From NCBI GenBank assembly GCA_031763025.1, contig JASSKH010000032.1:2745001-2809000 (forward strand): a stretch of DNA of 64,000 nt, in the 5' to 3' direction. The DNA is from Macrocystis pyrifera. Lineage: Eukaryota; Sar; Phaeophyceae; Laminariales; Laminariaceae. This document shows, piece after piece, positions 1 through 64,000 of the stretch. Numbering within the stretch: the stretch's first letter is position 1; every line of letters begins with the position of its first letter. A program made the translations under genes and the position numbers. Under the pieces are notes generated by a model. The model worked only from the letters and a program-made list of their open reading frames with translations. It ran no database searches and was not told the origin of the DNA.

Positions 1-612
1 CCTGTGCACTGTAAGGCGATCGATGGTGTGGAACTATGTGCCGGCGCAGTCCTCGTGGCCGGCGCCAACGCGTCAGCCCTTGGCCCGTCCCTCACTAACG
101 ATACACATCTTAGACGTAGAGGTGCACACCGAACGATATGTGTAACAACACCGCTGTGCCGGCGCACTAGAAGGCGGTCAATGGTAAGGGACTATGTGCC
201 GGTGCACGGTCGTGGCTTGCGCCGATGCGTCGACCCTCTACCATGCCCCTCTCTAACGATACTTTACATACGCGTCGCGACACACAACAACGATGCCGTG
301 CCGGTGCACATCAGGCGGTCGATAGTGGCGGAGTAAGTGCCGATTTACGTCTCGTGACCGGCGCATCGGCTTTCAGTCGAGATTGAGCCGAATGCATGCT
401 GGCGCATGCGTCACACCCGTCCCACTACCGATACATTCGTACTCGAGACACAGGCGCGTGTCACCCCAAGGAAGGCTCTCGGCCGGTGCACGAGATACGC
501 GGTGCAGAGCACCAGATAGCGGATGCTGTTGATAGGAAGATGTCGGTGCATGTCAACAACCGCGGCAATAACCCACGCCGAAGCGTACTAATGGAGTACC
601 GGCGCACACCAG
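1..612. repeat. Degenerate GC-rich tandem satellite, unit about 140-165 bp
   Basis: Three to four diverged units follow each other. Each begins with a GTGCCGGTGCAC-like palindromic stretch followed by a GGCGGTCGATGG-like stretch; the latter marker is seen near 18, 175 and 311. Each unit then has CCCTCTCTAACGATAC-like and CGTCGCGACAC-like segments, seen around 90-115, 245-285 and 415-455. Unit length varies, so this is an old array. The short open frames across it (4-336 and 396-683) are by-products of the repeat and show no protein family. Confidence 0.6.
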
Positions 613-722
613 CACGGGGTCATCCAAGCCCCACCCTCGTCCAGGCCGATGCATGGATAGTGCTCACCGTCGCCTCTGTCTGATATCGTCCCCGTCGCGC
701 TGCCCCCTTCCGCTTCCGCGCC

Positions 723-2518
723 GTGCCGTCGCGTCCGTTGTTGCCGTCGTTGTCGTCTGTCCCGCGTCTGCGTCGTCCGCTGTTGCCGTCACTGTGTTCT
801 GTTTCGCGTCCGCGCTGTCTCGCCGAGTCCAAATTTCGCAGATGCCCGGCGAGAACGACGGCGGAGAGGGGACTTGGGACACTGACGGGTAGCTACGGCG
901 ACGAGGAGGCTTTCGCGTCGCTGGCCGACTTTGCAACCTTCAACCAGAGGATGGCGAACGAAGTCGCCCAGCTCCATGTGGCGCCCCAGAGATCGATGAA
1001 CGACAATATCGAAGCCTGCCGCTGTCCGGTCTTCGAGGGGGGGGCGGCGCCAGCAGGTTTGGAACGCATCCCGGCAGCTCTGCTGCCGGGGTCTCCCTGC
1101 TTCGACCACTCCACCAGCACCGCCCTGCTCGGACCGCCGGCCGGACAGCTGTTCGGTAGCCCCGTTGCTGGAGTCCTCCCGCCGACTCCCAACATCGCTG
1201 ACCAACCCGTCGATGGGGTCACGGGCGCCCGCGCGGGTCTGCGTGGGCCCCCCAACCCCGAGCAGGGCAGGATCGCCATAGGTCCGGGGTGGGCGTTCGA
1301 CCACGGCGGTTCTCCGGGCGGCGCCCGTCTCGGACAGGCAGGGCCGCTCGCCGTGGTCCCGGGAGGGCGGACTACGGTAGTGGTTTGTGGCGGTACCGGG
1401 GCCACCGTGGGTCCAGCAGGAGGAGTCGGCTACGGCCGGTACCGAAACCGCCCGCGCCCAACTCGGTCAGGCGGGCGGGCTCGCAGTGGGTCAGGGGGGG
1501 GGGGCTCGGCCACGGGGGATATGTGGGCGGCGCCGGTGGTGCCGGCGCCATCTCTGGACAGGCGGGCGGGCACGCCGCCGGCTTTGCTACGTCCCGAGCG
1601 GGGCAGGAGCCAACGGCGCGCCATCGATCGCACTCGACCACGTGGCCTGCGACGGACTGGGTGGGCCTGAGGTCGGTTCATACGTTTTACGGGGACGGCA
1701 GCGCCAGCAACCTGCCTTGGTCCGACAGGTCAACCAGATTGTGACCACCAGCGCAGTGGCATCGTGGGCTAGCCCCACCACTCGGCTATGGCAGATCATC
1801 TGCGGTGGCCGCCTGGCGTCAATGCAGCGGGCGGCCGTGCAGGGTTACGTGGGAACCACGGTCAACTTTTCGGCCGGCGTCCATGGCACGTTGGAGCGTT
1901 GGACGAACTCGACCTTCTGGCCTTCACACCACGCGGGGGGCAGGCATCACCCGTCCACTGGCACGACACCTGAGCGTTTTTGGGTACGCGATCGTAACGA
2001 TCGCGTGGTGCGGGCTCCCACAGAATGGCGCGGACCTGCATGTGGCGCGCGCTCGCTTGGAGGTGCTCGGACGAGCCTTCAGCGCGGGGGATACGATCCT
2101 CAACGACCACGTTATGGAGCACTTTGCGGTCGCCGATCGCCCAGCAAACTAGGCCAGGCTGGCGGCTGTTGTCACCAAAGACCTGGTGACCTTGACGCTC
2201 GACCTGCGCGTTGTCCTCGACCGCTGCAACCACCCTTGGGTCTACCCCCGGCCGGCGGAATCCCTTCCCGCCATTCCGGGGCCGCATTGGCCGCGCCTTT
2301 CCGGCTGCGTCGCCCTCGGCGGCTTTGTCAACGCCAAAGTCCAGCAACCTCGCCTCTTCTCCACCCCGTCGGCCGGGGCCGGGGGTGGTGAATGCCGGCA
2401 GGGGGGAAAGACCGGCAGGTGCCGCTTTGGAGACACCTGCATGTTCTCCCACACCGGTCCCACTTGCAAGACGGGCAGCGGCAATAAGCGCGAGGAGGCT
2501 ACTGGTGGGGGGGGCTAG
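723..2518 (+). pseudogene. Decayed gag-like region of a tyrosine-recombinase mobile element, ending in a CCCH zinc finger
   Basis: This GC-rich block holds plus-strand reading in several overlapping frames. The longest is 723-1670, rich in Gly, Arg, Pro and Ala, followed by frames at 1289-1744, 1387-2391 and 2186-2518, as expected for one gene broken by indels. The last piece ends in a clear C-x8-C-x5-C-x3-H zinc finger at 2393-2452 (residues CRQGGKTGRCRFGDTCMFSH), an RNA/DNA-binding fold. About 500 bases downstream lies a tyrosine recombinase relic on the same strand. A nucleic-acid-binding protein followed by a tyrosine recombinase suggests a DIRS-like or Crypton-like element. No reverse transcriptase is visible between them, so a Crypton or an internally deleted DIRS element cannot be told apart. 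The zinc finger is seen directly; the gag-like role is inference. Confidence 0.55.
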
Positions 2519-2646
2519 GCCGATAGCGGTGTTGCAGCCAGCGGCGCTGTATCCAGGGAACCCTGGCAAAGAGGGCAAACGGCAAGGGCAGGCGGGGGCT
2601 GGGGGTGGAGGTGCAAGTCACGGGAGCAGCAGGTTCGGCCTTGGCA

Positions 2647-2725
2647 GCGCCAGTGACGGCGCCAGTGACGGCGCCAGTGACGGCGCCAGTGACGGCGCCA
2701 GTGACGGCGCCAGTGACGGCGCCAG
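2647..2725. repeat. 12-bp minisatellite (GCGCCAGTGACG)n
   Basis: About 6.5 nearly perfect head-to-tail copies of GCGCCAGTGACG. The unit length is a multiple of three, so it reads as a four-residue repeat on both strands (SDGA on plus, VTAP- and VTGA-type on the others). It lies between the CCCH zinc finger and the recombinase and probably arose by slippage in a GC-rich linker. The near-identity of the copies contrasts with the decay around it, so it is a recent expansion. Confidence 0.9.
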
Positions 2726-2995
2726 CGGAGCTTCGAGTGGGGGGGCCTTCACTCGGTCGGCGGATGCCAAGGCTAACGAATAGGGGGACAAGGCGATGGG
2801 GGCGAGGCCGATCGTAGGGCGTATGGAAGCAGCAGCGCGAGTTGCACAGGTTGTACGTCCGGGGTCGGCGTCCGTTGGGAGCCCAGGTCTTGGGGCCAGC
2901 GGGTGTAGCGCTGTGATCAGAAGCACTGGTGGCCAGCTCATCCACCAGTCCGTTGCGCAGCTTATACGTCAGGTGTCTGGTCTCGAATCGTTCAC

Positions 2996-3828
2996 TTGTT
3001 TCGGGAGTTAATAAGGGTGGCTGCGTATTTCGACATGTCAGCCTCCACTACGGATACGATTCAGGCGTTGCTTAAGTTCGTAGCATCGTGTGCGTTGGAG
3101 GGCAACCGAGCCGGTACTGTTGCCAGTAAACTATCGGCCGTGTTCCACCGCGTAAACATGCAAATGGAGCTTCCCACGTTGTCGCCGCTTGTTAAACGTG
3201 CGTTGCAAGGGGGGCACGGTCGCACATTGCCGCCGGTACCTCATACAAAGAATTCGTCGCCCTATTTCGTGGGAGACGTTGTTGGGAGGACAGGGCCTGT
3301 CCATGTCGTGGGGCCCGGGTGGCCGAGTTCTTTGGCTGTCGTTGGCATTGGGCTATTTCTTTTTTTTTCCATGGCGAAGGCTGACGAAATATTCGCTTGC
3401 TCGTCCAGAGTTGCACACCAGGTGCATTGCTTGACGAGGGCTGACGTAACGTTATTTGCGGGGGAGCGACGATTGACCTCGTTGCGGTGGCATCACGCCA
3501 CCAGTATCAAGGTCTTGTATTGGGGCAATAAAAGGTCCAGGCTCAGCAAAGATCGGGCATCGTGCGTACATGCGACGACGCCTTCGGGGCGCGTTCCGGG
3601 GTAGGAGCAGGCGGCGGTGCCGTCGCTCTCATGGTGGAGTTGTTGTCGGGATATCCGACGCTGCCAGAAAGCGCCCCCCTGTCGTCGTATCGGTACGGTA
3701 AGGAGGTCAAAGTTGAGAGGTACACGCAGGCCCTCGGGGCACTTCGTGAAGTGATAGCGGAAGCAGGAGACGATGCCGGCGAAGTCGGCCTTCCCTCATT
3801 GCGCGGCGGCCCGGGAGAAGAGCAGTAG
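2996..3828 (+). pseudogene. Tyrosine recombinase (phage-integrase-like) of a DIRS/Crypton-type element, frame-shifted and truncated
   Basis: The 2996-3604 frame begins with a SAM-like N-terminal domain. It shows the pattern of tyrosine recombinases: helices around TIQALLKFVASCALEG, then GTVASKLSAVFHRVN and PLVKRALQGG. Reading then jumps frame several times: 3189-3434 carries ISWETLLGG and LALGYFFFF, and 3562-3828 carries the later domain (LSSYRYGKEV, TQALGALREVI). Near 3789-3803 the residues LPSLRGG sit where families have the H-x-x-R box; the usual His is Pro here. The similarity stops just after this box, so the catalytic tyrosine region is missing. The protein would have cut and rejoined DNA during element integration. 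It cannot be functional as it stands. Family assignment rests on the spacing and motif pattern. Confidence 0.6.
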
Positions 3829-4016
3829 AGGGCGATCTGAGAAAAGGTAGATGGAAGTCTTAATTTTTTTCCTAGACGTACATCCGCAATTTCCCAGAGG
3901 ACGCGAATATTGTATCTCGTACATTAGCAGAGACGAGAAAGATAAGGCAGAGGCAGCCAGGCCACGGCACTGTTTGGGGCTTAACACCGTGGTATCGACG
4001 CGACGTCGAAGTTGGG

Positions 4017-4245
4017 GTATGTCAATGGTTTACCACCATTCGGGGACTGGATCATCCGAGACTAGGTTGTTAGAGCCCCAGCCAGCCGGGAACTCGCAGG
4101 TACTGGCAGTACGATAGGCAACGAAAGTCAGCGGCCGGTGTCGCGGCTCTCGTACCACGCCAGTCTATCCCCCTCCTCGACGTCGCAGAGGATGATATTA
4201 TGACAATTCGAAGGATAACACCAAAGCGAAGTATATCTAAATCCA
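4017..4245. repeat. Direct repeat copy A (about 230 bp)
   Basis: Matches 4598-4835. Shared landmarks are TATGTCAATGGTTTAC, GGTACTGGCAGTACGA, GTCAGCGGCCGGTGTCG and GACAATTCGAAGGAT, in the same order and spacing. The pair sits about 580 bases apart in the same orientation. They could be two miniature elements or two decayed terminal repeats; no clear target duplication was found. Confidence 0.8.
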
Positions 4246-4597
4246 CGTGAGATGCCTGTTTTGTTCACAACCGACGGAATTAAATATTTAGAGTCATAGG
4301 CTCTACCGACGGAAACTAAATGGCTTAATTTGTTCAAAGACAGAGAGAAGAGAAGAACGACCGTACTTGCCCGGTGCCCCCTCCTAGCTTTTCGTGATAG
4401 GTGTACTAGTAGGGCACGGCACTGCTCGCTGCCGATCGATAGGCCTAGAAGCTAGGCCTTCTGTTGTGGTTTCTCCCGCCCACCAGCTGTTTTCTTCTTT
4501 CGAAGGTGGGTAGGACGGAGCGGCCACGTGGTGCTGGCCAAACTGTATTGTACTTTTGTCATTGTTTAGGATTCGGGGCTCTCACTAGGAGAGTGGC

Positions 4598-4835
4598 GTA
4601 TGTCAATGGTTTACTGCCATTGGAGCTCTCGATCGTCCGAAACTGCGTTTTTTTTATCCCCGGCCAGTCGGCTGGGGGGGGGGGGGAGCTCTCGGGTACT
4701 GGCAGTACGAGAGGCAACGAGAGTCAGCGGCCGGTGTCGAGGCTCTCTTACCACGGCAGTGGATCCCCCCGCCGACGTCGCAGGGAATAATAATAACATG
4801 GACAATTCGAAGGATGTACAACAAAACATACTATA
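4598..4835. repeat. Direct repeat copy B (about 240 bp), with a G13 run
   Basis: Second copy of the 4017-4245 repeat. It differs mainly by a G13 homopolymer at 4674-4686 and small indels. Both copies carry the GACGTCGCAG and AATTCGAAGGAT blocks near their ends. Confidence 0.8.
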
Positions 4836-5044
4836 CGCGGTTTTCACCGGTATTCTTTAAACCGATCCCCGCCCACAACTCGCACAACCGATGCCCGTGC
4901 CGACTCTTCAATCCAAAACGAACTTATTCCAGCGACACACATTAAATTCCACCTTCGGGCGATAAAAACTGGAAGACAGGTAGTTTGTGGAGGGTACTCA
5001 CAGACGTATACCGGTGGTAATTACCCTCTGTATTACACTACAGA

Positions 5045-5595
5045 CGCGTCACAGAACCTTCAGTGACCGCAGCGCCACAATACCCTATTATTCTGTGCGT
5101 CTTGTGACCGTCGTGCCACAGTACCCTACGCTTCTGTGAGGTATGTAGAAGATCCGGTACCCTACAGAGATTACCCTGAGAGTTCTGTCACCGATCCGGC
5201 ACCCCACGGAGAATACCCTGAGAGCTCTGTACACAATACCTTATACTTCTGTGGGTTCTGTGACCGTCGCGCCACAATACTCTACACTTATGTGAGTTCT
5301 GTAACAGTTCCGGTATCCTACAGAGATTACCCTGAGATCTCTGGATACAATAATGCCCTACACTTCTGTGCGTTCTGTGATCGTTGCGCCACAATGCCCT
5401 ACATATCTGTGAGTTCTGTGACGGTCGTGTCACAACACTCTACACTTCTGTGAGTTCTGTAGCAGGTCCGGTACCCTACACAAAGAACCCTGAGAGTTTT
5501 GTAACAGATCCGGTACCCTACAGAGACTACCCTCACGTTCTGTTACAGATGAAATACCCTACAGAGATTACCCTTACCCTACAGAACCTACCCTT
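5045..5595. repeat. Degenerate tandem array of ACCCTACAGA / TTCTGTGAGTTCTGT motifs
   Basis: Over about 550 bases, TACCCTACAGAGATTACCC-type blocks alternate with TTCTGTGAGTTCTGTGACCG-type blocks. The basic step is roughly 30-60 bases, with half units inserted. Several units share CCGGTACCCTACA. The plus strand is fully readable in places (5136-5453), but the peptide only mirrors the repeat. No gene is seen here. Confidence 0.8.
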
Positions 5596-5799
5596 GGGAA
5601 CAAACAAAAAAAAATGAAACTAAATATATCCACACGCATGCCCGCATGAAAAAGGAGAACACATCGCTGAAGAGATTTCTGTCGTGCGAGTCCCTCTGGA
5701 TAATGAATGAACACAACACAATAATCGTGTATTGCTTCGACAACAGACGAAGGGTGGAATCTTTAGATGCATATTATCTGCGACAATATACTGGATTGT

Positions 5800-6050
5800 G
5801 GAAGGTATGTATCTATCGACGGATAGATACTGTCGGCGGCAATAGACTGGTGATAGTACTGTCGATCGATAGACATTGTCTATCACACACAGTGGAAAGT
5901 GAACCGCGTCTGTCTGTCGATAGCCATTATTGCAGGCCACAATAGATTGTGTGAGATGTCGATCGATGGCCGTTGCCGGCCACAATATATTTAATAGATC
6001 GTGCGAGAATATCGTCGATGGCCATTGCTGGCCGCAATAAATAGATGGGC
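5800..6050. repeat. About five ~47-bp units with GTCGATCGATAG...GGCCACAATA
   Basis: Units start near 5811, 5861, 5910, 5956 and 6010. Each has a TGTCGATCGATAG-like core, then a CCATTG or CCGTTG step, then GGCCACAATA. Later units contain the imperfect palindrome GGCCATTGCTGGCC. The repeat is non-coding. Confidence 0.75.
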
Positions 6051-7320
6051 AAATGCCAAAATGAGGTATACCTAATACATTTGAGCCAAAACCCGGTATA
6101 GGCTTCAGTTAGAATACAACAGAGTACACATCACAAAATCTATCTTTTAATAGGAACTCGCGCCCCAGGATATTGATGACTGTCGTCAACTTGTACAATG
6201 TGTGCGCTGGTAGTTTCGCAAAATAATTCGATACCCTCGATTTGTCCTATATTAACCCCACTTTGAATCAAACGTTAATCATTAAACTGCAACCACCTTG
6301 CTATTTTGCGGACAATTCTCAGCTTTCCGTTTCTCATCTGTTTTTTTTTTGTCCCATACTGCAAACAAGTAAACAAGAGCCGTTTTTTTGGATGCTGGTC
6401 ATCTTTATTTTTTACGTTTTTTTTTAATATGTTTTTATTTATTACCCTTATTACCTTTACGTTGTCTTAATGTATTCACTGCACTTTCAAGAATATTCTG
6501 GTTTTAAAATATATAACCACCTTGATGCGAAAATTATCAGCTTTCCGTTCGTTAACTCGAGTTTTTTGTCCCATACTGAAACTCAAATGAGTCGTATGTG
6601 TTTTTTCAGATGCCGATCAACGTTTTAACGACCGTGATACAGCAGTCCCTGCTTTCGCAAATAGAGTAAATACGCCTACCCGACCGCGGTCGGGTGTTCG
6701 GGTCCCGTTTCCTGTGTGTGTCCTAGGCCCCAGTGGGCCGAAAGCTTTCTGAAACCGCATGTGTAGTCCGTCGCTATAGCCCGGTGCAACTGCTGTATAT
6801 ACGGACACGCCGGTTCGCCCGCTGTGAGTTCGGCCGATTGGTTGGTGGGTACCTGGGGCTCGACCCCTGACTGCGGTTAACGGAACTAGCTTTCTGCTGT
6901 AACGTGTGTTCTACGCCCCCGTGGGCGGAGGGCGCCTGGTGTCGAAGCCGGTGCTATACAGGAGGGGTAGGGGTGTAAATCGATGTCAAGGCCGCTGTTC
7001 CCGACGCTAACCTGGTATAGATTTTTTTTTTTTTTTTTTTTTTTACGCTTTTTGTGTGTTCGACCGGTGCAGGGGTGATACACTCTTTTCGCCCATGCGA
7101 GGTACAGCGATCAAATGCGCGCGACAGCAGTACGAGGCATACGTTCCCCTGTACACTACAGCGATATCTGCCGCGAACCTAGGCACGAATACGTATTCTG
7201 TGTGGCGACCCTTGTACTGTTGCCCTACTCAGTACGCGAGCGGATACGACGCGTACCATTATGGTCTGTGACAAGCGGTCCTCTACGGAGGGGTTGAGTT
7301 CGTACACACGCAGAGCATGA
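6051..7320. other. No gene seen; AT-rich, with a T22 run
   Basis: The left half (6051-6620) is AT-rich with several T runs. The right half is more GC-rich and contains a loosely repeated pair of segments (about 6710-6745 and 6900-6935, TGTGTGTCCTAGGCCCC-like). A poly-T tract of about 22 bases lies at 7022-7043. I found no protein or RNA match. Confidence 0.5.
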
Positions 7321-7378
7321 GAAATGGGCTACGCACACTACCCGCGCGGCCTGCAGTGCCGCCTCCCCCAACCTGCTC

Positions 7379-8171
7379 TCACAAGAAACGAAACGAAATA
7401 AACGAAACGAAACGACAGCGAAAACGAAGTCTCACGCTCTCACACACCTCGCGCGGGATCTCGGACGACCGTACCAACTCGACCAGCTTATTGTTCTCGA
7501 CCCGCTGGATCGCCTCCGCTGCTGCCGTCCGCTGCGCCGCCGTCGTGTTGGTCGCCCACGCCGCTGACGTCACGCCGGGCGCCGTCTCCTTGCCGGGCGT
7601 GCCTCCCAGAGTTGGGCCCTTCCCGGATGTAGCCGCCACCCTCGTACGCGCTGTCTCGGCCGCGATGTTCTGCTGCTGCTCCCAGGGGGCCCGTTCGTGG
7701 GCAGTGGACGGCTGCTGCACCTCCGCGACCACCGAAGTCGATGCAGGTAGGGCAGCGGTCTGCGCTGTTGGTTCTTGCTCCGGGGCTGCGGGCACGAGTA
7801 GAGGGGGCAAGTACACTGTCTTGCCCTTGTGGAGCAGAATGGGCCTCAGGGCCTCCAGCGCCCAGACCACCAACACCCTCACCCCCCTCCGCATTCTTAA
7901 ATGCTGCGGTACCGACGGCTGAGGCCGATACTGCCGTAGCCTCTGCCATCACCGGGAAGGCCGAGGTGGCGTCTTCCCCCCGAGCCGCCACGAGCGGGGC
8001 TAGGCGCTCGGCTGCCTCCACGATGGTGAGCTTAGAGAAGTTCGCCCCGTCGTGGTGGAGCACTCGCGTCAGGTCCAGAATGCGTGGTTGCCCACTGGTG
8101 CACGGAAGCTCCCCGCGCACCCAGCCGGGTTCCAGCGGGGAGGCGCCCGAAGCCATGGCTGCCTCTGACAT
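7379..8171 (-). pseudogene. GC-rich minus-strand coding relic, unknown protein
   Basis: A GC-rich island in AT-rich surroundings carries a minus-strand frame starting with ATG at 8171 (MSEAAMASGASPLEPGWVRG). After about 85-90 residues the sensible composition moves to another minus-strand frame (7894 down to 7379), as expected after one indel. The second half is rich in Ala, Thr and Glu and includes AAEAIQRVENNKLVELVRSS, which could form a helix. Composition resembles gag-like or coiled-coil proteins of mobile elements, but no motif identifies it. A host gene relic is equally possible. Confidence 0.35.
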
Positions 8172-8324
8172 AACTCTGTTTTCCCTAGCCTCTTTCTACT
8201 TTGTCGTGCTGTTGTCGAGCTGCGGTGTCGACCACGGAGTGGGCTTTAACCACTGCCTCCCAGTACAACAAGAGGCTTTTTCCGAAGAGGGGTTCGCCCT
8301 GCTGGCGTCCCCTCTCTTCTTCCT

Positions 8325-8905
8325 TCGAGATTACTCGCAGTATTTCGGGATTCTGTACTACTGCGGATATTTCGGGCTCGCGCTAATTGGGGATTCGCTA
8401 CTCCTTGCTGCCGCTGTGGATACCCCCTGGTGTGCTTCATGTTTCTCGGGGCTTTGTACCGCGGGTACTGCAAGTACCAGCAACATTCCGTCCGTTGGTA
8501 GCGTTTGTACTTCGAGTACTTGAGGTATCGCAAAACTCTCAATGTACCCCGTATATTGGGAGTATGAAGTATTTCGGGAATGAGCACTACGAGGAATATC
8601 TACCGCGAGTACTCTCGCTATCTCGAGGTTCTGTACTGGGGATATTGCCTGTATTCCAAGTATTTCGTGTACCGCTACTGCGGATACATGTTTGCCTGTG
8701 CTCTCGGGGTTCCGTACTGCTCGTACTGTCAGGACTCTCAGTATTTGGGCTTTCTCAGTACTTACAATATGTTGGCCTTTTCGGTATTCCAACATTTTGG
8801 CCACCAGTACCCCAATATTCTCAGTACTCAGACTACGAATAATTGTTCGCCAGACATATGAAGCGTTATTTAACCCTGAGCGCCAAGAAAAGTTCATTTC
8901 GCGCA
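8325..8905. repeat. AGTACT-rich dispersed repeat, copy A
   Basis: Dense in AGTACT, CTCAGTATTT, TTCGGGGTTCTGTAC and TACTGCGG motifs. It matches 58262-58915 in order: GTGGATACC...TGTGCTTCA, CCGCGGGTACT, TCCGTCCGTTGGTAG, GAGTATGAAGTAT, CTCAGTATTTGGGC, then the shared right end with CCCTGAGC and CCAAGAAA. Its left end (8331-8400) matches 56483-56570. Open frames over it on both strands follow from the repeat and are not genes. Confidence 0.85.
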
Positions 8906-10330
8906 AATATATATACCAGGTACATATATTCTGTATTGTTATTTCCCCCGATGAAATGCATTCGATCGCAGTTTTCAGTTTGATTGTCTTTTTTCTTTGT
9001 GAAGTCGCAGTTGGAGTTGGTCATAGTCGTACAAAAAATAAATTGTCAGGTGTTCAATCGTCCCGGTCCTTGCTTTCACCGACATACTTGGTGGTCGTAC
9101 AGCAGTAAATGGTCAGGGGTATTTGACGCTACTACTACTGTAATTGTTTAGTATGAATTGCGCAGCCGTCGTTTTTGACGGACAGAGTGGTGGTACACTA
9201 GCAGTAAATGGCCAGGCATTTAATTAAGCAACGTTAACTAAAACTCCAGTCCCTACATCGTATCTTCATGGTATTGCCATGGTACACGGCGTACCGCTCA
9301 AGGTTCCACAATTCACGTCTGGTTCGGCATCATCAGCATAATTTTGTCTGGTCTATCCCACGCACCGTTTTACCGAAAAACCATTCATTGGCGGCACGTT
9401 TTTTTTTTTTATAATTTTTATACGATCCTTGTCAAAATATTTGTTCTCTTTCGATTTGTTTTCTTTGGTATTTTCTTCCATTCGTTGTGTTCTCTCTCTC
9501 ATGTGCTTACTCCATCCGGAATCAATGTCATGGCTCTGTGCCGTTGTTTTGTGACCTCAGAATTTGCATTTTGTATCACTCTACGAGTAGGATTGAAAAA
9601 TCGGCACGGAGACTGGTTGTGCTGGATGCCGATTTGAGAAAGAACGGTTTATATTATGACACCTACCTCGTGAAACCTGGCGCATATCAACCGGCTATAT
9701 TATATCAACTACCATGCTACCCTTCAGGCGTACTTGGTACGGAGCACAGTAGACAATGCATATACCTGAATTCAGAAGTGCAACTTGAATATCAACCTGC
9801 TGCGGCTACCTGGAGGGTGCTTTGTGCTTTACTCCTTGATTGGCTAGTTATTTTCCATATGCGTAGTATTGCACGTTGTCAAGCAGAGTCAGAGCTACAA
9901 GAGTAAAGGTGTGATACACATTAATTTGAGTTGAAGGAGACTCTGTGTTGAGCGTTCGATCTGATCTGTTTGAATGCTGAGCAGGCAGGGTTTTCGCCTG
10001 CCAGACATTCTTTATTTATTTTACCGAGGGACTTTCCTTGGAGAGACTCGTTCGTGGTGTCTTGTGAGTACGTGTACGAGAGCAGGTAGCTGCGAGTGTG
10101 GACGTAAAAATTTGGGGACTATGTCGGAGGGCATGGCAAGCGTGGCCGGATAAGCCAACACAGGAGCGAATCGCCAACATTGGTACCTCTGGTATGTCGT
10201 AGCACAGTGAGACGTTACAGGGGATATTCACTGTGGCACAGTATGACGTTACCCAGGATGTTGCATCCTCGGTGGTAGCATTATGTTCGCAACTTGCAAA
10301 CACATGCATACAGAAGTGATGGGCCGGTAG
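8906..10330. other. No gene seen; AT-rich spacer
   Basis: T-rich tracts occur around 9390-9500. The open frames at 9344-9637 and 9487-9906 have no recognisable domain. There is no convincing RNA gene or repeat beyond short GTAC-rich words. Confidence 0.45.
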
Positions 10331-10419
10331 CGTGTGCTGGCGAGAATATTACACTAGACGCGAGTATGCATACTCTCGTACCTTTGCTTGGTACCAAACT
10401 CGAGAAAAGGCAAGATTAG

Positions 10420-10680
10420 TAAGTATGACGGGTTCAGCACAAGTGCGTATACAGCAGCACTGTTCGTGCAGCAGTGGTTGTACGATCTTTCAGGTGCTTG
10501 TACCGGGGCATACAATTAATGCGAAATATCATACCTCATGCGAGACTTTTATCTGTGGTGCCATACTCGAGAAATGGTTGTAGGAGTATGACTGGTACAG
10601 CCATGAGTATACAGCAGTGTTCGTGCAGCAGTGGTTGTACGTACGATATGTCAAATGCTCGTACCGGGGCATACTGCGAA
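10420..10680. repeat. Tandem duplication, unit about 165 bp, GTAC/CAGCAG-rich
   Basis: 10420-10513 and 10585-10673 share AGTATGAC(G/T)GG, GTATACAGCAG, TTCGTGCAGCAGTGGTTGTACG and GTACCGGGGCATAC in the same order. A further small duplication, CAATAATACGTGGAT, occurs at about 10845-10880. Confidence 0.8.
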
Positions 10681-11007
10681 TGTATGAGATAGCTTTTCCA
10701 GGAACTGGGGCGTGTGCAGTAATCTGGTAGAGCGTACTCTGAGCTACTTGTGCTCTGATTGTTACTTTGTGGTATGAGATGATCAGAGTATATAGGCTGT
10801 GTAGCTGGTAGAGGTGGTAACTGGAATTTCATTGTCCTTCGCTACAATAATACGTGGATTGGTGCAATAATACGTGGATCGGTGTCTAACTGGTACCGAT
10901 TGCTCCACTGTAACTTAACTACCTATGGTGGTACACTTTTCTGGTCACGATTCGGGGGGGTCGCCCGCGGAGATTTGTAAAGGTCAATCACAGGGCAGGG
11001 GTCGAAA

Positions 11008-11403
11008 TTGCCCCATCCATCGTTGTTCTGCTCGTATGTTGCTTCCCCCGGCATGCCCCGTGTCGTCCAGTCGTGGGAAGTTGCGTCGCGCCGGTCAGTG
11101 GCTTCCGTAGGTGCGCCGCGTATCGTCACCGAAGCGGCTTGCGTGGGTACTCGTTTCTGGGTGTGCGTAGCACCGATCCACCCATCCACAGGAGGGAACG
11201 GAATCCTGTTGCAGTGCGCGCGTCTGTTTCAGCGAAGCAGGTGCCGCAATTCCTTGACTCCCTTGTCCGTGTTTCGTGTGCCGTGCAACTGGGGAAACAT
11301 GACCGACAAGTTGGACTGTGTACTGGTGCAGCATGTGCGTCTGCTTCAACACTACAGGTGTCGCGACTCGTCGCCTCCTCGTGCATATTGCGTTAACCGT
11401 TAA
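11008..11403 (+). CDS. Possible coding relic, first of two tandem homologous frames, unknown
   Basis: The frame contains ASVGAPRIVTEAACVG, followed by two copies of an L-x-Q-x-x-R-L-x-Q-x-x-R-C-R pattern (ARLFQRSRCRNS and VRLLQHYRCRDS). The next frame (11433-11816) repeats the same layout in the same relative reading frame. The minus strand is also open across much of this stretch, and the opposite reading gives a Cys/Ala-rich repeat. I do not recognise a family. A GC-rich internally repeated non-coding element is just as likely. Confidence 0.25.
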   Translation: MPHPSLFCSYVASPGMPRVVQSWEVASRRSVASVGAPRIVTEAACVGTRFWVCVAPIHPSTGGNGILLQCARLFQRSRCRNSLTPLSVFRVPCNWGNMTDKLDCVLVQHVRLLQHYRCRDSSPPRAYCVNR

Positions 11404-11432
11404 TCCGGGGGAAGTTTATCACGAGCGGTTTC

Positions 11433-11816
11433 GTGACCTCCGTGGGTACACCGCGCATCGCCGTCGAAGCGGATTTTGTCGGTTCTCGATCCTTCGTCTG
11501 CGTACGACCGGTCCACAGGGGAGACGGTGTGCTGTCGCAGTGCGTGCGCCCGCCTCAGCGAAGCAGGTGTCGCATCTTTTTGACTTCTTCGTTCATGTTC
11601 GTGTGTATTCATCCGGGGAAGCGTGTACCACAAATTGGACCGTGTACTATTACAGTGCGTACGTCTGTTTCGAGGGAGCAGGTGTTGCCACTCCTAAACG
11701 GCAACACGAATTGTATGTTGTTGCTCGGGGCATCGTTGGACAAAAGGCGTGTGCAGTGTTTTGGCTATTTCACAACAATTGGCAAATCCTGGAAGCCGGA
11801 AAGAAATCCAAAATGA
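11433..11816 (+). CDS. Possible coding relic, second tandem homologous frame, unknown
   Basis: Starts with TSVGTPRIAVEADFVGSR, which aligns with the start of the repeated segment in the previous frame. It continues with CVRPPQRSRCR and a weaker fourth copy (VRTSVSREQVLP). The homologous DNA blocks are about 11087-11390 and 11430-11700. Preservation of frame between copies gives some weight to a coding origin, but there is no known domain and no start-site support. Confidence 0.25.
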   Translation: MTSVGTPRIAVEADFVGSRSFVCVRPVHRGDGVLSQCVRPPQRSRCRIFLTSSFMFVCIHPGKRVPQIGPCTITVRTSVSREQVLPLLNGNTNCMLLLGASLDKRRVQCFGYFTTIGKSWKPERNPK

Positions 11817-11929
11817 ACCCCCGATCTGTTGTAGCTCTATCTGGTGGACAACTCAGTCTACGCTGCCCGAGTTCTACAACAGTATAGTAGCCAATCCCTT
11901 TGGCCTAATACTGTGACTGATCTGTCAAC

Positions 11930-11975
11930 CCAACAAACATCAGAACACCCAGTGTCCGTCCTGATTAATTTATCC
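11930..11975. repeat. Short dispersed motif, copy (ACACCCAGTGTCCGTCCTGATT)
   Basis: One of five related short sequences in the window: about 4871-4914, 11941-11972, 20018-20054, 25330-25365 and 35757-35790. The consensus runs CAGCACAACC(G/C)GTGTCCGTGC, then GATTCTTCAATCC. The 20-kb and 25-kb copies are preceded by GTGTGT(G)TTC and CACATCAAA. Confidence 0.6.
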
Positions 11976-12970
11976 TGTACGAGCTGGTGGTTCCAGCTAG
12001 AGGCTTGACGTTTTGCCCTCGACCCATACAACAACAAATATATAGCTACGCGGTGTTTCTTGATACGAAACATGACCGCTATGATCCCGTGCGTCGAAAA
12101 GACGAACAAATTTGGGGGAAGAGCTTTCACTATCATTCGAAGCTCTGGAGGCGTTTCGCATGCGGGCCAACAAGATGTCAGGAAATTGCATGATTTGAGA
12201 CGAAAATCAGTGTGTTGTTGTTTGCCCTTATGGCGTGGGCATGCGACCACACTTGAAATAAAATATTTTGCTCTTCACACGGGGACACCTCCACCCTGAA
12301 ATATAATGGTTATGCTCGACCGTCGATTCGGCTGTGATAAAAAACGATTCCTGTAAGCTATCCCTTCTGTATTTGTTTTTGTTTTTTCGGTTGTCATTTG
12401 GGGTCAACTTTACCCGAAAATCCGAAAACAGTCTTTGCAACTTGTACCTCATAAAGCAAGACATTACTATTAATATTATATTTTCGTACGGCCATCGTGG
12501 GTAACCCTGCTATTTTTCGTCTTCCAACAGGTATTCCATCATGGGAGGTTTTATTCCACAATGGAAGTCTCCGCTGTCGCCGAATCAAGTCGTGGGTTGG
12601 TACAAATGGTGAGTCACAGACTGCTGTGAACAAATCACATCAAACAAATAAACCGCGAACGAATATATGGTTCAAGCGAGTGAAAGGTTACAACGAACAA
12701 ACAACAACCAAAAGGAAATGACGCATGATGCTACCAATAACGACGCCAAGAAAAACGAAGGCTGCAATAAAAAAAAACTTAAACCAGGCACGTGCTGAAG
12801 ACGAACTAAGCAGATGTCTGCTGCACGGACGAAGCTGAACCAGGAAAAGGCAGCTACCGTGTGGAAACCTTTAACGATGCAGCTAGTCCCACAATGTGTC
12901 CACAACCTCTGTACGACCTGGTTCTATTATCGGTGTGTGTGACTCCTACAATGTTCAGTGTCCCCACAAT
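11976..12970. other. No gene seen
   Basis: AT-rich sequence without a recognisable protein, RNA gene or strong repeat. Short open frames on both strands lack motifs. Confidence 0.4.
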
Positions 12971-12972
12971 GA

Positions 12973-13475
12973 TTATCCTATGCCCAGACTGCGCAGAGGA
13001 TCGTGTGCGGGGAGGGTAATTATTTGTTTCTTGACATTGATTGGCGTTTGACCATCGACCACGCATATACCTTTCGAACGGAGCACCATCCTTACTACTA
13101 ATATCATCGTAGACAGCTCCAGTCCCACGGTTAGTTGGGCGCTATTTACGTCAGTTAGCATGTATTGCATAAAATTTCATGGTAATCCTGGCCCCTTCCT
13201 GTTTTGCAGCCTCTGACCGCAAGGGGGTGAGAGGAAGGTAGTCCAACAATACTAAACAAATAAGGTAGATTAATCCTGGTTCTTCCAGGACCTTCTATCC
13301 AGGGATAGTTTATATCCACCCCCTGGGGGATTGTCACCGAATGCCCGGTTTTAGACTTCAGGCGAATTCTTATGCAGTCGGAAATTAGGATTGAAAAAGC
13401 CGGTTTCCAATCGGTTCTTTTTCCGACTGGATTGTGAATAGCTACCCCTCTTATCGTCCGTCGAATCGAATGCAC
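12973..13475 (-). pseudogene. Possible frame-shifted coding relic, unknown protein
   Basis: Two adjacent minus-strand frames have protein-like composition: 13475-13155 (MHSIRRTIRGVAIHNPVGKR at its start) and 13170-12973 (containing LRSKGICVVDGQTPINVKKQ). The second begins where the first ends, consistent with one frameshift. I cannot name a family. This could be part of a retroelement polyprotein or a host gene remnant. Confidence 0.25.
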
Positions 13476-13499
13476 AGCTTTTGTGTTTTTTTTTTGCGG

Positions 13500-15150
13500 A
13501 GACGTTTGGTATAAAGGAGTGACTTTCTATAGATTGACTATAATACTAATAGCTCAAAGAAAAAAGGGTAGAGCAGGCGGAAGCCGGTTCCAACCAGCTT
13601 CGCCGTAACGCTCGTGGGGTCAGAACAAAGAGGTCTTCATCTTCCAGCAGCTGCGCCCAACCACACATACATACATGCTCATGTCTCGCTTCTTCCGCGT
13701 GTAGCGTGTGAGCTTCACACGCGGGGCGTTCTCCTCCATCTCGTCCTCGAGAACATCAATGCGCTGGATTTCTTCAAGAGTCGCCAAAGCTACACAGCCA
13801 GCGCGCAGCAGCAGGGATCGATGCCGCGCACTGCGGCCATCGGGTGCTGCCACGTGCTGATGTGACGGGGGTAGCTAAGGATAAATCATGAGCGAGCCGA
13901 CTCACGCCGAGCAGCAGCAGAAGGGACAACCGCCAAGCCAGCGTCGCCGATGTTGTGGTGTGGACTCGTGTCGTTTGTCGTGTTGTTGTGTGGGTGTGTG
14001 ATACTCGCCGTACGAGCATGCGGCCGGACGTTCTAAAATTTATATTTTATTTATTTCTGATGCATGAATCCGACTGGCGTGGTGGATCGAAAATCTCAGT
14101 TTTTTGGACTGTCTGGTCCAGTTGGACATCATAATCGAAAAATCTTGGATTGAACAGGCGCTTTCTCAACTGCATTAGAATGCCAACTAACCGATATTTA
14201 AGTCTATGTTTTCCGACTGCAAAAGAACTATGTATGGCGTACCAACAAACTGGCAGGCTTTTCTTTCGTCAAACATTTTCCCCATGTTGCTGGCAGGTAT
14301 CACGGTCACCAGGCAACTGCCATCCCCGCACAAACATCCCCGCACAGGTTTGCAGACAACGTATACGTGCGTAAGATGTCTGTAGTAAAACTAACTAACT
14401 ACGCAACTATTAATATTAATAGTGCTAGATAATATAAATTGACACCCGGCACGAAATTGGAAAGTGGAAGTGTGGTGAGCTCAGGGTTTTATTTTAAAAT
14501 CCGCCGGAGGATAATAATAGTAGTAAAAAGAGTAATTGGTGGCAATGAGGCGCGACCTCGATAATACCTGCAATAGTCATATCTGCGAGGCATAATCCTG
14601 GGCGAATACGGATTGTCCTGTATTGTGCTGAACCAACACGAACGAACATCCACGTACATACGCGTTCGTATGTATCCGTGACGTTTGGGCTCTCAGGGCG
14701 TGTCCCGACGTCCCAACAGAATCGAAAATCGAAATCGAAAAAGGAAATAAATGACAATATTATAAGAATCTTGGAGCTAAATGGTCCCCGGCCCAAACAT
14801 GTTCCCGTAAATTTTTTAGGCTCCGAGAAAATGAACGATTTACAACCGAATGCCAAAATCAATAAGTTGGCGGCTGGAAATAGAATTTCATCATTTTTTA
14901 AGTAAGAAAAGCACATCGATCCCACGAACGGCCAATATGTTGCAGTTGTTCAGCCCGTCCCACTGGTCAGCGCAGAGTCACGTCAAATTATCACAGCAGG
15001 GCCGCCGCACACAGCATCCGACCCACAGCTACCACGGCAACACAGCCGCACAGACCTCCCCCGTAAACAATCTGCAGGCGAAACCACAACACCAGCCCGA
15101 CCAGCTCAGGCCTTTGTTTCCCGGCGTTCGAGGCAAAGCGGATATAGTTT
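13500..15150. other. No gene seen
   Basis: Includes a slightly GC-richer part at 13600-14030 with open frames on both strands, but no identifiable domain. The rest is AT-rich. A minus-strand frame at 14494-14925 is Phe/Leu-rich and shows no motif. Confidence 0.4.
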
Positions 15151-15164
15151 AAGCAAAATTCAGG

Positions 15165-16240
15165 ATGGTGCTCTGCACAACGAGGTCGGAAGTAAAATCT
15201 GCACCTGATAAGTATAGTCCAACAGAGAGAGCTTCTCGTAGCAGTAGGTACCACCACTACTACTGTACTGACGTACCACATCTACAGCGGAGCTTTTCCT
15301 GCAGCAGCAGCAGCAGCAATAGTAGCAATAGGATACACGATGCCAGGGTCAGCGTTGCTGTACGCTCGGCTTGTCGGTGTATAGCCCCTGAACCCTTTGT
15401 ACACGTACGTACTCGATGTTGCCGTGTATTTCCTGGTTCCAAACTCGAACTTGCATAAAATGATTTGAAGACGAAAATCTTCACCTGACATGTTTTGCCC
15501 AACAGAGAGTGCTTCTCGTAGCAGGTGTCATCACTACTACTACTGATGTACGACATCTACAGCAGAGAGACAGCTTCTCCAGCAGCAAAGCAGCAGTAGC
15601 AACAGCGGTAGGACTCAAACGAGGCGAGGGTCATCGTCGCTGTACGCCCGACTTGTGTCGGTTTAACCCTTTATCCAAACGACGACTGGTTCGAGGAGAT
15701 GGCACGCCTTGTCGCCCTATGCTATGGCGGCGAGTCGGTGTCAGTCCCGGGCTGCTTGTGTGGCGGTACAGGCGTCCTTTACTACCTGTGCTCTGTGCCA
15801 TGACCATTATCCGGAGCAGATTCTTTGCTCAGGGTTAAACCCTGTTTTGCAGCCCGTACGTAACCCTGAGCATCTGGAAAAAAAGAATCTTCTCAGGGAA
15901 AAAAATAGCTGTCAACGTCTTTTATGCGGAGAGACTTCGACAAACCCTGAGCAACAATCACCCTGAGCGCTTTAAAAAAAAAAAAAAAAAATCCGAAACT
16001 CTCAATTGTGTGTTTCCCGGTTCCGCACTCGTAATAATCTGAAGACGTAAATCTACAACCTGACATGTGTCCAACGGAACTTCTCGTAGCAGGTGCCACC
16101 ACTACTACTACCACCGTTGTCCAACATCTACAACAGATCTTCTCCTGCTTCTCCGTTCCCCCGTCGGTAGGAGGGTGGGGCTGGCAATGCCACCTGCAGC
16201 ATATAATGTTCTTGAGGACATGTCCCGAACGTTGTTCTGG
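15165..16240. repeat. Triplicated ~300-bp repeat with TAC/CAG microsatellites
   Basis: Three diverged copies begin near 15165, 15435 and 16010. Each carries GTTCC-x-CACTCG or CAAACTCG, then AAATCT(G/T)CACCTGA, CCAACAGAGAG-like, CTTCTCGTAGCAGGT, (ACTACT)n and ACATCTACAGC(A/G)GAG. Copies 1 and 2 continue with CAG-rich tracts and a CGTCGCTGTACGC(C/T)CG block. Between copies 2 and 3 lies an inverted pair TGCTCAGGGTTA / TAACCCTGAGCA (15826-15837 and 15861-15872), and CCCTGAGC recurs at about 15950 and 15961. Confidence 0.8.
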
Positions 16241-19200
16241 ATAGACAGGCACAGTAGTAGTCTGCTTACGAGTAATGGTAGAGTTGAGCTTCGTTGGGTA
16301 GAACTCAATAAGCAAAATTACGCATGATATTTACCGTTTTGGTTCTGTTTTTTTGGAACCATGGCCCAGCCATGTGCCTTCACACGTTGACGCACCTAGC
16401 TCGACCAACTAACTGTGAACGACTTACCACCGCAGCAGCACGAGAAGGTTTTGTTTGTGTGTGCGCTGCACAGAACCCGCCGGGGCTGGAGTTGGCGCCC
16501 TGTGCGTTGAGCGCCGTCGACAAACATGGCCGAAAAAAGTGTTGAATGCTGATGACAAACACCCATACACACAATCCGAAAATTCCAACAAAAAGGCACC
16601 CTACCTTCGTACGCGAGCCGTCATGACGAGTTTTGTTTGTCCTTGGAAACCACGAATAAAAAGGCCGCGTTTCGCGTTCGCGCGCCTCATTATATTGTGC
16701 AGTATACTGTACCTGTGGCAACAAAGATATGATACATTTTATGTTTCTGTTTCGAGGCACAGTTCTGCTTCCGAAATACTCTTCTATCAACTGCTGTGTC
16801 GGCGAGTGAAATACGCAGTACCGAGAACCAGGAGTTCTGTACCAGGTACGTACCAGGTACGTACGAGGTATGAGATGAGCACACCAGGCACCGGTAGAAT
16901 TAGAGATTAGATATGTGATAACATATTAAATATGTATCTTTCATGTTAGCACTTACGAAGGTTAAGAATGAACGAACACGGGGGGATGATCACACGGAAC
17001 ATGCGATGGAACACAGCAAGATTAAATTATGTCAGCATTCGTGTCGGTGAGGGAAGCTAAAGAACTAAGCCCAGCTGAAGCGATGTCGTGCAACTATCAA
17101 TAGTTTAGTACATCGAGACTCTGCCTCGAAAAAAAACACTGCGACCGCTCTGCCTGACTCACCTCGACAACAACGGAGAGATTTACATAAATCTCTCCCC
17201 CTCCCTTCCCCCATCGAGACTGCCAACCACGCGCGGAGTCAAAACAGCATTCTCCGGTATCGTCAGCCCGTCATGGTTCGGCTCTTTTCGGCAGAACAAG
17301 ATCCGCCAGCAGCTGGGCCCATCTTCGTGTGGCATTTGCCCAGAACGCTGAGAGCATTGGCTCTGGTTTTCTGTGTTGTGTCCCTCTCGGGCTGTGAAGC
17401 GGTGAGTTGTGCCCGGTGTCCGTCTGTGTGGATTTGCGCCACATTCAGCTCAGCTGTAGATCGGATCATCTGTGATCAGATGGACAGTGCCAGGCTAACC
17501 AACAGGGTGTCAAGCCTCTTGGTAAATACTTCGTATCTTCAAATAAGTTTCACTCTTTCTGAAGACTAGAGAGGAGACCTCGTGGATTGATGGGTATGTA
17601 GCAGTATAGAGGGAAAGTATGCTACGGCAGGGTACGGAGTGTGTAGATGATTTCGACCACACGGGTACCGAGCACATGTAATTTGGTACAGCACTCTACC
17701 CGGAAATTGTCGCATGTGCCCAAGCACTACACATCAGCATGCTAATATTTGCCAATACACCATCATTGATGTGAGGTCAATAAAAACGCGCATCAGCAAC
17801 TTCAATTCAAATGTACAACAACATATTTGTTGATAGCATAGGCCCACGACCGTACTGCTGTATATTTGATGGATTTTGTTACTATTAATAGTGGTGTACA
17901 ATAATACATTGGTACAATAGAAATACGAGTGTGGATATAAGGTATACTGCTGTGCATGCGCCCTCTTTGTGCAAGGTGAATGACTTCGGATGTGCTTCGC
18001 TCCTTGTTTATTGAGCTACAAGTACTACTGCTGTAGCGTGTGTCTTTTCTTCAAATATAAAGTAAACACCGCCGATATACTCCGTGTTTGGCTCGACATC
18101 AACGCCCCGGATCATCATAAGTATTTGCCTCTCGGCATTAGAGTACTACGCACAACCAGGTGTAGTGCTCGTGGCCTAGTTCTCCATGGAGCAATGGTGA
18201 CCGTGACGCGAGCAGTAAAATATGCGATTTGTGAAACATTTCACGGGTCTGGGTACAGAGCCTTTGCCTACGGCGGCGCATCTGACTATGCCATACGTGC
18301 TACTTGGCGTGTACTCGCGCCCCACCCTCTGTACTCGGTTCGACTGGGTATTGGTGTGCTTTCCTTTGTCTTTTCTTATTCCACGCTCGCATTTTCAACA
18401 AACAAATTTTGTTGGACTTGGTTGCGCAATTTGGCGACACCATAATTTGTTGTTGTTGTTAGCGCTTTCTGGTAATTATGTTCATACAGTAGTTCATCCG
18501 GAGATGGCAGACTTGATTTATCGTGTGTCGCATCTTCTCCGGTGGGCACGACTAAAAGGCGACACGACAACGGTTAACAGTTGCCACCGCTGTCGACTTT
18601 ATGTATGTGCGAAAGTGCGGCAATCCCCTTGCCGTGCATTATTTCGTCTGGGATATTTCTGTCACGACGATTTGTTTCTCGTGTGCAGAATCTTATGCTT
18701 CATGTGTTTTCGTCTCAGATTGTGTTTTAGTGTGATTTCGTGTTTGTGATTTCGTTTCCCTTTTATCGTCGTCCGTTTTTTCGTTTTATTTCTTCTATTG
18801 TCTCTAAGGGTAGGGTCACAAAGATAGCGACGTGAATACCGTTATCACACAAACAAACACAATCAAGAGGTTGCCAGACTACACTGTCTTTCAAAATGTT
18901 GAGTGGCGTTCGGTGCCATGTCGGCTTCTGCATCAAGTCCTTTTGTGTTGTTATACCCTTTCCTGTTTGTTCGCTGTGGTTTTTTCAAGGTTACTTGCAG
19001 CTCATTTTTGTTTTTGTTTCAATTTGTCTTTGCCGATGTTTGGCTTACCCTCTCTTCATTGTTGTCTATTAATCTTCCCACAGGCCTGGGGTAGAACATT
19101 TTGCCTCCCCTCGTTGACTCACATTGTTTGTTTTTTGTACTACTGTCTGGTTCGGGAGCGCTTCGTATTTGCTTCATTGCCTTTGCTTCTACGTAATAGT

Positions 19201-19320
19201 CACGAGTTCTTACCGGCGCACCTAGTACATTTTAATATTTTTGTCTACAGTCCGGTGGTTTCGTTGTTCATTTTTCGCCCGTCTTTTGCTTTTTTTTTCC
19301 GCTCATATATTATATCTGGC
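16241..19320. other. No gene seen; AT-rich, T-skewed toward the right
   Basis: Contains a small GTACGTACCAG tandem at about 16840-16872. It also contains a GC-richer segment at 17250-17570 with open frames on both strands but no motif. A T-rich stretch (18600-19320) gives hydrophobic open frames (for example 18832-19335) that come from base composition. Confidence 0.45.
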
Positions 19321-19333
19321 CTGCCTGAGTGTT

Positions 19334-19426
19334 AACCCTTTTAGTACCGCAGTCCCGTTTTGAGGACAAATCACTTGAAATTAGACTGGTTTGTCTCCAA
19401 ATCGAGACTGCGGTACTGAAGAGGTT
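19334..19426. repeat. 93-nt imperfect hairpin, copy A
   Basis: The left arm AACCCTTTTAGTACCGCAGT(C) and onward pairs with the right arm ending GACTGCGGTACTGAAGAGGTT. About 38 bases per arm match with few mismatches around a ~16-base AT-rich loop (CTTGAAATTAG). A second copy of the same layout and length lies at 35635-35725. It could be a tiny inverted-repeat transposon or a transcribed hairpin; no flanking duplication is obvious. Confidence 0.75.
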
Positions 19427-19429
19427 GAC

Positions 19430-21160
19430 GCCGTGGTTGTTTTATCCAGCACGACGGCATGACATTGCGCTGCCGTATTTTCTTGATATTTTACATCGTA
19501 TTGTAGCATCTCCGTGTCGTGAAGTTCAGACGGCAGAGTTTGTATTGTACCTCTCTAAGATTAAGAAACAGGAAAAAGGACACTGACTGGGACAGGCCGG
19601 TAGAAAAGCGTACACACTATCTCGTCACGTCAACGGTCGACATATTCCTGCTTAGTGGTCCTCTACAGTGGCCGCTCGGTGTTAAGCAACGTCAATTTGG
19701 TGTCCGGGTCGAATGTCTTATTTTTTGCCGACCTTGATCTGCCTCGATTGCATTGAATTTAGACTTCGTCCTACTGTTGACTGCGTTCCTGAACTCTGTT
19801 CTCCTAATGTTTGTGCCGATATGAACATAGTTTTCTTCACATTAAATTTCTCTAGTGCGGGCACCCACAGAAACGCAATACCAGACATTCCGGATAAGTA
19901 TTACCACAAGTACGTACCGCCCGCATATTTATTTCCCCTGAGCAACTAACGTCGCATTTGAAGATATCGCATCTGTGTGTTCTTCACATCAAACCGCGCT
20001 TTTTTCCGTCGACATCCAGCACAACCGGTGTCCTTGACGATTCTTCAATCCTTCAGAGTCTGGGGCGCTTGTGCCCGGGTACAAACTAGTATAAAAGGTA
20101 GTTCCGAACGCGGCGAGTCGGACTGATGATTGCGGTCACCTCTGTTTGCTTGCCACGGTATGTTCCAACATGGAAAAGTTCACAAAAAAAAAGTCAATAG
20201 ATACCGTACCTGGTATATATTCCACTACTACTACTACTACTACTACCTGGTACTACTGCAGTACCGTAAGCGTGTACGATTTGCCCCAACTATTTCGGGT
20301 CAACTGTCAGGCTCAACTGACGCCGTCCTGTATGTTCTTCGTTTCGCAAAAGTTTACACAAACGAACAACATGGCCGCTGCCGAATTCGGTACCCGTTGT
20401 TCGAAGTCAGGCTCTAGGTATTCAATAATTCGGCACACGACCGTTATAAAGGAATGGTGTGTGTGTTCCTCACACAAAACCTTTCGTTTAACCCGTCGAC
20501 AACCCAAGGGGACAACTCGTGCGCCCGAAGGTGCTCCGGTCGACCTTGCCATGAGTCACGCGAGCAGAACTGAATCAAACGTACGGAGTGCATCATTTAA
20601 CATTGTGGATCCAGTGAACCTCTAGAAAAATCAAAAAAATTCCAACTCACCAAACAATTGAAAAACCCACGCAAACAATTATATTGTTGTTGCATACCGT
20701 ATATAGACGCACGCGTGCACTTGGGGGGGGGGGAACACATTCCAGTTGGGATACTACGCAGCAAAACCAAACCAAATTGATGGATGTCGACTTCAAGCAG
20801 GTACGTGTACGTATGTACACCTATATCATCCCCACCCCCCCCCCTGCTACGAGTCTGAGACGGATGCCTTTGCCGCGACCCTCATTCTCCAATTCGATCT
20901 CCGGCCGAGGCTAATGCCCTCTTGTTCGCCTGGCTGGGTGATAGCAATGCCACTCCGGAAGGATTGAATTTGTCGCAAGCGAGTGACAGAACCATAAATA
21001 CGGCAGACGTGAGAGAACCATACACTCGTTTTTGCTGGTCCGGTATACCCATCGCAATGTTTCCGTTGGTTTTCGAGTACATCAGAGTCTGGGAGCATGT
21101 ATGATGTTACTATCCTACGCTGCTGGCCTTCTGCCTTCCTAGAATCAGTGTGCAAGCTCC
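19430..21160. other. No gene seen; contains (TAC)n at 20221-20248
   Basis: A CTA/TAC microsatellite of about eight units lies at 20221-20248. The dispersed CAGCACAACC...CTTCAATCC motif is at 20018-20054 and a G10 run is near 20727. Open frames of 60-160 codons show no domain. Confidence 0.5.
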
Positions 21161-21163
21161 AGT

Positions 21164-21298
21164 TGCAGTTCATACCCACTCCCAAAGCAGATTAGAACAA
21201 ATAATAACATACGTACAATCTGTCCGGTCCAGTTGCAGTTCATACCCACTCCCAAAGCAGTATTAAAAAAAATAATAACATACGTACAATCTGTCCGG
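21164..21298. repeat. 66-bp near-perfect tandem duplication
   Basis: GTTGCAGTTCATACCCACTC, then CCAAAGCAG and AATAATAACATACGTACAAT with CTGTCCGG, occur twice back to back. Differences are only a few bases around the middle A run. Confidence 0.85.
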
Positions 21299-21369
21299 AA
21301 TTCTTACCGGATAAAGCTATACCGCATGTCATCCAGAGATGGCGTGTAGGTATGATATATCAGGTACGT

Positions 21370-21623
21370 TCGATTAGGCCGGGCTGGGCCAAGCGTTTAG
21401 TAAAAGTCATGGCCCGGGTCGGGTCAAGAAGTACAAAAAAAGTTATCGCGGGCCGGGCCGAGACTAATTGAAATGTGATGGACCGGACCGGGCCATGGAA
21501 AGGTAGAAACGTTTTTAGACCGGGCGGGGCCCGTGGATCATGCTCTGAAAGTTTGATTGTCCGCGCCGAGCCGCGGCCAGTGCTCTAAAACGATGATGTA
21601 CCGGCCCGGGTAGGGGTGCACGA
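21370..21623. repeat. GGCCGGGCC-rich minisatellite block 1
   Basis: Repeated GGCCGGGCCG(G/A)G cores are separated by ~45-50 bases that often include CTGAAAGTTTGATTG-like spacers. The same family forms a block at 24676-24985. Confidence 0.7.
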
Positions 21624-22506
21624 GATATACTCGTGGGTGGCCAGGCTGGGCCGTGGTCAAGAGTGATTGTTTTGGCCGGGCCGGGCCGCGCCCCGTGAGA
21701 CCCCGTGAGACGTGGGATCTTCATGGGCCGCGGTGTCCGGCCCATTAAGTGACCCGCGTATTTTCATAGGCTAGCCCGGAAAGCACCCCATGATATCTGA
21801 TGTATCACTACTCTTAATATGACGACGTCCATGTGCCCATAAGAAGACCCACGGGTTTTCGCGGGCTGACCCGGGCGGTGGTCCATGAGATGAGGTGTAC
21901 TGATACTTGCAACTGCTTCTCTGTCGACGTCCGCCCTGTCCATAAGGCGACCCAGGGTCTTTCACGGGCCGAGACACGGGGCGGTACGTGTACAACTCAT
22001 ACCAAAGTGAGCGGTAGAAGAACAGATTACTGTTGTTGCCCCGAGGAACAACACAATAATGCTGGACCTAGATATACTCGTGGGTGGCCAGGGTGGTCCG
22101 TGGTCAAAAGTGTTTTTTTTGGCCGGGCCGGGCCGCGCCCCGTGAGACCCCGTGAGACGTGGGATCTTCATGGACCGCAGCGTCCGGCCCAATAAGTGAC
22201 CCACGTATTTTCATGGGCCAGCCCGGAAAGCACCCCATGATATCTGATGTATCACTCCTACGAATATTGCGACGTCCATCTGCCCATAAGGAGACCCACG
22301 GGTTTTCGCCGACTGACCCGGGCGGTGGTCCATGAGATGAGGTGTACTGATACTTGCAACTGCTTCTCTATCGACGTCCGCCCTGCCCATAAGGCGACCC
22401 AGGGTCTTTCATGGGCCGAGACACGTGTACAACTCATACCAAAGTGAGCGGTATAAGAGCAGATTACTGTTGTTGCCCCGAGGAACAACACAATAATGCT
22501 GGACCT
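21624..22506. repeat. Tandem duplication of a 436-447-bp unit
   Basis: Unit 1 (21624-22070) and unit 2 (22071-22506) both begin GATATACTCGTGGGTGGCCA and end with CAATAATGCTGGACCT. They agree over almost their whole length. Unit 2 lacks a short segment near the GGGCCGAGACACG block. Open frames inside reflect the repeat only. Confidence 0.95.
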
Positions 22507-22980
22507 GTCAGTTCTAGCAACAACGGACCAGGGAAACAAGAGGATTCGAGTGTCGATACCACTGCTGTTGAGACACCAACGAAAGCAAAAACATGGCACT
22601 ATAACAAGCATTATATCATATACTAGGCATGTGTATCGACGAGCATATACCATGCACAACCGCTGCAGTTCCAGACAAAAATGAGATATGCCGCAATTTT
22701 TTAACCATAAGAAACCAACATGCAGCTCTCCCCGTGTCTAAACTAAAATGAGGTAATCGTTCATAGACACCTGTTCTCGTGAGTATGCTTGTGTCCTACT
22801 CCGTACATAAATACACTTGACGACATCACTGCAGCAGTATATCCGCAAATGGGCAATCACATTTTGAGCGTGCGACTCACAACTACGGTAGTAGTACACC
22901 TACAACAAGAGCAGTATATCAACCACATACCCTATAGGCTATATCCACAACACACCCCGTGCCAGCAGCTTGCGCCTTTG
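22507..22980. other. No gene seen
   Basis: AT-rich spacer without a repeat match or recognisable coding sequence. Confidence 0.4.
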
Positions 22981-22981
22981 T

Positions 22982-23215
22982 ATACAAAACGCAAAAAAAA
23001 ATATTTTCACGCACTGGGAGCACTGCACAACAATGGCTACATCGCCGCCGAAGACATATCCTCGTCGCCAAAGATGCTGCCGGAGGAAAAATCGCGTTCT
23101 TCTGATGATGGGTATTAATAGGACGTTCGTGGGCCCACAAGGACTCTTGTACATATAATACAACCACGAAATACGGATCTTGGTCGCTAACCATTTACTC
23201 CAATTCCAAGCCATA
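22982..23215. repeat. Dispersed repeat, copy A (about 230 bp)
   Basis: Matches 43590-43835 in the same orientation. Shared blocks are ACATATCC, CGTCG(C/T)C(A/G)AAGATGCTGC, GATGATGGGTA-like, TACGGATCTTGGT(C/T)GC and CCAATTCCAA. The other copy ends just before the gag start of the gypsy relic, so this may be a decayed terminal repeat or an unrelated dispersed element. Confidence 0.7.
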
Positions 23216-23456
23216 TGCCTATGTTGCCGAAACGCCTACGCGCGAGTACTTCACGCATTCCCGAGAGCGCTAGCGTCCCCTAAAAATGACTCAAAATGGT
23301 TATTAAAGATGGGGGAAATATACAGGAACACGCACCCATATGGGTCATATCCACATCAAACAGGACCATGACGCACATATCTAGAAACATTCACGGGGGC
23401 ACGACACCTCGTCTCGGCGGCATGCATCCACCACCTGCGATCTTAGCGATAACTAC

Positions 23457-23557
23457 TACGAGGGACCATAGTAAAACGGACCTACGGCACACACAAAAAT
23501 CTATATATACCTCATTTTTCTAACAATACTTCGTCGTATTTACTATGGTCCCCGGTA
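23457..23557. mobile_element. Miniature inverted-repeat element with TA ends, copy A (101 bp)
   Basis: Bounded by TA dinucleotides. The terminal inverted repeats are ACGAGGGACCATAGTAAAA(C)G and, on the other strand, ACCGGGGACCATAGTAAATA(C)G. The interior includes CCTACGGCACACACAAAAAT. A relative at 54793-54895 has the same terminal and interior blocks. TA target sites with ~20-bp inverted repeats fit a Tc1/mariner-type non-autonomous element. It encodes no protein. Confidence 0.8.
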
Positions 23558-23640
23558 AAAGAGACTTTGAACAATCCAAACAGCGAAAAGAGCAAGTATA
23601 TTGGAGAATAGAGCGGTCGTGCGTCCGAACGTAGAATATG

Positions 23641-24010
23641 TCATATAGAACACCAGAAACGAATGCCCACGAACATAAAGAGATTGATCGACGCCGTGGC
23701 GTATGCAACGTTCGCCACCGTAGTCAGGTCCATCTGCAAGCTGCCGAGCGGTCCATCGTATCCGCGCTCTTTGTTTTTCGAATCACGGTCTTGAGGATGA
23801 CAATCAACTCTCGCATGGCCGCGTGGTGCATGCTGACGAGAATACTTTTCAGGGTGTCGGGATGCGGAGTGGCAGCGGCGAATGAAGGGTCTAACTCTGC
23901 GATGATGAGCTTGAGGCCGGCATTGCTGATGGCTTTGTACAGCCTCCCATCCACCACACACCCGAATACGCACTCATGTACTCCCGATGGAGTCGGTCCT
24001 TTCATGCGAC
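23641..24010 (-). pseudogene. Fragment of a possible hAT-type transposase
   Basis: The minus-strand frame from about 24006 reads MKGPTPSGVHECVFGCV, then LYKAISNAGLKLIIAELDPS. This is followed by residues around DTLKSILVSMHHAAMRELI and, after a frame change, LTTVANVAYATASINLFMFV. The order (a buried hydrophobic segment, an LxP-type turn, a Thr/Leu-rich helix, then a strand resembling the start of the catalytic core after a W-T step) resembles hAT transposases between the zf-BED and RNase H-like domains. The zinc finger and the catalytic Glu and C-terminal dimerisation region are not seen. A TA-type miniature element lies about 80 bases beyond its 3' end. Confidence 0.4.
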
Positions 24011-24019
24011 GGGCATGGG

Positions 24020-24670
24020 TCGCGACACTAGCTTGAAGATCGAACCTACTGTAGAGAAAAGATGACGACTCAAACCGAAAACAGACAGACTGCAGACAGC
24101 ACGACCACCATTCATTTCGTTTTAGATTTGGCCCCTCATGAAACACATGGGTATGTGATATTGCGACGTCCCTGCTGGAAACAGCTAAATATTAAATACA
24201 GGATTAAAACTATCTGCCTTGATGTGTCTTCACCAAGAGTAAAAAAAGGGTTTCCTATCCTGCCGTTGTGGTCACTCTCTCTAAAACAAACAAAAAAAAG
24301 ACGAAATCTGCGACCCCCAAAACTACAAGCCTGATGCCTGGACAAGCGCCGCTGCGCGCTAAGTCTTCGATTCGGTTTACCTGCTGCTCGCGGCCTGAAC
24401 CAACTCCCACTCTGTTTCGTTGTCGCTCTGTAAGTGTCTGATGAGCTTCTTCGTGCGGATACGGGTAGAGAGGGGACACCCACAGACGTCTGCGCGACTC
24501 TCCGTGGAATTGGGAAAAAGGAAGAAATAAAAAAAGGCCAGACTGTATCTTTTAATGGGACAACACATGGGCTTGCCCGAAAACTGGCCCGTCAAATCTA
24601 CGGTCCGGCCCACAAACAAATCCGTGCGGACCCGTGTGGAATCCACGTTTCAAGGACCTCACTGACATTC
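24020..24670. other. No gene seen
   Basis: Short open frames on both strands without motifs. A-rich tracts lie near 24240-24300. Confidence 0.4.
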
Positions 24671-24675
24671 CACGG

Positions 24676-24985
24676 GCCGAAACGGGCCGAGCCGGGCCGT
24701 CCCACATACTCGAGAATGTCATTGGCCGGGCCGTATCGCAATTGAATCGATGACGGGCCGGGTCGGGACGCGGCCCAACGTCTGAAAAGTTTGACCGGCC
24801 GGGCCTAGCCGCGGCCTAACTTTTCATCTTTCGAATGGCCGGGCCGGGTCGTGGCCTATAGTCTGATGATTGAACGGGCCGGGCCGATCCGCGGCTAAAA
24901 AATATGAAACATTGATGGGTCGGGCCTGGCCGCGGTGCATCGTCTTGATCAGTGGTGGGCCGGCCCACCAGCACCGGCCCATGAC
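24676..24985. repeat. GGCCGGGCC-rich minisatellite block 2, unit ~45-50 bp
   Basis: About six units of GGGCCGGGCCG with CGCGGCC and spacers such as GTCTGAAAAGTTTGA. It is related to 21370-21720 and to the GC-rich core of the 21624-22506 tandem. Each core is nearly self-complementary. Confidence 0.75.
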
Positions 24986-24989
24986 AAGC

Positions 24990-25860
24990 CTCGAACAACA
25001 GTAAGCCACTCGAATCTTATCGATTACTGAAATTTCACACGCACGTATGTGATGTTACGCCAACAGGGATGCTGAAAGTTCAAAACTCGACATTAATTTT
25101 CCATCCACCAACATTTCAGGCAAACACAAATGAATCGAACAATCAAGGTCTACGTACGTATGATACGATGCAGCATTCATCCTGTATGACAAAACAACAG
25201 AACAACTATTAATATGTACGTGTATGCAGTGATAGTGAGCATAGTCATAACTTGAAGCAAACGTACGTACGGCAGTACAGCGACCCTTCAAATATACCAG
25301 TACGTACTGATGTGTGTGTGTTCACATCAAATCGACAACCGCTGTCCGCGCGATTCTTCAATCCTAAGGCGATAAACGTTTTTTGGACACACAGCCACAC
25401 TACAGAGATATACGAGTATACCTTACAACATTGTATTGCAGTAAGCAGCGTAGGCAACACAATACAATGTCATCGTATTGGATACGATACGCCAGCTATG
25501 CACATTGTATGAACGAGAGCAAGCAACAAAATACGAAAGCAGGAAACAAAGAAAACGAATCGAAAGAGAAAAAAAGCAACGAAAAATATACCAGGTATAG
25601 CATAATGCCTCCCCCCGCAGGTGATGTGGCCAACACCTAAAAAATACGAGCTAAAAAAACAGCACCACCCCTAAATATGAACAGAGGAGGACTATGAAGC
25701 GTGGGAGACAACAGATACCGTTCAGCAGCCACGACCAGAAATACCGACGAAAACTGAAAAATACCGAAAAACTTGAAAAAAAAACTAAAAAAAGAATTAA
25801 AAAACAGTCCTCGTTAAGATCGACCCATAACGTGAAAATGTAAAGTCAGATCAAAGACAA
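24990..25860. other. No gene seen; GTACGTAC-rich, then A-rich
   Basis: Several ACGTACGTAC words are present. One copy of the dispersed CACATCAAA...GATTCTTCAATCC motif lies at about 25322-25365, and a long A-rich tract at 25550-25860. Confidence 0.45.
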
Positions 25861-25861
25861 G

Positions 25862-26735
25862 TGGGTGATGCGTGCTTCTGTCGAGCGAATGCTCTATCCT
25901 GCAGGGAATGATCAAGTCGTTCTCGCGTTCTCGCATACCCACGTACTCCTCGGCCGGGCAAGGTGTCAACGTCCTGTGGTCCCGCCCCCCAGCCCACGAA
26001 GCTACCGCAAAGACAACCAGTACCGATGCCTGCTCTCTTCAACGCGTTCTCATCCTTCTCGACGTCGCCCCCATCTCCCAATGGCTTACCTATAATATTA
26101 TTTCCTCTTTGGATTCCTCCTCCGACCACTAATACCAGACTTTAGCGGTTCACGCCCACAGTTCATGCTCGTTGGTGTCGAGTATCCCAGGCTCTGCCAA
26201 GAAGGTACTGAAAAATTGTGAAAAGGCACGCGAAAAAAGCTGAAAAAACTAAAAAATACTGGATGAAAAAACTGAAAATTAGTCATCGTTAAGATGGACC
26301 ATGAAAATAGAACCTCAAAGAAAAAAAGGAAATACGTGCTTTAGTCGAGCAAATGCTTTATCTTGTAGGGAGTGATCTGGTCGTTCTCGCGTTCCAGCGT
26401 CCTCCTCGGCCGGGCAAGGTGTCGACGTCCTGGCCCCGTCCCCCAGCCCACGAAGCTACCGCAAAGACAATTATTTTAATATCGATGCCTGCTCTCTTCA
26501 ACGCGCTCTCGTTCTTCTCGACGTTGTGTCTCGCTCGCCATCAGCTCCCAATGGCTCACCTGTATTACTCCTTCCTCCGTGGACGGCTCCTCCGACCTAT
26601 CACCATACTTATACCTGACTGTAGCGGTCCACGCTCAAAGTGCATGCTCCTTGGCGTCGAGTATCCCAGGCTCTGGAAGAAGGTGCACGCTTGTCTGGCG
26701 GACTGTACTAACAGGATATTTTCGGACTCCAGGAT
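25862..26735. repeat. Tandem duplication, unit about 470 bp, possibly ex-coding
   Basis: Unit 1 begins near 25868 and unit 2 near 26338. Both contain GTCGAGC(G/A)AATGCT(C/T)TATC, GTCGTTCTCGCGTTC, CCTCGGCCGGGCAAGGTGTC, CCCAGCCCACGAAGCTACCG, ATGCCTGCTCTCTTCAACGC and GTCGAGTATCCCAGGCTCTG. The plus-strand frame 26353-26835 runs through unit 2 and ends with DSRMKYYFRMKCEK. A similar peptide (DSRMKTYFKMKRKK) is encoded on the minus strand at 27090-27305, so the repeat may derive from a coding element. No family is recognised. Confidence 0.75.
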
Positions 26736-27150
26736 GAAATATTACTTCAGGATGAAATGCGAAAAAACGGAAATTTCTCTAAAACGAATACCACGGAAGC
26801 AAAGTTTGTTTTTGTTTCGTTTCTGGGGTGGGTAGATGTCACCACAAGGTACCACCTCACGGGTTGTTGGGGGCCTAGGACCCTGCGTCGCCGTTGACTG
26901 TCGCAAACGGGTGTTCACCTATTTCGGCACGCACCGGTATGGGCAAGAACTCGATTTTTCGTTTTCGGTGGTGAGAGGCGATGCTCGATCGTGGGACAGT
27001 AAAAATTCGCGAGGTGGTACCTCGTGGTGACTTCTACCCACCCCAGAAATGAGAAAAAAAACACTCCCTTGGTATTTTTTCAGCGATTTCTATTTTTTTT
27101 TTCGCTTCATCTTGAAGTAAGTTTTCATCCTTGAGTCCTTGATGTCCGAA
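26722..27150. mobile_element. Nested inverted-repeat (foldback) structure
   Basis: The outer arms 26722-26805 and 27062-27150 are reverse complements with mismatches (TTTCGGAC...GGATGAAA-x-TTACTTCA(G/A)GATGAA on one side). Inside them lie highly similar inner arms: 26820-26858 starting TTTCTGGGGTGGGTAGA and its reverse complement at 27011-27049 ending TCTACCCACCCCAGAAA. About 150 bases of unique sequence lie between the inner arms. This could be one foldback element or a miniature element inserted in a pre-existing inverted duplication. Confidence 0.8.
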
Positions 27151-28193
27151 ATTATCATGTTTTCTCGTAAATACTCCAGGCACCCCTTCCGTAGCGATCT
27201 GTACTCACACAGCTGGTATTCGATTAGGTTGGAAAATGGTGCCAGTAGTTCGCACGGTCTGACAGGTTTAATCCTCTCCTGAGTCTCGATCGCTAATTGC
27301 CGCACACTCTCCCATGCTCTCTCTTGCAGTGGGTTATGATGAATGCCTCACTCGACTTCTTCGCTGCAGGAAGTCGCCTGTTGCCGACGCCCATGGATTG
27401 CTTCAACAAAATCGTGGACTAGGTCGGTTTGGGGTGGATCCTCGATGCTTCTAGGACCCTTGGCCTGGGTTTCAGTGCTCTTCTCCCCATTTGTCTCGTC
27501 TTGAGCGCATGAGCGTGAATGGGACTTGCACGCTATACCACCTCTTCTTGGTCCGCGTGTTTTTGGGCGACTGTTCTTCTTGCTGCCACATGCTTTTCCC
27601 AGGACAAAATCATCGAGCACTTGTTGTTAATCTTCAACTGACAGCGTCGAGAATGAGGAAATATCCATGGCGCACCCTGCGCCGGAGTCAATGTGACTTT
27701 AATTTCATCGCTAGCGTCGTTCGACCTTGCCATGGGCCCCAGGAGCATAAAATATCAAGTAGAAAACGTTTACCTGGTACCGAACAGCAATAATTCATGT
27801 TTTGGTATCAAAGGGCCTCTCATTTGTTTTCCCCCCGTGACCCTGCAAAACAATCCGAATAACTTTTTATTCAACCCGTTCAAGGGAACATAAAACCCGC
27901 TGCATATTCCCGTGGGTCAATTTGCCCTTACAGTAATCAGATCAATCTGTTCAGTCAGACCGTGCAGCGAACAAATCCTACACATGCAGCGAAACAACAA
28001 GTAGTATGAAAATAGTGTCCGTGCCGATTATGTTGATGTCGATTGGTTTGTGGCTGGTGTGTGTTATCAGAGCAAAGGCCAAGTGCCTGAGCCTTGCGGC
28101 CAAGGCTGCATTCACCAGGCGCATGAAATCTGCATGGTGCTGCTGTATGTACTCGTACGTACCTACCACTCTGTCCGGAAATGTAAAAAACAT
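27090..28193 (-). pseudogene. Possible minus-strand coding relic in pieces, unknown
   Basis: Minus-strand frames occur at 28193-27978 (contains HHADFMRLVNAALAARLRHL), 27620-27348 (basic, Lys/Arg-rich) and 27305-27090 (contains LLAPFSNLIEYQLCEYRSLR). Their composition looks protein-like and they read in one direction. The last piece ends in the foldback arm and shares its C-terminal peptide pattern with the plus-strand frame ending near 26835. No domain is identified, and joining these pieces into one gene is a guess. Confidence 0.25.
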
Positions 28194-28199
28194 CTCATC

Positions 28200-29540
28200 T
28201 TCATACTCACGATTTCAAACCGTTCCTATATTGCCGGACACGGTGGTACGGTTGAGTATTTTTAGCCGATCGTTTTTTCACGTGAGACAACAGTAGTGAT
28301 GAGTTGGCATCTGAACGCTAGGGGTAACTCGCTTCCTGCTGCATCAAGGCCCGATCACGAGTGGTCTCCGCTGCTGCAATGACACTGGGTGTGATGGCCA
28401 TCGCTCGGCGTGCGGCCGCTTTCATGTCTGGTACCGTTTGCCCGATACAATGAAGACTGGACGTCTTTTGATTCTATCTCGGGACATTTTTGTCGAATTT
28501 TCCATCGACATTTTACTCATCAAAAGAGGGTCAACTCGTGCACCAGATTTCTTGTCGGCTACTTGTCGGATTCAGGCGCGGAATGTTTTGCTGTGTGCAT
28601 CGTCCTGCCGCACCCGTTGATTGGCGTGTATTTCGAGTAGAGTCCAATATTTTTTTCCCTAGACAGAAAATATACTAAGAAACCAACTTGAAAAATCGAG
28701 TTAGGGCTAGTATTTACACAAAAATTAGCTAAAAAAAATCTGCAGATCAAAACACAACTACAGTAGACAGTCGATCATTCTCTATTGATGGGAGGTGTGT
28801 GTCGAACGCTATCATCCAATTCGTTTCCTGCGTCGAGAAATAAGGTGCTCGGTGCTACACGTATATGTCGTCTAATACCAGTAAATAGGGTGGTGGCAGA
28901 CTATTTTCAAAATTGGTTATTTCTATTTGTTTAAACAGATTCTCGATTAGACGGGACATTTTTTTACGTTTAAGAGGCATCTATTCTCATGTCTAACTGT
29001 ACTACTGCGGTATTCACAGAGGCTCTCTCCTCGATTGGGGTGATACGTGAGTGATGCCAGGTACTTGATGGGTGGATTGGATTCCCAACAATGCTCTAGT
29101 TACTTGTACTGTAAAAATGATGCGATTACTCTAAATTTGTCTTGTTGCTATTCCGGCGGTGATTCTACACAGGCATCCTAAAACAGACAGACGAAGACAG
29201 TTTTTGCTCTGTTTTTTTTTCATCACTTTTACTTTCCAGCCCACTCGTAGGAGGTTTTACCCTCGACGATCTTCTGGACAAGCCGTGGTCACAGGTGTCG
29301 TCTCTTCTCCCCCCCGGTACGTGCCTTTATTTTTCGTCGCGCACAGTGTATCAGTGTGATGGGCCGCAGTGATTCAATATTACCCTCCCTCTCTCCGCGT
29401 AAAACAAGAAAACGAACATACTGACATGCGTGAGACACCGGCAGATCACTCTGCTGCTGTACTGCAGCAAATCAACCCATCCAACTCATCTTTTTTTTGT
29501 CTTTTGCTACGTAAGTGCAAGCGGAGGTGCCCCGCGCCCA
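28200..29540. other. No gene seen
   Basis: AT-rich spacer. Open frames of 60-90 codons (28410-28640, 29369-29650) lack motifs. Confidence 0.4.
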
Positions 29541-29543
29541 GCC

Positions 29544-31440
29544 TCAGATTCCCGGTTGTGGGCATAAAATGTTGCTGTCCAGCAGAAACTCCAGATCGTG
29601 AGGATCGGCCACAAGCCAAAGTAATATTCGACTCATCGTGCTCGTCTTAGTACTATTATGTTTAATTACCGCCGATCCTTGCTCGGCTCGCGTTCTCCGC
29701 ATTTGACGGTGGTGTTTCGGCTCCGACATCGCGCGGTAAACAGTCTGATTATATCCTTGTTGGTCCAGCATGGTGGGGTAGCAGCTTTTGGTCCTCGTCG
29801 TGCTGTAGATACTTCCTCCGTCATCTGGCTCCCACGACATGATGATCATGCCATGAAAGTCCTCACTATCGAGCAGGACCTCTAAAGGGAATCTTTGTGA
29901 CAGGTTCTCCTGGATGTTTAGTCCGACGTGTCGTCGTGACTGCTAGCTTTCTATGTAGTTCTTGTGCTGCATCTGGGTCGCACATGCCTACGTAACAATC
30001 CGAACTAACAAGGTGGATTCTCCGCTTTCCTTGTGCTCGACGGGGGTGTAGATGTCGCAAGTGGATCTCTTTCGTCTGTGTTGAACCCACAGACTTCGCC
30101 GCGGGGTTTGCCTGCGGTTGCCCGATCATGAGCGTCTGAACCTCCTTCAGCCAACGGTCGATTTATGTACTTCATTCAGCTCGTGTGGAGCCGCGAGTCA
30201 GGCACAGCTCACAATAACCTGGCGCGACCCCTGGACTAAAGGTGTCGGTCCGTCGACCTCAGGCCATGATGACCCAACTGATGCTTCGGTGGTGCCAGTT
30301 GATGTTGATTTGGCGACCCCATATAATATAGATGCCGTGATCCCAGGCACTGATACTCTAATATACGATGGCGATTCAGTGACACGAGGCACTGATGCTC
30401 TGATCATCCCGGACGATGCTGGCCCTGGCCATTGATGGCATGTTGCGGGTTTGGTGAGGATTTTGATTGCCTTGCTTGCCTCCTCCGAGACCCAAAATGG
30501 GTCTATACCGGTCTTGGAGACCTCCACGCACGTGGCCGGGAGGTTTGCCCCCGGTGCTCCCTTGACATGAGTGTTGTCGAAGGTTTCTCCGATGCTTGGA
30601 TTTGGCTTCGAAATTCAGTTCTCGTAATGCGATGCACCCGTTCCAACCCCAGAACCCGTAGAAAGTGTGACCCCGGGTGAAGCCACAAGTGCGACTGCGA
30701 GCGAAGCAGGATATGTGACTGCTGAAGATGACACTCTTGGGGTCCTAGTATTCCAACAGATTAAGATGATGTACCGGTGCCTCATGAGGAATTTCCAGTC
30801 CCGGGTGATGCTGCTCCGGTGCCTGGTGATTATTCGTAACCCCCTACTGATGACGCTCCTACCCCTGGCGAAGATACGCCAGCTCGTGTTGAAGACGCCC
30901 CGCCTGTTGTCGATGGAGCGTCCTCCTCCAGGGGGTTGCCCGCATGCTGTTGCTGTCTGCCCTGGACTCTCCCACGTTGGCGCTCGTTCGTAGCGATAGT
31001 GGCGTCCTCAGGCGTGTTCTTGCTTTCTTGCGCCATGCAAATAAATATTATTCCAATTGTTTGTCCGTCCTGCTCGGACACCCCGTCCCGTTCGGGTGTT
31101 ACAATCAGGGCTACAGGCCGCGTTATTGATATGTTGGCCCCGCTTCTTCTTTCGTCTAGATTCACCTCTAGCGAGCACAGACCCTGGTCTCTCGGCTGCT
31201 GCTCTAGCTGTACGACGACCTCTCTTTTCTTCAGGTCGAAGTTCCCAGCCACGAGAGCGGTAGCGAAGCCCCGCTCCATTGCAGTGGTGGGAGAGAAAAA
31301 TGTGTCGCCCCAAGCTTCACATGATGCTGGGAAAGTTTGCTCGAAGCGCCCCACCAGTTTGGTCGGTGATTTGGTCGGTGATGTTGTCGTAGATTGCACC
31401 AGTCGTGGTCTCGAGAAGTTGCTTGGGCGGTGATTATCGT
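29544..31440 (-). pseudogene. Ty1/copia-type relic, pre-integrase and downstream linker part of pol
   Basis: Reading on the minus strand after the protease, the frame 31399-30830 carries GRFEQTFPASCEAWGDTFFS, then SPTTAMERGFATAL and KREVVVQLEQQP. This resembles the stretch between protease and integrase (gag pre-integrase domain) of copia-type polyproteins. An alternative frame, 31313-31008, continues part of it. From about 30990 to 30200 the sequence becomes rich in Ser, Thr, Pro and Gly (for example GASSTRAGVSSPGVGASSVG), like the linker between integrase and reverse transcriptase. I could not find an integrase core or reverse transcriptase motifs, so most of pol has been deleted or is beyond recognition down to about 29544. 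Confidence 0.5.
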
Positions 31441-31441
31441 C

Positions 31442-31756
31442 TTAGGTACGTTTAGTGGCGTGGGCTTTATCCGGCGATCCTTCATTCCCGGGATCAGCTA
31501 GTCGCCCAGGAAGTGCTCCGTAGCGCCGCTGTCCACAAGCAACGTCACTCCGTTGTTGTTGGGCTGAAACGTGCGCTCGCCGGTCAAGGTCGTGTACGCG
31601 GATCCTTCGTCGGCGGCGGGAGCTTCTCCTCGTCATTTGTGCGCTGTGATTGAGTAGTTTCCACAGACCTCGAACGATTGTCATGATGCCGGTTACAGCA
31701 AAGATTAAGTCTGATTGCTGTCCTAAATGGTCAATTGAGCGTTGAGGGCTCGACAT
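31442..31756 (-). pseudogene. Retroelement aspartic protease (copia-type relic)
   Basis: The minus strand reads TLLVDSGATEHFLGD, immediately followed by a stop, then LIPGMKDR and VPKTIITA in the same frame. DSGAT is the aspartic protease active-site motif (D-S/T-G). The downstream LIPG...PKTI pattern is usual just after it in copia-type elements. The enzyme cuts the polyprotein into gag and pol parts. The in-frame stop shortly after the active site means this copy is dead. It lies between the gag zinc knuckle and the pre-integrase-like region, the expected order. Confidence 0.75.
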
Positions 31757-31834
31757 CTGTAGTGTAGGCGGTCACCGGTGTTGCTTTCTCTTGGTCGTAG
31801 GAAACCCCCGGCGAAATCGTCTTCGACGTTGAGC

Positions 31835-32906
31835 TCAGATGTCTTGCCGTCCCCATCTCAGAGGAGGAGGTTCGCTGCACTGCGTGGAACAATCTATGCA
31901 AGTGCTGCCCTGCTGTGGGCGTAGTGCCTCTTGTGTATAGCATTCGGAGTTGGAGTGCGTCAAGGTGTTGTGGAATGAGCACCACGACTGCCCAGCGACG
32001 CCTCCAGCTCTACCCTTTTCTCCCGAGTGTCTCTTGGTCCTCTCACGCGTGTCCTTGCCAGTCGCTAGCTCAGGGCTATCGCGCGTAAAGTGCCCCTTTT
32101 TGTTGCATTGGTGACATACATCCGATTCAGCGGGCATTGCGACGCCATGCGGGGCGTGCTGATCACAGCTGCGGTTGCAGCAGGCGGTTGATTATATTGA
32201 CATCGCAGCGCCGCGCCCGGTGATCCTCCCGCTGTCTTCGCCGCGGCAGAACTCTGTGTCGAAGTACAGATGTCGCATGGTTTTCTGTATGTCGTAGAGG
32301 CCGAACGAGGAGTCCCAATTGATCTGAAACTTGACGACATCGTACTCGTTCGTGGCCCCTTGGATTAGGATATCCTTGATACCGCGGTCGGTCATCGGCT
32401 CTCCCCTTGATGCGTTGGAGGATGGCTTCCATGAAGCAGTCGTGTGGGTTTTGCCCGGGCTTCATGAAAGTCGCCGCGAGTTTTGCAAGGTGGCGCAGAT
32501 GAACTCATTTGTGATCTTCAGGAATTTGGATTCCAGCCCCTGTCGGGCCATCTAGCCATTACCTCCAATTTTCGTCTCACTTTCGTGTGAGAAGACCAGG
32601 CGTCGTGTCGGCTTTCAAGTAAGCACGTACAAGAGGGTGTAGAGGTCGTGTGAAGCCTTATCATATGTAGATAGGACTTGTTAAAGCGTGTAGGTTGCTG
32701 TCACTGATTCATCGGTTGGAGTGATGCCCTCTTCTTGCCTCGGTGCTCCTTCGTGATGGCGACGGGGTCTTTGTTGTTGATGCTCAGGATGATGCAGGCC
32801 TTCTTCCGTCAGTCCTTGACGCCTGTGGACGTTTTGTCGCTGAACTTGCGTCTGATGCCCTTCATGATGGGAGTGAGATTGTTCCCGCCGTTGTTGTAGT
32901 CCCCAT
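31835..32906 (-). pseudogene. Ty1/copia-type gag with CCHC zinc knuckle, frame-shifted
   Basis: A likely start ATG lies at 32906 (minus), matching the start region of the second copy (60634). The order on the minus strand is: N-terminal part; MARQGLESKFLKITNEFICA near 32550; then MKPGQNPHDCFMEAILQRI in another frame (from 32465). Next comes the helical capsid part (RGIKDILIQGATNEYDVVKF and LYDIQKTMRHLYFDTEF, 32395-32192). Last is the nucleocapsid knuckle CHQCNKKGHFTRDS (32137-31835), where the final Cys of C-x2-C-x4-H-x4-C is Ser. A second cysteine-rich segment follows (WCSFHNTLTHSNSECYTQ). Gag packages element RNA into virus-like particles. At least two frameshifts make this copy non-functional. 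Confidence 0.75.
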
Positions 32907-32944
32907 GGTAGTTTCTCCGGAGCTGATTCCAAGACCTACGCCGG

Positions 32945-33745
32945 CAGGTAATCAATCGGTCGGCTACCTGTTTACTATCTCGTTTCTCGGGCAATGCCAA
33001 GGCTCACAGTAGTGCGTTGAGACTATCCTTTTTTACTGCTTGGTAAGCATAAATCCTAGAGCGGTAGGTGAGTCATGGTTGCGCTACCTGTATTCTTTGC
33101 CGTTGCTCGGGCAATAGCAAGGCCTATATCAAGGGATTAAGACTAACCTTGGTTGCATTGTTGCCTTCGGAATATCAAGACTGATAGCGGTAGGTAAACA
33201 GTCGGTCGGCTACCTGTCTTCTTTGTTGTTGCTCGAGCAATACATAGGCTTACAGCAGTAGATTCGACTGTTTTGTCTCTTTTCTCGTTGCTCGGGCATT
33301 ACCAAGGTTCAAAGCAGGAGGTTAGTCTACCTTGTCTATTTTGGAGGATCTCGGGCAATAGAAAGGCTTACACCAATAAAATAGACTACATGTCTCATTT
33401 TGTCGTTGCTCGGGTAATAGCAAGGACTACAGCAACATAATACACTATCTTGTCTATTATGTTATTCGGGAAATACCAAGGCTTGCAACAATATGTTTCA
33501 CTATCCTGTCTTTATTGTTGTTTCTCGGGCTATATGGAGGCTTGCAGAGCAAGAGGTTGGATTACCTTGTCTCTCTTGTCGTTGCTCGGGCAATAACATG
33601 GCTTACAGCAGTAGGTTGGACTGTCTGTCTCTTTCGTCGTTGCTCGAGCAATACCAAGACTTACAGCAATAGGTTACACTACCTTGTCTCTATGTCGATG
33701 GTAGGGCAATACCGTAGTAGTAGGTTTGACTAGCTGTCTCTGTCG
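32945..33745 (-). repeat. Leader minisatellite of the copia-type element, ~72-bp units, about 11 copies
   Basis: Units on the plus strand follow TTGCTCGGGCAATACCAAGG, CTTACAGCAGTAGGTT, (G)ACTACCTTGTCTCTTT. The array sits directly upstream of the gag start on the element's sense (minus) strand, so it would be part of the 5' leader. Related units flank the second copy at 60725-61070 and 61597-61835. Divergence among units is moderate. Confidence 0.85.
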
Positions 33746-34990
33746 TGAGTTGGCCGTACATCACGACGCGCAGCGGCAGGCAGTCTAGTCCTTCGGCTGC
33801 AGCTGTTATCATAGCGTTTAAGAATCTCGACACAGCAAGGTGGCGGTCGATGCGATAGCGGTCGCGTTGCCTGTCTATGCAGGATTTCTAGTCGTCCTAA
33901 TAGCTCGTACTCGTTCACTCACGTTCTTGTAGCTGGCTCTGTTGTGGGTGAACGGCGACCAGCAGTCTTGACCCTTGAGCTTGTACTGGTGCAATCACGT
34001 TGTTGCTGAACGTGTTGTGGTAGACGTTCGTCGATTTTGAACGATGAACAGCGCTGGAAGTTTCTATGTTAGGTTTAGCCCGGCGTAGTCTCGTACTCGA
34101 AAACTCGCGTTCGTTTAGCTGCTTTTGTCGAGAGTAAACGAAGAACAACGGCCTAGATCCTAGAACCCGTACTCGTTCAGTCACGTTACTTCCGTCGAAC
34201 TTGAACGACAAATAGGTGTCGCGGTGGGTGTAGCTCTGGAAGACGTGTGTCGTGACTCATCGTGATGCCCGAAGCTGTCGAGTGACTCTTGAGAACGTAT
34301 CGAGGCTCATAACCTGTTGATGTTGTTTGGCGTGTGGCTGGTGTATGTCTCTTGAGAGAGGGGTCAAATGCCTGAACCGCGATCAGGCTGGTTCGGTGAT
34401 GTAACGAGCTTAGCTCTTGAACATACATTGTGCTGGGGACGCTAGCTCGGTGGTGGTGTTTATCAGCGAAGGTGCTCGTGCAGAGGAACAGGTGAAGAGT
34501 GTGACCGGATGAGGCATAGCGATGTCCGATGGATGTACCCCGTCGGGCTAAAACGGACGACCACAAAATACTAAAGAATAACAAAACTCATCTACTACTC
34601 TATTCTGACGTTGTGCTCGTGGGGTGGTGTGGCCCTGGGGTCGGGAAGACTTTGCTGAGATGAAACCGCTATCTCCTTAGAATAAAACCGTCATGTTTGA
34701 CAGACCGACATCCTGTTCGTACGACAAATAGCCACAATTTGCTCGTACGTACAACTATTACTGCAAGGACTTATTTACTGCTATCCGTACTGCGGAGCAG
34801 CGCCTGCCGTCACAGCTTGCTATGTATGACCTACAGTACACGACTGCACGTAGTGGCAACAAAACTCAACTGTTGCCTCCGGTATTTTGCGTTCGTACGG
34901 AATACACCGCGCTTTTTCTACCGCTATTTTGTACTCACATCTATGGTAAGTCAGCGGCGACCTACTACGTTACAGTCCTTCAACTGGTGT
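33746..34990 (-). mobile_element. 5' region (probable LTR plus leader) of the copia-type relic, copy 1
   Basis: Matches 61836-62990 along its whole length. Shared blocks are CACGACGCGCAGC, CTATGCAGGATTTCTAG, TGTCTTGACTCATCGTG-like, CGTATCGAGGCTCATAACCT, GACATC(C/G)TGGTCGTACGAC-like and ACAATTTGCTCG. Homology fades near 34990 / 62990, which may mark the element's 5' edge. I could not fix TG...CA termini or a primer-binding site. It encodes no protein. Confidence 0.6.
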
Positions 34991-34999
34991 GGCAGAAGT

Positions 35000-35630
35000 G
35001 CTAATCACTGACAGATTCTCTCATCCTAGAGAGATGAAGCTTTGTGTGGGTCACAAACCTACGACACATGCACTAAAAATGTTATCCACTGAACAGAGTA
35101 GACTATGCAATGCCATGTCGTGGTACTACAGTTTGATGCGACAGGTACGACGTCGGTGCGTATCTTATTCATGGTACGTTTCTACTCCTGCTGTGTGTGC
35201 GTTCCCCATCTCTCTGGGGGGAAACACTCGACACAGATACTGGTTTTGCCGACAAGTAGAAACAAAGGTATAATGTGAAGACCACATACATTAATACCTT
35301 GACCCCACGGGAGGGCGGACGGGTTCGTGTTTCAACTCGCGGACCTCCTGAAGGAACTCATACTCCTGCTCGTACACACACGAGTAGAGTACGACGGTAG
35401 ATGGTATTCTTCCTCACTGTGCCAACCGTTCCAATCCTCTGTCTTCCTATTAATAGTTCAACCAACTGCACCCACCATCAACTCTCTGAACCTCTTTCCC
35501 GTCCCCTCTGTGCAAGCATGCCAACGATTCAACACCTCTCCACAAACCCCAGGTTACTTCTGTTCAATCTCCCACTTTGTTTTGCGCATGGATATAGAAT
35601 TATTATGGTTAAGTGCTGGATCTTATCCAT
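35000..35630. other. No gene seen
   Basis: AT-rich spacer with short open frames (35327-35779) that lack recognisable domains. Confidence 0.4.
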
Positions 35631-35634
35631 CCGA

Positions 35635-35725
35635 AACCTACTGTACTGCAGTCCCTTTTTCGAGACAAACCATTTCTATTCTAATTAGTTCGTCCCCAAA
35701 ACGAGGCTGGGTTCTTGGAGGGGTT
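35635..35725. repeat. 91-nt imperfect hairpin, copy B
   Basis: Same design as 19334-19426: AACC at the start, a CTGTACTGCAGTCCC stretch, ACAAAC at the end of the left arm, a CTAATTAG-type loop, then GTCCCCAAAACGAG and a closing GGGGTT. One of the five dispersed CAGCACACCCAGGGTCCGTG motifs follows about 30 bases downstream (35757-35790). Confidence 0.7.
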
Positions 35726-35799
35726 AAATCGCTGTTTTTTTTTCCTTTCGATATTCAGCACACCCAGGGTCCGTGCTGATTCTTTGATGGTTTCAATTC

Positions 35800-38030
35800 C
35801 AGAGATGGGAGCTCAGCGAGGCATCCACTTTACCAGGTTTCCGATTCATTATTTATTCGTTAGCATGTGGCAGTCTCAACAGGTCGTTCGTCCTAGGGCT
35901 CAAAATAATCCTTGATATTTAGGTTGCGATGCGCTCGTTCACGTTTGCGAACCTCAGGTGTACGCCTCAGTTTCACGAAAGGGGGGAAAGGACCACCCGC
36001 CTTACTGCACAATGTTTCATCACATGGTGAAGAGCGGCGGGTCCTCTATTAGACGGCAGCTTGTGGTCGCCAGTGTCACTTCCGGTGGACCTCTTCCAGG
36101 TTAGCGTGGGCACGTGTTGTTCTTAGTGCAACGTGATTCGATCAATCCACCGGTAGATTAACCACTGGGCTGCATAACAGGCAGCGGAAGGTGTTAGCTC
36201 AGTTGGTGTGGCGCAAACCACAAGTAACCTAAACACGGTCAGTGCTGAGTGGCTGGCATAGTGCGTGAAATATTTGATGCTTGCTACGTCGGCGAAATAC
36301 CTTTCTGGTGAAACAAAGTTTCGACTGGCGGGATTTCTCAACCGAGGACCTACCGAATCTGAATAGCGTTTCATCTTGGCAATCGTCATACACTTCTGTA
36401 TGGGCCACGTGAGGCCGTTTGTCGGGTTAAGCGTACCTTCGGGTCTCGATTTGGGGTTTAGGTGACGTATAGGGGGTGTCCTAAAGTGAGGAGTCTCCGG
36501 ATCAATACGTGCACCCCTGATGCAGCTGCGCAATCCCCCTGTAAGGGTGGTGCCTTCTCTTTTGCCCTTGTGACATGAGAAGCCTCACTATATCACCCGT
36601 AGCATGACTTCGAAGAGCACTGGTTGGCGCAACTCGACTAATATTGCAATGTGCGATTCCTAAACCACACAGACTTTATCCAATTCTCTACTAACCGAGG
36701 CGTCTTCACTTGAATAACTACTGAGAATAGTTGCCTAACCGTCCAGCCGCTACTGTGTGATGAGGCAGCCTCATTAAGGCACACCCCTTCAATGGCATGT
36801 CCCAGTACATCTAACGAAACGATATTATGAGTTTTTTCTAGCTCAGAGATAGCACCTGTACGTCTGCCCATGGTTTGTGATCTCTTTAGTGGGCACAGAC
36901 CGGCAACGAAAGCATAATTTCAACTGTCGTGGGTTGGCATCCTGGCCGATATTTTCCAAACTGTGCTTTCACTGAGAGTCCGACAAACCGTCTTCCAGTG
37001 TGTAACTTGGTTTAGTGGCGTCTGCTTCCCATAAATGTCGTTTCTTAAACCCTTCGTTCCACCTCGGTGTTATCGTTGAGTTGCCGCGAAATTTCGTTCA
37101 TGTGTTGGGGTCAGCGAGGGGTGCAGTGGAGACCAGGACTGCAGCCGCATAAACTTGAGGACTGGTCGAACCACACCGTCGGTCAATATATGATCAAATC
37201 GAAAACCCGCGTGCCACTCGTCTGTCCCACGCCTTTGCTCTCTCCTCAGGCCTTTGCGTCATCGGACCTGAGACCAGTGAACCCTGCCTCGACGCCCTGC
37301 ACTTCTCGTCGGTCATCGCGGGTTACGTTGAATTGCTCAGGTACTGCTGTGGGGTTTGCCCCGGCCTTCAATGTAGCGTGAGTCTTGCATTAAGAGCTTC
37401 AGGTACATTCTTGCAAAACATAAAATCGGCGACAGGCTTTTACACGTTACAACTGTGCTTGGTTTGCTGCTGGTTTGGTGGGACACGTTGTGTAGCCGGG
37501 CGTTGCCTTCCCAAAAAACAATTCATTCCAGGTAACTGCCCCTCGTGCACCAAAGGTTTCTGATGCGGCGAACAACACAGATTTCGGACGAAATATCAAC
37601 GGTGCATCGGAGGGGCGAGGGGAAGGTGCCAGATAGGATCATGCCGATGTTTTTGCCCTTTGATGTATCGGCGTGACATATTGGTTAAAAAAGTAAAAGT
37701 GTTTGTAGTCGTAGTCGTGTTGCTGAGTATGCTTAGCGAGTGTGTCGGCAGATGAACACCAATACGTCATCTTGTTTATCCACGTCACGGCTCGCTAATC
37801 CAACTGTACACGCCAGCGTTGTTTCATTTCGAGACGCATCATGAGGTGGGCCGTTAACGCACCAGTGACATCCGCGTCCGAGCTGCTTGTAGTCGTCGGA
37901 CACCAAACATATTCGACGACATTATTAGCGATCAGCGAAGAATGTAGTCCCGGTTGAATGAAGAATAGCGTTTTCGGCGCTGCAGCTGTGACTATCTACA
38001 CCCAACGATGATCGTTGGTGTCCTCGGCGT
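35800..38030. other. No identified gene
   Basis: Minus-strand frames at 36533-36123 and 36871-36638 and plus-strand frames at 37067-37381 and 37333-37563 have protein-like composition, but I recognise no motif. They may be further mobile-element or host-gene debris. Confidence 0.35.
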
Positions 38031-38038
38031 TTACGTAG

Positions 38039-38359
38039 GTGGTTAAATTTGTGCTGCGCTCACGACGCCGCCCGATACGACTCCACTATGACGGCCGGCA
38101 CTTGATTGTTGCCACGGACATTTCACCCGCCCTATATGGGTCGGATGGCAGATTTCCAATGGAAGAGGTCGGCAGGGACTGCCAGTACTTCACGATGATG
38201 AGGCATCCCGTCGATCGGTTGGTCTCCGCGTTCTTCTATTGTCCCGAATCCGACAAGCAGGTCCGCCCAGATAAGGTGAGGAGCGATTGCTCAGAAAACG
38301 CTAAAGCACAGTGTATAAAAAGGGAGTCTGGGAATTCCCGTCATCGTATGCACGGATAA
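38039..38359 (+). pseudogene. Carbohydrate sulfotransferase fragment (central part)
   Basis: The frame reads through CQYFTMMRHPVDRLVSAFFY and C (RHPVDRLVSAFFYC at 38201-38242), ending PESDKQVRPDK. The R-x-P-x-x-R-x-x-S-x-F/Y-x-Y-C pattern is the 3'-phosphate-binding motif of PAPS-dependent carbohydrate sulfotransferases, where Arg and Ser contact the cofactor. Upstream residues DGRHLIVATDISPALYG occupy the place of the strand-loop before this motif. Family resemblance stops after VRPDK (about 38277), where the sequence becomes unrelated. The P-loop-like 5'-phosphate motif near the N-terminus is not seen. Such enzymes sulfate galactans in red algae and glycans in animals. A piece that looks like the C-terminus lies at 41455-41813 on the same strand. 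Confidence 0.65.
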
Positions 38360-38519
38360 TCAGCAGGCAGAGAAGTGGCGGGCGGGCGTCAGTACTGTAT
38401 TATCTGCGTATTTCCCTTCCAATGCTCGTGGGCAAGTAAGCACGACTTATCTGGAAGACGACGGCCTGTGCCGTGTTGCTGTTGCCAAGATGTAGACTAG
38501 CGTCTGCTGTAGTGAAAGG

Positions 38520-39590
38520 TCAAGAACAGCACAGGAAGGGTTTCATCTGTGCGTATTATACCCCCCCCCCCGTATATGTTGCATTGCAGTGGGGAGAAGA
38601 TGAATTGCCGATCGTCGACCAGTATACATACCTTGGCGTAGATATCTCAAAAGACTGCCCTTGGGATACACATATAGCAAAAGTAGTAGGAAAGAGCAAA
38701 CCACAAATAGGCGCGATTGGATGCGATCCTAACAGACTCGCCCCTTGACACTAGGATTAAAAAAATGTATCCTGATGAATGTGATAGTACCAATGCAGGA
38801 GAATTATGGGAAGGGAACGCGAAACTCTTTAAAACAGTTGGAAACAGTGCAACTGGCAGCAGTTAAAAAAAACATGAGATGCTCAAGTACGACTAGCAAT
38901 ACAGTATCAATAGCATAGCTGGGAATGCATCCACTCAAGACAAATAGTGACATGTGAAAGCTCACCTGGCAATATAAAGTAAGGAACATGACAAAAAAGA
39001 GGGAAAAGATAGGAATGAAAACATAATTACATGGCCCAAAGGACTTCGCGAAAACGCTGAAACTGCGCTTTCGTGTAGGTGACCTGGACCTGCCAGAAAG
39101 AAGAAAGAGGTTCACCAGTAGCCAGCAGGAGGAAGTAGATGCACAGATGTGCCCGTGGGGTAAAGCGATAGAGTAGAATTCACATAGTTGGAGAATGTGA
39201 AATATGCAAGGAAGAACGGGACGTGTTAGAAGAGGAGATGAGGGAAATAGACGAATGTGTCATGGAGGAGTTTGATACACTGAACTCACTTAGTAGGAGA
39301 ATGTTAAATATACAAAGAAGAATAGAATGTGCTTGAAGAGCAGATGAGGGAAATAGACGAATGTGACATGGAAGAGTTTGATACACTGAATAGCAGCGAG
39401 GAAACGATCGGTATCCTAGGAAATAGATGATGGCCAAAGGCGGCCAGGCAGGAAGGGGATAAGATAAGAAATAAGTTTATATGTAACAAATGGAAACAAC
39501 GTAATGAGCGCCCAATGGTTGGAGGTTTCTCTATTAGGAGTAGGAACGGTGCTCCGTCTCGAAAGCCCCCCCCCCGTATTGTAGTGTATA
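38520..39590 (+). pseudogene. 3' end of a non-LTR (LINE-type) retrotransposon, decayed
   Basis: The plus strand reads LPIVDQYTYLGVDISKDCPW, then DTHIAKVVGKSKPQIG. The YTYLGV-x-I-x-x-x-x-x-W-x-x-H-I-x-x-x-x-x-K pattern is typical of the end of a non-LTR reverse transcriptase (thumb). Frames then alternate through KCILMNVIVPM, KQLETVQLAAVKK, LGMHPLKTN, LRFRVGDLDLPERRKRF, CPWGKAIE, EEMREIDECDMEEFDTLN and RSRNGAPSRK. The CPxGK...H(I/T)xxxCE stretch corresponds to the C-terminal Cys/His segment seen in such elements. Several stops and frameshifts are present, and a 105-bp internal duplication interrupts the end. The catalytic YxDD portion is absent: a 5'-truncated copy, as is common for LINEs. No poly-A tail is evident. 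Confidence 0.75.
39193..39390. repeat. 105-bp tandem duplication inside the LINE 3' end
   Basis: 39193-39285 and 39298-39390 both run GAATGTGAAATATGCAA(G/A) ... GATGAGGGAAATAGACGAAT ... GGA(G/A)GAGTTTGATACACTGAA. The duplication shifts the frame and arose after, or during decay of, the element. Confidence 0.85.
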
Positions 39591-39689
39591 TAAATAGGTT
39601 GGGTGCAGTAGTCATTGGCTGGCGATGACGCTGCATAACCGGCCTCTCACTGAGCGAGCGAATCAATCAGAGTGCGTTTGGTGTTTCAG

Positions 39690-41450
39690 TAGTGACCACG
39701 GCTGGCGGTCGATTTAGGTCGTTTGTGCGGGGTGGAGAACGTGAACTCCCCACACGGATAGTCATCGGATCACATCATCTGTCGTGTGCAAAAGGTAGCA
39801 CACGCGCGAGGCAGGCATACTGTTTAGAAATTTTTGTCTCTGAAAGTGGCCACGCCAAAACTCAAATCAATGTATTCGAAGCTGCTGTCCAATGCGAGGA
39901 AATCTGCCTCAACAACAGTTTATAATAGGGCGCAGCTCGCCCTTCATGCGACTCACCCTACACCTCAGGGCGCTACGCCCTTGGGTAAAGCAGTTGCTAC
40001 CTGGTGAGTGATAACCCGACGCTTGCTGCTCCAGGATTTTTCGAATTCGAGGATCTATGGACATACGACTACAACCGCGCATGACTTAAGTACACCGCCC
40101 CCCACTCGTGCCTCCCTCTTTTTTCATGTGAAACCCTCTTTTATATCCCCTGGCCTGCAGTGGTGCGGGTCATCGAGCGACCCAGAGCCGTTATCGCATC
40201 GCCTCTTGGCCTTCGCACAAGCCGACTGGAAGAACAAGGCCATTTACCAGCTAAATTTTTCTTCGTACTGCCGCGCCAGGCGCGTTCTGCGAGCAGAGTA
40301 TAGACAGACTACCACCGGTCTCCCTCGACGCGGAAGGGGGCTGGGATTCCCTCCAGTACGCACAGGTGAGGACTTTGTATACAAGCATTGTGCATTGGGT
40401 CTCGCTTACGACATCAGAGATTTTCGAGACACTCATGGGGAGGCGTGTCCGTGGGTGGTGGGTCCATGCGCGGAGCGGTAGCCTAGCCATAGCCTTTATA
40501 GGGTTCGAAAGCAGTAGGGCTTTGGATACGTGTCTTAACGTTCATTTACGTCTTCACCAGTCGGCTTGCTTGTACTCCTTCTTGTCTGATGGGTCGGATG
40601 ATGATGTGTGGGCAATCCCAGCGTCACCCGTCGGTCGATGGTAGCTTGCTGTCCTAGGAACGCTGTGCACTTTCTTTGGTTGCCGTCGACGCGGTTGCGC
40701 GCTCAATCGACTACGTAGCATGGTATGTGACTGGTGGCTGCTGCTGCGGTAGGGTGGGTCACGTTTTAGCCCTATGCTTCCAGCCGACCAGAGCCATTCA
40801 GCCGAGTAGTTACAGCATCATTGAGGCACCATGCTTGTGTTTGCAGCGAAAACTGTTCAAGCTCTTTGTGTTCGCGATACACACCACCGCTGTGGGATTG
40901 GCGTAGCTACTATGCGACTCCAGTTCGCTCCACAGTCTACGTTTAGGTGAGGCACAGCGCCCTTCGCCAGAGCGGCGTAAATTGGCGCAAAGATGCAAGT
41001 TAAAAATCGGGGGGGGGGGGGCTATACCGTATGAACGGAACTTGTGTGTTCGATGAGACTGCTTACTCCCCCCTTCGTGAGTGGTGAGGTACCCTGCGCC
41101 AGCATATACCCCTAACAGGTGTTTATTCTGCAGTATACTCTATGGCACTGCTGTAGCTATACAGGATCAGTAAACACTAGCTCCAATTTCGCCGTTTTAT
41201 TTGGCGGGTGCGACGCGGTGCCCATACGAGCGCACGATTGTTTGTGTACCGCCCGGTCCGAACTACTGCACATCGTACCAACTTTTGATCTTCGTGTGTG
41301 TTTCTTCCATCGTAACCCAGTACAAACTGCCGCGCATGGCTACCACAGCTGGCAACGACGCAGTAGGGGACTACGCCGCATTTCATAACAGAGTGTTGAT
41401 CGAATCGTGTTACGCCACGTTCGGTATGTCGCTGTGATGTGAATGCCTGT
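39690..41450. other. No identified gene; GC-richer, open in several frames
   Basis: Plus-strand frames 39692-39925, 40008-40481, 40366-40644 and 41119-41437 have protein-like composition but no motif. The block lies between the two sulfotransferase fragments, so part of it could be diverged or inserted sequence within that gene. A G11 run lies near 41010. Confidence 0.35.
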
Positions 41451-41454
41451 GTAA

Positions 41455-41813
41455 GGCACGTGTTTTCACCAGCTCGTTGACCACTCGACCCCCCCCCCCC
41501 CGTCTTTGGCCAACGCCTTCCTGCCCTTTAGGACGTACTTCTCGACTACCACGCCGTAGGGATTTTCGCGTACTGGGAGCTGTCCATGCGTCTCTTTGAC
41601 GCAACAATAGCAAGCCCTGTGCGAAGGTGGGCCAGCGACGCGCCAGCGAATCCAGGGCCCCAGTCTAAGAAGCGCCAGGCCCTACTGCGATGGGCGCATA
41701 GCAGCCCAGCGATCCGGGCAGCGGTTGCTGGGGACTTGCTGCTCTATGACCTAGCTTTTTCTATATTCCGCAGGCAAACCAGGGAGGCGCTCGGAGTAGT
41801 GTGGGATGACTAA
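41455..41813 (+). pseudogene. Carbohydrate sulfotransferase fragment (C-terminal part)
   Basis: After a C-rich run (41490-41503) the frame reads VLLDYHAVGIFAYWELSMRL, then FDATIASPVRRWA, with a later stretch LLLYDLAFSIFRRQTREALG before a stop at 41811-41813. The order (D-x-x-x-V-G-I/L-x-E/A-x-W-E-x-S-M-x-L, then a long helix with L-Y-D-x-A-x-x-I/L-F near the C-terminus) is the usual ending of carbohydrate sulfotransferases. Together with 38039-38277 it suggests one gene split by over 3 kb of insertions, including the LINE end. Alternatively, these are fragments of two family members. Assignment is from pattern memory only. Confidence 0.5.
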
Positions 41814-41814
41814 C

Positions 41815-43590
41815 GGTGATCTGATAAGCGTAGGTGTCCTGGTGGCTTGTAGGGTGTCTGAAGTATTTGGGGGACGGGAAACCACCCGTACTGTTTGTCA
41901 TCCGTGTGACGCTCAATATGAGGTTTTGGCTGTCGCCGTTGTGCTTGTCTACTCGTATTGTCGTGAGGTGGTACTTGTATTTCCGCAGTGCTTTATCCCG
42001 CGCCATATATACTAATGTTGAAAGCGGCGGTGACCACAAGGGACTGCAGCTGCTTGTGTTTGTACCTACGGTCAGCAATCATTCTGTTACACCGTATGTC
42101 CACAGTACGGACAAAAGGAAACAATGTACAAGGTATGTAGTACAATATCCGCTCTAACGCCGAGTTGTGTTTCTGGGGGCACCTACGTAGATGTCCCTTT
42201 CTTACACAAGTAGCCCATTCAAGCCTTGCGAGTACGAAAAATGAGAACACAATTATATGGGCAGGGGGTGCACCATGGTGTAGTTGCTGCACCTGTTCCG
42301 TAAGGCTGTATACATACCGTTGGTATGTGAAGCATCAACCGCTGCGGTTAAGGCCACACCGGTGTTGTATCATTGGTTGTTGAGTTCCACACTAAGTCCG
42401 CGATAAAGTGGTTGGCAACTACACACGTGCTTTTTCAGGTAAGGCGTCCAAAGGGTTTCTGAACGTAATAATAAGTGTTGGTTTTCCACATACACAACCT
42501 TGGTCCCCGTCCGAACCAATGGTCTTGGCCACGACTTGCACGGCCCTCTCCCTCGGCGGCGCAGCGCGCGACGAACGAAAGGATTCTGAATACATCACAT
42601 CGCCCCCGAGCTCAAAATACCGCTTCGCACTGCTGAAACGCGCATACAGCCGTTATGACAGCCGTTATAACAGCATATGCCTGTTCCAACGTTTGGTACT
42701 GCGCCTCGATGGCTGGGCGGTAAACATCGGACAGTCGATATGCTTTGAGAAACACTCACTAGAAAATAGAACGCGAGGGCGACAGTCCGGTGGACAATGC
42801 TATGTGATTCGTTCGAATTTTCCCACAAAGGAATGACACATCATACATATTGCACTGGTGGCGTGCATGGACGGCCGCAGCGATGACCGGACGAACGTTT
42901 GTTTCTAATATGTCTCGGGGGACCTATGGCTGCGGAAACGTTGGATCGGCTTGGTTAATGTATGGCTCGGTGGTCCTGCAGGGGTCGCAGTTTCTGAGCA
43001 CACACATTTCTCTCTGGCGGCGCTTCTCGACTGAACAGCTCGCCAAAGATTTCAATCGCACGAACATTATTAGGCCATGCTAGTTATCTAGCGCCTCCTG
43101 GTCCCCGGGTTTCTGATGACTGTAATCTCTGGATGCTTTAACGGAACAGAGACAAAATCATCGCTTTTCTTTCATGCTTGCACGTAAATTGTGGCTGGAC
43201 CGTCCCTGCCGGAGAGCGTCCGTAACCCAAGATAATTCCATCACATCTGCTTGTTTCTCTCTTGATTGCACCCACACAGGTTCTTAACATAGGCCTTGAC
43301 CTCGACGTAGTGGTACTGCAACGGTTAAACTATTGGAAAATGGAGATGCACAAGATGAGAAGCAAACCAACCTCTAACTGAACGTTTGCATTTCAGTCCT
43401 GAATAGCTACAGCTCCTCACAGAAAGATACAGGCCGCGTGATTGGGAGATGTTCCTGATAGGGTGTATCCGGGCTTCGAGTGTGCCAGCCGGCAGTCGCA
43501 GGCAGCCAGGAACGACTCAGGGGGTGATTTCGTGTCTCGACGTTGCAAGCGAAAACATGAAAGTAAAACGCGAAACTCTCCGATGCAGAA
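41815..43590. other. No identified gene
   Basis: Frames at 42408-42836 (plus) and 42850-43083 (plus) look protein-like but show no known motif. The remainder is AT-rich. No primer-binding site or terminal repeat for the gypsy relic was found here. Confidence 0.35.
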
Positions 43591-43835
43591 ATGGCCTTCA
43601 AAAACATATCCACGTTCTCTAGGCGGATGATATACCTCCTCAGTAGTCGTCGTCGAAGATGCTGCAGAAGGAAAAGCTATACTCCTATGATGGGTAGTAA
43701 GCTACTATGCTCACAAAATGGCAATAAAAAGGGCTGAAAACCTCAGTATCCTGGGATAGTTGCATCAACTCATCTACACATACGAAGTACAGATCTTGGT
43801 TGCCGATACTTCACTATAATTCCAAATCGAATGTG
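43590..43835. repeat. Dispersed repeat, copy B (about 245 bp)
   Basis: Matches 22982-23215. It contains AAAACATATCCACG, GTCGTCGAAGATGCTGCAGA, CCTATGATGGGTAG, AGTACAGATCTTGGTTGCCG and AATTCCAAATCG. It stops about 15 bases before the first in-frame ATG region upstream of the gypsy gag relic. Confidence 0.7.
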
Positions 43836-43944
43836 AACGGGACAATTAATGACTGCGAAAGAGCTTGTCCTTTCCGTCTCCACAATGTGGCGGACTCATG
43901 AGGTATATGCCACAAACAATACACCTGTCATTCAACGGCGAAAC

Positions 43945-44618
43945 ATGGCTTCTTATACTACTCCTGAAGGCCACACGATGTTTTCGTCATCCCCGCCGTC
44001 AACGGCTCCTGCTCAGCAAACGCGCTCGCGCAATCGTTCCAACCTAAGCCAACCGGGCACCCAACGCAATCCCTATGCCATGAACGTCGCTAGCTCACCA
44101 GACAGTGACACTTTACTCTGGGTACTACCACTAGACTCTCGAACACGTCGACGAAGTAGGAATCGTGTTCACCACGGTTTCCACCACCGACCCCCCCCCT
44201 CTGGAGCCTTCTTCCTACAACTACAAAGAGAGCAAACGCCCTCCGCACATGGCGCGGACTATGTCTCAACTGCGGCGGGCTGGACCACAGCGTCGAAACG
44301 TGCCAACACCCCTCACAAACGTGTCTGGTGTTCTCAACCCCCGTCCTGGCCAGCTCAACGACGGAGGTTACGCTTTTCAACAGTGTCAACAACATATGCT
44401 GTCCTACCGTCCGGGGTGGTACAAACGCAATGCACATCGAACGTCGAAATCTCACTGCAACGGTTTCGACTCGAGGGGACCTAACTCTTCCAGCAATTCT
44501 AATGACAATCACCGGCATCACTCCAACTCTAAGAACTAGCGTTCCAACGGCAACTCAGACAGATCTGCCGCCTCGCAGTGGAGCGACCATTCCCACAAAA
44601 AACAACATCCCGGGATAG
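43945..44618 (+). pseudogene. Gypsy gag relic with CCHC zinc knuckle
   Basis: A frame from ATG 43945 (MASYTTPEGHTMFSSSPPST) runs Ser/Thr/Pro/Gln-rich. Reading then shifts, and at 44262-44303 it gives CLNCGGLDHSVETC, a C-x2-C-x4-H-x4-C knuckle that binds element RNA. Only about 100 residues separate the start from the knuckle, far less than a normal capsid, so most of the capsid is deleted or never belonged to this frame. After the knuckle the frame continues to about 44618. Confidence 0.6.
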
Positions 44619-44795
44619 TTCGCCCCAGCAAGTCACTCCCCGTTCTGCTTCATCTGCCATCGCCGTTACAGGTCCCACAACCTAGGCCTCCGCTACGCCC
44701 TCGACACACCTGTGCTTCCACCTCGTACAAAACGGTGGTAGTCACAACTCCCACCAACCGGGCACTTTCCGTGCTAACTGATGAGTCGATAGTGA

Positions 44796-45227
44796 GGGTG
44801 TGTCTTAACCCCCCCCAGAGAGCATTGGAACGAACCGGATGGAATATTATTTGCTGCATGATTTGATGCTGATTGGTTGTGGGAAACGAATGGATTCAGT
44901 GCAGCCCGAGAAAAACTGTATAACTAGGAAGAGGAAGAAGAAGTATTGCACCCCTTTTTCTTGTTTGGGAGGACCGAACGGCCCGACCGAACGGGAACGT
45001 ACAGGATCCTATTTGATGTAGATGGACACCACGGAAGATGGATGTGGACACCAATGTGCTCTAGGCATGTGCAAAAGATACCGTTCGTACTGATTCGGCT
45101 GGCGAGGCCCAGGATTCTGCATGGACCCAAACAGGTTATTTTACACCGGCACGGAACGAATGACCACGAACAGCCTCGTTCCGTTCCGCTCGTTCCCATG
45201 CTCTCCGGGGGGGGTTAAGACACACCC
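44796..45227. mobile_element. Non-autonomous DNA transposon with long terminal inverted repeats (432 bp), inserted in the gypsy relic
   Basis: The left end GGGTGTGTCTTAACCCCCCC continues CAGAGAGCATTGGAACGAAC. The right end is its reverse complement (CTCTCC, a G8 run, TTAAGACACACCC). The arms match over about 40 bases, with the AACGAG side extended further. The element is flanked by TGA on both sides, a possible 3-bp target duplication, which would fit a PIF/Harbinger-like mechanism; other superfamilies are not excluded. The interior has no transposase and only short frames. Its insertion in gag shows it arrived after the gypsy copy. Confidence 0.85.
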
Positions 45228-46133
45228 TGAAGACTCGCTCGCGGCTTCACCCGCAGCATCGCACGAGACCGCACCGGGTGCCTCTCAGGATGCTCCGGCA
45301 CGGTTGTTTCTCAGCGCCCTCTCCGAGCCTGCCGACCACCCCCCCCCCTCCCCGAATCCCCCCCCTCACCCACCTTCAATATTGACCACTTGATCTAGGG
45401 CTGGCTCCCTTGCTTAAACGGGTTGATTGAGGTGTGCGTGCGCAGGAGAGGATGGGCCCGCCGAGCCTTCCCACGTCGGTCCAATCGGCGCGCCAGTCGG
45501 TGGGCGACGCCGCGCCTTACCCGACATTGTCGGACATTCCGCGGATCTTGTCAACATCGTGGGATCACGACAACAACGATCAACAGCGGTATCAATACCC
45601 TCCCCGTCTCTGTCGACCCTACTCCAGGGCCATCGACCCCTTAGTCGTCTACGTCCTCTAATCAGCGATGTTCTCGGCGAACGTCAACTGGCGTCCGCCG
45701 ACCCCGGTCATCACATACTTCGACCTGCTTTGGTTCATCAGGTTCTCCAGGTCTCGTAGTTGCCGTGACCGTGCTGACCGCAGCCCTGCCCTCCGCCCAA
45801 GGGATGGTTTCCCGTGGACTCTTCCCCGGAAAATTCGACCACGTCACCAAGATATTCCAGGGGCCGCATGTACAGGCACTCAGACCCAGATTACGGACTG
45901 CTACAGGTGCCATATCTTTTTCCGAGTTCTTCTCTCTTTCACATACGCTAATTGCCGCTAGAAGGGACGCCCACAGAGCTGCGTTACGAACGTCACGCCA
46001 CCACGAACATCCTCCCGGGCCCTCGCTACCATCGACCTCCGCCCGCACGCTCTCCAGGACCGAAGCCGTCGTACCCACGTCGTCCCCGACAACGTCCCAC
46101 ACTCTCCCTCTCGAGCATGAGTCCCTCCCGCCT
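45228..46133 (+). pseudogene. Gypsy polyprotein linker, Pro/Ser-rich, between gag and NADAR
   Basis: Several overlapping plus-strand frames (45235-45393, 45427-45759, 45765-46133) are rich in Pro, Ser, Ala and Arg. No domain is recognised. The last of these is the N-terminal 123 residues of the frame that continues without interruption into the NADAR domain, so it is probably a real linker of the same polyprotein. Confidence 0.4.
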
Positions 46134-46580
46134 ATTTTGTATTTTTGGGAACATTCCTTGGTCTCCTCTCAGCGGTACCCTTCAACGTTCGCTGTATACA
46201 ACGAGCACTACCGCTGCGCGGAACATTTCATGAAGTCAAGGAAGGCCAAACGTTGCGGCGATACAGCAGATTGCCGGAATATCATGTCTTCTTCGACTCT
46301 CGCACAACGAAAAAACCCCGGTCGCTCCGTCTCCATTCAAACGGTTTAGAAACAACCCGGTTACGGCATCGTTTTCAACGGTAACCTCGCCAAGTTCTCG
46401 GTCCCTCCCTTGCTTCAACAACTGGTAGACACCGACAACAAGTTTCTCGACTGAGACAGCCCTGACCATCTCGTCTGTTCAGGGCCGACGATGTAAGAGC
46501 CGTGCGACTCCACCACTGGCCGGGAGTTAAACGTTTATGCCACATCCCGATGAAGGTCCGCCGCCAGCTTGACCACCCCC
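45765..46580 (+). pseudogene. NADAR (YbiA/DUF1768-like) N-glycosidase domain within the gypsy element
   Basis: The frame 45765-46349 (194 codons) ends with the domain. Residues 124-130 are ILYFWEH, then SSQRYPSTFAV (134-144), Y149, and CAEHFMKSRKA (151-161), with G165-D166. This is the NADAR signature: an F-W/Y-x-x start, SQ/SN-x-Y/F-P-S-x-F, and A-E-H-x-M-x-x-x-K-A-x-x-x-x-D. E153 and K160 are the conserved pair. After a stop at 46347-46349 the same frame continues GYGIVFNGNLAKF, then PPLLQQLV with TDNKFLD. Following a frameshift, DDVRAVRLHHWPG and IPMKVRRQL match the usual W-x-G-x-N-x-L-G-x-x-L-M-x-V-R-x-x-L ending. NADAR enzymes cleave N-glycosidic bonds in NAD-derived conjugates, including ADP-ribosylated guanine. 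The protease follows about 290 bases downstream. This copy is dead; the family call is from motif order. Confidence 0.75.
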
Positions 46581-46864
46581 CTCCACCCCGCCCCTCCTCC
46601 GCGCGTTTCGGGTGTCACCGTCTGTCAAGGGGATTCACAAGATAAATGCAACCGTTATTGCGCTTAGCGAGACCGCTATCCTGGACCAATTGCCGCCCTC
46701 CTTCGTCTAGGAAGCAACTCCTCCGCACACTTTGATTTCTGCCATTTCGGCCGGAGAAATCTTTTCCCCTACCCCTCTCCCGCTAATTGACAAACACGGA
46801 CCGGGTCTTTCGAGTATAGCTACCGTCGACGACGCCTCTTTCACGACCAGGATTAAAATGCACA

Positions 46865-47077
46865 GTGGACCCTCCCTCATCTAACAGCTACGGCATGATA
46901 GCCCTCCTGGACACCGGCTCCCCCAAGACCTTCATCTCCGCTGAAGCCTGGGCACGCAGGAAGCGTAGTAACGCCGCGTCGGACATCTGTGGACGACTCG
47001 CTCCCTCTCGCTCCTGGACAGGTTCCGGCAAATCCTCTCCCCTCCTCACTTCAACGCCCGTACGACCCAGCATCTAG
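46865..47077 (+). pseudogene. Gypsy aspartic protease
   Basis: The frame reads YGMIALLDTGSPKTFISAEA, with D-T-G as the active-site motif in A-L-L-D-T-G-S-P-x-T-F-I. This form, with SP(K/Q)TFI after the catalytic triad, is typical of gypsy-type proteases. A frameshift near 46985-47000 moves reading to 46989-47624, where NVHTIAPATTLSFVSVNLVR and related strands probably complete the protease-RT linker. It releases mature gag and pol proteins. Confidence 0.75.
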
Positions 47078-47821
47078 TTCTTCTACGACAATAGTCCCTC
47101 TGCCGAACATGCTGTATGGCCGTGAATTGTGCCACATGGGACTATGCAACGCCCAATGTTTCTGGAACGCGAGAGCTGGATGCGGTTCGAGCAACGCACG
47201 TACATCCCCGTGCTCGGTGTTCCCTCCCAACCGGCCTTTGGCGAGCTTTCCCTTCATCACCCCTAACACGGTTGGTCCCTGCACCTTGATCCACGCCAAC
47301 TGTTTTTCTCTTGAGCCTTTGCGCCTCGAGTTTAGCAACGTTCACACAATCGCCCCTGCGACTACGCTGTCCTTCGTCTCGGTAAATTTAGTGCGTTCTC
47401 CCGATATCCTGGCGCCTACCTGCTATTACCTCGTTGACATGCTTTCCCGCGACTGCCTTTCCTCCGAAACCAATTCTTCGTTAACAACGGCTTCAACAGT
47501 ATCTCGTGCTCAGGATTCACAGAGCTTGAACCAGACGACCTTCGGGGGCGTAATCTTTTCCCCACATACCAAATTCCGATCTCAGCACTGCAAGGTCTCC
47601 CCACGACGTCACCCCCAGTCCTAGCTGTTGCTGACGTACACGCCCTGCGCGACGTTACCACCTTACACGACGACAGACTCCCTCTTGCTGGTCCCCCCAA
47701 CACTCCTTGCCCCAAACTCCTGGAACGCCTAACTGCCGACCAACGGACAAGCTCTCCCCTCCTCTGGGACCTGCTTCTGCTACACCTCCACAGCGTCTCG
47801 TTCGACCTCCGCGGTTCGAGT
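47078..47821 (+). pseudogene. Gypsy protease-RT linker, decayed
   Basis: The plus-strand frame 46989-47624 covers most of this stretch and includes a hydrophobic region (47300-47440) that could be the end of the protease fold. After 47625 reading continues in other frames toward the RT start. No separate domain is seen. Confidence 0.4.
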
Positions 47822-48730
47822 TTGTCCCCATCAGTCACCACAGCCCTGAGAAATGTCATTTTAGAATTCCCCGATGTTTTCTCCACCTTCAAGACCGACT
47901 TTATCTCGTGCCCCATTATTTTCCTTGCTATAGTTTCAACCCCCCAGGTAGCGGCCCCGTCTTGGCCTTACCCCATCAACGCTATTCTTGCCAAGACAGC
48001 CGATGCTGTTCTTGACCAATGCTTGGCTTCCGACACCATTCCGCACTCTTCTCCTCCATGCGCCAGTCCTATGGTCGCCATTCCCATGAAATACCGCAAG
48101 GGTCGGACAACCGTAAACCTCAAAAGTCTTAACGCCATCAGCTCCCTGAACGAACTGCGCGTCCACAGTGTCGACGAGGTCCTCGGCTATCAAGACAAAG
48201 GTCGTATATTTCCCCCGTTCGAACCTGTGTCTTCGTTCCAACAAATCGCTATCGACAACGACACCATACTCCCGACCGCCTTCTGCACACCCACCTGACC
48301 ATTCCATGGCTCGTCATGCCTTACAGCAGCAGTGCCGTTCCTGGCTGGTGTGTCAAGGTGATCAACAAGGTCATCAAGGCCCTTGACCGCGTAGCAGCCA
48401 ATCTCGACGACGTCATAAACATAGATCTCCACCCCGCGATCCACGTCGCCAATATCCACTCGTGTTTTGAACGCCTTCAATAACAAACCTCACAATTTCC
48501 CGTTCCAACGCGGTGCTTGGCGCTACGGGCGCCTTTTTGAGACAAATCATCTCTTCCTCCGGCGTTCGTTGTAATGCCAACAACTTTGCCGCCCTAACCG
48601 GAGCATTCATGCCTCCTTACACTAGGAAACGCCTCTCACTTGTCGCAGGCATCAGGTACTACCGTCAATTCCTGAAGAACCGTTCCACATTCGCCCCAAA
48701 TTCACTCTTTTCGGACAAAAAAGTTGACTT
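47822..48730 (+). pseudogene. Gypsy reverse transcriptase, frame-shifted, catalytic box altered
   Basis: The N-terminal part (47822-48298) contains SPPCASPMVAIPMKYRKGRT and TTVNLKSLNAIS, the fingers region of gypsy RTs. IPP...SSFQQIAIDND follows. After a stop the next frame gives IPWLVMPYSSSAVPGW, VKVINKVIKAL, then ANLDDVINID at about 48397-48426. The LDDV motif corresponds to the Y-x-D-D catalytic box with its Tyr replaced by Asn. Later fragments are IISSSGVRCNANNFAALTGA and SLVAGIRYYRQFLKN (thumb). Copies element RNA into DNA; this copy is inactive. Confidence 0.8.
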
Positions 48731-48733
48731 CGT

Positions 48734-49621
48734 TTGACCTCGGAAATGGAAACCATGATTCGCCAGATCCTCCACGAACTCGCTGACCTCCAGATCTTCG
48801 TCTACCTGGACTGCGACGCCGTCGCCGACAACTCCCGCCCTTTTCCCCTCTACGGCGACGCCAGCATCCACAGTTTAGGCGCGACTCTTGAACAACAACA
48901 ACCAAACGGTTCCGTCTGCCCCGTTGTCTTTGTCAGTGGCACCACTCTCGACAACAAACGGTCCTTGACTCCCCTCGATCTCGAAGCCGGAAGCATCGTT
49001 TGGACCATTATAGAATGCCTCTGCGGCCACCTCTGGTCCACCAAGTTCCACATATACTCTAATCACAAGGCGCTCCAATGCATCACTAAAGTCGGCGAGT
49101 TTAACGCTCGAGTCCAACGTTGGCTGGAGTTCTTCTCCCCCTACTCCTACGCCCTGGAGTACCGAATAGGCTCGGCTATTGCCAATGCCGACTTCTTTTC
49201 TCGACTACCACAAGGAGCCACCGACTTGACCGTACCGGACGCAATCGCCTCACTAGTCCCGACTCCGTCGGCGTCTGCCGTATCAAAGTCTGCGATTTCA
49301 CTCCGATTGACCATTTTACACCAGGCATCGATTTCGGTGGGCTCGTCCCCCCTTCGTCCGTTCCCTTCGACACCATTCCACCACTCTCGTGCCCCGACAA
49401 ATATTATTTCGACTTCCGCCGCCACAAACCACGTATGGACAACTCGAACTTGGTTCAAGACACCGCCTCTGGATCGTCTCACAGCCTTCCCACCGGCCCC
49501 GGTTTTGCTTAAGATACCAACGCTGGATTTCCTTGCAGCCTTTCTCCGGACCCCCGTTTTGCTCATGATATTAGCGCCGGATCGCCCCGCCGCCTTCCCG
49601 CCCGTCCCTCCCCTTTATTAA
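48734..49621 (+). pseudogene. Gypsy RNase H domain plus C-terminal tail (295-codon open frame)
   Basis: The longest intact stretch of the relic. It begins in the RT connection (ETMIRQILHELADLQIFVYL) and carries the RNase H motif FPLYGDASIHSLGATLEQ with catalytic Asp. LEAGSIVWTIIECLCGHLWS follows, then FHIYSNHKALQCI, where family members have S-D-H, so one catalytic Asp is Asn here. IANADFFSRLP retains the last Asp. The remaining ~130 residues are Ser/Pro/Thr/Leu-rich without a domain. RNase H degrades the RNA strand during cDNA synthesis. Confidence 0.85.
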
Positions 49622-50320
49622 GAACCCACCATCAGAACGCCCCGCAGCTGGGTTGCCGGCTTGATCAATGTTCAATACCCATTGTCGACTCGCTTCGCAG
49701 CGCCTCGGTCGGTCACCTTGTTATCCTTAACCCCATCGCTTAATCACCTCCCAGCTCCGAACGAGCCACGGTGGCCGTTGGTGCTCCTGGTGTGGTGGCT
49801 TCAAGGCCACCCTTCGTGTCTCCATCGCGTCTAAATTCGGCCATTCCACGTTATTCGTCGGGCCTAACTCCTCGGACCCATCAGCGCTGCCGCTGGACCT
49901 TCCTGTACTCCTACGGACTACAGATTTACGGCCAAACGTCAGCTACGGCAGCTTCAAGACCGCAACTATTTCACCGCCGCTCGCCTACCGTTACACCCAG
50001 GCTAGTGATCCAGCGACCTGGTACACCACACCGTAGTCCTGCTCAAGACTCGCCCTTGTCAGCGACCCCAGCCAGCGCAGCTCCACCAGTGTGCCTGACA
50101 CCACCGCAGACCACCACTCAAGGGTCTTCTGCTCCGCCCCATTCTACTCAAGCACCCCGACTGCTAGAACATGTTTTCCGGCCGGATGACGACCCACACC
50201 TTTGTTCCCGTGTTGAGCGTTACACCTACACCAATTAGTGTCGCGAACAACCAACTGGTATCACGAACAACGCAACGAAAATCTCTTCTTCCTTACCTTC
50301 CGCTTTCACTCTTTGGGGTC
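49622..50320 (+). pseudogene. Gypsy linker between RNase H and integrase, no domain seen
   Basis: The frame 49771-50238 is Pro/Ser/Thr-rich (repeated PPQTTTQGSS-type composition). It probably represents the variable linker of the polyprotein. No recognisable motif. Confidence 0.35.
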
Positions 50321-51175
50321 ACTCATAACACCACCGAATGACCTCTTGGACTACATCCCTTCGACCCGTCGCCTACGTCTCTAGCATGTTCTTGGCCTCA
50401 TCGCGAAAGGTCATCCCCATACAACTGATAACGACACCTTTCTTCTCGTTCCCCAGCCGCACATGACTTCCTCGGGTCAAGCCCATATGGGTTACACCGC
50501 AGCCCCTGACAGAACCGACTCGCATCTATGTACCAATGCTGATGCGACCGTTGGTCTTACACACCTGCCTTTCCACCACCTCTTGCCACTTGAGTGTTGC
50601 GCAGACACTCAGCGCGCTTATGCGCTCCTGCTTGCGTAGACATCTCCACCCGTTGGTAGCCCCGCCGCTGCCTCAAGTGCCAGGGACGCGAGACTTTGCG
50701 ACGTACAATTCGCTCAGCCACCCTCTCCTTGTCGCTACCCAATGGTGCCGATGATTTCCTCAGCGCCGAATAATTCGGACCCTCATCATCATGCCTCGGG
50801 GCAACGCCTGCATCTGTATTTTCATCGACAGTTTCGGGCGCCACGCAGACAAGTACGCCACTACCGAAGCTGAGCTCACCACATCCAACCCGGCCGACAC
50901 CCTCGTCGATCGCTACATCCCACCCTGGGGATGCTCCGTTACCCTCATTTCCAACAACGGTCTTCAATTCTGCGCCAAATTCTCTCGCGCCGTCTACGAG
51001 CGCCTCGGCATCAACAAAGTCACGACGAGCTCCAACCTGTCCTGCACCAACGACGGCGTTGAACGCGTCAACTACACCATGACCTTGACTCGAACTACGA
51101 AACGATTAGACCATACATCTTCCTCACGTCGAACGCGACTCCGTCAGCGCCGCCAGCGGTCTGGCCCGCGATGAC
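50320..51175 (+). pseudogene. Gypsy integrase, catalytic D replaced by N
   Basis: The core is best seen at 50791-51174: CICIFIDSFGRHADKY (first Asp), then SNNGLQFCAKFSRAVYERLG, where families have S-D-N-G, so the second catalytic Asp is Asn. NDGVERVNYTMT carries the Glu of the D-D-E triad. Upstream, 50320-50700 has Cys and His residues in mixed frames (HLPFHHLLPLECCADT) that may be the HHCC zinc-binding domain. The enzyme joins cDNA to host DNA. Confidence 0.75.
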
Positions 51176-52379
51176 GTACACGTGGGCCGCCTGCCTCGCC
51201 TTCCCCTCGATGTGTTCGACCTTCCTAGCGTTGGCGGACATCAAAGCCTCAGCCGGCACAGCTCATCTAAATCGACGTTGCCCCGCCAACAACCCGCCAA
51301 CAGCGCGACAACCGCGCCGTCTGGCAACTTCACACTGTATACGTTTCGCGTCCCGGCCGTCGCAACACCCCCATCATGGACGCTCTCTGCCTTTCCCTTT
51401 TGTTCTTTGTCAAGGGTTGGGCATTGATCTACAACACCGTTGCCACTATTAGCCGAGGCGTCAACAAACGTACCTACGTCACCATTCTCAAGACCAAACT
51501 CTCCTTCGACATGATCGGCCTGTTCCAGATATTCGCCGTGGGCTCAGCTCCGGCCTCTGTCATTCTTCATGGACGCCCCCTTCACGACAAGCTCCTGTAT
51601 TTCGACCTTCCCTCCGGAATGACATGCCGGGCGCGACTGCCAACATTGCGTCTCCGTTCTCCAGTACAAGTCTTGTCGGAACCCCGATGACATCCACGAT
51701 CTCCCACAATACTCACCGGCCGTCCTGACCAAGTACGTTCTCAGCTCCTTCTCTACCAAGTCCCCGCCCTTCCACGTCACCGTGGACGACATCTCTCTAC
51801 CGCCGAACGCCTCGAGGTCGACCAGATCTCGGGACACCAACTGGTTTGCAGCCGGCGAGGCGTTCTCACCGTGATGTACGAATCATGCTGGGCCGGAGTC
51901 TTCTGCTCTTCTCGGGAACACGAACGATGCCTACGGCACCACCGACCCCATATCCTCCGCTATTGGTCGAGCACCTCTTCACAGCACCTCTCGCCAAACC
52001 ATTTTTACCGCCAGGTGCGCATCGTGGCCGCCCACCGAGAACTATCGCTGGCCCGTGGTGAATTCTTCCTCGCTTCCGGGTACAGCCTCGTCCTGCGCAC
52101 CCTCTAGCTCCACCGCTTCAGCTCTTCAACTCTCCCCGTCGGGGCACACCTCTGGTACAAGACCCGCGATGGTTTCCGGTGGATGGGCAAGTCATCTCCC
52201 GCGCCTCGACTCGTTAACTCCTCCGCTGATATCTACATCGTCCGCTTCCTCGACAACTCGGGTTCGATCAAGATTAACTTCGTTCCGTCCCTGCACACCA
52301 CTTCACTGAGCGCTATCCGAGGATATTGGTGTCTTCAGCGTCATCAGGCCGCAGGCTTAGCACGAGGTGTGCTCCGAAA

Positions 52380-52415
<36 letters not shown>

Positions 52416-52437
52416 ACTCCTCCGCTCGAACACTTAA
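51176..52437 (+). pseudogene. Gypsy integrase C-terminal region and element 3' end
   Basis: Plus-strand frames 51376-51690, 51846-52061 and 52055-52437 include residues such as RPLHDKLLYFDLPSGMTCRA and, at 52183 onward, MGKSSPAPRLVNSS, then VRFLDNSGSIKINF and GYWCLQRHQAAGLARGVLRN. The K-x-P...Y-x-V-R-F-L-D-x-x-G strand pattern resembles the small beta-barrel (SH3- or chromo-like) at the end of integrases, but I cannot claim a chromodomain. The frame runs into a C31 tract (52382-52412), and recognisable coding ends at about 52437. Confidence 0.5.
52382..52412. repeat. C31 homopolymer
   Basis: Thirty-one consecutive C residues near the 3' end of the gypsy relic. It lies where an LTR element would have a polypurine tract (read on the opposite strand it is G31). 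Length may be uncertain because such runs are hard to sequence. Confidence 0.9.
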
Positions 52438-52439
52438 GT

Positions 52440-54790
52440 ATAGCTGATGGTTGGTGGATGCGTGCGATTGGCGTACACTAGGTTTGGGACCAGTGCATTC
52501 GCAGCCTTTGACACGGTTTCGCTTTGCGTGTTCATTCCACTACTGCCTGACGTTTCGCTACGGCGCAACTTGCAACAAAACATGTTAATGTACTCCTAGG
52601 GTCTGCCTTTATTTGTACCTCCTTCTGCCTTTTGGTCGGGGCGGTCTTTCGGTCGTCCTTTCATTATTTCTTTATGCCTTTATTTCATGTTGTTTTCGTT
52701 CCTGTCCTTGGTATTTCCATTGGCGTCTTATTTTGCCCGGCTGTTCCCGACTTCCTGATATACTTGCGCCTTGAATGGTCATGGCTAATAGCATCTGGCC
52801 CACTGTTACCGACCTCTCCTTGGTGTTTCTAGTTTCGTATTGTACAACGTAGAACATCTCTTCGGGTATTCGACTTTCGTTTCTTTTGTTGTTGTTTTTT
52901 AGCATCAGTACATACCATCCAGCATGTCCGGCAATACAAAGGTCTACCCCCTGCCAGAGGCATTACTGACGAGTTGCAGGTGAGTATATTAATCTCAATT
53001 GGTTGTCATTCGTTTTCAATCGCAGTTTCTTCGACCCAGACTCTTCCGAGTTGTTCATGTATCTAGCAGCCATCCCTTTGTCGTCATGTGATCTTCATTC
53101 ACGACTATTCAGGGTGGGCTAGTGTCATAGGCTACCGTGGTCTATGATGAACAGGCCAATCCCACATCTCTAGTTCCGTTGGCTAGTATTCCTTTTTGTT
53201 GGATCTAGCTTCTTTACTGTCTGCATAAAATATCTGTATTTGTAATACCGGCACGCAGGCTGATATTCCGTGCAGGAGGATCGTACTCATTGTACCGCCT
53301 GAAATATGTTATTTGTATCATCAACACTAATACGCAGGTTACTATTCCAAGTAGCTTGAAGATACGCGGATGTACGCACGTGGTATTTTCATGCTTCAGA
53401 TTTCACGGGGTGTTTGTATGATTGAACTTGGGGATGACGCACGCATCTCCGTCAGTAGATTATCGCCAGATAAAGGCAGAGGGTACTTCTGGCTTGAAGC
53501 CAACTGCCCCACCCCCCCTCTCGCACTCGTTTTACTTGCCTCCTCGAGCAAGCTTCGGACCGATAAAAAAAAGAACATCAAAACGAACTGTCTCTTACTT
53601 TAGCCAAGTATAGACACCTATGTTGCACGTCTTTTGATGATCATCACCACCCGGCACTCTTGCCGTTCTCCGCATCGCAACTTTTCCTTCACTCTTTTCT
53701 GATCTTGTTGACGATTTGTTTGTTTGCCCCCCTTGGTCCGTCTGTCTGTGTCCTCTTTGTGTCTGTATTGTCGTCGTGACCCACGAGCTGGACATAGGAC
53801 TGATCGTTTTTTCTTGTTTGTAGCTCTGTGTTTCCAGCCTCTTCTTGTCTGCCCGCCTCCCGTCTGGCGTTCTCGTGAGGCCCTTACGTTGGTCCTTCAG
53901 CTGTACATATCACGGGACTGATCGTACCAGCAAACAACAGCGATCATGTCCACGGGACTCGGCCTGAATTTTTCGTTCTTCGGTTTTTCTGATATGGTTG
54001 GCGTTTTTTTTAGCCGCCTTTCGTCCATCCGTCTGCCCTTTTTTGTCTGTGGTGTTGTCCTCAACTCACGTGTGGACCTAAGACTGTTTTTTTTTTTATT
54101 TTTTGGCTCAATGTTTCTAACCTCTTAATGTCTTCTTGCCTTCCGTCTGGACTTCTGGCCTTCTTGTGACGCACTTTCTAAAATTGATCTTTTGGCTTGC
54201 CATAAGTTGGGACTGATCGCACCATACTCGTAGAACCAATGCTACCTACTGTTGTCCTCGGGACTCGGCCCGTGGCCTGAGTACATTTTTGGTTCGTTTT
54301 TTCTTGTTACTATTTTTCACCCTTCTTTTTGAAATATTTCTTTCTTTCTTTCTTTCTTTTTTGTTTTTCACCCATCATTGCGTTGTTCTTTCGTTTTTTT
54401 TCCTCTTTTTTGGTATACATATATCAAGAGCATCACGTTGGGTATGTTCCTTGTCTTATTCGGTTGAAAGGAATACCGAATGGTATTCCACAACTCGTTG
54501 ATGGTATCGTTACCCGGATTTACTTGTGCTGCCGTGCGCACTACTGATAGTTCGTCCTCTGTTTTGTCCCATCGATATGTATTTTTGTCACTGTCTGTTT
54601 TTCTTTTTCGGGCTGCACTTCAAGATATAGAAACTAACAATATGCGATCATCATCATCATGATCGTCATCGGTGAACAGTACGGGATTTCTGCCGTGCGA
54701 GTTGTCGTTGCCAGGTGTTTTGTCGCGAGGTGTGAGACTGTTCGCGATACTTGGGCAGGCGATATACATAATATAACTGGTAGGAGTTCT
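52440..54790. other. No gene seen; T-rich, with a ~300-bp tandem duplication and a (TTTC)n run
   Basis: 53725-53985 and 54025-54305 are diverged copies: GTCCGTCTGTCTG, CTAGGACTGATCG-like, CCAGCCTCTTCTTGTCTGCC / CTAACCTCTTAATGTCTTC, GGGACTGATCGTACCA / GGGACTGATCGCACCA, CGGGACTCGGCC. A TTTC microsatellite is at 54337-54358. The plus strand is strongly T-rich, producing hydrophobic open frames. Confidence 0.6.
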
Positions 54791-54792
54791 CT

Positions 54793-54895
54793 TACGGAGG
54801 GCCATAGAAAATAGCACCTACGGTACACACAAAAACCTATATGTTTACATATTTATGCTGGCATAAAATTGTCCCATTTTCTGTGGTCCCCCGTA
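54793..54895. mobile_element. Miniature inverted-repeat element with TA ends, copy B (103 bp)
   Basis: Bounded by TA. The left arm CGGAGGGCCATAGAAAATAG pairs with the right arm, whose reverse complement is CGGGGGACCACAGAAAATGG. The interior CCTACGGTACACACAAAAAC matches copy A (23457-23557). It has no coding capacity. Confidence 0.8.
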
Positions 54896-54899
54896 ATTT

Positions 54900-56350
54900 C
54901 TTCTTACAGCAAAAAAATGTAAATTGTTTCACGGCCATACATCGATCAATATAACGACTAATTAGACACTGATACGAGCTGAGCCAGCCAACGTGCTGCC
55001 GAAGCGATAGACTGGCCACGCCCCACTCAATCCTACATATTATTTTGGTGCGATTCGTTTAGACGGGGTTGTTTTTTTTTTCGTTCGAGGGGTGTGACCG
55101 ATACAAGTATCCGGAGAAGTATAAACGACCCTACCTTGTCTCACAAGAAGAAAGAAAAAAAGATCGCTTCACCTTGGTCTGCATATATGTGTACGTGTAT
55201 TTGTCAAATTTTCGTACTTTTGCCAACTTTTCTCTTCGCACGAGCACTTTTAGGCAAAACAGCAGTAAGTGCACGGACACGGGAAGCCCTGCCGGACACA
55301 TTGGTCTAGGTCTCGGCGCGATTCGTGCACTCTGAAGCGCGTGGCAGGCGCTCAAAAACAAATATCCGGCGGGAGTGGTTAATACGATTTCCCTGGTTTC
55401 AGTAAGAGGCCCCATGTTGTACGTACGTATCGGTACATGCTCTCTGTTTTCTCCCCCCGACTCTCATGAGCTGTGAGCACACAGCCCATATACCAGGTAC
55501 ACAACAGTCAACATGCACATATGCCATCGTTCCAACGCTGCCGCCCACACGCCGTGCGTGTTCGACACACCCGTATGCGCAGTGTTGCTGTGGTTGCTCG
55601 TGTTTGTCGGAGCCTGCCGTCAACCTTCCATCGTCTGCCATATATATTTTCTTCCGTATGTACCCAGGATGACGTATAATATCCCTATACATTTGTTTTG
55701 GGTTGTTGCACGGAGCACGGACCACCGCCTAGAGAACAATATCCACAGCAGTACACAGAGCGTGCTTACCTCCAGCTTCCTACAGCACCACAACCAACTC
55801 TACTGCCCAGCAGCAGCAGTGGGCACACCTTGCGCGAATGGATGATCGTACTGCGGCTCATTCGTACAGCAGCGTTCGTACAAAACATTCTTGCAGCAGT
55901 ACAGTAGTTTTGATTGACCGATAGATCCTATACGGCCAGGTGAAAGGGGATCAGTACACGTGCGTTCCTCGCGTTGCATTTTACAGCAGTACTGCTGAAT
56001 ATACAGTCGTACCTGTACAAGCTACTCTACTGCTGTAGGAGATCGTGCAAGGTGTTTTAGATTGCGTAAAAAACAACGCATGCCAGTTGTACGAGCACTA
56101 CTGTTCTAGCGTATACGTTTATACTGCGCTGGATAACATTTTCGTTTCCGAGGTTCGACTCGCACCATCCACGTTTTTTTTTTAATTTCATTTTTGTTTT
56201 TTTTTGTACAAGGACTACAACAGCCGTACTACAGGAATAATAATACATTCGTCCACACCTTACTTTTGTGAACGTATAATATGATATAGTACATGTTAGT
56301 TGTGTGTTTTAGCCCAAATTAAAGAGTTCGGGCGCCCTTGCGTGTGGCGT
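54900..56350. other. No gene seen; GTAC- and CAGCAGTAC-rich
   Basis: Short open frames on both strands around 55400-55910 without motifs. CAGCAGTAC words recur at 55880-56030. Confidence 0.4.
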
Positions 56351-56359
56351 GCGTTCATA

Positions 56360-56590
56360 CCTCAACATTTCACAGCTACTCCGAATACTTGGGAGTAAAG
56401 CAAAGTATGTTCGAGAAAATACTGCTGCTATTACCGTAGGTACTTCGTACACTCGCAGTATTTTCGGGTTTAGTACTCGAGATACTGCGAGTACTCGCAG
56501 TATTTTGAGGTTCTGTAGACACCACTACGTATACTTTCTTCGGGCTCGCACTAGTGCGGGGTCGGTGGTCCTCATTGTTTGGCAAATGCG
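56360..56590. repeat. AGTACT-rich dispersed repeat, copy B, left part
   Basis: CTCGCAGTATTTTGAGGTTCTGTAG and TTCTTCGGGCTCGCACTAG-like blocks match 8331-8400 of copy A. The match stops at about 56590, where the ACTTCC/GGAAGT array starts. Confidence 0.65.
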
Positions 56591-56604
56591 TGGAAGCTTT
56601 CACA

Positions 56605-58235
56605 ACTGCCATTTGGAAGTAAACAACTTCCATAACTTCCATTTTGATTTCCAAATGGAAGTTTTTCACTTCCAAAGGAAGTTGTGAAAGTCAAAATGAA
56701 AGTTTTTAACTTCCAAATGGAAGTCGTGAAAGTCAAAAAGGAAGTTTCGAAGTTTTTTACTTCGAAATGGAAGTTGTGGAAGTTTCGACTTCCAAATGTA
56801 AGATTTGGAAGTCGAGTGGAAACTTCCATTTAGCCCATGGAAGTTTCCATTTTGGAAGCTTCCACTGCCATGCCCGGTAGAAGCTTCGTCCAGCTTCCAT
56901 TAAGCTTCCATACATCTTGATATACTTTCACCTACTGTCACCCACTTCCACTTCACGTCTAGAAGTTCCATTATTCTTCTACCTTCAAGGAAACTTCCAT
57001 CGGCGTCCCCCTAATATTCTGTCCACGTCCATACTGAACCGTAACTTCCACTTACTTCCACCTAGTCACATCCGCTTCCATTCAACTTCCACAAGTATCG
57101 TTTGGCTTGCAAAACTTCCACTAATTTCAACGAAACTCGCATCTGAGTACGCAGAATCTTCTGACCACTCCCCCATATTCAAGCGCGACTTCCACCTACT
57201 TGTACGTACTTCCCACGCACTTCGATTAAACTTCCAATGGCTACAGCTTAATTATTTATTTAGCTTCTATTTAGCTTCCATTTCAATGGAAACGTTCACC
57301 TACACCCGCAGACGCTTCCATCCACTCCTATAGTCAAGCTTACCTTCCCCCTAATCCCACTCACTTATATCCGTTTCCAATTATCCAACTTCCACATGTC
57401 CAAAGTTACGTGTAACCCTTCTTACACGGAAATTCATATCAGCGTTCGCCGAAGGTTCCATACACTCTCATATGCAAGAATAAATTCAACATATTTTCAC
57501 GTACTTCCACGAGCTCTCATTCACTTCCAATAAACTACCAAGAAATATGTTTGTCTCGTATTACCATGGAAAACTCCCATCTACGTCTGCAGAGGCTCCT
57601 ATCCACTCCCCGGGGCTCATATGCATGTGGGACTTTGGCCTAATCACTTCTTTTATGAAGTGAAAATGAAGCTTGGAAGTGAAGATGGAAGTACTGGAAG
57701 TCGGGAATGAGCCTACCACGTGAATTCCATTCTATATTCAACTTCCAAAAGCTCCATTTGGACTTCCAAACGGATTTTTTTTTCACCCCAAAGGGGAGTT
57801 TGTGTGAAGTTTTGGACTTTTAAATGGAAGTTTCCGACTTCCAAATAGAAGTGTTCCACTTCCAAATGGAAGTTTTCGACTTCCAAATGGAAGTTTCTAA
57901 CTTCCAATAACTTCCAAATGGAAGCTCCTAACATCCAGTAACTTCCAAATGGAAGTTGTGGAAGCACAAATGGAAGTTTAGGAAGTGAAAGTAGAAGCCT
58001 CGCCAGCAATTCGAAACCTTCCTTTTTGACTTCCAAAACTTCCATTTGGACTTCCACAACTTCCATTTGGAAGTTCCACAACTTCTATGTGGAAGTTTGG
58101 AAGTTTTAAACTTCCATTTGGAAGTTTTAAACTTCCATTTGGAAGTTAGAAACTTCCTGTTGGAAGTAAAAATGGAAGCTTTGGACGTTTTTGACTTCCA
58201 AATGGAAGTTTTGGGAGTCGAGTGGAAGCTTCCAC
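56605..58235. repeat. Array of palindromic ACTTCCAAATGGAAGT motifs (ACTTCC/GGAAGT), about 1.6 kb
   Basis: The hexamers ACTTCC and GGAAGT recur dozens of times. In 56605-56870 and 57655-58235 they alternate and build the perfect palindrome ACTTCCAAATGGAAGT, with steps of roughly 18-30 bases. In the middle (56900-57600) the plus strand carries mostly CTTCCA and CTTCCAC at wider, irregular steps. Both strands therefore read as repeated FHLEV/WKLK-type peptides (57713-58081 minus, 58046-58246 plus); these are not genes. Confidence 0.85.
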
Positions 58236-58261
58236 ACATTTACTAAATAATGAGGTGGACC

Positions 58262-58915
58262 CTGCGAGGTTCGCTACTGCTGCTGGCATGGATACCGCCT
58301 GTTGTGCTTCAAGTATCTCGGGGTTCTGTACCGCGGGTACTACAAGTATACCAGTACTAGTCTAGCGGTAATTCGTCCGTTGGTAGTGTTCGTACTGCTG
58401 CTTCTGAGAGACTCAGTACTCGCAGGAATGAAATACCCTCAATATGCCCAGCATACTTCGAGTATGAAGTATACTTCAACCGTCTGTGCACTGTGTCGAC
58501 AAGTCTCAGGCCCAGCGTTCAGCACAAACCACACGCAAATAGTCCCACACAAGTGGGAGTTGGAGCAAACTACTTTCGCTGGAGACAACTTGAGCATTTA
58601 AAGCAGTCTGGCAGTATTTCGATAAAAGCATGTACTTCGAATGCTCTCAGTATCTTGAGGTTCTGTATTGCGCATATTGCCTATACGCCAAGTATTTTTT
58701 TCGTGTTTCGATACTACTGCGGGTAAATACTTACCTGTATTCTCGGGGTTCGGTACTACCCACACGCTCATTACTCTCAGTATTTGGGCCTTCTCAGTAC
58801 TCGCAGTAGTTTTGCCGCCAGTACTCCAATACTTTCAGTACTCGGGCTACGATTTGTTCTCGAACATTTACCTGTGAAACCTTGATATTACCCTGAGCAC
58901 CAAGAAACATTTACT
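58262..58915. repeat. AGTACT-rich dispersed repeat, copy B, right part
   Basis: Matches copy A 8390-8900: CTACTGCTGCTGGCATGGATACC / CTCCTTGCTGCCGCTGTGGATACC, CCGCGGGTACT, TTCGTCCGTTGGTAG, GAGTATGAAGTAT, CTCAGTATTTGGGCC and the end ACCCTGAGC, CCAAGAAA. The left part of this copy lies beyond the ACTTCC/GGAAGT array. Confidence 0.85.
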
Positions 58916-60020
58916 TTGGGGGAACATACATGTTGTAGTACCAGTATGTATGTATGTGATGTACCTTACTCAGCCGGTCACAAAGTATTATGGCGCAACC
59001 TCGACCTCACGCAACTTTTTTGTACTTACGAATTTATGGCCGCGAGTCAGCTGGATCAATATATCTCCACTTACCGATACCCTATTATATATTGTTGTAG
59101 TAATGATCCCACACTTATTCCGCGAACAGTATAATATGTCTATCCTCAAAAAATATGTTATGTGTGTGTTCTTCACGTTAAAATGATGGGTGGGTGCAGG
59201 TGCTACTTCTAAACAAGTGTGCAGGGTTTCATACGAGTATTATTTCGCTCTTGCGCCACTCCCCTATTAATACGGCACCTCCTGGAGGGGAACCTTGTAA
59301 TATATATGTATATATGTGCTGAGCACATACGAGTAGATTTCCAGGTGGAAACTCGCAAAAATGAGCGGGGCTTCGCAGAAAAGCTAGCATTTTCCTTAGT
59401 CACTCGATTTATGTATGAAAGTTATGTTTAGGCAATATCTCTTGCTTGGTTGCGATTGGGCAATGAACTAGTACCGGTCTTCTCGTAGCGTGTTCTGCTC
59501 AGTCTTCACCATTTTTTGCCTCGATCGGGGACGACGATTGTATTACAATTTTTGCGTCGAAACGCTGGATTTTACAGTTTCACAGATTGCTCGTCGAGCT
59601 TGAGTCGGACACAAAACATGCCACACCTGGTGTTTTATTGCCTGGCATTTTCTCTGTATATGGCACATGCAGAGTTGTGTCAGGATCAGTGCCTCCGAAT
59701 TTCAAGCAACAATTCGCCGTGGTTCACGAGAGAACGAGAACACTCGCGCATCGGCTATGCATTTTAAGCCTGGCCCAGTTCATTGGCCTGTTGAAATAAT
59801 CGCATCAACCAGGGTACAAGCCCATGCATGCCACTAGGTTTGCTCTGCGAGTCATAATGGGCGGTTGTAAGAAACACTAGCCGAAGTATTACAACAGTGT
59901 ATTGAGCTCTTCGTAAACCCTAGGTATTAACAATACCATTCACGGAGAATCAATTATTTTACGCTTTGCTTGAGTTGGAAAACGCAATTTGGCATGGTTG
60001 TGCGTCATTTTAAGTCGTTG
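58916..60020. other. No gene seen
   Basis: AT-rich spacer with short frames on both strands. No recognisable domain, RNA gene or large repeat. Confidence 0.4.
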
Positions 60021-60029
60021 AGCATCTCG

Positions 60030-60115
60030 AAAAATGAGTCATTAAGTACCCACGCGAGGGCGTTTCGGCAACATGTGCCTACCACCTTGAATTGGAAGCA
60101 AGCGTCTGTCGGTCA
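60030..60115. repeat. Short direct repeat flanking the second copia copy, left
   Basis: TTAAGTACCCACGCGAGG-like, GCGTTTCGGCAAC and CTTGAATTGGA match 63025-63110 (TCAAGTACCCGCGTAGAG, GCGTTTCGGCAAC, CTTGGAATTAGA) in the same orientation. A looser third relative is at about 63890-63930 (AACGCCGTCAAGTAC). The pair brackets the second copia-type copy. Confidence 0.55.
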
Positions 60116-60119
60116 ACGT

Positions 60120-60634
60120 TTCTCCCATCCCCGGTACTGTATTGCGTTTGAGGATGGCTTCTATGAAGCGATCGTCTGGACCTTGCCCATGTTTAAGGAG
60201 GCCGCCGATAGGTCTGCAAGCTTAGCGCAGATGACCTTATCTGCGATCTTCCGGAGTTGGGATTACAGCTCCTGTCAGGTTTTCTGGCCATTACCTCCAG
60301 TTCCGGTCTCATCTTCGTGCCTGAGGACCAGGAGGTGTGCCGGTGCTTCAATGAGCAAACACAAGATGGTGTAGAGTTCCTGTGGAGCCTTGGCGCGCGT
60401 ACATTGTGTTTGTTCAAGAGTGTGGGTTGTAGTCAACCGTTGATTCATCGGTCAGAGTAATGCTTTCTTCTGACCTGCGGTTCCCCTTTATCATACCGAC
60501 GACGTCTTTGCGGTTGATGCTCAGGATGAGGCAGGTTTCCTTCCGTCAGTCCTTGGACTTTCGCCTATGAACTTGAGTTTGAGACCCTCCATGATATGGG
60601 CCAGGTTTCCCTCGCCGTTGTTAGAGTCCCCCAT
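60120..60634 (-). pseudogene. Copia-type gag N-terminus, second copy, truncated
   Basis: ATG at 60634 (minus) opens MGDSNNGEGNLAHIMEGLKL, the counterpart of the start at 32906 in the first copy. Further residues (TKMRPELEVMARKPD and, in another frame, TLWEDGFYEA-type positions read on the opposite strand) match the first copy through about 60120. The zinc knuckle, protease and pol are absent, so the copy is truncated inside gag. Confidence 0.65.
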
Positions 60635-60724
60635 GGTAACGTCTCGGGCTTTGAGCTGAATTCTCAAGGTGTGTCGCCCAACGATTACGCAGCACGTCAG
60701 GTACGGCTGCGAATCCAAGACCTA

Positions 60725-61835
60725 CGGCGATAAGCATTCAGTCGGTCGGCTACCTGTCTTCTTGCCGTTGCTTGGGTAATGCTAAGGTTCACAGCAGTGA
60801 TTAAGACTACCCTTAATGATGTCGTTTCTTGATAGATGTCAAGACATACAGCGGTAGGTAAGTAGTCGGTTGGCAATCTGTCCTGTTGTTTTGTTGTCGT
60901 TTCTCGGGCAATGCTAAGGCTCAAACCAGTGGGTTAGGACTACCCTTGTGTTATCGTTGCTTGATAAATAGAAATATTTACTGCTGCAGGTAAACAGTCG
61001 GTCGGCTACCTGTCTTCATTATCGTTGCTTGGGCAATGCCAAGGCTCACAGCAGTGGGTTGAGACTACCCCAAGGCTTGTTATGTTGCGGCGGAGGGAGG
61101 TGGGAGCAACCAAAAATACGACGCGTCGAGGCATGCAGCCACGAGTCGTTGGGCGCAGAGTAGAGGCGGAATACTCTGTGGGTGTGGGAGGGGTGATTCA
61201 TTCAGCAGACGGTTTCAGCCTGCTGAATGCAAAACGCCTGACCAAGACGTACAGCGCATGCAGCGCATGGACCAAAACCGAGTGTCTTCAGACGCTACCC
61301 AGGCAAGGAAGAGAATACGTTCAAAATCTAAAAAGTGAACTATAGGACTAAAAACTGAAGGATTAGAGGCTAAACCGACTGTTCGCTCGCATATACGCAT
61401 CATTCCATGTGATAACGGGCATAATCGAGTATCTGCATCGCTCGCAATCGGGGGTTTTGATCATTGTTTGCTTCGCTCTCGCCTGAGCGGAGCCTTGGAG
61501 CCACTGGGACTGCCGAAGGGTCCAACGTACGAACTGAGGAGGCGAGTCAGGTGAGCGTTGACAGCTCACCCCGGGGAGAGCTTGCCGTCACAGTTATCGT
61601 TGCTTGGTAAATATCAAGAATTACAGCCAAAGGTAATCAGTCGGCCGGCTACTTCCCTTCGTTGTCGTAGCTCGGGATACACCGATCCTTACAGCAATAG
61701 GTCAGACTACCTTGTCTCTTTATCGTTGATCAGGCAATACCATGACTTTCAGCAGTAGTTTAGACTACCTCGTTTCTGTCGTTGCTTGCGTAAATACCAA
61801 GGCATACAGCGGTAGGTTTGACTACCTATCTTGGT
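60725..61835 (-). repeat. Leader minisatellite of the second copia-type copy, interrupted by 526 bp
   Basis: The same ~72-bp units as 32945-33745 lie at 60725-61070 and 61597-61835 (GGTAAACAGTCGGTCGGCTA, TTGCTTGGGCAATGCCAAGG, CAGCAGTGGGTT). Between them, 61071-61596 is unrelated GC-richer sequence that interrupts one unit after GACTACCC. Confidence 0.75.
61071..61596. mobile_element. 526-bp insertion in the leader minisatellite, type unknown
   Basis: The insertion splits a repeat unit between GACTACCC and TTATCGTTGC. It contains hairpins ATTCAGCAG...CTGCTGAAT (about 61197-61228) and GGTGAGC...GCTCACC (about 61552-61573). There is no terminal inverted repeat and no clear target duplication. 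A plus-strand frame overlaps (61025-61345) without a known domain. Confidence 0.5.
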
Positions 61836-62990
61836 CATGACTTGGCCGTAAATCACGACGCGCAGCAGCAGAGAGTTTGGTCCGTACGTTGACGCTATCA
61901 TTATTAAAGTCTGGAATATTCTCGACATAACAGGGTGGCGGTCTCTAATAGCTTCCGCGCTGCCTATCTATGCAGGATTTCTAGACGTCGTAGTAGCTTG
62001 TTCTTGTTCACCCACGTTCTAGTCGCCATCTCCGTCGTGGTTGAGCTACGACTGGTAGTCTTGATCCCAAAGATTGTACTCGTGCAAACACGTTGTTCAA
62101 TGCATTGTAATCGGATTCCGTCCAACGTGCTTATAGCTGGCTCCGCGGGGGGAAATCGACGAACAGCAGACTTGATCCTATCACCTGTTCACGTTCAATC
62201 ACGTTGCTTCTGTTAAACTTGAACTACGAATAGCAGTCTCGGTGGGTGTGGCTCCGAAAGACATGTGTCTTGACTCATCGTGCTGCTTGAAGCTGTCGAG
62301 GGGCATTTGTTCACGTATCGAGGCTCATAACCTGTTAAAATTGATTGGCTTATGGCAATGGTATGATACCAAATATAGTGCCTAAACCGCGGTTACGCTG
62401 ATTTGGTGATATGATGTGAGCATAGCTCCAAGAGAAGATTTTTGTGCGGGTGGTGTTTTTTTTTCAGCGTGGTGCTCGTGAAGAATAGAAGCACCGGGTG
62501 ATGTATGATGGTGCCCGGTAGATGCCCCTCGTCGAGCTACAAAGCAAGACCCGAAACGTTCAAACAAGAACAAAACCAGTGTACTGTACTCTGACGTCGT
62601 ACTCGTTTCGTCCTTGGACCCTGGGCGTATTTTCCCGACATGAAATCGTATTTCCTTATGTTGAAATCGTCACGTTTGACAAACCGACATCGTGGTCGTA
62701 CGACAAATAGCCACAATTTGCTCGCACGTACAACTACAATTGTAGACTTATTAACTTCTATTCGTACCACAGAACTACCGTTGTCATCAAAGCTGGCTAA
62801 ATATACCTACAGTACACGACGGGAAGCAGTGGGAACACATTTGAACAGCCCTCTCTGGTACGTTACGTTCGTACAGAATATACCACGCTGTGCTACTGCT
62901 ATCTTTGTACAAAGCCACCACCAGGTATGATACGTTTGCAGCGACCTAGACCTTTTACGGCTGTGGTAAAAGCACCAACTACTATCAACA
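61836..62990 (-). mobile_element. 5' region (probable LTR plus leader) of the copia-type relic, copy 2
   Basis: Homologous to 33746-34990 across its whole length. It shares CTATGCAGGATTTCTAG, CGTATCGAGGCTCATAACCTGT and GTCGTACGACAAATAGCCAC. Divergence is substantial, so the two copies are old and not a recent segmental duplication. Confidence 0.6.
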
Positions 62991-63024
62991 CCGACTAGGG
63001 GTTGAGGCGCTAGTACCCTCAGGA

Positions 63025-63110
63025 ACGCGTCGTCAAGTACCCGCGTAGAGGCGTTTCGGCAACCAGCACATGCTACTTGGAATTAGAGTCAGGGGTATGC
63101 AGCCAAGAAC
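63025..63110. repeat. Short direct repeat flanking the second copia copy, right
   Basis: Partner of 60030-60115. Confidence 0.55.
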
Positions 63111-64000
63111 CGTATTTCGAAGTTCAAGAATGATTGATGCAATATCCTAGAATAGAGCTTATTAGCTCTTTTGTGGGCCTAATAACTTGCTCTCTACCAT
63201 GATATCGTAGGATCGTCTCCGGCACCTTTATCGACGACGGCTCAAAAATACATGTGCCGTCCGCCTGGACAACAGCTATCTTTTAGTGGAGACCATTTCT
63301 TCGTCCGTGGTGGAGCCATTGTACTATACACTTGCGCGGGACAAATCATTTCAGCGTCTTTGCGAGCTTTTCCTGCTTCTCGCTCACAACTTCGAGTACA
63401 CGAAAACACCTCGTTGGTTGTTTCCGGCTGGCTCAAACTGCTTGCTGGCACACCCAATGCCCTAGCACACCCCATCAACAGCATCCTCCAAGGGCGCGGG
63501 CCGTAGCTTCCAGTGAGGAGCTGTAGCTATCCGCTAGCGCAAACGGTCTGTTGGGGGTTGTTTTACCGCTTATTTTGTTCACTTAAATTTCGAGATATTC
63601 TACCACCGCAGCACCTCGAAGTGGAGGTGTAGGTCTCTGTTAAGAACCCGAGAAAGGGCACTCTAGAGACAAACACAAGCGGCTGTGATGAAATTGTTTG
63701 CGGTCACGGTCGCTGTCCGGTACGCACGAACAAGTCGAATGTTTAAGCGCGAGCGTGATGGAAAAGCGTTTTTTTTTTCAAGTTTCGTTAAAACGTCAAA
63801 ACATCTGGTGACTAGAGTCACCGGAGACTTGGGAACAAGCGTGGCCTAATGGTTTACGAACGATCGAATTTCCTTACGACCACTTCGGTTGAGGAACGCC
63901 GTCAAGTACAAGTAACTTCGACACCTGCCGGACCACGGTTCCGTGCGGCAAACAACCCGATGCAACGCTTCCAGAGCTATAGGTCCCCCAAGACGTAGCA
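63111..64000. other. No identified gene
   Basis: A plus-strand frame at 63252-63506 is open, and an alternative frame over 63230-63480 reads protein-like, but neither shows a motif. The remainder has no visible feature. Confidence 0.35.

Follow-up and report, generated by a model that had tools for sequence, protein, structure and literature searches.

A YbiA-type NADAR domain ahead of the protease in Ty3/gypsy retrotransposons of Macrocystis pyrifera

The window analyzed here is a stretch of 64,000 nucleotides from Macrocystis pyrifera (assembly GCA_031763025.1, contig JASSKH010000032.1, positions 2,745,001 to 2,809,000 of the forward strand). Positions 44130-52379 of its plus strand hold what is almost certainly an old, dead copy of a NADAR-carrying Ty3/gypsy retrotransposon, whose lineage captured a YbiA-type NADAR, and there is very little doubt that this domain occupies the N-terminus of Pol, ahead of the protease (Table 1). 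The gag knuckle, NADAR, protease, RT, RNaseH and integrase follow one another in this order on one strand. Knuckle and protease are called from their motifs alone, with Pfam values that are not over the cut-off, and the integrase piece matches the Pfam family rve at E=0.1, while its relatives match both H2C2 and rve. LTRs of the element were looked for and not found, and an Rfam search of the window at gathering thresholds returned nothing. The only nested insertion observed is the MITE-like repeat between gag and NADAR, which is foreign to the retroelement. By eye, this repeat is flanked by a possible 3-bp target duplication, TGA.

Table 1. Parts of the retroelement copy in the window and the evidence by which each was placed.
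Feature	Position	Strand	Evidence
3' part of gag with CCHC knuckle	44130..44430	+	60% alignment to gag end of subfamily-B element L021
CCHC knuckle CLNCGGLDHSVETC	44262-44303	+	motif; Pfam zf-CCHC_4 only E=0.13
MITE-like insertion with TIRs, between gag and NADAR	44795..45228		50-bp inverted repeat, 88% identical
Linker between gag and NADAR	45336..45644	+	60% alignment to L021 and L028
NADAR domain remnant	46140..46570	+	PF08719 match at 46140-46334; translations; alignment to 13 intact C copies
Protease-RT-RNaseH region of Pol	46767..49439	+	full-length alignment to L021, 64%
Aspartic protease motif ALLDTGS	46901..46921	+	motif; Pfam Asp_protease_2 only E=0.11
RNaseH domain of RT	48827..49144	+	PF17917, E=4.1e-17
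Integrase region and C-terminal tail	50182..52379	+	alignment to L027, 63%

The preliminary description had placed a NADAR at 45765-46580, based on motifs said to lie in order between a CCHC knuckle and an ALLDTG protease on one strand. All of these motifs are present on the plus strand: SSQRYPSTFAV and CAEHFMKSRKA in frame 45645-46349, GYGIVFNGNLAKF in frame 46350-46451 and HWPGV...MKVRRQL, in another frame, at 46514-46570. The domain is therefore there, and its extent has to be narrowed to the boundaries in Table 1, the tightest that could be drawn. In the profile check that had been proposed, the 5' half matched PF08719 with E=7.8e-6 and 26.7 bits, which is under the curated cut-off of 35.1 bits, and the second piece of 34 residues, taken alone, gave no PF08719 match; two relatives elsewhere in the genome lie well over this cut-off (L020 with 163.5 bits, L021 with 162.2 bits). 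A chance match of motifs was ruled out by these profile matches and by 39 other genomic places with the same stretch. The reading frame of the window NADAR is broken by three stops (TAG at 46347, TGA at 46452 and TAA at 46494), and it also shifts ahead of position 46514. The TGA sits where intact copies of the same type hold the catalytic Glu E125 (numbering of the Phytophthora nicotianae NADAR), and the equivalents of E43 and K50 are kept within AEHFMKSRK. Compared with 13 unbroken copies of its type, the window NADAR carries 19, 25 and 23 private differences at 143, 143 and 142 sites of the three codon positions, an even spread that matches the expectation for a dead copy.

A profile search for PF08719 was carried out on the genome (537,376,219 bases in 223 contigs), and the best 150 of 1,264 candidate places were scored. 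All 150 are over the cut-off and better preserved than the window copy; 24 of them, counted from the listing, contain a stop inside the match, and open frames with NADAR reach 1,696 aa. This set overlaps largely with the best 150 of 1,228 places, and those examined resemble element copies. Twenty loci with the best scores and longest frames were hand-picked from the 150 as 10-kb stretches, and 40 further copies, drawn at random with seed 1, were taken as NADAR only, together with 20 of 39 copies of the window type. In L020, a single open frame of 1,696 aa holds NADAR (E=6.7e-48), LDTGS, RT and RNaseH, the LDTGS motif lying between NADAR and RT, and L021 likewise combines these parts in one frame of 1,231 aa. 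These are the two loci among the 20 with such a continuous frame, and neither matched a Pfam protease family at E 0.1. LDTGS was located just downstream of NADAR in 18/20 loci, and in several of the 20 a gag-like, CCHC-containing ORF precedes Pol. This ORF overlaps the Pol frame in L017; stops intervene in other loci.

The 20 loci fall into subfamily A (L009-L020 and L026) and subfamily B (L021-L025, L027 and L028), and the window represents a third type, subfamily C. In a search in which 40 of 83 candidates were scored, the window itself among the 40, this type was found at 39 other genomic places with 73-76% DNA identity to the NADAR stretch of the window; the NADAR is uninterrupted in 13 of the 20 copies taken from them. 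The window aligns with one of the C copies, L089, over 45769-49755 as one block of 74%, which comprises linker, NADAR, protease, RT and RNaseH. Alignment with the B element L021 yields blocks at 44130-44430, 45336-45644, 46209-46477, 46767-49439 and 50254-51827, and L027 aligns with the NADAR at 46143-46477. For the A elements tested at the DNA level (L011, L012, L017 and L020), no NADAR block was over the cut-off, while protease-RT and integrase blocks were, as was gag in L012 and L017. The shared frames of L020 and L021 and the colinear alignment of the window support the proposal that NADAR is an integral domain of a Ty3/gypsy polyprotein, and gypsy polyproteins with NADAR, for which a search had been suggested, exist both in this genome (L020, L021) and in Ectocarpus. 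The window alone would leave room for a stand-alone host NADAR gene inserted by chance, as its NADAR lies in a broken stretch near the nested MITE-like repeat; this explanation can practically be discounted in view of the two continuous frames, the position of LDTGS in 18/20 loci, the Ectocarpus polyproteins and the one-block alignment with L089, which excludes a nested gene. A nested gene with flanks of its own was likewise rejected, since both flanks align to NADAR-bearing elements.

A protein search with the RT region returned 432 proteins from 7,992 scored candidates, of which the 120 best were used and split at a gap in identity (at least 48% versus at most 42%) into 92 inside and 28 outside rows. 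NADAR was found in 32/92 inside rows, most of the others being without the upstream part: among these best 120 of 432, the domain is present in 12/15 inside rows with at least 600 residues before RT, counting P0096 with only 18.5 bits, and in 20/77 rows with fewer. The long inside relatives P0085, P0102 and P0117 had no detected NADAR. None of the 28 outside rows showed the domain, and only three of these have 600 residues before RT. A quick RT tree of 109 rows, in which L089 represents the window type in place of the broken window RT and from which five NADAR-bearing rows with short RTs were left out, places 30/30 NADAR rows in one clade of 81 rows (SH-aLRT 99); four of the 30 come from the genome studied here, and Ectocarpus rows are included. 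NADAR-bearing rows do not cluster inside this clade (25 label changes versus a shuffled mean of 26.4), which was ascribed to truncated rows, and the early-branching rows P0103, P0117 and P0148 showed no NADAR. Among the matches listed, the closest RT relatives overall are P0074 and P0075 (90%), and the nearest named ones are polyproteins with PF08719 from Ectocarpus sp. CCAP 1310/34. The hint at red algae in the preliminary description is thus not borne out, as the nearest named polyproteins among these matches come from a brown alga.

When the NADAR region served as the query, the protein search found no NADAR polyproteins, whereas the RT-region query did find them. The stand-alone NADAR relatives mostly show 41-54% identity, and the few named ones are bacterial, limpet and sponge proteins. 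In a NADAR tree, 27 of 33 element NADARs form one clade (97/93), with six B- and C-type rows left unplaced. A tree constrained to unite all 33 scored 5.09 log units better (p-AU 0.553), so that these trees do not reject a single origin for them. Independent capture by A, B and C was set aside, the single clade having scored better in the same comparison. As a separate observation, the stress-related Ectocarpus gene Esi0017_0056 could be a relative, a donor or a domesticated piece of a NADAR-gypsy Pol; its product is described as a protein of 391 aa with a NADAR in its middle and two predicted introns (PMC7922944).

The basic finding of a NADAR-bearing gypsy element is already published for Ectocarpus, where such a lineage includes, for example, Gypsy-12_Ec32 (PMC12477816). 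The covered text of that paper contains no analysis of selection or of the active site of NADAR, and apart from it no other report of a NADAR-bearing retroelement was among the matches listed. The elements described here share the domain order of the Gypsy-12_Ec32 lineage, and their RTs fall into one clade with those of the Ectocarpus NADAR elements. Compared by description, they differ by comprising three subfamilies, A, B and C, and an RT-deleted derivative of B within a 537-Mb genome. A putative C-terminal chromodomain is reported for the Ectocarpus lineage (PMC12477816); in the integrase ORFs of L011, L021, L024 and L025 and in the tail of the window element, none was detected by Pfam, the L024 ORF matching PWWP weakly (E=0.19). 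Tx1 LINEs of Crassostrea gigas, with NADAR in ORF1, are also retrotransposon-borne cases, set apart by their description as non-LTR elements with a divergent domain (PMC12477816). To the published finding, the present data add a further genome with three subfamilies, purifying selection on NADAR and conservation of its catalytic residues, a single RT clade, and RT-less derivatives in which NADAR persists.

Selection on the domain was assessed between the subfamilies with one natural copy each (L020 for A, L021 for B and L089 for C). The NADAR dN/dS is 0.172 for A-B and 0.149 for B-C, with synonymous sites saturated for A-C, and the protease region gives closely similar values (0.178 and 0.144, A-C again saturated). 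The ratios are 0.083, 0.080 and 0.069 for RT and 0.064 and 0.064 for RNaseH, where A-B is saturated; all are rough, since synonymous sites have diverged almost to saturation (dS of 2.55 or more for NADAR). NADAR divergence between subfamilies amounts to 0.38-0.40, 0.28-0.31 and 0.57-0.67 at the three codon positions, and identity is 50 and 57% in two NADAR bins of 60 columns versus 32 and 37% in two bins of the linker that follows. As judged from these codon comparisons, purifying selection acts on NADAR between subfamilies, in answer to the suggested check for such selection, at a dN/dS of about 0.15-0.17 that resembles the protease region. Within subfamilies, NADAR pN/pS values of 0.54 (A), 0.58 (B) and 0.34 (C) hint at weak constraint, as for young copies; because the 150 places are the best-scoring ones, these values are biased to conservation, and the claim of selection therefore rests on the comparison between subfamilies. 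NADAR changes about twice as fast as RT. B and C are the nearest pair in the protease region (66% identity), RT (87%) and RNaseH (88%), and they are not the nearest in NADAR, with 51% versus 52 and 53% for the other pairs. This discordance between NADAR and the remaining parts could reflect domain exchange, fast evolution or weaker constraint.

The residues E43, K50 and E125 of the P. nicotianae NADAR are reported to be mechanistically relevant (E88, K95 and D171 in E. coli C7), and its ligand contacts include R79, W89, R93, D130 and W133 (PMC11543638). Their equivalents were counted in 66 unbroken copies out of 80 from the genome studied here; the 14 dropped copies comprise 7/60 of A and B with stops and 7/20 of C in which the search motif was not matched in full and without interruption. 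E43 is kept in 62/66, K50 in 65/66 and E125 in 66/66, and each of R79, W89, R93, D130 and W133 in 66/66. Polyproteins from other sources, 25 in number, retain K50 in 25/25, W133 in 23/24, E125 in all 24 and E43 in 19 of 20 that reach the respective position, and R93 in only 14/25, a position that also varies in stand-alone NADAR relatives (kept in 26/62). By alignment, most unbroken element NADARs retain the published catalytic residues. Glu at the E125 position marks the YbiA subfamily, to which all 66 copies correspond at this site; the BC4488 and phage NADAR subfamilies are described with Asp or His instead.

An AlphaFold2 model of the relative P0003, which is not from this genome and carries Ser at the D130 position, reaches a pLDDT of at least 90 in 151/231 residues. 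A Foldseek search with this model matched the P. nicotianae NADAR (8bau, E=3.1e-9) and E. coli YbiA (2b3w, E=2.0e-7) as the sole PDB entries at E <= 0.001, and a YbiA fold is consequently predicted for the element NADAR by way of this relative. At the sequence level, the L020 NADAR matches 8bau with E=2.8e-15 and 2b3w with E=2.8e-5. The element domain is thus like both proteins in modeled fold and in its YbiA-type Glu, E125; unlike it, the two proteins are not, as described, parts of retroelement polyproteins.

In five of the seven B loci (L023, L024, L025, L027 and L028), the same stretch is missing, corresponding to positions 6421-7595 of L021. This deletion of 1,175 bases leaves nothing of the RT match of L021 and very little of its RNaseH match, with the joint in L025 around 6417-6418, and about 1 kb of gag is missing in 5/7 B loci as well. 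Beyond the joint, L023, L024 and L025 still have an open frame, which is a shifted one. When the joint was searched for in the genome, it was present at full length in 40/40 scored places (305 candidates). A NADAR from the list of the best 150 PF08719 places lies 1-2 kb upstream in 26/40, and 9 of the other 14 contain one too, two with stops and two split, which brings the count to 35/40; none was found within the stretch taken in the remaining 5/40. Elements that need a borrowed RT thus still mostly carry the domain. Such retention would fit a function in cis; hitchhiking within a young family would explain it equally well.

NADARs are reported to reverse ADP-ribosylation of guanine on DNA and RNA, and a non-DarT oomycete NADAR to be active on DNA (PMC11543638; PMC11833690), with guanosine-ADP-ribosylated RNA among the substrates described (PMC11833690). 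The most likely, though putative, role of the element domain is to strip ADP-ribose off guanines in the RNA or cDNA of its own element. NADAR would be produced within Gag-Pol and would ride in the particle alongside element RNA and cDNA, where it may hydrolyse ADP-ribose put on guanine bases by host or other ADP-ribosyltransferases, and reverse transcription would be unblocked by this removal. The reading as a whole, that is capture together with a putative clearing of guanine ADP-ribose from element nucleic acid, is held tentatively, its probability falling somewhat short of even. NADARs of the E. coli host and of phage are described as active in vitro without general protection from DarT1, and those outside DarT operons, in spite of their in vitro activity, as inefficient in countering DarT1 toxicity (PMC11125620). 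Given this inefficiency, the substrate of the element NADAR may differ.

It is also conceivable, if rather unlikely, that the domain is past its use as an enzyme and serves Pol as a structural part or as a binder of ADP-ribose or RNA, or is a tolerated passenger. A constraint below that of RT would fit this, as would the changes at E43 (4/66) and K50 (1/66) in unbroken copies, the long clade relatives P0085, P0102 and P0117 without detected NADAR and the retention of R93 in only 14/25 polyproteins from elsewhere; set against these are the invariance of E125, R79, W89, D130 and W133 in all 66 unbroken copies, a dN/dS resembling that of the protease region and the spread of NADAR through a clade spanning this genome and Ectocarpus. 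An active N-glycosidase that acts on small molecules, NAD-derived or from the riboflavin pathway, and shifts host stress or cell-death signals in favor of the element is unlikely. E. coli YbiA is reported to cleave reactive riboflavin-pathway intermediates, with further substrates possible (PMC11543638), and since the kept residues contact ADP-ribose, their conservation is no proof of a nucleic-acid substrate. However, the NADARs tested act on guanine-ADP-ribose (PMC11125620; PMC11833690), and a scarce, Pol-borne enzyme would probably be a poor lever on a metabolite pool.

Removal of ADP-ribose from element nucleic acid may be extended to a brown-algal Ty3/gypsy clade that putatively erases a host defence mark, acting in cis in the particle and diverging through conflict with host ADP-ribosyltransferases. 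This extension is doubtful; cis action would account for the retention of NADAR by RT-deleted, trans-dependent derivatives, and conflict for its fast divergence between subfamilies. DarT1-NADAR (DarTG1) antitoxins and the T4 phage NADAR belong to the same superfamily and are described as stripping ADP-ribose from guanine. If the element NADAR were an active eraser, it would be the counterpart of these toxin-antitoxin and phage NADARs in eukaryotic retroelements, and it would point to an unrecognised algal defence in which retroelement nucleic acid is ADP-ribosylated. Selection, the active site, a single RT clade and retention in RT-less copies make this idea directly testable, past the published remark on the presence of the domain.

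Elsewhere in the window, positions 56570-58250 are densely packed with units of roughly 21 bases, of the AACTTCCAAATGGAAGTT type, in palindromic and tandem arrangement. The ORF at 2909-3604, which gave no Pfam match at E 0.1, looks by eye like the tyrosine recombinase of a DIRS/Ngaro-type element. Positions 38440-38748 and 39176-39390 hold a frame that resembles the C-terminal end of an RT from a non-LTR retrotransposon, a putative LINE (QYTYLGVDISKDCPWDTHI), and, near this frame, a 106-bp tandem repeat. Two separate tandem arrays, at 33210-33713 and 60739-61070, are built from a similar unit, CTACCTGTCT...TTGTCGTTGCT.GGGCAAT...
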